Below are positions 1 through 32,336 of a stretch of DNA of 32,336 bases, one piece after another. The position numbers were made by a program, and so were the translations under genes. Source of the stretch: a virus. The notes beneath the pieces were generated by a model. It was not told the DNA's origin and ran no database searches. It saw only the letters and a program-made list of their open reading frames with translations. The stretch covers positions 1-32,336 of the IMG/VR virus record IMGVR_UViG_3300020183_000287, one strand, 5' to 3'. Each line of letters begins with the position of its first letter. Position 1 is the stretch's first letter.

Positions 1-82
1 AAAAAAAAAAGAAGAAAAAAATAGGAACAGAATAAAAGAACTGTTGGAAAGAAAAAAACAAAAAGAACAACAAGAATCTTAA
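1..82 (+). CDS. C-terminal tail of an upstream gene (partial, 5' end outside window)
   Basis: An open frame enters from the left edge and ends at TAA 80-82. The visible 26 residues are almost entirely Lys, Glu, Gln and Arg (a KELLERKKQKEQQES end), a charged helical or coiled-coil tail. No family can be named from so little. The A-rich DNA could give such a reading by chance, so the call rests on the open frame and on the 25-nt gap before the next ATG. Its own start is not in the window. Confidence 0.45.
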   Translation, partial: KKKEEKNRNRIKELLERKKQKEQQES

Positions 83-107
83 AAATAAATTATTAAATTT
101 GAATAAA

Positions 108-1967
108 ATGAATATTTCGCAAAAAATATTAAGTGACATCACTGTCTTTATGAAATACGCTAAGTTTCAACCAAAATTAAACAGAAGAGAGACATGGGAA
201 GAGTTGGTGACACGTAACAAAGAAATGCACCAAAGAAAATACCCTCATATCAAAAACGAGATAGAAGAGGTATATAAAATGGTGTATGACAAAAAGGTTT
301 TACCATCTATGAGGTCATTACAATTTGGTGGAAAACCAATTGAAATCTCACCAAACAGAGTCTACAATTGTGCATACATGCCAATAGATCATGTAGACGC
401 ATTTTCTGAAACAATGTTTTTACTTTTAGGTGGAACAGGAGTTGGATACTCGGTTCAAAAACACCACGTCGAAAAACTACCAGAAATAAAAAAACCAAAC
501 CCTGAAAGAACAAGACGTTATCTAATTGGTGACTCTATTGAAGGATGGGCAGACGCTATCAAAGTATTAATGGAATCATATTTAGGTTATAAGTCATCAA
601 CACCTGTATTTGATTTTTCAGATATTAGACAAAAAGGTGCGATACTTGTAACATCAGGAGGTAAGGCTCCAGGACCTCAACCATTAAAAGATTGTATTCA
701 TCAAATTACAAAAGTTTTGGATAACAAAAAAGATGGTGAAAGATTCAAACCTATCGAAACACATGACATCATTTGTCATATTGCTGATGCTGTTTTAGCT
801 GGTGGTATCAGACGTGCCGCCCTTATTTCATTATTTTCGGCTGACGATGAAGAAATGATCTCTTGTAAGTCAGGAAATTGGTGGGAACAAAATGCACAAA
901 GAGGTAGAGCAAATAACTCAGCGGTACTTCTTCGTCACAAAATCACAAAAGAATTCTTCATGGATTTGTGGAAACGTATTGAGTTGTCAGGGGCAGGTGA
1001 ACCTGGAATTTATCTATCTAACGATAAAGATTGGGGAACAAACCCTTGTTGCGAAATCGCACTACGACCATTCCAATTCTGTAACTTATGTGAGGTAAAT
1101 GCTTCTGATATTGAATCACAAGAAGATTTTGATAAAAGAGTTAAAGCAGCATCATTCATTGGTACTTTACAAGCTGGATATACTGACTTCCATTATTTGA
1201 GAGATATTTGGAAAAGAACCACTGAAAAAGACGCACTTATCGGTGTTGGTATGACAGGTATTGGTTCAGGTGTTGTGTTAGGTTATGACATGAAGAAAGC
1301 CGCTAAAATGGTTAAAGAAGAAAACGAAAGAGTTGCAAGACTTATTAAAATTAATAAATCGGCAAGAACAACAACAGTTAAACCATCAGGGACCTCATCT
1401 TTAGTGTTGGGAACATCATCAGGAATTCACGCATGGCATAATGATTACTACCTAAGAAGAATTCGTGTAGGAAAAAATGAATCAATTTATTCATACCTTT
1501 CAATCAATCACCCCGAATTAATTGAAGACGAATATTTTAGACCACACGATACTGCGGTTATTACAATACCACAAAGAGCACCTGAAGGGTCTATTGTAAG
1601 ACATGAATCAGTATTTCAAATGTTAGAAAGAGTTAAAAAAGTTTCACAAGAATGGATTAAACCTGGTCACAGAAACGGACAAAATACACATAACGTTTCA
1701 GCAACTGTGTCAATTAAAGAAGATGAGTGGGAATTAGTTGGTGATTGGATGTGGAATAATCGAGATTTTTATAATGGACTTTCAGTATTACCTTATCACG
1801 GTGGTTCGTACACCCAAGCTCCTTTTGAAGATTGTACAAAAGAAGATTTTGAAAGACTTGTAAAATCATTAACAGATGTTAATCTTACAAAAGTTATTGA
1901 GACACAAGATAACACTGACTTACGTGGTGAAGCCGCTTGTTCTGGAGGTCAATGTGAAATAGTTTAA
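108..1967 (+). CDS. nrdJ: Adenosylcobalamin-dependent (class II) ribonucleoside-triphosphate reductase
   Basis: The enzyme reduces ribonucleotides to deoxyribonucleotides in the cytoplasm, using a thiyl radical generated from coenzyme B12. From ATG 108 it has 619 residues. The family's key residues are visible: Cys88 (in YNCAY) and Cys325 (in FCNL) form the reducing pair, and the NPCCE motif gives Asn312, thiyl-radical Cys314 and Glu316. The 11-residue spacing from Cys314 to Cys325 matches Lactobacillus leichmannii RTPR Cys408-Cys419. A C-terminal CSGGQC (Cys611/Cys616) is the shuttle pair of the monomeric RTPR subtype. It is shorter than the 739-residue L. leichmannii enzyme. An in-frame TTG nine bases upstream could add three residues, but I prefer the ATG with its A-rich leader. 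No TATTTATA octamer precedes it, consistent with early or middle expression. A terminator-like hairpin follows. Confidence 0.95.
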   Translation: MNISQKILSDITVFMKYAKFQPKLNRRETWEELVTRNKEMHQRKYPHIKNEIEEVYKMVYDKKVLPSMRSLQFGGKPIEISPNRVYNCAYMPIDHVDAFSETMFLLLGGTGVGYSVQKHHVEKLPEIKKPNPERTRRYLIGDSIEGWADAIKVLMESYLGYKSSTPVFDFSDIRQKGAILVTSGGKAPGPQPLKDCIHQITKVLDNKKDGERFKPIETHDIICHIADAVLAGGIRRAALISLFSADDEEMISCKSGNWWEQNAQRGRANNSAVLLRHKITKEFFMDLWKRIELSGAGEPGIYLSNDKDWGTNPCCEIALRPFQFCNLCEVNASDIESQEDFDKRVKAASFIGTLQAGYTDFHYLRDIWKRTTEKDALIGVGMTGIGSGVVLGYDMKKAAKMVKEENERVARLIKINKSARTTTVKPSGTSSLVLGTSSGIHAWHNDYYLRRIRVGKNESIYSYLSINHPELIEDEYFRPHDTAVITIPQRAPEGSIVRHESVFQMLERVKKVSQEWIKPGHRNGQNTHNVSATVSIKEDEWELVGDWMWNNRDFYNGLSVLPYHGGSYTQAPFEDCTKEDFERLVKSLTDVNLTKVIETQDNTDLRGEAACSGGQCEIV

Positions 1968-1993
1968 GTCATGAAAGTGACATGGGGAAATGA

Positions 1994-2031
1994 TAGAACG
2001 CTAACATACCAAGTTTTGTTAGCGTTTTATA
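1994..2031 (+). terminator. Hairpin terminator after the ribonucleotide reductase gene
   Basis: The arms AACGCTAAC (1997-2005) and GTTAGCGTT (2018-2026) pair perfectly around a 12-nt loop. The stem extends outward to 1994/2029 through one G-U pair. A short T-rich run (TTTTAT) follows. The position, in the 85-nt gap between two same-strand genes, fits a rho-independent terminator, though the T tract is weak. Confidence 0.6.
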
Positions 2032-2052
2032 ATATTAGAAAGAATAATTAAA

Positions 2053-2280
2053 ATGAATGTAGGAGCATCAAAAGATTGGGTACAACAACAATATATTAGA
2101 GAATTTGGACCAAAATTACAACCAACCGACTTTTATTGGAACGACGGTAAAATGGTTATGACAGAAGAGTACCACAAAAGAAGAGGTAAATGTTGCGGTT
2201 CGGGATGTTTACATTGTTGTTATTGGCCACCATTTGAAAAGGGCAACACAAATTTAAAAGAATCACTGAGTAATCAGTGA
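2053..2280 (+). CDS. Small cysteine-rich protein, DUF5522-like
   Basis: This 75-residue soluble protein has a dense cysteine cluster at residues 47-56 (KCCGSGCLHCCYWPP), preceded by a M-V-M-T-E-E-Y-H-K-R-R-G segment. The arrangement (tyrosine/histidine-arginine-glycine, then CC-x3-C-x2-C, then an aromatic-proline end) resembles DUF5522, a short uncharacterised family that I associate with Bacteroidota. The cysteines suggest metal or iron-sulfur binding, but this is inferred and the role is unknown. It lies 85 nt after the reductase and its stop codon is inside the next terminator hairpin. It lacks the TATTTATA octamer, so it probably belongs with the non-structural genes. A link to reductase redox chemistry is possible but unproven. 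Confidence 0.75.
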   Translation: MNVGASKDWVQQQYIREFGPKLQPTDFYWNDGKMVMTEEYHKRRGKCCGSGCLHCCYWPPFEKGNTNLKESLSNQ

Positions 2281-2288
2281 TTTTTTTT
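2261..2288 (+). terminator. Strong rho-independent terminator overlapping the stop codon of the DUF5522-like gene
   Basis: A 9-bp perfect stem, AATCACTGA (2261-2269) with TCAGTGATT (2274-2282), is closed by a GTAA (GNRA-type) tetraloop and followed directly by a run of T. The TGA stop at 2278-2280 is part of the right arm. It separates the nucleotide-metabolism block from the late structural block. Confidence 0.85.
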
Positions 2289-2295
2289 ATTTATA
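2288..2295 (+). promoter_or_regulatory. TATTTATA octamer, distal copy before the gp25 gene
   Basis: An exact octamer begins within the T run of the preceding terminator, 19 nt before a second exact copy at 2314-2321. The tandem arrangement is unique in the window. It may be a second late promoter for the same gene, or chance in a very AT-rich gap. Confidence 0.4.
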
Positions 2296-2313
2296 TAAAA
2301 TTATAAGACATTA

Positions 2314-2321
2314 TATTTATA
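2314..2321 (+). promoter_or_regulatory. Putative late promoter octamer TATTTATA before the gp25 gene
   Basis: This exact octamer ends 4 nt before the ATG at 2326. It belongs to the set of like-oriented octamers that stand in front of the structural transcription units. If it works as a -10 element, transcription would begin at or inside the start codon, giving a leaderless or nearly leaderless mRNA. Confidence 0.6.
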
Positions 2322-2325
2322 CAAT

Positions 2326-2973
2326 ATGGCTCAAGACGTTTATACATTTGGTATTAATTTTCCACTTCAAGAGAGTGTTGCCGGAACATATTTTGGATTA
2401 ACCTACCAATCAAAAGATGAAATAAGAGCATCCTTGTTACATTTGTTGTTAACACAAAAAGGCACAAGGTACTACGATCCTGATTTTGGAACAGATATAT
2501 ACAAGTACATATTTGATCCGATGGATGGAGAAACTTTTGAAAACATTAGAGAAGAAGTTGACACACAGGTAAAAAAGTATATCCCAAATTTAGATATAAC
2601 AGATATAAAAGTTGAACCATATACTCCTGAAGAAACAGATAATCAAGACAAAATAAAAACAATAGATTTTTTTAGTTCTGAAGAACTTGTAAATAATAAC
2701 ATAATTAGAAGAAGAATAGCAACACAACCAATAGATAATGTAACACCAACAGAAGTCCCCGAGTTTATAATATCACCATTTTCTGGTGAAACTTTTTATA
2801 ATTATGTAGGTCAGCAATTTGAAGACACACAAGCCGATGATGATGAATCGTTTACCGATATATTTAAAACACCAGGACCGAATACCTTGGATTATACCGC
2901 TAAACTAACTATTGTTTACAGTGACAATAATAGTCCTTTTGGTTCTAAAGAATTTATAATTATTAATATTTAA
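2326..2973 (+). CDS. gp25: Baseplate wedge subunit, T4 gp25-like
   Basis: In contractile tails the gp25 family sits in the baseplate inner ring, joins the wedge and nucleates sheath assembly. The conserved core is at residues 27-60: a helix rich in L/A (EIRASLLHLLLTQ) followed by G-T-R-Y-Y-D-P-D-F-G and Y-I-F-D-P, the family's 'R-x-x-P-x-F-G' type signature. At 215 residues it is longer than T4 gp25 (132). The extra ~100 residues at the C-terminus are acidic and unassigned. The gp6 homologue follows after 4 nt, the usual pairing of these subunits. A putative late promoter ends 4 nt before ATG, so the leader is extremely short. Confidence 0.9.
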   Translation: MAQDVYTFGINFPLQESVAGTYFGLTYQSKDEIRASLLHLLLTQKGTRYYDPDFGTDIYKYIFDPMDGETFENIREEVDTQVKKYIPNLDITDIKVEPYTPEETDNQDKIKTIDFFSSEELVNNNIIRRRIATQPIDNVTPTEVPEFIISPFSGETFYNYVGQQFEDTQADDDESFTDIFKTPGPNTLDYTAKLTIVYSDNNSPFGSKEFIIINI

Positions 2974-2977
2974 AAAA

Positions 2978-4816
2978 ATGGCAGAAAAAAAATTAGCATA
3001 TACCGAAAGAGAATTTGTAGGTTTAAGAAATGAATTAATTAATTTCACACAAAAGTATTATCCTGATCTTGTACAAAATTTTAATGACGCTTCTGTATTT
3101 TCAGTACTGATGGATTTAAATGCGGCAATTGCTGATAATTTACATTTTCATATAGATAGAACAGCTCAAGAAAACGTCTTACAATACGCTCAACAAAAAT
3201 CTTCTATTTATAATATTGCAAGAACTTACGGTCTTAAAATTCCTGGATATAGACCCTCTGTTGCTATTGTTGACTTTTCAATAACGGTCCCTCCATTTGG
3301 AGATTCAGAAGATATTAGGTATTTAGGTATATTAAGGGCCGGATCTCAGTTCTTTGGTGGAGGAAACTCATTTGAAAATTTGTATGATATTGATTTTTCA
3401 ACACAGTACGATCAACAAGGATTTGTAAATAGAACAAAAATACCGACATTTGATTCTAACAATAATATATTAAATTATGTTATAACAAAAAGAGAAGTCG
3501 TTGTTGCTGGAACGACTAAGGTGTTCAAAAAACCTGTTAGATCTACAGATGTTGTGCCGTTCTTTAATTTCTTCTTACCTGAAAAAAATGTTTTGGGGGT
3601 TACAGGAATAATACAAAAAGACGGAACATCATTTCAATCTGTTCCTAGTTATGCTGAATTTCAAACATCACCAAATAAATGGTATGAAGTTGACGCATTG
3701 GCTGAAGATATGGTATTTGTTGAAGACCCAACAAAACCTATAGACGCATTTGGTATTAAACCAGGAAAATATATTAAAACCGACAATAGATTTATTACAG
3801 AATATACAGGTGAAGGATTTATGAAGGTACAATTTGGTGCCGGAACAACAACACCTGAGCAACAACTAAAAGAATTTACAAATACCGGAGTCAAACTTAG
3901 ACTACAGGATTATCAAAACAACATAGGTTTAGGTTTGACCGTGACACCAAATACCACAATATTTGTTCAATACAGAGTAGGTGGTGGTTCAGGTAGTAAT
4001 GTGGGTTCAGGTGCCATAAACCAAATAGGAACGATTGATTTTGTGGTTAACGGACCTAACGATCAGGTTAGTAGGAATGTTATACAATCCTTATCTGTTA
4101 ATAATATTACCGCAGCTATTGGGGGTTCTAATCCGCCGACTACTGAAGAAATGAGAAATATGGTTGCTTTTAATTTTGCCGCACAAAAAAGAGCAGTAAC
4201 GGTTAATGACTATAAATCAATAATTGATACGATGCCAGGTCGATTTGGTGCACCCGCAAAAGTATCAATTACGGAAAATAATAATAAAGTCTCAATTCAG
4301 GTTTTATCTTATGACAATAACGGAAAATTAACACAAGTCACATCAAATAATTTAAAAAATAATTTAGCAAATTACTTGGCTAGATTTAGAATGGTAAATG
4401 ACTATATATCAATTGATAATGCTAAAGTTGTGGATTTAGAATTTGATATTTCTGTTGTTATGGAATCTGATAGAAACCAAGGACAGGTTATTACAGAAAT
4501 TATATCATTAGTATCAAATTACATGGCTCCTGCAAATAGAGATTTAGGGCAAGGTGTAAATGTTTCAGAAATTAGAAAACAAATCCAAAACTTACAAGGA
4601 GTATTAACTATTGCAGATTTAAAAGTTTTTAATAAAGTTGGAGGTAAATACTCTTCTTCAGAAACATCACAAAGATATAAAGATCCCGCAACAAAAGAAA
4701 TACAACTTATTGATGATAATATCTTCGCTGAGCCTGAGCAAGTATATCAAGTTAGATTTGATCAGGTTGATATTAAAGTAAGAACCAAAAATTTCAAAAC
4801 AGTAGACTTTTCATAA
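2978..4816 (+). CDS. gp6: Baseplate wedge subunit, T4 gp6-like (baseplate J family)
   Basis: This is the main structural component of the baseplate wedge; dimers of gp6 form the inner ring and connect to gp25 and gp7. At 612 residues it is close to T4 gp6 (660). The N-terminus (residues 5-60, REFVGLRNELINFTQKYYPD then DLNAAIADNLHFHIDRTAQE) is typical of phage gp6-like proteins. The central and C-terminal part (about 385-530), with TVNDYKSIIDTMPGRFGAPA and a following beta-alpha region, matches the baseplate J-like core. It begins with TAAAAAAATGG after gp25 and has no separate promoter, so it is co-transcribed with gp25. Cellular role: assembled virion tail. Confidence 0.92.
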   Translation: MAEKKLAYTEREFVGLRNELINFTQKYYPDLVQNFNDASVFSVLMDLNAAIADNLHFHIDRTAQENVLQYAQQKSSIYNIARTYGLKIPGYRPSVAIVDFSITVPPFGDSEDIRYLGILRAGSQFFGGGNSFENLYDIDFSTQYDQQGFVNRTKIPTFDSNNNILNYVITKREVVVAGTTKVFKKPVRSTDVVPFFNFFLPEKNVLGVTGIIQKDGTSFQSVPSYAEFQTSPNKWYEVDALAEDMVFVEDPTKPIDAFGIKPGKYIKTDNRFITEYTGEGFMKVQFGAGTTTPEQQLKEFTNTGVKLRLQDYQNNIGLGLTVTPNTTIFVQYRVGGGSGSNVGSGAINQIGTIDFVVNGPNDQVSRNVIQSLSVNNITAAIGGSNPPTTEEMRNMVAFNFAAQKRAVTVNDYKSIIDTMPGRFGAPAKVSITENNNKVSIQVLSYDNNGKLTQVTSNNLKNNLANYLARFRMVNDYISIDNAKVVDLEFDISVVMESDRNQGQVITEIISLVSNYMAPANRDLGQGVNVSEIRKQIQNLQGVLTIADLKVFNKVGGKYSSSETSQRYKDPATKEIQLIDDNIFAEPEQVYQVRFDQVDIKVRTKNFKTVDFS

Positions 4817-4868
4817 GATTATTTATTTTTACATCATTACAATTACCTTTAAAAAAAATAAAAATCAG

Positions 4869-4876
4869 TATTTATT
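4869..4876 (+). promoter_or_regulatory. Putative late promoter, variant octamer TATTTATT
   Basis: A one-mismatch octamer lies 16 nt before the ATG at 4893. A second TATTTATT lies at 4820-4827 in the same 76-nt gap. Orientation matches the gene. Confidence is lower because of the mismatch and the AT-rich context. Confidence 0.4.
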
Positions 4877-4892
4877 TTAAAAGAACAATTTA

Positions 4893-7800
4893 ATGGGTAA
4901 TAGTTATAGAATCAGAACTGATTTTAATTCAGATAAAAATATTCGTATAAACATAAATCAAAATTTTGACTTTTTAGAGATCCTTTCTTTGAAGTTAAAA
5001 CAAGAAGATGTTTATACAAGATTTTGTGCAGACTATGGTGTAGTTGCGGGTAGGGTTATAGTTAATGGAGGTTATGGTATACCTAACGCCAATGTCTCAA
5101 TATTCATTCCACTTTCAGAAGTTGATGAAAACGATGTTGTTATATCAACATTATACCCATATAAAAGAATTGATGAAAAAAATGAAGATGGATATAGGTA
5201 TAATTTACTACCTTACAGACAAGAATACGGTGGACACACACCGACAGGTACGTTTCCAGATAGAGAAGACCTATTAACAAAAAGTGAAGTTTTAGAGGTT
5301 TATGAAAAATATTATAAATTCACTGCAAAAACAAATGAGAGCGGTGACTTTATGATTGTTGGGGTGCCATTAGGTATCCGAACCATAATGATGGATTTAG
5401 ACCTTTCAAATATTGGTTGTTTTTCATTAAGACCTGCAGATTTGATAAGAGCTGGTTTAGCAGGACCAGGACAATTTAACGGAAATCAATTTAAGTCGTC
5501 AACCGATTTAGATTCTTTACCACAAATAGTTAACTTTAAAAAAGACATTGACGTTACTTCATTTTGGGGTGAAGAAGAAATATGTAACATTGGAATCACT
5601 AGAGTTGATTTTGATCTTAGAGAACTAGGAATAGAAATAAAACCACAGGCGGTTTTTATGGGGTCAATATTTTCAACATCAAATGAAGATTTTTTGAAAA
5701 CTACTTGTAAACCTAAAAAAGATGCTGGTAACCTATGCGATATGGTTACTGGTGAAGGTAAAATATTGGCCATAAGACAAACAATCAATTACGATGTAAA
5801 TGGTAGACCCGTATTAGAACAATTTTCTTTAGAAAACGGAGGAGACGTTATAGATGAAAACGGGACTTGGTTAGTCGAGGTACCAATGAATTTAGACTAT
5901 GTTGTTACAAACGAATTTGGAGAACAAGTGATATCTAACGATCCTTCAGTCGGCATACCAACAAAAGGAAAATATAGATTTAGAGTCCAATACCAAAACG
6001 AATCTGGCATGGAAAAAGATATAATGAGAGGTGATTATTTAGTGCCAAACGTCAAAGAATGGGGATGGTCAACATCTAATATTAACGGTCCTGATACCTT
6101 TAACTCAACACAGTTAGACCAACAAAAAAGATCATACGCATTTAGTTTGGATTGGAATGATTATGGTGATTTAACAACAACAGTAGGTCAACAAATGGTT
6201 CAAGAGGCTATTGATTGTAAAGATAGATTCTACGAATTTACATTCAATAAAATTTATACCGTTGCAAATTTTGTAGATAGATGGAAGTGGGGGTTTAATA
6301 GAAGTCGACATTTAGGTATAAAAGAAATAACAGATAGAAGATGTACAACAACAACAAATAGATTTCCTGTTAATGACGGGGTAAGAAATTTTGATTTTAT
6401 ATTTTTCCTGTTTAATTTAATAATAACAATATTGACTCAGGCTTTTTTGGCAATAATTATAATTTTTCATGTTTTGGCGTTACTTTGGCCATTAATAAGA
6501 TTAATTGTAAATTTATTAATTTGGCTTATAAATGTTGTTATTTTTGGTATTTGTAAAGCGATTAATTTTCTTACTGCGGGCACAAGACCTAAAGGGGGAT
6601 GTAAAACAAAACCAATAACACCTTTACCTAAAACAAACCCATTTTCACACTTATCATTACCAATGATGTCTTACCCCGATTGTGAGGCCTGTCCTTGTGA
6701 CATAGAAGAATTACCACCTAGTAATGATCAAACCAACCAATCATTACAAAACACTATTGATTCACAAAATAACAGCTTACTTGCTGAAATTAATACAATA
6801 GATCCTTTTACATATTCACCAACAAACACACCAAGTACTAATGAAAAGATTAGACAAGTTTTAAGTGGGTATAGACAAGGAAATTTCATCAAAACACCAA
6901 TCTCAGAGTACCCACCAACTAAACGGGTTGGATATGATGTTACATTATCCCAATCTATGAATTTAGCAAATTTAAGACAACGTTATTTTGATGGCGAAAA
7001 CCGTATTCGTACCACAGTAAGTAACTCAACAATTTCACAACCATTTGAAGACAGTGTTTTAGTATTATTTGTAGAACCAGGCACTTTAAATGGTTTCAGT
7101 AGTGGAGAATTAATAACATTTGTCGATCCTACAACAATAAACGATCCTAACTTAAATATAACAACTGGTGTAACTCAGACAGGCCAGACTTTAGTACCAA
7201 AACAAGTTACATGGGTTGACACGGCTGGCGTGGCACAAACATCAAATTTATTATTAAAAATAACAGGTAACACAACAACATATAAATACGTGGCAGGGGT
7301 TGAGTATTTTCAAATAATAACAGGAGGAACAGTTTCACAATACCAATCACAATTAGCATCAAATGGTGGATTACTAAATAAATATTTATACAAAAAAAGA
7401 CAAAAATTTAAATACGGAATCCCACCTTTTTTTGTATCTACAGATGTTGTTTATCCATTACAACAACTTTCAAATTATCAAAATTATGAAATCATATTCT
7501 TAACAAGAGGTGTTGATCCATACACAGAAAAACAAACAATAAAGTATGACTTATCACCATTATTTGGAAAATCATTTGGTCAAGGATTAACAGTACAAGG
7601 TGAGTTTTATTTAAATATACCTATAAGAAAAAATTCGGCTTCTGGAGTTTGGTTTAATGACCAAAAAACTCCACAAACACATAACGTTACGTCTAACATC
7701 TTGTCAACAAATCTTTATAATAAATCTTTTGGGTTTACTGTTGATCAAACTATGTTTTCGGCATTTACAAACAATAGCCCACATTTTTATAATTCAACAG

Positions 7801-9671
7801 ACAAAACCCAATTATCATTTAAGGCTTATAATAGTGATAGTAAAAATTTAGGGTATTTTACTAACCCTGACGGAGTTAACTCTAATACTAATTATATTAC
7901 TCCGACTGTTAATATTGGTCCTAATTTTATTGTATTTGACGAAACTGCAAATATTTTAACACAAGGAAATATTGAAGGTGGGACTTTGTTGGCGTCAGAT
8001 ACCCAACAGGGATCTAACGTATCGTCTGATACTGTAAGGGTATATTCTCCAGCCTATCATAACCAATCACCATCGCCAATACAAATTATCAATTCACAAC
8101 TAATTGTGTTTAGATCCGATAGGTTACCAACATCTGACAGTACTGAAATTTCTGGAAATAATTCATTTTCATTACATTTAAATTCAAATTTTACTTTTTA
8201 TAAAGTTGATGGAAATGTTGACTTAGGAATACCAAACACAATCTCAACCCCTACCGATTCAACAAATAATAGTCAGGATTTTACAGGAGACACTCCGTCT
8301 GTTCAAAATAGTGTTTTAAGCACTTTTAATTGCGAAGGTATGGTTCCTTTAAAATGTTATGATTATGATAGTAATGGTGATTTTATTGTTAAAGATCCTT
8401 GTGACGAAAACGACCCAAAAGTTGTTAAAGGTGGGTGTTATGTTTTAGTGCAACAACCTTACGTGTTATCTATACCAAAAGATATTAAACTTTTTGCTGA
8501 GTGGAAGGCTAGGTTTAGAATGATGTTTGGTGCGTGTAGAGGAATCTTTTCACATGTTTTTCAAAACAATTGGGTAAATGGTACTTTATACATGTACTCT
8601 TTTAAAAAGAAAACAATTTTCAATATCATAGGACAACCAAAAAAATATAAATTTTGTGGGACCTTAGATAATAATTTTAGACCAGGTCAGGGCCCTATTT
8701 ATTATACTGAAGGAACAACAAATTCATTATTTTATAGATCAACACCTTATGATGGAAATAACTTTATTGGTCAAAAACCAAAAAAGAAAAATTTGTCAGG
8801 AAATTGGCAAGACGTTGATTTCAAAGGGACTAACGATTATAACATATTTTTTCCAACCACATTAATGGATTTGGGTTCAAGGGATCAATTTGTTAAAGAA
8901 ATATGTTTCAATCCGGCATTGGAAGCTTATTACGTGAATAATTTAAAATCAACTTCATTTAACGAAACTGCAGATATATTACAATTATTTTTTGTTTCAA
9001 GACTAATTAGTAGTAACTTTTTACAAAATATTATAGGGGCTGGCGACGCATCAATTAATAAATTATTTTCTAGAACTGAAGATAGAATGGATGGTGACGT
9101 TGTACAAATGTTTAGTATTAATTCAGAGTATGGAGTTGTACCATTTAGTGAAGATGAATACGACGACCCGAATGACCTATACGTCCCGTTGACACCTGAC
9201 CCTCTTATGGGTATTTTCTTTTCTTCAGATACGAGGACAAGAGCTTTAGCATCACCTGGTACTATTGTATTTGCCCCAACATTAACATCAAACTTTGGGT
9301 ATCCTAAATCACAAGAAGTACCTATGTACAAGTGGTACTCAGATGATCAAAATAGTATATTCGGTAATGAATTAAATGATTGGTTTACGACACCTAATCA
9401 AAACATAAGTGGTAACGGTTTCTTTTCTGAAAAATACCAAGATTTAAGTTTCATACAGACACCATTTTCACCATATTTTAATAATGGATCAACAGGACAA
9501 AAAGGATATATATTTAACACAGATTCAAATGGAGTTCAATCGGCAACTCCTTGGCCTTCATCACAATCAGACAAATATGTTGTAGGCGCCCCATACCATT
9601 TTTATTTTGGATTAAATGTAGGTAAAACTGCAATAAATAGATACATAACTAAATATATTTTAAATGTATAA
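4893..9671 (+). CDS. Giant baseplate/tail structural protein with an internal membrane-segment block
   Basis: This 1592-residue protein follows gp25-gp6, the place where T4 has the large wedge protein gp7, but I see no clear gp7 similarity. Residues about 50-176 look like a carboxypeptidase-regulatory/transthyretin-like beta domain (VAGRVIV, GIPNANVSIFIP, then KTNESGDFMIVGVP). Residues about 502-560 are almost purely hydrophobic (FIFFLFNL, FLAIIIIFHVLALLWPLI, LLIWLINVVIF), enough for two or three transmembrane helices. A Cys/Pro-rich stretch follows, including CEACPC at 597-602. The C-terminal two-thirds is Asn/Thr/Gly-rich beta-type sequence with scattered cysteines. Its last codons overlap the next ATG by one base. 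A membrane block inside a virion protein suggests insertion into the host envelope during infection. That is inference; the exact role is unknown. Confidence 0.8.
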   Translation: MGNSYRIRTDFNSDKNIRININQNFDFLEILSLKLKQEDVYTRFCADYGVVAGRVIVNGGYGIPNANVSIFIPLSEVDENDVVISTLYPYKRIDEKNEDGYRYNLLPYRQEYGGHTPTGTFPDREDLLTKSEVLEVYEKYYKFTAKTNESGDFMIVGVPLGIRTIMMDLDLSNIGCFSLRPADLIRAGLAGPGQFNGNQFKSSTDLDSLPQIVNFKKDIDVTSFWGEEEICNIGITRVDFDLRELGIEIKPQAVFMGSIFSTSNEDFLKTTCKPKKDAGNLCDMVTGEGKILAIRQTINYDVNGRPVLEQFSLENGGDVIDENGTWLVEVPMNLDYVVTNEFGEQVISNDPSVGIPTKGKYRFRVQYQNESGMEKDIMRGDYLVPNVKEWGWSTSNINGPDTFNSTQLDQQKRSYAFSLDWNDYGDLTTTVGQQMVQEAIDCKDRFYEFTFNKIYTVANFVDRWKWGFNRSRHLGIKEITDRRCTTTTNRFPVNDGVRNFDFIFFLFNLIITILTQAFLAIIIIFHVLALLWPLIRLIVNLLIWLINVVIFGICKAINFLTAGTRPKGGCKTKPITPLPKTNPFSHLSLPMMSYPDCEACPCDIEELPPSNDQTNQSLQNTIDSQNNSLLAEINTIDPFTYSPTNTPSTNEKIRQVLSGYRQGNFIKTPISEYPPTKRVGYDVTLSQSMNLANLRQRYFDGENRIRTTVSNSTISQPFEDSVLVLFVEPGTLNGFSSGELITFVDPTTINDPNLNITTGVTQTGQTLVPKQVTWVDTAGVAQTSNLLLKITGNTTTYKYVAGVEYFQIITGGTVSQYQSQLASNGGLLNKYLYKKRQKFKYGIPPFFVSTDVVYPLQQLSNYQNYEIIFLTRGVDPYTEKQTIKYDLSPLFGKSFGQGLTVQGEFYLNIPIRKNSASGVWFNDQKTPQTHNVTSNILSTNLYNKSFGFTVDQTMFSAFTNNSPHFYNSTDKTQLSFKAYNSDSKNLGYFTNPDGVNSNTNYITPTVNIGPNFIVFDETANILTQGNIEGGTLLASDTQQGSNVSSDTVRVYSPAYHNQSPSPIQIINSQLIVFRSDRLPTSDSTEISGNNSFSLHLNSNFTFYKVDGNVDLGIPNTISTPTDSTNNSQDFTGDTPSVQNSVLSTFNCEGMVPLKCYDYDSNGDFIVKDPCDENDPKVVKGGCYVLVQQPYVLSIPKDIKLFAEWKARFRMMFGACRGIFSHVFQNNWVNGTLYMYSFKKKTIFNIIGQPKKYKFCGTLDNNFRPGQGPIYYTEGTTNSLFYRSTPYDGNNFIGQKPKKKNLSGNWQDVDFKGTNDYNIFFPTTLMDLGSRDQFVKEICFNPALEAYYVNNLKSTSFNETADILQLFFVSRLISSNFLQNIIGAGDASINKLFSRTEDRMDGDVVQMFSINSEYGVVPFSEDEYDDPNDLYVPLTPDPLMGIFFSSDTRTRALASPGTIVFAPTLTSNFGYPKSQEVPMYKWYSDDQNSIFGNELNDWFTTPNQNISGNGFFSEKYQDLSFIQTPFSPYFNNGSTGQKGYIFNTDSNGVQSATPWPSSQSDKYVVGAPYHFYFGLNVGKTAINRYITKYILNV

Positions 9672-11377
9672 TGGGTAACGAAAATGACATAAGAGTAGTT
9701 TTAGGTTCTAAACGTTTTGCTGGTAGTACCGATAAAGATGTTAGTTTACAGGTTCCGTTAATTGGTACAAGAAGAACTATGGTTGAAGGTGATAGGTCTA
9801 TTGTTGTTGATGCTGAAGAAAGATTTAACTTAGAAAGACAAGGTAGTTCTTCTTTTAGAATCTCAGGAAAACTTACAAACATATTTAACAATTCAATAAC
9901 CGGAAAAACGTCATATACTCCTTATGTAAATAATCTTTATTATACAAATCCGGTGGCTAATGCTTTGTCTTTACCTAACTCACCATGGGAAGGACACCCA
10001 CAGTTTGATGAATTTTCAGCATTTAGAACTACAGGAATTACGGGACATATTAATTATGTCCCAAAAAGTGCTAACACATATAATTGGGCGTATTATGTTT
10101 CATATGCTTATAGTAGTACTACCGCACAAACAATGTCATACACTAATGAAAACTTTTCAGTAACAAACACATTTAATGTTGAACAAGGAATACCTTTTGT
10201 TTTAGAAAATAGAGTTGTTGGGGGTAGATCCCTTGTTTATTTCTATTGTGGAGGAAATCATAACTTACAACCAAATGATTATGTAGAACTTAACATAAAC
10301 ATTAATAATAGAAACACATTCCAAGTTTATAGTTTAGGTGATGAAAATTATGGAACTGAAAAAAACGTATTCACTATATACGATATGAAATTTCCTACAA
10401 ATGATATTTTACCTGGCACTTTTGGTAATTTTAAAAGAATTACTAACATAAAAAATAGTGCAGAAACAAAGTCAAGGTATTATGTTAGGTTACATAAAAT
10501 TTTAACAGACGCTAAAGACTGTAATATAACTAAGGCGGGGTTTGAAAACGACCCATTTTTTAGTAAGAAAAAATTAGAGTATTCCGCAATCACACCAAAT
10601 CAAACACAAAGAATCTCAACTAAAGAAAATAATCAAACGTATTCTTTTAATATTGTTAAAGATGTAAATATTGCCGGACTAAAAGATAATAACGGAAAAC
10701 CACTTACTGAACTTTTTATAACTACGATTAATAGGGGTTATTTTGGTTTTTTTAATCAACCACCTGTTGGTCAAAATACGGCAATAGATATTGGATGGGG
10801 ATTTAATTTTTTAAAAAATACATATGATTCTTGGTGGGATCACACATCAACAAATAATAAAGATAATATCCCAGTTGGTAACTATTCTACAAACGGTTTA
10901 ACTTTTTATTATAATGAATTACTTAATATTGGAGACACTATAAAGGGTGATTTTTGTGAGTATAATTATTATGAACAAAAAGAATATGTTATTTCAGATT
11001 TATTTCACAAGTATTCGTTTAATTACAATCTTTTTTATGATAACTCACCAATTAATGAACCTAGTGGGTATTTGTATAAACCACACAACAATATAAAAAT
11101 AAGAACTTTTAGTGATTATTTAGAATTTGGAAATGCTAGTGAAGTTGATAACATACCAACATATGCTTGGTATTCACAATATGAAGAATCTTTTTTTTGG
11201 AGGGATTTATATGATTACGGGTATATAGATGGAGATAATATTGGTGTAAATAATCCATTCACTAACGGATCACACTACCCATTTAAGAGTATTTTGTTTT
11301 CACAATACCCAATAAAAAGAAGTACAAGTGTTCAAACGACACTTATAACACCTATTATAAACGACAACTGTGAATAA
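9671..11377 (+). CDS. Tail/baseplate structural protein, family not recognised
   Basis: This 568-residue protein starts at an ATG whose A is the last base of the previous stop (TAATG). It is rich in Asn, Tyr, Phe and Thr, with few charged clusters and no signal peptide or membrane segment, typical of beta-rich virion proteins. The N-terminal ~60 residues (a VPLIGTRRTMVEGDRSIVV-type segment followed by a QGSSSFRISGKLTNIF stretch) are the most distinctive part, but I cannot place them in a named family. Tight translational coupling to the 1592-residue protein and to the next gene (8-nt overlap) argues that the products assemble together, probably at the baseplate periphery. Confidence 0.7.
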   Translation: MGNENDIRVVLGSKRFAGSTDKDVSLQVPLIGTRRTMVEGDRSIVVDAEERFNLERQGSSSFRISGKLTNIFNNSITGKTSYTPYVNNLYYTNPVANALSLPNSPWEGHPQFDEFSAFRTTGITGHINYVPKSANTYNWAYYVSYAYSSTTAQTMSYTNENFSVTNTFNVEQGIPFVLENRVVGGRSLVYFYCGGNHNLQPNDYVELNININNRNTFQVYSLGDENYGTEKNVFTIYDMKFPTNDILPGTFGNFKRITNIKNSAETKSRYYVRLHKILTDAKDCNITKAGFENDPFFSKKKLEYSAITPNQTQRISTKENNQTYSFNIVKDVNIAGLKDNNGKPLTELFITTINRGYFGFFNQPPVGQNTAIDIGWGFNFLKNTYDSWWDHTSTNNKDNIPVGNYSTNGLTFYYNELLNIGDTIKGDFCEYNYYEQKEYVISDLFHKYSFNYNLFYDNSPINEPSGYLYKPHNNIKIRTFSDYLEFGNASEVDNIPTYAWYSQYEESFFWRDLYDYGYIDGDNIGVNNPFTNGSHYPFKSILFSQYPIKRSTSVQTTLITPIINDNCE

Positions 11378-12206
11378 TTATTATAAAATAAGATTAACAC
11401 CTAACGAAAAGTTTATTAACATACCAATTAAGATTGATTTTGATATGTTAGGTAGAGAGGAATTAGTTGAAGAGTTTGAAAGACAAACAATTGAAAAAGT
11501 GATTAATCCAATTAATGATTTTGAAACTACTAGATTTTCACACGCACCTTGGGATAGTAATCAAGATAAAACTGAAATAAATTACGTATTTAATTTCTTT
11601 GACCAAACGGTAAATGTTACAACCGCAACTCAAAGTAATTGGTTAGATGATTATGAAAATGCGGGATTTTTTGATAATGAAATTTACTTTTTTGCAAACT
11701 CATTTAAAGGAAGTTTTTTCAAGTTAGATTTGTATAATACTAAAAATTTTCAAGACCAAAAATCATTAATAAGTGTTATAATACCAACACAACAAGGACT
11801 AAAAGAACCAGGTACAATAGGTGTTGCCCAAACACCTGTAGAAGTTAAAAAACCAAAATTTATTTTAGATTATATAGGTGCAGATAAAGAAGGTTTTTTC
11901 ATATATTGGTTAAAACAAAAGTCATTTTTAGATCAAAATGAATTTTACGTGTCTTGTAAGTTTTTTAACGCAAAGAAAGGCGGATTTGTTAGAATGATGA
12001 ATGAACCACAATCATCGTTAAGTGGGCTAAATAAATTTAATTTTAATAAAGGAACGTATTTTTTCTATAAAATTATGTTAGACTACGACACATATGAGTA
12101 TAAAATTTATAAAGAAATACCAGTACTAAATCAAGCACCAACCCTATTTAGAGTTGGTGATAACACAAACCCTGTGGTTTGGTATGAATATGTTAATGAG
12201 CAATGA
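11370..12206 (+). CDS. Structural protein of unknown family, GTG start
   Basis: The 278-residue product starts at GTG 11370, overlapping the previous gene by 8 nt. The frame is open from that codon, and the first residues (MNNYYKIRLTPNEKFI) resemble the beginning of the following protein (YYNYNIRISPG), so the GTG is probably the true start. The sequence is mixed alpha/beta with many aromatic residues and no membrane segment. Its end overlaps the next gene as ATGA. No function is recognised; the context indicates a tail or baseplate component produced in step with its neighbours. Confidence 0.7.
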   Translation: MNNYYKIRLTPNEKFINIPIKIDFDMLGREELVEEFERQTIEKVINPINDFETTRFSHAPWDSNQDKTEINYVFNFFDQTVNVTTATQSNWLDDYENAGFFDNEIYFFANSFKGSFFKLDLYNTKNFQDQKSLISVIIPTQQGLKEPGTIGVAQTPVEVKKPKFILDYIGADKEGFFIYWLKQKSFLDQNEFYVSCKFFNAKKGGFVRMMNEPQSSLSGLNKFNFNKGTYFFYKIMLDYDTYEYKIYKEIPVLNQAPTLFRVGDNTNPVVWYEYVNEQ

Positions 12207-13348
12207 TTTATTATAATTATAATATAAGAATATCACCAGGGGTATTAAGTACTGATTTAATATCTTTTCCTTATACTAGTGATACCGTAAATGGGGTTAC
12301 CTCATATAATTTTAACACATATACTGGAATATCATATTTGGTTAGTGGTAATACAAATAGTTGTGGTTGTAATCAATTAACGTGTGGTGTTTGTGCATCT
12401 TGCGAACCAAGTTCGTTATTAACAGGTCTTACGATACCAATATTTTTAACACAAAAATTTAACGATATTGGGTATTATTCTGAATTTGACGGTAACGTAT
12501 TGCAGAAAGATATTATTACTAATTTTTTATACTCTGCGGATACTAATAACCCGTATTCAATTACATTATATGACACATCTGGAGACCCCACAGTAAGTTT
12601 ATTAACTCAAACAGTGTTCTATGTTGATTGGGGTGACGGAACAACTCCACAACAAATAACAAATAATCAATTAAATCACACATATATTAATCATGGTCAA
12701 TATGTTATAAGTTTTTCAGGTACAAATCTTTGGGCAACAAATGTGGTTGAAAAACCAATTTCAATACCCGTAACGGGTGTGACCGTAACCAATCCTTTAG
12801 GTACTTATATATTTACCAAGCAAGGCGGAAATTGGTCAAGTATAACACCTTCTTATGATTATATTTTTACAGGAGATTCCATAAATACTTGCGAAGCACA
12901 AGTATCTAGTGGATACACAACAGTACCTTTTATTGTTTCTGGATATACATCATCAAAATTAAACGATTTAAAAAGATGGGGACCACAATCATTTACTCCT
13001 GGTTATGTTATAACCAAAAAAGGTAGTATGTTTGGGATGGTAGATCAAATAACACCTGATTATACATCATACACAATAAATAATATATCGTATTATGACT
13101 TAACAAATGGTAGAACTTTTTATGTTATGAATAGTTCTGGTATAACTTGCGACGATATAACATTGGCAAAAATAACAAAAGATGAATATCTTTTGGATTT
13201 TGTTAGTGCACCTGAAATAATCACAGATGTTTATTTGGAAAGAGGCAAGTATAGTCCTTTTGAAAATCTTAATAGGTTAGGTGAAGTTGATAATATTGGC
13301 GACTTACAAAGATACGGATATGGATATTTCAAAATCAATACCGTATAA
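12203..13348 (+). CDS. Structural protein with a PKD-like domain and N-terminal cysteine cluster
   Basis: This 381-residue protein is translationally coupled to the previous gene (ATGA). Residues about 52-66 contain five cysteines in the pattern C-x-C-x4-C-x2-C-x2-C, possibly a metal-binding or disulfide knot. Residues about 138-178 contain the PKD signature (YVDWGDGTTP, then HTYINHGQYVISFSG), an immunoglobulin-like fold common in surface and fibre proteins. The C-terminus is an unassigned beta-rich region. The start resembles that of the upstream protein (NIRISPG versus KIRLTPN), suggesting a shared N-terminal docking element. It is probably a baseplate-attached fibre or connector. It ends the second structural transcription unit; a new octamer follows. 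Confidence 0.7.
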   Translation: MIYYNYNIRISPGVLSTDLISFPYTSDTVNGVTSYNFNTYTGISYLVSGNTNSCGCNQLTCGVCASCEPSSLLTGLTIPIFLTQKFNDIGYYSEFDGNVLQKDIITNFLYSADTNNPYSITLYDTSGDPTVSLLTQTVFYVDWGDGTTPQQITNNQLNHTYINHGQYVISFSGTNLWATNVVEKPISIPVTGVTVTNPLGTYIFTKQGGNWSSITPSYDYIFTGDSINTCEAQVSSGYTTVPFIVSGYTSSKLNDLKRWGPQSFTPGYVITKKGSMFGMVDQITPDYTSYTINNISYYDLTNGRTFYVMNSSGITCDDITLAKITKDEYLLDFVSAPEIITDVYLERGKYSPFENLNRLGEVDNIGDLQRYGYGYFKINTV

Positions 13349-13364
13349 AAAATTTAAAATAAAC

Positions 13365-13372
13365 TATTTATA
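13365..13372 (+). promoter_or_regulatory. Putative late promoter octamer TATTTATA
   Basis: An exact octamer lies in the 34-nt gap before the ATG at 13383, separated from it by 10 nt of A-rich leader. It would drive the unit running from 13383 to about 22216. Confidence 0.6.
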
Positions 13373-13382
13373 AAATAAAAAA

Positions 13383-14291
13383 ATGGCACTTGGAACATAC
13401 GGAACTGTAAGACCTGCTGACGTTTCACCAACAGACGTTGAAATTATATTACATTACTCACCAACAAGAGATGTAACAACAGATTTTACATTAAAAAAAT
13501 TAAACGCTGCGTCAATATTAACACCATATTTTCATAATGCAGACACAGGTGGTAACGCTGACGTTGAAATATTAGGAGGATTATACAATTTAAAATTACC
13601 TACTACTGAATTTAACAGGTTAGGTAACTACACTTTGTTTATGAGACCCGCAGAAATAAGGACAACAATAACTGATTGTGGTGTGCTATCATCCTTACCT
13701 AATGTAAAAGGAATAGTGATAGACATAAATAATGTACCAAGCGATTATAGAAATAAATTTATAAATCAAGGACTCGTTGGTTTTAGAGTTGAGTATTTAA
13801 ATAGTGACGGAACTAAAATTACAAATTTTCATCGAGTTATTACTTCATCATTTTTTTGTGAGCCGGTTGTTACTGAACAAGTAAATACTTCACAAAAATC
13901 AATCAGATATAGATATGTTGATGGGGGGACAGATTTAATTTTTTGTACTTTATCCCCATCTAGTTCCCCAACAAACAAACCATCGGCAACACCATTTATT
14001 GGACAACCAAACCAAAATATTATAATTACTAATACTTTCTTTGATCCAATAACTATAGACATTCAAATGGCTGAACACGATGTCGACACGTTGGCAATTG
14101 CTTTATATGGCAACCAAACAAAAAGTATTGAAGATGGTGTTTACACTATGTACGATTCTAGTAATAATATATATAAACAATATAATTTATTTGAAGTTAG
14201 GGATAACTTCAATGAATTATTATATGAAGTTAGAAAAGAAAAAACAACAGGTTTTGACTTCAGTAAAAACTTCACAAACATAGTTAGTTAA
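13383..14291 (+). CDS. Phage structural protein, unnamed family
   Basis: The 302-residue product begins MALGTYGTVRPADVSPTDVE, a well-defined start. It contains a long beta-type region (LPNVKGIVIDINNVPSDYRNKF) but no membrane segment or catalytic motif. I do not recognise a named family. It is the first gene after a putative late promoter and overlaps the start of the 983-residue baseplate-like gene by one base (TAATG), which ties it to baseplate assembly. Residues about 195-215 form a Ser/Thr/Pro-rich linker between two halves. Confidence 0.7.
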   Translation: MALGTYGTVRPADVSPTDVEIILHYSPTRDVTTDFTLKKLNAASILTPYFHNADTGGNADVEILGGLYNLKLPTTEFNRLGNYTLFMRPAEIRTTITDCGVLSSLPNVKGIVIDINNVPSDYRNKFINQGLVGFRVEYLNSDGTKITNFHRVITSSFFCEPVVTEQVNTSQKSIRYRYVDGGTDLIFCTLSPSSSPTNKPSATPFIGQPNQNIIITNTFFDPITIDIQMAEHDVDTLAIALYGNQTKSIEDGVYTMYDSSNNIYKQYNLFEVRDNFNELLYEVRKEKTTGFDFSKNFTNIVS

Positions 14292-17242
14292 TGGCGACTA
14301 AAAAATATTTTTATCCTCCAGCACCTCCCGTTGGTTCTGAAACTTTCTCAAACGATTTGGTCGGGTTTCAAACCGTTGCGGGAGGTGGTTTAACTAATGC
14401 TAATTTTGAATTTACAAATAATGTAAAAGACAAAAATAATAGAAGTTTCGACACTGGAGTTTTCTCATCACCACAAAATCTTGAAACTCTAAATATTACA
14501 AATATTGAAGAAACAAAATCTATTATACAGAAAAATTTTAAAATTTATCCTAATTTTGACTTAACACAAATTACTAGTTTTTGTACATATGGTTCGTTAC
14601 AAAAAAGGTTATCATCATCTATAATCGGAATAATAAACAAATTTCCAGCGGCACTAATAACTGAAGAATATATTTTTGGTTCTATAACCGCACAAACAGC
14701 ATTTAACGCGATTTATGATGAGTTAGAGGATGTCACAAATTTTGACATGAACACAACTGCATTTAGAAATCCTTTTAATATTGATTATACGGTTAATGCT
14801 GCAAGAACAATAGAAACCGCACCCATACCCGTTTCTAAGTATAGGGATTTAACAAACAATTATTCAAGTTATGCGTTTTACACCAATGATTTTAGTGAAG
14901 AGTATCAAATAATAACTTTTACTCCGTCGGATCAACTTCAAGGTGACACTGTTAATTTAACGGTTAAAGGTAATCCATTTTCAGGAAACACAGGACATAC
15001 CAAAACAATAATGATTAAACCAAATAATTTAACAGTTGAAAATATATTTAACTTAGAATTTGATGAGGTTGAAAAGTTTTTATTAAATAGAGACATTTTT
15101 CCTAAATACACTGCGGTTTTTAGATATTCTGAAGCCGGTGGAGACGGTAAAGTTAAAAATTTCGTAAAAAAAATAAATTGGCCATTATTAGATCAATGGA
15201 ATTTAGATATAACAACAAAAGAATTTGAAAATTACTTACAAAGAATAAGTGAAATTGGTAAAATATTAGATCAACAAAAAACAAATTTAATCTCAAGGTT
15301 TTTAACAACAAATGCGTTTAAAGAGTTTGACACTTCTGATAAAAAAATGGAAAAACTACTACAAATTTATGGTAGAAGTTTTGACGAAATAAAAAAGTTT
15401 GTTGATTCTTTATCGCACTTGACTTCCGTGAACTACGTTGTTGGTAACGACATTCCATCACAACTACTGACAAATTTGGCACAAACATTAGGAATAAATT
15501 CTGATATCTCACCAATTACTAATGAAGGTTTTTTAGATTCAGTTTTTTCAACATCAAGTAAAAAAATATATACAGGAAAATCTAAAGATGATTCGCCAAC
15601 TGAATTAAATTATCAGTATTTTAGAAACGTAATTTTAAATTCTGCATATATGTTTAAATCTAAAGGGACAAGACAGTCTTTAGAGTACATAATGAGATTT
15701 ATAGGTGCTCCTGAGGCTTTAGTTGAATTTAATGAAATTATATATGTTGCTGATGGAAAAATTAGAATGGATGAATTTGATGAAAAATATGCTAAGATTT
15801 CAGGAGGCACTATTTACGTTGAGTCACCAGTACCAAATCCAAGTGACACATTTTCAATACAAGGAGTAATATACACAGGATATACTGCTAGCGGAGTTTT
15901 AAACTTTAATAGTAATGTAAGACAAGATTATGGTATTGACGATAACGGATTCCCAAAAAGCCCAAGACCAACAGACAATAATTTTTATCAAAAAGGCGCA
16001 GGATGGTTTGAAAAAAGTCCTAAACACAGATCTCCAGAAGTGATTGATGAACAAAATTCATCATTTGATCCAAGAAATTTATCATTAAAAACAAAATTAC
16101 AACCATTCACATTTGGACAAGAATATATGGACAAATTTAGAAAACCCGATTTTATGGATGGTATGGGTTATACTTTAACAAGAGTTAGTGATAATAAAAA
16201 ATCTTGGGCAAGTAATAATGTCGGTAATAGGACAAGTAAAGAAAATTTTAATGGTGTAAATTATAGAGTTGATGACGATAAATTAGTAATTAATTCTAAA
16301 AATATAGAATTATATGCAAATGTTGGACAAGGAATAACATACGACATATGGGAATTATCTGTTAAAAATGGATATCCAATATCAAATACCTCACTAACAT
16401 CACCTTACCCAACACCTGGTAACATTGATTGGACAACAATCAACCCAAAACCAAAAGAAAAAACATTTTTTGAATTCGCACAATCTTTTTATAACAATTT
16501 TATAAATGTTAGAAACAGACAAACCATATTTGATGGTAAAACTGGCGGGTACCCAACACTCCAATCGGTTTTTTGGAGATACCTTCAATCTGAAGAAACC
16601 GTTGGATTACCAACAAATAAATTTACTTATCAAAAACTTATAGATTATACATTGGGTCTTGGTGATTATTGGCAAAGACTTTTAGAACAGGTTGTTCCTG
16701 CTACCACGCTTTGGTTAACCGGACAAAAGTTAGATAACTCAATTTTTCATAGACAAAAATTTGTTTGGAGAAGACAAAGAGGTTGTGTGTTTATTCCTGT
16801 TGAATGTATTCCTTGTGAGTATAACGGTCAACCACTTGTTTATGACTGCATCGATCAAATATTAAGATGCCAATTACCGACAGCATCACCCGCCGGTATA
16901 TTAGGTAACATATTAAATAACGTATTAAATGAAAGTGGATACACCCAAAGTCAATGTGATTTGAACTCTATCATATCGACTTGGTTTGTTGATTGTAGAA
17001 TAGGAAATCAAATATTAGTTAAAGAACAATTTTATGTTGGTTATGGTTATAACGATTTCCCAACAAATAGTGAAGTAATAAATGCAATAAACGATAAGTT
17101 ACAAACACTTTATAACTACGGTTTAAATTATTTTTTTAGTGGTAATGTTTTAACAATTACTAATAGTACTTGTTATGATCACTTCACAAATAAAACTTTA
17201 TCATTAAATATTGGTATAAACATTCAAATAAATTGTAGTTAA
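14291..17242 (+). CDS. Large baseplate-like protein with a Cys-rich C-terminal module
   Basis: This 983-residue protein has an alpha-helical central region (about 300-480: LDQQKTNLISRFLTTNAF, YGRSFDEIKKFVDSL). A segment near residues 450-475 (MFKSKGTRQSLEYIMRFIGAP) is the kind of motif found in tail protein I and large wedge proteins, where it joins baseplate subunits. Size and position suit a functional counterpart of T4 gp7/gp8, but homology is not shown. After residue ~828 the character changes: a cysteine-rich stretch (CVFIPVECIPCEYN) leads into a ~90-residue C-terminal module. That module resembles one near the end of the next gene's product, as if a fibre-attachment domain had been added. 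It is coupled to both neighbours by one-base overlaps. Confidence 0.72.
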   Translation: MATKKYFYPPAPPVGSETFSNDLVGFQTVAGGGLTNANFEFTNNVKDKNNRSFDTGVFSSPQNLETLNITNIEETKSIIQKNFKIYPNFDLTQITSFCTYGSLQKRLSSSIIGIINKFPAALITEEYIFGSITAQTAFNAIYDELEDVTNFDMNTTAFRNPFNIDYTVNAARTIETAPIPVSKYRDLTNNYSSYAFYTNDFSEEYQIITFTPSDQLQGDTVNLTVKGNPFSGNTGHTKTIMIKPNNLTVENIFNLEFDEVEKFLLNRDIFPKYTAVFRYSEAGGDGKVKNFVKKINWPLLDQWNLDITTKEFENYLQRISEIGKILDQQKTNLISRFLTTNAFKEFDTSDKKMEKLLQIYGRSFDEIKKFVDSLSHLTSVNYVVGNDIPSQLLTNLAQTLGINSDISPITNEGFLDSVFSTSSKKIYTGKSKDDSPTELNYQYFRNVILNSAYMFKSKGTRQSLEYIMRFIGAPEALVEFNEIIYVADGKIRMDEFDEKYAKISGGTIYVESPVPNPSDTFSIQGVIYTGYTASGVLNFNSNVRQDYGIDDNGFPKSPRPTDNNFYQKGAGWFEKSPKHRSPEVIDEQNSSFDPRNLSLKTKLQPFTFGQEYMDKFRKPDFMDGMGYTLTRVSDNKKSWASNNVGNRTSKENFNGVNYRVDDDKLVINSKNIELYANVGQGITYDIWELSVKNGYPISNTSLTSPYPTPGNIDWTTINPKPKEKTFFEFAQSFYNNFINVRNRQTIFDGKTGGYPTLQSVFWRYLQSEETVGLPTNKFTYQKLIDYTLGLGDYWQRLLEQVVPATTLWLTGQKLDNSIFHRQKFVWRRQRGCVFIPVECIPCEYNGQPLVYDCIDQILRCQLPTASPAGILGNILNNVLNESGYTQSQCDLNSIISTWFVDCRIGNQILVKEQFYVGYGYNDFPTNSEVINAINDKLQTLYNYGLNYFFSGNVLTITNSTCYDHFTNKTLSLNIGINIQINCS

Positions 17243-19665
17243 TGGCTTGTATTAGTGGGGTTACTCTTGGTGGTTTTTATGAATACATAAATTGTTGTGG
17301 TATAAAAACAAATGGATTTGCAAGATCTTTAGAAACAGTTTGTATAGATGCTGCATACTCAAGTACGACCGTGGGTATTAGTGCTAATACTGCGAGTACA
17401 TGTACAATTAATTGTAATTTAGGACCAATAGATTATTCGTTTTCAGTTACGGGTACTTGTTATTCATCTTCAGGCACTGCCGTAATAAATGTTTATAATG
17501 GTACCCCTATTTATACTATTAATAATGAAATTCCTGGAGGTTACCCATCACAAACAGGTCTTGGTCCTTTTACTTTTAGTGGATTAACGGCGGGTACCTA
17601 CACGTTCAGAATAAATGATTCATCGGGTGGGGTAAATGAAGACGTTTACGTAAATGTAATAATTAGTGGTTGTTATAGGACTTCTTTATATGGTGTTTCG
17701 GGTACAACATGTGGTTTAGACAACGGTTCTTTTTATGTGAGTGCCACCACAAGTGCATCACCATATAATCTATTACTATATAAAAATGGTAGTTTATATG
17801 ATGTTGTTACAACCCCCACACAACCATACCAATTTAACAATCTATCTTCAGGAATTTATTATGTTAATTTTGTTGATTTTGGTAATGTCACGGCAACAAC
17901 AGGTAATGGTGTCGTAATACCTAGTAAAGGTCCTGATTTTGGATTTTGGAAAGTTAACACATCAAATTGTGTGATAGATAAAGGAAAGTTAGCGGTAACC
18001 GGTGTAACGGGTACTGGGCCTTTTACTTACTTATGGTCTAACGGAGAAACAACACAACTAATAACAGGACTTACCCAAGGTTCTTACAGTTGTACAGTGA
18101 CTGATAATTTAGGTTGTTCGGTAACTAAATTTGAAACAATAGGTATTGCCGACCCTATTGGTTTAGGTTTAGTCACAGCAATTAATCCATCTTGTTTTTC
18201 TGCGGACGGTAGTTTAACTTATACTTTAACTGGAGGTACAACGCCATTTTATTTTTCTGCAAGTACAGGGCAAGTAGGGTATACATTTTCTAACACTTTT
18301 GTTTTAACAGGATTATCTAGTGGATTTCATACTGCGGTAGTTAGAGACGCAAATTTTTGTGATTATGGTTTAACAGGGTTTTTAATACCACCTAATGGAT
18401 TTAACGTTGTAAATACGACAGTAACTAATTCAAATTGCTCTCAAAACAACGGTCAAATACAAGTTAATTTGTCTGGTGGGTATAATATTTACAATTATTA
18501 TTTATCGGGTCAAACTACAGGGTTTGTAGATGTAGAAACAGGGCCATTTGTTAGTTATACTTCACCTTTATTGGCTAACGATAACTACTTATTAGTAATA
18601 TCGGCTTCAAGTAGTAGTTGTGTTTACACAAACACTTTTAGTGTTAATTCACAACAAAAATTTACAATAAGTGCGAATACAACAGGATCAACTTGTGGTT
18701 ATAATAATGGTTCTTTAGAAATAAATGTAAGTAGTGGATACACAGGATTATTAGATTACGTTTTAAGTGACGGACAATCAATAATAGATACAACATTATC
18801 TTCTTATACATTTACAAATTTATATGCCGGCAGTTATAACATTACTGTTACAGATCAGAGCGGATGCTCAGTTACTGAACAAGTTATAATTGCAACTTCA
18901 GGCAGTTTGGTTAGTACAATATCAACAACATCTTGCACTGGAAATAATGATGGAGAAGCAACTGTAAACATATTTGACGGAGTACCGCCAATAACATATT
19001 CATGGTCAAATAACGTGTCGGGTATACAAACAGGATCTACGGTTACAGGACTAACGGCAGGTACTTACAGTGTACTTGTAACTGATACTAATGGATGTTT
19101 TAAAAATCATAATTTTATACTACAATGTAATTCCAATTTAGTCACTTCTTATGATATTTACACTTTATGTAAAAACAGATTTGTAACAACAACAGGTAAC
19201 CAAAGAGGATTTCTTGAAATGTTAAACGAAGGTTATTTAGATATTACTTCAGGGTATACTGGTTGTGTATTTAGTGGTGCAGTATTTAACGCCCAAGTTG
19301 ATATTAATGGGAGTGCTTTTACTCAAAGTTTTTATACCGCAACAACATTAAATGATGTACCACAAGATACATTATGGCAATCAACAATAGAGAATATTTT
19401 ATCAGGAATTGATGCGGTTGGAAGTTATGATATTGATTTATTGAACAACACATTACAAATAAAATCAAATTGTGACGGTGATTTTGATCCACTAGCTGAT
19501 GCGTTTTTTAGTTTAGAGTTAGAGATAGATTATGACGTTACCTGTGATGCAACACCTACTCCAACACCAACACCTACTCCAACACCAACACCAACACCAA
19601 CACCATTACCACCACCAATAAGTTGTGGAATGTCGGGATATACTTTTGAAATAAACCAACCATAA
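17242..19665 (+). CDS. Tail fibre protein with about seven SprB-like repeats and a Thr-Pro linker
   Basis: The 807-residue protein is built of about seven ~75-85-residue beta repeats starting near residues 71, 153, 238, 315, 397, 481 and 560. Each begins with a Cys and a short D/N-G-x segment, then a G-x-x-P-F/Y-x-Y-x-W-S-N-G strand, L-x-x-G-x-Y-x-x-x-V-x-D and G-C. This is the SprB-repeat pattern of the gliding adhesin of Flavobacterium and relatives; the third and last copies are the clearest. After a ~140-residue globular module (residues about 630-770) comes a (Thr-Pro)n linker and a short Cys-containing end. No signal peptide is present, as expected for a virion protein. The likely role is reaching and binding the host surface. 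Copies may have been acquired from host adhesins; that is inference. Confidence 0.8.
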   Translation: MACISGVTLGGFYEYINCCGIKTNGFARSLETVCIDAAYSSTTVGISANTASTCTINCNLGPIDYSFSVTGTCYSSSGTAVINVYNGTPIYTINNEIPGGYPSQTGLGPFTFSGLTAGTYTFRINDSSGGVNEDVYVNVIISGCYRTSLYGVSGTTCGLDNGSFYVSATTSASPYNLLLYKNGSLYDVVTTPTQPYQFNNLSSGIYYVNFVDFGNVTATTGNGVVIPSKGPDFGFWKVNTSNCVIDKGKLAVTGVTGTGPFTYLWSNGETTQLITGLTQGSYSCTVTDNLGCSVTKFETIGIADPIGLGLVTAINPSCFSADGSLTYTLTGGTTPFYFSASTGQVGYTFSNTFVLTGLSSGFHTAVVRDANFCDYGLTGFLIPPNGFNVVNTTVTNSNCSQNNGQIQVNLSGGYNIYNYYLSGQTTGFVDVETGPFVSYTSPLLANDNYLLVISASSSSCVYTNTFSVNSQQKFTISANTTGSTCGYNNGSLEINVSSGYTGLLDYVLSDGQSIIDTTLSSYTFTNLYAGSYNITVTDQSGCSVTEQVIIATSGSLVSTISTTSCTGNNDGEATVNIFDGVPPITYSWSNNVSGIQTGSTVTGLTAGTYSVLVTDTNGCFKNHNFILQCNSNLVTSYDIYTLCKNRFVTTTGNQRGFLEMLNEGYLDITSGYTGCVFSGAVFNAQVDINGSAFTQSFYTATTLNDVPQDTLWQSTIENILSGIDAVGSYDIDLLNNTLQIKSNCDGDFDPLADAFFSLELEIDYDVTCDATPTPTPTPTPTPTPTPTPLPPPISCGMSGYTFEINQP
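19552..19611 (+). repeat. Thr-Pro coding tandem repeat, tract 1
   Basis: A tract of ACA/ACT and CCA/CCT codons, with a near-repeating 6-nt unit (ACACCA or CCTACT), encodes about ten Thr-Pro pairs near the C-terminus of the fibre protein. It is an extended linker at protein level and a slippage-prone repeat at DNA level. The same type of tract recurs at 23819-24060. Confidence 0.9.
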
Positions 19666-19673
19666 TTAAACAT

Positions 19674-21932
19674 ATGCCATTCTCTGCTGTTACATGCTTA
19701 TCTTATACTGGAACAACACCATTAGGTGGAATAATAAATCTTTATAGTGATGTTGATAGTTTTACAAGTGCTTTTACAACTAATATAAATTTATCCGCAA
19801 TAACAGGAAACGAATGTCCTTACTATATAAGTAATGTACCTGATGGTACTACACAAATAAGAATTTTTGATACAACAACCGGATGTTATTGCGATATACC
19901 GATACAAGATAATGATTTGTGTGTCACATGTGACTTAGATTTTAATTCATATAGTGCATCAACAATTGGAAGGTTAGTTGCTGGTAATTTAACAGGATCT
20001 TGTCAGGCAAATATAACTGATTATAGGATTTTTTGGTATGAAACAGGAGATACAACAAATCCTATGTATATTTCAGGATTTGGTTCTGAATTTATACCTT
20101 ATTCTTTCACGCACCCACTTACTGGAAGTACTGCAATATTTGCTCAAGCAGGTACATACGTACCAGTAATAGATAAAGTGAAAATCAGTGGATTAACATT
20201 TTCACAAACAGGAGGAACAGGACTTATTCCTGCAGAACTGGAATGTTTTACCGCAACTACGGTAACTGTTGATGCGTTCACTTGTGATAATGGTGATGGG
20301 ACTAGTGATGACGCCAATTATGAACATATGGTAAGTTTTTCGGGAGCCGCGGCAGGGGTTACACCACAAAGTTTAGATGCAACATTTTTATTAACGGCAA
20401 CAACTAATTATTTTGCTTGGAAATTTAGAGGGTTTGCTGTAGAAGATAGATTAAGACTCACATACGTTGGGTCTGCATATACAGAAGAGCTACTTTTAGA
20501 AGACATTGTAATTGGATCTAATCAACCAGCTAGTAATTTCAATTTAAATTTAATACCAAAAACTGCGGACCCCTTTAGCCCAAACTATTTTGTAAAAAAA
20601 GTAATTTGTTTAACGGGATTAACTAAAAATATTAATGATACTATTAGATTAGAAGTGATTCCAAATTCTGCAAACACACAAACTAATTGGGATTTTTATT
20701 TTACCTGTCTTAATTCTTTTGATCAAAGCCCATGTATTATTACAAACCAACCATATAAAATATCTGCATCAACAATTACCTCAACAACTGGATTATGTAA
20801 TACTAATACTATACAATTTACAGTAAGTGGTTGTGCAAGAAATTCCGAGGATTTTACCAAATACTTTATAAGTGGGTACAATCTCGGTAATATGTTAGTC
20901 TCATCTAATTATCAAAATTTTGGCGCATTTCCCTCAACAGGAACAATGATAAATTTATCTGGATTGCTAAAAGGTAATTCAATACTGGCCCCTTTCAGCT
21001 CAGTGAGAATTGTTACTCTTCTTTGTGCAACACCAACGACAAATACAATTACATATTCCAAGTATGTAAGTGGATCGACAGTTGGAGTAATTGATATGGA
21101 ATTTAGTAATATAGTTGATTTTAATACTTACTATAACTCTTTTTTAACTTGTTTTACTGGAACAACGACATTTTCCCCTACAAACATATGTGCAACAAGT
21201 TCTGGAGCATGGAGCGGTACCCCTTCAGATCCTACAGATATAAGGTATTATAGGTATTTTAGATTAGGTATTCCTAGTAATACTGGTTCTACAAATTGTG
21301 GAGACGGAACAACTACGAAAATTTTCACTATTCACCCCTCAACAAATGTCACTTCAGGAACAACTGGACCTAACTATACTTTAAGGTTTACCATGCCAAC
21401 AATAACAAATGGATTAACTTACGATCCACTATGTAATATATCAGGAACAATACAGAGTGCTTTCGTAGATATAATTAACAATAGTGCAACGGGAACATCA
21501 AATAATTTTACAGGAACAACGCTAACTGGTAGTAAATATACCGATCCATTCTATCAAGTTTCATTGGCGTGTAGTGGTGTAACAAGTATCAGCGCAGCAA
21601 CATTTACCGGAGAAGTTGATATCCCTAAATATTTGAATGAAACAATAATTTACACTGGGATAACACCAACAATTGTAAATTCATTGAGTGCTGAAACTTT
21701 TAATTTTACTTATCCTAGATTTACTGAAATAAGTTCACCTAATAACACGTCTTATTATCGCAGATACCAATATTCATATCCAATTATTTTAAATAATCCA
21801 TCTGATTTTAGAGATTTTGAAATCTATGCAAATTCAATAACAGGGGGAACTTTAGGTACAAGTAGTTTAATTTATAGTTATACTGGCTCAACAAGCACAT
21901 CAACAATCCACGATCCGTCATACTTTATATGA
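19674..21932 (+). CDS. Large fibre/surface protein, Cys- and Thr-rich
   Basis: This 752-residue protein begins MPFSAVTCLSYTGTTPLGG. Residues about 30-80 (ISNVPDGTTQIRIFDTTTGCYCDIPI) look like a degenerate SprB-type repeat. The rest is Thr/Ser/Asn-rich beta sequence with irregular cysteines (CVTCDLDF, SPCIITNQPY, TICATSSG-type turns), no membrane segment and no enzymatic motif. It lies 8 nt after the previous fibre gene and overlaps the next small gene as ATGA, so the three are made together. It is probably part of the distal fibre. No named family is recognised beyond the repeat-like start. Confidence 0.7.
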   Translation: MPFSAVTCLSYTGTTPLGGIINLYSDVDSFTSAFTTNINLSAITGNECPYYISNVPDGTTQIRIFDTTTGCYCDIPIQDNDLCVTCDLDFNSYSASTIGRLVAGNLTGSCQANITDYRIFWYETGDTTNPMYISGFGSEFIPYSFTHPLTGSTAIFAQAGTYVPVIDKVKISGLTFSQTGGTGLIPAELECFTATTVTVDAFTCDNGDGTSDDANYEHMVSFSGAAAGVTPQSLDATFLLTATTNYFAWKFRGFAVEDRLRLTYVGSAYTEELLLEDIVIGSNQPASNFNLNLIPKTADPFSPNYFVKKVICLTGLTKNINDTIRLEVIPNSANTQTNWDFYFTCLNSFDQSPCIITNQPYKISASTITSTTGLCNTNTIQFTVSGCARNSEDFTKYFISGYNLGNMLVSSNYQNFGAFPSTGTMINLSGLLKGNSILAPFSSVRIVTLLCATPTTNTITYSKYVSGSTVGVIDMEFSNIVDFNTYYNSFLTCFTGTTTFSPTNICATSSGAWSGTPSDPTDIRYYRYFRLGIPSNTGSTNCGDGTTTKIFTIHPSTNVTSGTTGPNYTLRFTMPTITNGLTYDPLCNISGTIQSAFVDIINNSATGTSNNFTGTTLTGSKYTDPFYQVSLACSGVTSISAATFTGEVDIPKYLNETIIYTGITPTIVNSLSAETFNFTYPRFTEISSPNNTSYYRRYQYSYPIILNNPSDFRDFEIYANSITGGTLGTSSLIYSYTGSTSTSTIHDPSYFI

Positions 21933-22216
21933 GTACACAAGTTTTTACCATATCAGGAATAACAGGAGGAGTCCCTCCGCTTACATTTTTTTTGTGTGAC
22001 GAATACGGTAATAATTGTTCATATTTAGGAAACACCGCAGGAACATATACCGCATCGACATTTTATGCTAGCGCAACAAATTTTTTAGTTAAAGTTGTTG
22101 ATAGTAATGATTGTACCATATTTAAAACAATAAGTTGTCCTATTGATACGTTTTTTATTTTAACAGAAGATGGATTTATCTTATCTACTGAAGATGGTGA
22201 TGGTATTGTGTATTAA
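21929..22216 (+). CDS. Small stand-alone SprB-like module (fibre tip or accessory), paralogue 1 of 3
   Basis: The 95-residue product fits one repeat unit: I-S-G-I-T-G-G-V-P-P, then F-L-C-D-E-Y-G-N-N-C, then L-V-K-V-V-D-S-N-D-C. The same outline (G-x-x-P-x-x-x-x-x-C, G-x-x-C, a hydrophobic strand, D-x-N-x-C) is shared with the proteins starting at 22231 and 24971. The last ~20 residues (FILTEDGFILSTEDGDG) are an acidic glycine-turn tail. It begins inside the stop codon of the preceding fibre gene (ATGA). The role is presumably as a fibre subunit or tip. Confidence 0.65.
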   Translation: MSTQVFTISGITGGVPPLTFFLCDEYGNNCSYLGNTAGTYTASTFYASATNFLVKVVDSNDCTIFKTISCPIDTFFILTEDGFILSTEDGDGIVY

Positions 22217-22219
22217 TAC

Positions 22220-22231
22220 TATTTATTTATA
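22220..22231 (+). promoter_or_regulatory. Putative late promoter, overlapping octamers TATTTATT/TATTTATA
   Basis: TATTTATT at 22220-22227 overlaps an exact TATTTATA at 22224-22231 whose last base is the A of the ATG at 22231. If active, it must give a leaderless transcript. Alternatively the octamer acts at the mRNA level. Confidence 0.45.
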
Positions 22232-22671
22232 TGATATTAGAAATAACAGGAGTAACAAGCGGTCAATCGCCATATGATATTTTTCTTTGTAATACCGGAG
22301 GAACATCATGTTTTTTTATTTCAGGTAATACATTTATACCTCCTAATGTTTTAATAGATACTCAAAACTATTTTCCTAATGAAGAAACGTTATTATTACG
22401 ATTAATTGATACTAATGGGTGTGTTCACGATGAAATACAAAACTGCGCATCAGGTGCAACGGGTTCTTGTGTGTGTAATGAATATAAAGTTAAATGGGGA
22501 CATCCAGGTATTATAAGTTTTTCGTATGACCCATGTTGTCCTAGTGGTTCAACAAAAACAACAACTGTTAGTTACCCTACTGAATTTTTCTTTTCCTCAT
22601 CAACAACACCAAATGTTATTGCTGGTTTTGGTGGAATAATTACCGACTTAGGTGATTTGTGCCCTTGCTAA
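22231..22671 (+). CDS. Small SprB-like module protein, paralogue 2 of 3
   Basis: This 146-residue protein has an N-terminal module (residues 1-75: ITGVTSGQSPYDIFLCNTGG, then LLLRLIDTNGC) that closely resembles the product at 24971 (ITSGQSPYNLYVCD) and, less closely, that at 21929. A Cys-rich second half follows (CVCNEYKVKWGHP, DPCCPSGST, LCPC). There is no signal peptide. Its stop overlaps the convergent minus-strand glycosyltransferase gene by 4 nt. It is probably a fibre accessory; the second half is unassigned. Confidence 0.65.
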   Translation: MILEITGVTSGQSPYDIFLCNTGGTSCFFISGNTFIPPNVLIDTQNYFPNEETLLLRLIDTNGCVHDEIQNCASGATGSCVCNEYKVKWGHPGIISFSYDPCCPSGSTKTTTVSYPTEFFFSSSTTPNVIAGFGGIITDLGDLCPC

Positions 22672-23255
22672 GATAAAATAAATATTTTATTTTCATTAAT
22701 TAAATTTTTAATAAAATTTGATTCCCATTCATCATCATGTTCTTTTGGTTTAGTAAACTTTTGTTCATTCCAATAATGATGTTTACCACTTTTTTCTTTA
22801 GAAAAACTGTCAAAACCTATTATGTGTAAATTATCATAAACATTTTCTAATAACCATTTGATAACTAAAATTCCACTAGATGGTAATAAAACTGAAGGGT
22901 CATTTTTATTTGTTTCACTCTGAATTTTACTTCTAAGTTCATTATAATATGTTAGTGGTATTCTCCATAACTTTTCAGGTTCATATGCGGGTTTACCATA
23001 ATCCCCGTGTGTAAAAATAACTTTATTTGGTCTAACGTTTTCATCTTTAGGTAATACACCACGACCAAAAGTTGACCAAACTGTGGTTTTTGTTCCGGTA
23101 TATTTTTCAAACCCTACAATTTTACATTCGTTAAACCTAATAACCTCATCAAAAGAATCTATTTTTTGACCTAACTCATCAAACATTAAAGAAGGACCAT
23201 TACCTACTAAAACACAGGTTTTTGTGTTATCTAATTCTAATGGGTTTTCTGACAT
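22668..23255 (-). CDS. Sialyltransferase-like glycosyltransferase, family GT29
   Basis: The GT29 family transfers sialic acid from CMP-sialic acid to glycans. This 195-residue protein shows the family's motifs in order. Sialylmotif L covers residues 14-60 (CVLVGNGPSL, KIDSFDEVIRFN, VGFEKYTGTKTTVW). Sialylmotif S covers 125-148 (PSSGILVIKWL, HIIGF). HHYW at 159-162 corresponds to motif III. A motif VS of type H-x4-E is at His173 and Glu178. The L/S disulfide of animal enzymes cannot form because motif S has no Cys. There is no membrane anchor or signal peptide, so it is expected in the cytoplasm. It is the only minus-strand gene of the window, set between fibre genes. Its own octamer variant (TATTTATG) overlaps its start codon. 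The real donor and acceptor are unknown. It could modify host surface glycans or the phage's fibres. Confidence 0.85.
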   Translation of the reverse strand: MSENPLELDNTKTCVLVGNGPSLMFDELGQKIDSFDEVIRFNECKIVGFEKYTGTKTTVWSTFGRGVLPKDENVRPNKVIFTHGDYGKPAYEPEKLWRIPLTYYNELRSKIQSETNKNDPSVLLPSSGILVIKWLLENVYDNLHIIGFDSFSKEKSGKHHYWNEQKFTKPKEHDDEWESNFIKNLINENKIFILS

Positions 23256-23260
23256 AAATA
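23253..23260 (-). promoter_or_regulatory. Octamer variant TATTTATG overlapping the minus-strand start codon
   Basis: On the minus strand the sequence reads GTATTTATGTC, with ATG as the glycosyltransferase start. The motif keeps the same orientation relative to its gene even though the gene is inverted. A further TTATTTATT lies upstream, near 23274-23282 (minus strand). Confidence 0.4.
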
Positions 23261-23309
23261 CAACTGTTAAAAATAATAAATAAAATATTTAATAAAATGA
23301 ATAATCAAT

Positions 23310-23317
23310 TATTTATA
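23310..23317 (+). promoter_or_regulatory. Putative late promoter octamer TATTTATA (divergent region)
   Basis: An exact octamer in the 80-nt divergent gap, 18 nt before the ATG at 23336, separates the minus-strand glycosyltransferase from the next fibre gene. The gap is almost pure A/T. Confidence 0.55.
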
Positions 23318-23335
23318 TAATAAAGTAATTTTTAA

Positions 23336-24952
23336 ATGGCTGATATAATATTAAGTAGTTGTTGTTATAATCAAATTGTATATAGTGCAACTACTTGGAT
23401 TGGATCCACAACTTATTTAGCTTCTTTTGAAATAACGGGAGACACAAATATAATTGATGGTTGTTATACTATTGTTTCAGGAGTAACAGGTTTTGGTCCT
23501 TTTTCTTTTGACGGGACAGCAACATCAATTACAGGTTGTTCAGTAACCTCTTGTAGTGGTTATTGTTGTGACGATCAAGTGTGTGTCAACATACCATTAA
23601 GTGCATATACTGGTTATAACGGTACTTACACATTGGTAGGTAGTTACAACGCTAAACCTTATTGGACAGGTGGTACTAGTTTAAGTTATATTTTTTACGA
23701 TAGTAATAAATGGTGTTTAGGTGACAATTTAGCAGGAACTGTATTTTTCTTTGGGTCTTTCCCTACAAGTTCAATATGTCCCGATTTTAGTTCAACTATT
23801 TATAGTGAGGGGGCATGTGTACCAACACCAACACCAACCCCTGACCCTTGTGGGATTTTAGATTTTGACGTTCTTTTAGAATGTCAAATACCAACTCCGA
23901 CACCAACTCCGACACCAACTCCGACACCAACCCCTACACCAACTCCAACTCCAACACCGGATCCGTGCACGGCATTTACTGTTAGTATTAGCGCAACTGA
24001 AGTAACACCAACACCAACCCCTACACCAACTCCGACACCAACCCCTATACCCACACCTGTAGCCCCCCCTTCAGCAAATACCGTAACATTTATTTTGGAT
24101 AGTGGGTATTTTGTTTGTTCAAGTGTTAAAGAACTAATTGATTGTGAAACAAGTGAAAAATATTATGTCAATGATGCTCTGATATATAGTGGTTCTGGTG
24201 TAACAACAGGAACAACTTTCTTAGCTCAACTTAATGACTTTTATTCAGATCAAATACAATGTGTCACTTATAATCAAACACTAAATAACACGTCACCTAA
24301 TAGAATTGTAAAACAAATTTTTGAAATATACACAAGCGGATGTTCTGAATGTGTGGTTCCTGTAATAGACCCTTGTTCTGCATTTACCGCTTCAATATCT
24401 GCGACTGAAATTATACCAACACCAATAACTTATCCATCCGGAACTAGTTTTGTATTTACATCTTGTACTAATAATACAATGATAGTGCAAAATGCTTACC
24501 CACCAACAAACTTTAGTAATTTATGTGTATGTAAAGACATATCAGGTAATTGTTACACTTACATCGGTAATTTTGTGAATTACATACCACCAACAGGGTT
24601 TATAGTAGCACATCAAGATTTGTTTACTGCAACTACAACAGCAACCACTTACACAACTTGTTTTGATTGTTTGTTGGTACCTGAAACCACAAGTTCCTTT
24701 ACACAATGGAGAGGTAAGGCTGAATACTCACTATCTTGTCCCGTTTGTGAATTAACAAATTATGGCGTTCCGTATAGTTGGTATACGTCATCTGCAAGTA
24801 CAAATATAGAAACTGGCGTATATGTATATGAAGATAGTAATCTAACAATACCATTATATGTTGACTATATTGAGTATGATACTAAAATATATAAAGTAGA
24901 TAAAAATGGAAAAATTACAGAATATTGTAATGTAAACGGAAATTGTACATAA
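23336..24952 (+). CDS. Cys-rich fibre protein with several Thr-Pro linkers
   Basis: The 538-residue protein is modular. An N-terminal Cys-rich beta domain (about 1-160; SSCCYNQ, CSGYCCDDQVC, a G-x-Y...K-P-Y-W-T-G-G region) is followed by three Thr-Pro linkers (residues about 162-169, 186-207 and 223-242). These alternate with short Cys modules: DPCGILDFDVLLECQI, then DPCTAFTVSISATEV, and near residue 343 a second copy of that last module (DPCSAFTASISATEI) followed by only one Thr-Pro. The alternation suggests duplication of a linker-plus-module unit. The remainder is an unassigned Cys-rich beta region. It is probably an extended host-binding fibre. It is the first gene right of the divergent region and has its own octamer. 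Confidence 0.72.
   Translation: MADIILSSCCYNQIVYSATTWIGSTTYLASFEITGDTNIIDGCYTIVSGVTGFGPFSFDGTATSITGCSVTSCSGYCCDDQVCVNIPLSAYTGYNGTYTLVGSYNAKPYWTGGTSLSYIFYDSNKWCLGDNLAGTVFFFGSFPTSSICPDFSSTIYSEGACVPTPTPTPDPCGILDFDVLLECQIPTPTPTPTPTPTPTPTPTPTPTPDPCTAFTVSISATEVTPTPTPTPTPTPTPIPTPVAPPSANTVTFILDSGYFVCSSVKELIDCETSEKYYVNDALIYSGSGVTTGTTFLAQLNDFYSDQIQCVTYNQTLNNTSPNRIVKQIFEIYTSGCSECVVPVIDPCSAFTASISATEIIPTPITYPSGTSFVFTSCTNNTMIVQNAYPPTNFSNLCVCKDISGNCYTYIGNFVNYIPPTGFIVAHQDLFTATTTATTYTTCFDCLLVPETTSSFTQWRGKAEYSLSCPVCELTNYGVPYSWYTSSASTNIETGVYVYEDSNLTIPLYVDYIEYDTKIYKVDKNGKITEYCNVNGNCT
23819..24060 (+). repeat. Thr-Pro coding tandem repeats, tracts 2-4
   Basis: Three tracts (23819-23842, 23889-23958, 24006-24060) encode alternating Thr and Pro. 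The middle tract contains three perfect copies of the 12-nt unit CCAACTCCGACA (23891-23926) followed by diverged copies, a sign of recent replication slippage. The same kind of sequence occurs at 19552-19611 in another fibre gene. Confidence 0.9.
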
Positions 24953-24958
24953 AAAAAA

Positions 24959-24966
24959 TATTTATA
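24959..24966 (+). promoter_or_regulatory. Putative late promoter octamer TATTTATA
   Basis: An exact octamer ends 4 nt before the ATG at 24971, in an 18-nt gap that is otherwise all A. It is one of the clearest examples of the octamer-plus-A-run start arrangement (TATTTATAAAAAATG). Confidence 0.6.
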
Positions 24967-24970
24967 AAAA

Positions 24971-25258
24971 ATGGCAATAGATATAACAATAAATTCAATC
25001 ACATCAGGACAATCACCATATAATTTATATGTTTGTGATATGTGTTCTGGAGGTACCTGTCAATTAATAGGTACGATTACAACGGCACCATACACATTTA
25101 CCTTACCTTCAGTTTATGAAACGTATTCATCATATACTATTAAATTAATAGATAATAACCGTTGTTCGTACTGCGAAGAGTTCTCAATATCAGGAAAACA
25201 ATTCCAAGACGGAGATTACTTTGAATTTATGGATGGGGTTGAATTTGATTTTCAATAA
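24971..25258 (+). CDS. Small SprB-like module protein, paralogue 3 of 3
   Basis: The 95-residue product has the shared module (SITSGQSPYNLYVCDMCSGG, C-Q-L-I-G, then T-I-K-L-I-D-N-N-R-C). It is closest to the N-terminus of the protein at 22231. It ends with an acidic aromatic tail (DGDYFEFMDGVEFDF), comparable to the EDG-rich end of the 21929 product. No signal peptide or membrane segment is visible. It lies directly after a fibre gene, as paralogue 1 does, suggesting that such modules are partners of the preceding long fibre. Confidence 0.65.
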   Translation: MAIDITINSITSGQSPYNLYVCDMCSGGTCQLIGTITTAPYTFTLPSVYETYSSYTIKLIDNNRCSYCEEFSISGKQFQDGDYFEFMDGVEFDFQ

Positions 25259-25292
25259 ATAAAAAAAATAAAAAAATAAAAAAAATAAAAAA
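25259..25292 (+). promoter_or_regulatory. Phased A-tract leader before the 176-residue fibre gene
   Basis: The 34-nt gap consists only of A and T: runs of six to eight A separated by single T residues, ending at AAAAAAATGG. There is no octamer and no Shine-Dalgarno sequence. It may serve as an A-rich translation initiation region typical of Bacteroidota genes, or arise by slippage of a short unit. Confidence 0.4.
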
Positions 25293-25823
25293 ATGGCAAG
25301 ATTAACAGATAAAACATTAGCTCAATCATCGGCAATAACACCGACAACTTTAATACATATTGTATATACAGGCGACCCATCACAAAACGCTGCAGGGTCA
25401 TCATATAAGGCTGAATTAAATCAAGTTGCACCTATAGTTGGAGGGTATCAATATTATAGTGCAGTAACTGTAACAAGTGCTCAAACACTAACTTTAAATT
25501 CATCACCTGTAGTTATCTTACCATCTATTAGTGGTAATCAGTATTATGATATGAAAGTTTATAGTGAATATAATTACGGAACAACTGCATATACAACAAG
25601 CAGTGCCTTAACTCTAATAGGTGTATCCGGAACGACTTTATTGAATTCAATAAATATTAATTCACTTACAGGAAATTCGGTGACAGTATCAACAAATAGT
25701 AACACATTGGGTGAGGGAACTTTGAACACGGCGGTAAGACTTTTCCAACCATCCAGTAACCCAACTGGTGGTAATGGTTCATTAAAATTAAAAGTTTATT
25801 ATAATATAGTAAGTTTCGGATAA
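25293..25823 (+). CDS. Short fibre protein with a Thr/Ser-rich body
   Basis: The 176-residue protein starts MARLTDKTLAQSSAITPTTL, then IHIVYTGDPSQNAAGSSYKA. This kind of N-terminus introduces many phage fibre and surface proteins (a short attachment segment followed by a 'something to be displayed' body). The body (about 55-176) is Thr/Ser/Asn-rich beta sequence without cysteines, unlike its neighbours. It begins after an unusual A-tract gap and is 3 nt from the next gene, with which it is probably co-expressed. The specific family is not recognised. Confidence 0.65.
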   Translation: MARLTDKTLAQSSAITPTTLIHIVYTGDPSQNAAGSSYKAELNQVAPIVGGYQYYSAVTVTSAQTLTLNSSPVVILPSISGNQYYDMKVYSEYNYGTTAYTTSSALTLIGVSGTTLLNSININSLTGNSVTVSTNSNTLGEGTLNTAVRLFQPSSNPTGGNGSLKLKVYYNIVSFG

Positions 25824-25826
25824 TTA

Positions 25827-27437
25827 ATGGGTTTATTAAGTGGAAATAGTTGTAACATAATAACAATCCTACCTATGGGTTTAGATTGTGATAGTATTAA
25901 TGCGTCAACACCTGAATCAAATAATGGTTTTGTTGCTCTTTATATTACGGGAGGAACACCACCATATAATGTGACTTGGAATAATGGACAACAAGGTACT
26001 TTTTTGTCTAATGTTGGTTCTGGCGATTATACGGCAACAGTTGTTGATTATTATGGCGATTTTACTGCAACAACCACGTGTAACGTTGGATTTGATAGTT
26101 TTTATTTGGAAGAATTTGAAAACTGTGAAGATAACTCTAAAGTATATTATTTAGCAGACTTACCATCAGTTTTCATTCCTGGTTCTGTTTATAACTTAAC
26201 AACTCAAAACGGATGTTGGACAAGTAGCGGAATAACGTTATACAACACCCAAACTTATATAAATAATTTTGCAATCACCCAAAACGGACCTTTTAATGAT
26301 TGTGTAGAGTGCATAATACCCCCACCACCACCAATACCTTTACCATCTAATTTATGTATGAATATTAGTCAGTTAGATGGACCCACTATCACATCTTTAC
26401 AACAAATTAATTTTACTAGTGGGCAAACATATAATGGATACCAAACATGGACGAGCGTTACACCATCTTACACAATTTATTATAATACAGGGCAAACAAA
26501 ATGGATGATTAGTGGTTGGACGGCTAGCGGGATACCTAATTTTCCGTTTCCTGTGAATTATCCAGCAGGTAATTGGGTTACTAGTGGAGTTTACAATCAA
26601 CAGATATCTGTGGTAACCGGAACTTGCGTTTCACCACCTTTGAATTTTTATATAGAAAAAGATAACCCATCTTGTGCATCATCAAATGACGGATCAATAA
26701 CCGTTAACGTACAAAGTGGAATTCCTCCATATTCATACTCGTTGGATGGTTTAACCTACCAAAATTCACCAAACATATTTTTCGGACTTAGTGCGGGTAA
26801 TTATCTAGTGTACGTCAAAGACTCGACAAACGCGATGTCTACATTACCTGTCACGTTAACAAATACATCAAGTAGCAACATATACAGTTTAAATTTACAA
26901 CAAATTGGATTAGGGGGTGCAACTTTACTCATGAATACTACTAGTACTACAAAAAAATGGATGATAACTGTACCGAATCTACCATCAAACTCAACTGTTT
27001 CTTTTACAATTAACGTTTCTTCAACATTAACCGCACAAACATCACCGTCAACTGTTACAGGAGTTCTTTCTAATTTACAAAACACTATTACGGGTACGAC
27101 AAATGGTACCTCAACACTATCCACCCCAATAATTAGTGGGTTGGTCACACAAACAACGCCAAGAGTTGTGTGTGGGGGTGGTTTAATTTATACAACCGCA
27201 TTTACACAAACATATCAAGCAACAATAACAAATGGAGGGCAAATTAATATCACTAATATTTTAAAAATTACAACACCATTGTCATTAGATAAAAGATGTC
27301 CAGCAAGTGGAATTATTAGAAACTCAATTACGTTATCTAATGTATCAATTACACCATTAAATTGTCAAACAATAATAAATAACACTACACCAAACACCAT
27401 TGATATTTCAAGAACTGGTTTTGTTGCAGAATATTAA
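25827..27437 (+). CDS. Tail fibre protein with two SprB-like repeats
   Basis: The 536-residue protein carries an N-terminal SprB-like repeat (residues about 12-80: CDSINASTPESNNGFV, TGGTPPYNVTWNNGQQG, GSGDYTATVVD). A second copy is near 280-345 (PSCASSNDGSITVNVQSG, IPPYSYSLDG, LSAGNYLVYVKD). Between them lie Cys-containing beta regions and a short Pro run (IIPPPPPIPLP). The C-terminal third is Thr/Ser-rich with no recognised domain. No signal peptide or membrane segment is seen. Together with the 17242 and small module genes it makes SprB-like folds a recurrent building block of this phage's fibres. It ends 31 nt before the next gene, a gap holding another octamer. Confidence 0.75.
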   Translation: MGLLSGNSCNIITILPMGLDCDSINASTPESNNGFVALYITGGTPPYNVTWNNGQQGTFLSNVGSGDYTATVVDYYGDFTATTTCNVGFDSFYLEEFENCEDNSKVYYLADLPSVFIPGSVYNLTTQNGCWTSSGITLYNTQTYINNFAITQNGPFNDCVECIIPPPPPIPLPSNLCMNISQLDGPTITSLQQINFTSGQTYNGYQTWTSVTPSYTIYYNTGQTKWMISGWTASGIPNFPFPVNYPAGNWVTSGVYNQQISVVTGTCVSPPLNFYIEKDNPSCASSNDGSITVNVQSGIPPYSYSLDGLTYQNSPNIFFGLSAGNYLVYVKDSTNAMSTLPVTLTNTSSSNIYSLNLQQIGLGGATLLMNTTSTTKKWMITVPNLPSNSTVSFTINVSSTLTAQTSPSTVTGVLSNLQNTITGTTNGTSTLSTPIISGLVTQTTPRVVCGGGLIYTTAFTQTYQATITNGGQINITNILKITTPLSLDKRCPASGIIRNSITLSNVSITPLNCQTIINNTTPNTIDISRTGFVAEY

Positions 27438-27456
27438 AATAAAAAATAAAATTACA

Positions 27457-27464
27457 TATTTATA
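27457..27464 (+). promoter_or_regulatory. Putative late promoter octamer TATTTATA
   Basis: An exact octamer ends 4 nt before the ATG at 27469 (TATTTATAATATATG). It would drive the 736-residue structural gene and the resolvase behind it. Confidence 0.6.
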
Positions 27465-27468
27465 ATAT

Positions 27469-29679
27469 ATGTCTTACATAATCAAAAACACATCGGCATT
27501 AATAAACACGTTATTAACTGACGCAGCAAGAAAAAAAATATCACAGGGTAAGTTTGATATTGCATATTTTCAAGTTGGTGATAGTGAAGTTTGTTATGAT
27601 TGCGTTAATGATTTAGATCCTGTTGATTTAAACGTATTGATGCCACAATATAATGCTCATAGTTTATCACCAATACCTGAAAAAAACAGACTACATGTAA
27701 AATATCCTTTATTTTTGGATTCAACTTCAGGTAGTACTTTTGGTATTCCTTTCGATAATTCATATATTGATAATGTTTATAATAGCGCGGCACCTAGGGG
27801 ATTTTTTAGTGGATCAACAGGCTCTCCAATAACTTACAGTGCAATAACCTCATCAGCATACACAATAAACCCTAATTTTATTGTTGAAAATTCAGGTTTA
27901 ACTTCAGGTACTGTTTTAACATTATCTGCAACATCTATAAACCCTACAGTTTCAGGCACAGTAACAGATGGTATGTTTATAACATTATATACAGGACCAT
28001 CAATAACACCATTTACAGGAAACGGGCAATTATTCACATATTTGGTTGTAGATGTCACAGGAGACACATCAACCGCATCAACAGTATCAATACAAGTAGA
28101 TAGACAGTTACCAAATTTATCATCATTAGGGTTTAGTGGCACATCTTCTGTTTTATTTTACCCTTCTGGTATGACTGTCATTTATGATAGTTTTACGCCC
28201 CAACCTTATTGGGCAACAGACGTTTTTAATTTTGAAACTAATTGTGATTTATCACAAAGTGATGTTAAAGTATGGAACATGAACATTCCTTGGACCGAAT
28301 CACCCGCAGGTTTATTTAACAGCACATACCAAGACTTTAATTATTATAAATCAACAGGTTATACAGGAACAAAAGAATATTTAGGGTACAATACAAATGA
28401 AGGTCAAAAAGACACTGATTCAGTTTATTTTTATAATTCATTTGGTGAAAAAATTACAGTACCTCCTGTAGATCAAAAATCAGTTGCAATATTACATTAC
28501 ACAAACCAATCAATAGATAATTTTTATGGAGAAAAGTTTGCAATGCAAGACTTCGATCCTACAAACCCTGAAAATACCGGTCAAGCAAGAAACTTTAGAT
28601 TAACTTTGCCTTGGTTAATGTGGCATAAAAACCAAAATTCAACTATCGGTGAAACTTTTTATACTGACCCATCAGGTTTTACAACACAAAATTTATTTGA
28701 AGTTCATTATATAAAATCTAAAAGAGGTGCAGACATAAATAATCCTGGAATTAGATATTACCATTTATGGGATACTTATGCAAATAGCAACGGATCACCA
28801 AGTAGAGTCGGTAAAGTTTTTCCTGATTTAAAAATGATTGTTTTTGATGATGACGAAATTGTAGCATCATTAAATTATAAAACCAATAGAACTTGGACTT
28901 TACCGGCACCTAAGTTAGGTTTAATTACTCCTAACACATTCAATGGAGTATTGGGTGGTGCTGTTGGACTTTTAAGTGGTAATGGTGAAACATTATATGT
29001 GACGTATCGTTTTAATAATTCAGCATTTACAAATTCATTACATTGTAATTATTATACGACAATTAGTGGTAACGATCAGAGTTTATTACCTGGGGCTTCA
29101 GATTTATTAGTTAGGTTTGGAAACGAGTTCCCATTTTTAAATGACTCCATAAGTGTACTTTCAGGGTTTACCGCAAATGACATTAAAATAATTGCACAAA
29201 AAGTACCTTCAGGAACAACAAGACCAGATCCTTCACAATGGAGAGAAATATCAGTAACAGACCAAATAAGTGCAACCACAGTTTCTGGACTTTTAAATCA
29301 AAGTGGTATGACGGGAACAACAATCCAAATTACCAAAAATATGTATGATACGGCACCGTATTATCATTTAGAAAACTACATAGATTTACCACAACTAGGA
29401 CAAACGGGTTTAACTATGAACTTTGGACACGAGTTTTTCTTTTTTGGTAATGTTGAAACAGACATACAGGCAACGATATACGTCATGAACTTTCTTTGTA
29501 ATTTAGGACAAACACAATTTTTTGATTCATCAAACCCAACATGGGATAATAGTAAACCAATTTACGTTACTGAAGTTGCTCTTTACAATGTAGACAAAGA
29601 ACTTATGGTTATTTCTAAGATACAGTCACCTCAAAAAAGACAAGGAATTCAACAGTATCCTATTAAATTAGATTTTTAA
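27469..29679 (+). CDS. Large tail structural protein with collar-fibre-like N-terminus
   Basis: The 736-residue protein starts with ALINTLLTDAARKKISQGKF and DIAYFQVGDSEV, near residues 9-42. This resembles the N-terminus of phage tail-collar fibre proteins (the 'L-T-x-A-G-x-x-x-I-x-x-A...F-x-x-G-D' outline), which anchors a fibre to the baseplate. The middle is Thr/Ser-rich beta sequence (about 115-240). The second half is more mixed (PWLMWHKNQNS, IVFDDDEIVASLNYKTNRTW). The final ~80 residues (VYVTEVALYNVDKELMVIS-type) are again collar-like. No membrane segment is present. It is separated from the fibre cluster by its own octamer and followed after 5 nt by the resolvase. The family call is tentative. 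Confidence 0.65.
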   Translation: MSYIIKNTSALINTLLTDAARKKISQGKFDIAYFQVGDSEVCYDCVNDLDPVDLNVLMPQYNAHSLSPIPEKNRLHVKYPLFLDSTSGSTFGIPFDNSYIDNVYNSAAPRGFFSGSTGSPITYSAITSSAYTINPNFIVENSGLTSGTVLTLSATSINPTVSGTVTDGMFITLYTGPSITPFTGNGQLFTYLVVDVTGDTSTASTVSIQVDRQLPNLSSLGFSGTSSVLFYPSGMTVIYDSFTPQPYWATDVFNFETNCDLSQSDVKVWNMNIPWTESPAGLFNSTYQDFNYYKSTGYTGTKEYLGYNTNEGQKDTDSVYFYNSFGEKITVPPVDQKSVAILHYTNQSIDNFYGEKFAMQDFDPTNPENTGQARNFRLTLPWLMWHKNQNSTIGETFYTDPSGFTTQNLFEVHYIKSKRGADINNPGIRYYHLWDTYANSNGSPSRVGKVFPDLKMIVFDDDEIVASLNYKTNRTWTLPAPKLGLITPNTFNGVLGGAVGLLSGNGETLYVTYRFNNSAFTNSLHCNYYTTISGNDQSLLPGASDLLVRFGNEFPFLNDSISVLSGFTANDIKIIAQKVPSGTTRPDPSQWREISVTDQISATTVSGLLNQSGMTGTTIQITKNMYDTAPYYHLENYIDLPQLGQTGLTMNFGHEFFFFGNVETDIQATIYVMNFLCNLGQTQFFDSSNPTWDNSKPIYVTEVALYNVDKELMVISKIQSPQKRQGIQQYPIKLDF

Positions 29680-29684
29680 TTTTT

Positions 29685-30287
29685 ATGGCAAAAACAGATT
29701 TAAAAAACTCTCCAAAAGTGTTGGGATTAGACATATCAACAAAAACAACAGGGTGGAGTTTATTTGATATCAAAACACAAGAATTATTAGAATTAACTCA
29801 TTTTTCTCCTGTTATAAAACCAAAAGTAGATGACAAAATGGAAGAATTGTTAATAAAAGTTTCCATGTTTGAAGAAAAATTACAGAATTATACAAAATTA
29901 GGTATAACTAGTGTTATAATAGAAGAACCACTATTAAACTCAAATAATGTGTGGACAGTAGGTACGTTATTAAGGTACAACTCAATGATTACAAAATCAA
30001 TTTACGATATTTTAGGAATCGTACCTAATTTTATTTCTACTTATAATTCAAGAAAGTATGCTTGGCCAGAATTGGTGCAAAGTAACGACAAAGGTAAACG
30101 TGTTTTATTTGGTGGATTACCTAAAGATGTTGATAAAAAAGAGTTAATTTGGAATAAAGTTTCAGATAAAGAACCTCAAATAACTTGGCATTATACAAAA
30201 AATAATACATTGAAAAAAGAGTGTTATGATATGGCAGATTCTTATACTTGTGTTTTGGGTTATATGAAACAAGAAAAAATTTGGTAA
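29685..30287 (+). CDS. RuvC-like Holliday-junction resolvase (RNase H fold)
   Basis: RuvC-type nucleases cut branched DNA. In T4-like phages a resolvase debranches replicated DNA so that it can be packaged. The 200-residue protein shows the acidic catalytic set of the fold: Asp16 in GLDISTKTTGWSL (the D-x-S/G-x-x-x-T-G strand), Glu80 or Glu81 in VIIEEP, and Asp182/Asp185 in DMADSYTC, spaced like RuvC Asp138/Asp141. Length is close to RuvC (~170-190). It sits 5 nt behind a structural gene, so it is probably expressed late, which suits a packaging role. It could also be another RuvC-fold nuclease. Confidence 0.85.
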   Translation: MAKTDLKNSPKVLGLDISTKTTGWSLFDIKTQELLELTHFSPVIKPKVDDKMEELLIKVSMFEEKLQNYTKLGITSVIIEEPLLNSNNVWTVGTLLRYNSMITKSIYDILGIVPNFISTYNSRKYAWPELVQSNDKGKRVLFGGLPKDVDKKELIWNKVSDKEPQITWHYTKNNTLKKECYDMADSYTCVLGYMKQEKIW

Positions 30288-30312
30288 AAGTTAATTTTTT
30301 TGTTTTTTGATG

Positions 30313-30320
30313 TATTTATA
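30313..30320 (+). promoter_or_regulatory. Putative late promoter octamer TATTTATA in a 12-bp palindrome
   Basis: An exact octamer lies 9 nt before ATG 30330. It extends into TATTTATAAATA (30313-30324), a perfect palindrome that also contains TATAAATA, the T4 late promoter octamer, in the same reading direction. It would drive the three small proteins at 30330-32187. Confidence 0.6.
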
Positions 30321-30329
30321 AATAAAAAA

Positions 30330-30899
30330 ATGAAAAATATTTTATCATTATCAAAAGAAGAAAAAAATAGAATCTTAGAGATGCATATTTCTGCATCAAA
30401 AAAACATTATCTTTTTGAGTCAAATGGTTCAGGTAGTGAAAAACTTGGATTGTACGCAATGGAAGATGGAAAAAAAATTGGAGGTATTGATGCAACTAAC
30501 ATAAAATATCAAGGTAATCCCCAATCAACTAATTCAGATTATCTTACTTTTGATTACACATATGCCGGAGACACCGAAAAATCAAGAGGACAATATTTTT
30601 GTAAAGATAAAGTAATACAAGTTTTAAACACAGTCGAATATAAACAAACCTATCCCGATTTACCTCCAACACCAAATGAAAATGAAGTCCAAAACCCATT
30701 ACGTGTCGATTCACCACCAGAACCAAAAGATAATTCGGTCTTTAACAAACAAACACCAAATCAAAATTATAAGGGTACAATAAAACAAGATGTAGAACGC
30801 AAAAGATATAAATTAAGCTCAGATGGAGAAAAAATAATGGATAGTTATTGTAATCAATATGCTATGAATAAACAAAATAATGACGAACTAACCGCATGA
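30330..30899 (+). CDS. Putative internal head protein with a capsid-targeting-like N-terminus
   Basis: From ATG 30330 the product has 189 residues. An in-frame TTG at 30300 would add ten residues but would run through the octamer, so it is rejected. The first ~35 residues (ILSLSKEEKNRILEMH, YLFES) form a charged amphipathic helix with I-L-E and L-F-E, both of which fit the T4 prohead protease rule ([L/I]-x-E). The body is soluble, Lys/Asn/Asp-rich, with a Pro-rich segment (about 105-135) and no recognised domain. It is coupled to the next gene by ATGA. The capsid role is an inference from the N-terminus and the company it keeps. Confidence 0.65.
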   Translation: MKNILSLSKEEKNRILEMHISASKKHYLFESNGSGSEKLGLYAMEDGKKIGGIDATNIKYQGNPQSTNSDYLTFDYTYAGDTEKSRGQYFCKDKVIQVLNTVEYKQTYPDLPPTPNENEVQNPLRVDSPPEPKDNSVFNKQTPNQNYKGTIKQDVERKRYKLSSDGEKIMDSYCNQYAMNKQNNDELTA

Positions 30900-31570
30900 A
30901 AAGAATTATAAAATTAACTGAATCAGATCTTACAAGAATTGTAAGACGAGTTCTTAGAGAACAGAATGAACCAATGCTTCCTAGCCAAACTTTACCTGAT
31001 CAACAACAAAAAATGGTTGAATTCACTCAGAGAATGGAAGGTCAACTTTTGAATTTTTATTTAATTGGAGACTCAACCCAACCAGTAATTAGTCAATTTG
31101 AGGTTAATCGTGTTAGTTGGGGAAAAGATAAAAATGAAATAAACATTTATGGTTCAATTTATAAAGCTAGAAAAAGTAACCCTGCCGGTATAGTCGCGGC
31201 TTTACTTTTCGGATCCAATAGAGATATTAAACTAACTTATAGATGTCAAGAAAGAGACCTATTCAAATTAGACTCATCCGTTTTTGAAATTACTTGGAAA
31301 GGAATAATTGAAAAATTTGTAGACGCAAAAATGGAGTTTGCAAATGTTTCAGAAAGAGATAAAAATATGGTGAAAAACAAAATGGTTAGAGACTTGATTA
31401 GTAAAAACCCAGCACCTTTAGTACAACCCGGAATTAATGAAAAAACTGGAAAAACATTTCTTGATGATATTAAAAACATTTTGTGTAGTACTAACAAAAT
31501 GGAAAGAACGGTACCAAAATCTACAGAATCGGCATCCACAAATAAAGGATTTGATCAAGACATGGCTTAA
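30896..31570 (+). CDS. Putative internal head protein with LTESDLTRIVRRVLRE N-terminal module
   Basis: The 224-residue protein begins with a basic amphipathic helix (residues 1-22, ending RVLRE), whose last three residues, L-R-E, fit a T4-type prohead protease site. A Pro/Gln-rich linker follows (LPSQTLPDQQQK). The body (about 40-224) is a soluble mixed alpha/beta region with no named family (VSWGKDKNEINIYGSIYKA, LTYRCQERD). The same N-terminal module, with 51 identical bases, starts the next gene. It is translationally coupled to the preceding gene by ATGA. There is no signal peptide or lipobox. Confidence 0.68.
   Translation: MKRIIKLTESDLTRIVRRVLREQNEPMLPSQTLPDQQQKMVEFTQRMEGQLLNFYLIGDSTQPVISQFEVNRVSWGKDKNEINIYGSIYKARKSNPAGIVAALLFGSNRDIKLTYRCQERDLFKLDSSVFEITWKGIIEKFVDAKMEFANVSERDKNMVKNKMVRDLISKNPAPLVQPGINEKTGKTFLDDIKNILCSTNKMERTVPKSTESASTNKGFDQDMA
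30920..30970 (+). repeat. 51-nt perfect direct repeat, copy 1
   Basis: This segment (begins GAATCAGATC, ends GAACAGAATGAA) is identical base for base to 31606-31656 and encodes ESDLTRIVRRVLREQNE in both genes. Identity including all third codon positions, while flanking bases differ, shows recent duplication or gene conversion. Confidence 0.95.
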
Positions 31571-31581
31571 ATATTTTAATT

Positions 31582-32187
31582 ATGAAAAAAATAATAAGGA
31601 TTACAGAATCAGATCTTACAAGAATTGTAAGACGAGTTCTTAGAGAACAGAATGAAGAAGAAAAAATGCCAACATTACCAGCGCAAGAAATACCTAGTAA
31701 TTTACCTAACAGTATAAATTCAGTTATTGAGGATTTAAATGAAAAAAGAGATGAATTGAGACAAGAATTTATCAAGTTGGATCGTTCAAGTGGCAGATTA
31801 ATGGGTAGATTAAAAAACAAAGTAGGTGATAAAATGGGTGAGTTGGAAGATAGTGCAAAAGAAGAAATTGAAAGAATTAGAGTAAACATATTAATGAAAC
31901 TTGACGATATTAAAAGAAAATTCCAATACCTAAGATTAGAGGCTAGAAAAAGAAAAGAGGAAAAGAATAAAAAACAACATATAGAAAGTTTAGAAAAAGA
32001 CATTGAAAAATTAGAAAAAAGTATAGATCAAATTAAAAATAAAAAAGTTGTAACCGCTATAGATTTACAAAACTTAAATGGTATTCTATCAATCAGTGGT
32101 ATGTATATGACTATGATCGGAAGTATAATCGCAAGATTTATATATATGGCTAAAAAAGATCAACCAAAACCTTCGTGGAACCAATAG
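31582..32187 (+). CDS. Putative internal head protein: shared N-terminal module, coiled coil, C-terminal membrane segment
   Basis: The 201-residue protein starts with the same ITESDLTRIVRRVLREQ helix as its neighbour and the same type of Pro linker (MPTLPAQEIP). A long heptad-rich coiled coil follows (about 45-155; IEDLNEKRDELRQEF, IESLEKDIEKLEKSIDQI). The last ~30 residues contain a hydrophobic stretch (about 168-190: ILSISGMYMTMIGSIIARF) able to span a membrane. If cleaved after LRE it would release a coiled-coil protein with a membrane tail, possibly delivered with the DNA. No named family is recognised. A strong terminator follows the gene. Confidence 0.68.
   Translation: MKKIIRITESDLTRIVRRVLREQNEEEKMPTLPAQEIPSNLPNSINSVIEDLNEKRDELRQEFIKLDRSSGRLMGRLKNKVGDKMGELEDSAKEEIERIRVNILMKLDDIKRKFQYLRLEARKRKEEKNKKQHIESLEKDIEKLEKSIDQIKNKKVVTAIDLQNLNGILSISGMYMTMIGSIIARFIYMAKKDQPKPSWNQ
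31606..31656 (+). repeat. 51-nt perfect direct repeat, copy 2
   Basis: This is the partner of 30920-30970, 686 nt downstream, in the same codon phase of a different gene. Confidence 0.95.
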
Positions 32188-32216
32188 ATAATAATATAAA
32201 TAAAATAACATAACAT

Positions 32217-32246
32217 AACCCACCCCATAAAGGTGGGTTTTTTGTT
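32217..32246 (+). terminator. Rho-independent terminator
   Basis: The arms AACCCACC (32217-32224) and GGTGGGTT (32232-32239) pair perfectly around a 7-nt loop, followed by TTTTGTTTT. This closes the unit of small proteins. Confidence 0.88.
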
Positions 32247-32253
32247 TTGTAAA

Positions 32254-32261
32254 TATTTATA
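32254..32261 (+). promoter_or_regulatory. Putative late promoter octamer TATTTATA
   Basis: An exact octamer lies just after the terminator and 6 nt before the ATG at 32268. It would start a new unit running off the window. Confidence 0.55.
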
Positions 32262-32267
32262 TAATGT

Positions 32268-32336
32268 ATGTGTAAAGTATGTATAATTTGTAAAATTGAA
32301 AAACCATTAACAGAATTTCATAAACATAAAAGAAGA
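32268..32336 (+). CDS. Start of a zinc-finger-type protein, possibly an HNH endonuclease (partial, 3' end outside window)
   Basis: Twenty-three codons are visible: MCKVCIICKIEKPLTEFHKH, then KRR. The C-x2-C followed by E-K-P-L-T-E-F is the first half of a zinc ribbon that commonly opens phage HNH/GIY-type endonucleases and related proteins (C-x2-C-x-x-x-K-P-L-x-x-F). The second CxxC and any nuclease domain would lie outside the window, so the function is only a guess. A nearby octamer and a terminator on its left mark it as a new unit. The ATG four bases earlier is followed by a stop and is excluded. Confidence 0.6.
   Translation, partial: MCKVCIICKIEKPLTEFHKHKRR

Follow-up and report, generated by a model that had tools for sequence, protein, structure and literature searches.

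Unrelated genes of a T4-like giant phage lineage begin with a shared, predicted capsid-targeting propeptide

Why should two adjacent phage genes, whose products are otherwise unlike, begin with the same stretch of DNA? The question arises from the window analyzed here, which is the whole of IMG/VR record IMGVR_UViG_3300020183_000287, a virus fragment of 32,336 bases. The original prediction had noted a 51-nt perfect duplication on two neighboring genes and had taken the encoded module for a capsid-targeting and cleavage tag. In phage T4, gp21 cuts after L/I-X-E, internal proteins reach the core by means of targeting propeptides 10 to 19 residues long, and two of these proteins, IPII and IPIII, have one propeptide in common (PMC9026906). 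From comparison of sequences, we consider it highly probable that the shared 22-residue N-terminus is a T4-style capsid-targeting propeptide that would be cut after LRE, freeing diverse internal head proteins. The features concerned, all on the + strand, are as follows (a slash marks a predicted cut here and below).

30330 to 30899, +: 189-aa protein whose leader is of a second type (MKNILSLSKEEKNRILEMHISASKKHYLFE/SNG); predicted to be a further, third cargo (matches the leader-type pattern)
30896 to 30961, +: tag copy 1, residues 1–22 (MKRIIKLTESDLTRIVRRVLRE), predicted capsid-targeting propeptide (repeat; module conserved on unrelated bodies, [ILV]xE end)
30920 to 30970, +: 51-nt perfect repeat, copy 1 (exact repeat search)
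30962 to 31570, +: cargo 1, body of a 224-aa protein, first residues QNEPMLPSQTLP (no known family)
31582 to 31647, +: tag copy 2, residues 1–22 (MKKIIRITESDLTRIVRRVLRE), same predicted cut after E22 (repeat; conserved [ILV]xE end)
31606 to 31656, +: 51-nt perfect repeat, copy 2 (exact repeat search)
31648 to 32187, +: cargo 2, body of a 201-aa protein (charged stretch resembling a coiled coil; hydrophobic segment close to the C-terminus)
32217 to 32239, +: intrinsic-terminator-like hairpin with a T tract, 3' of the last of the three genes (three overlapping predictions versus 0.8 expected in shuffles)

The duplication stood up to examination. There are exactly two copies of the 51-nt block (GAATCAGATC...CAGAATGAA) in the window (30920–30970 and 31606–31656), against an expected number of 0 in 100 dinucleotide shuffles. 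The block is the inner part of a longer repeat (30896–30970 and 31582–31656; 75 nt, 91% identical), each copy of which begins at the ATG of its gene and which encodes MK[R/K]II[K/R][L/I]TESDLTRIVRRVLREQNE. Behind the two tags, the bodies have no significant similarity (best E 0.12), as had been claimed; the linkers LPSQTLP and LPAQEIP, described as similar, are alike but only weakly so (E 1.3). In tag copy 1, the predicted cut would fall after E22 and before QNE. Compared with Pfam and PHROG, the window cargo bodies matched no curated family except for a weak match of cargo 2 to PHROG 1193 (hemolysin; E 2.4e-4, residues 126–189). A homologue of cargo 1 in L003 is 77% identical and bears the same tag, and homologues of cargo 2 were found in L004–L007. 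A single-sequence structure model of the 224-aa protein placed a helix at residues 9–23; its mean pLDDT of 48.8 makes it unreliable and too poor for a fold search, which was dropped, and a PDB sequence search gave no match. As the original prediction held, the N-terminus of the protein that starts at the ATG at 30330 is charged and differs from the tag; it ends LFE. The likely cut is LFE/S near residue 30, not the ILE also named there.

The original prediction had proposed to look for other proteins that start with this module in the rest of the genome; such proteins proved to be present in relatives of this phage. A degenerate pattern for [LI]TESDLxRI[VI], which fixes tag residues 7–16 only, matched at least 120 stretches in IMG/VR, and the mirrored-pattern control gave 0 matches there. 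Among the matches listed, 131 of 135 distinct protein windows sit at most 14 aa from a Met, that is, near a start codon; BLAST sorted 204 tagged bodies into 133 similarity clusters, 95 of them singletons, and at least two different tagged bodies occur on each of 41 contigs. Across 129 representatives, the near-invariant columns are only M1, L, T, E, D, L and the closing E, with no conservation past the tag. Nearly all tagged bodies are without a known family, and scans of the 129 cargo representatives with PADLOC, Pfam and PHROGs returned scattered matches only, which speaks against a common cargo function; some cargos carry LysM or peptidoglycan-binding domains or endolysin-like matches. The bodies are small (median 128 aa). 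Unlike T4 internal proteins, which are basic, the tagged cargos exceed other proteins only slightly in basicity (pI >7 in 46% versus 32%), which counts against the propeptide reading. In cellular genomes, the same pattern matched 64 stretches, with 44 matches at the protein level, 21 of which are N-terminal. The N-terminal ones come mostly from Bacteroidales MAGs and isolates, in the form LTESDLHRIVKESVNRVLxE, which suggests that the hosts of the tagged phages are Bacteroidota. Used as a tblastn query against isolate phages, the tag gave no match or chance-level matches only.

Conservation of the tag stops at [ILV]xE. Column information content is 3.0 bits for residue 20, 1.6 for residue 21, 3.68 for E22 and 1.34 for residue 23, and then stays below 0.9. 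Residues 20–22, which the search pattern does not force, are hydrophobic-x-Glu in 111 N-terminal tags versus 3.5 in shuffles. With Val counted beside L/I in scoring the gp21-type end, an [ILVMA]xE end is found in 122 of 123 N-terminal tags (99%) among the matches listed. Both window copies end LRE, and a gut-type tag that is about one helical turn longer keeps LxE. Four C-terminal tags (L171, L184, L200 and L247) end without E, in VLSSK, VIK, VIDGK and VLKDNQVGND, as expected if only leaders need removal. The tag of L178 is internal and has no clear cut site. An exception is a 549-aa fusion (G003:43672-45321, and also in G002), whose internal tag still has LRE; a cut there would split the protein, which counts against the reading as a cleaved propeptide. 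This fusion joins a second-leader-type protein to a homologue of the window's 201-aa protein.

Leaders are exchangeable. Where one protein has the long tag, a homologous body may instead follow a short helix (MNLNSIIKKVLKE/E, MRNIDNIIRKVIKE/Q) or a different leader, and among the homologues with other leaders, [ILVM]xE lies directly before the body in 17 of 23 (8.2 expected, P=5e-5). One family of ~400 aa, located in the head-gene region of G012, carries three leaders, MKRQKITIKE/APIDY, MKTYKKRINE/APIEY and MGNLTEKELDRIVNKIINE/APIDY. The second leader type, that of the 30330 gene, follows LSKEEKNRILEMHISASKKHYLFE; it is N-terminal in 97 of 98 distinct matches and has LxE in 93 of 95 versus 12.6 expected. 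Strict tags number 4–11 in each of the genomes G025, G028 and G036. By pattern, leader-bearing proteins number 17, 29 and 10 in these genomes, respectively, versus ~0.3 each in shuffled N-termini; these counts are indicative, with patterns made after inspection and the scaffold included in two genomes. The same holds for the short and third leader types (B and C), whose patterns were devised after the data had been seen and the latter of which, in G028, is partly one paralogous family. Unrelated bodies, the [I/L/V]xE end and swapped leaders in the relatives are what a capsid-targeting and cleavage tag, as originally proposed, predicts at the sequence level.

The window's phage was placed by its other genes. 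Upstream of the tag genes lie tail-fibre-like genes and a RuvC-like resolvase gene, and many relatives of the gp6-like baseplate protein were found. G003 and G004 are tied to the window by gene order and identity (ribonucleotide reductase, 97–99%; RuvC-like protein, 86–88%), and three syntenic genomes of ~300 kb, G025, G028 and G036, are more distant kin (gp6-like, 60–62%; RuvC-like, 63–68%). The closest isolate is Flavobacterium phage immuto (gp6, 28%), which has an annotated T4-like head comprising gp20, a prohead core serine protease and gp23; it lacks the tag apart from one weak short-type match, which counts against the reading as a capsid-targeting propeptide. No S77, Gp23 or other head gene was found in the window, and the head genes of its own phage are beyond the 32-kb fragment. 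The gp21-like protease that the original prediction called for was thus recovered not in this fragment but in its relatives, where S77 (PF03420) adjoins a scaffold-like acidic protein and Gp23 (PF07068). Both S77 and Gp23 are present in the three ~300-kb genomes. S77 occurs in 18 of 30 tag-bearing contigs of at least 66 kb; of the 12 without it, 11 also have no Gp23 homologue, so head genes are probably off those contigs. S77 was also detected in 3 of 9 random contigs of at least 66 kb, and its association with the tag was therefore rejected as proof: co-occurrence, expected for any T4-like phage, is permissive and not discriminating. The Gp23 of the lineage has a conserved N-terminal leader ending LINE/A before the conserved body, which matches the L/I-X-E cleavage motif of T4 gp21 (PMC9026906), and in L260 a tagged gene lies within the head cluster beside S77. 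The tag and the scaffold segment ISELVKESLSEQ resemble each other by eye, but not significantly (E about 5); imitation of the scaffold was rejected as an established reading and kept as a possibility.

Is the peptide what is conserved, or the DNA? The perfect 51-nt identity in the window could have been kept for DNA or RNA reasons, such as a recombination hot spot or a regulatory or translation-start element, with the peptide as a by-product. The two window tags use the same codon at 14 of 15 shared amino-acid sites, and codon identity at same-residue sites is higher within contigs than between them (0.66 versus 0.56, P=8e-10), an excess that would fit this explanation. Between contigs, however, residues are conserved while codons agree at only 56% of same-residue sites, which points to selection on the protein; synonymous differences are present in the related tags of L003, G003 and G004, and the mirrored DNA pattern had no match in IMG/VR. 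We regard this explanation as largely excluded. The codon data instead bear on copying. Pairs of tags with codon identity of at least 0.93 make up 6 of 107 within contigs versus 47 of 12,635 between contigs, which supports, at the level of codons, copying of tags within genomes, with a contribution from shared codon usage. That the window copies arose recently, as had been proposed, is partly supported by their shared codons and the within-contig excess, but they differ upstream of the 51-nt block, and the 224-aa gene has a tag about as close to that of the relative G005 (46/48) as to its paralogue in the window (45/48).

If the peptide is what matters, it might still act elsewhere than in the prohead. 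A localization or docking helix for the membrane, a replication factory or the tail, in which the Glu is merely part of the helix, would suit the amphipathic, basic character of the tag (hydrophobic moment 0.69 versus 0.32 shuffled), the existence of C-terminal tags, and the cargos with LysM, peptidoglycan-binding or endolysin-like matches, which could act in other places too. It sits poorly with conservation that stops exactly at [ILV]xE, with leaders of unlike sequence that have mainly this end in common, with the same motif at the likely propeptide junction of the capsid protein of these phages, and with the position of the tagged L260 gene next to S77; we judge it unlikely. A still less probable alternative, to which we give little weight, is that in most proteins the tag is not cut, binds the scaffold and remains on the cargo in the mature head. 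The four C-terminal tags without E and the internal tag of L178 would indeed stay attached, and in T4 targeting and processing by the CTS (capsid targeting sequence) are separable by mutation (PMC9026906). Against this, a hydrophobic-x-Glu end in 99% of N-terminal tags is hard to explain without a cut.

For the preferred reading, a cleaved capsid-targeting propeptide, we infer cleavage, packaging, ejection, scaffold contact and a protease in the window's own phage. Before head closure, the amphipathic helix (about residues 9–22) would bring the protein into the prohead core, probably by contacting the scaffold. Cleavage after Glu22 (LRE/Q) by the phage's own S77 (gp21-type) prohead protease would next remove the leader, and the mature cargo would stay in the head to be ejected later along with the DNA. 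On this view the leader is a module that has been copied to unrelated cargos, and the lineage employs several types of leader that share one cleavage end; the 30330 gene bears another. A wider reading is tentative, and we hold it to be possible rather than probable: this lineage of T4-like giant phages, whose hosts are probably Bacteroidota, may have a general protein-loading code of interchangeable cleavable leaders and uncleaved C-terminal versions, in which the tag imitates the phage's own scaffold segment and tens of unrelated proteins per virion are marked to be loaded and delivered; the injected set would then exceed what is known for T4- or phiKZ-type phages.

The tag resembles the T4 CTS of IPI, IPII and IPIII in being a short N-terminal propeptide with an L/I-x-E end, in a lineage with an S77 protease and a Gp23-type capsid, and in the presence, as on IPII and IPIII, of the same leader on different bodies. 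It differs from the T4 CTS (10–19 residues) in its length of ~22 residues and its distinct motif, LTESDLxRIVKRVIxE, and in the occurrence of several leader types, of 10 to 29 proteins with pattern-matched leaders in each ~300-kb genome, and of some C-terminal tags. Propeptides of this kind are too short for demonstrable sequence homology to the T4 CTS. The giant Salmonella phage SPN3US likewise has a T4-like prohead protease, gp245, that cuts after a Glu motif; the available part of its description lists nine substrates among head proteins with propeptides, two of which have short N-terminal ones (20 and 24 residues) (PMC10052503). Most SPN3US propeptides are long (111–254 residues), unlike the tag here, and that part describes no module common to unrelated cargos (PMC10052503). 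In phage P1, the first 30 residues of DarB, an injected anti-restriction protein, suffice to carry a foreign protein into the head; this is one cargo with its own signal and not a leader of many proteins, and the excerpted account of it describes no L/I-x-E end (PMC9024508).

In the open-access library searched, no paper has the string LTESDL together with phage, and none brings "capsid targeting", phage and metagenomics together. T4 has already established the principle; the leader sequence, the number of cargos, the several leader types per genome and the C-terminal tags appear undescribed in that library. If our reading is right, a 22-residue signature would tell which of the hundreds of proteins of unknown function in uncultured giant phages ride in the head and are the first to enter the host, a group in which functions in anti-defence and takeover are to be expected. 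Because nearly all tagged bodies lack a known family, the tag would be a practical filter for delivered proteins. It would also become possible to test directly an open question from T4, the extent to which capsid targeting sequences spread new cargo among phages.

Several further observations were made. Gut-type tags also occur in the isolate chromosomes of Segatella baroniae B14 and Prevotella sp. MA2016, with no obvious phage genes adjoining; chromosomal tags of this type lie at L363 1104-1367 (−) and L376 5795-6823 (−), the latter gene adjoining a transposase-like gene. The C-terminal tags are at L200 1687-2835, L247 1537-1938 and L184 2475-3650, that of L171 being likewise C-terminal, and L200 and L247 have an EDL.VWFGTKKKPKGS domain in common. 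The S77 gene of L275/L276 (G026, 334,687 bp) is longer, at 386 aa, with an intein-like insert starting CYKPDALILTETGWKTLEEVKVGDNILTLN. A paralogous family of ~149 aa that starts MKIIITENQYKLIKEN is present in several copies in one genome (G028:239222-242671 and elsewhere). In the window itself, two large tail-fibre-like proteins (17242-19665 and 23336-24952) contain long Thr-Pro repeats (TPTPTP...), and an antisense gene within the tail-fibre-like cluster (22668-23255, −) matches Pfam glycosyltransferase family 29 (sialyltransferase; E 1.6e-22), with different genes at about the same place in G003 and G004.
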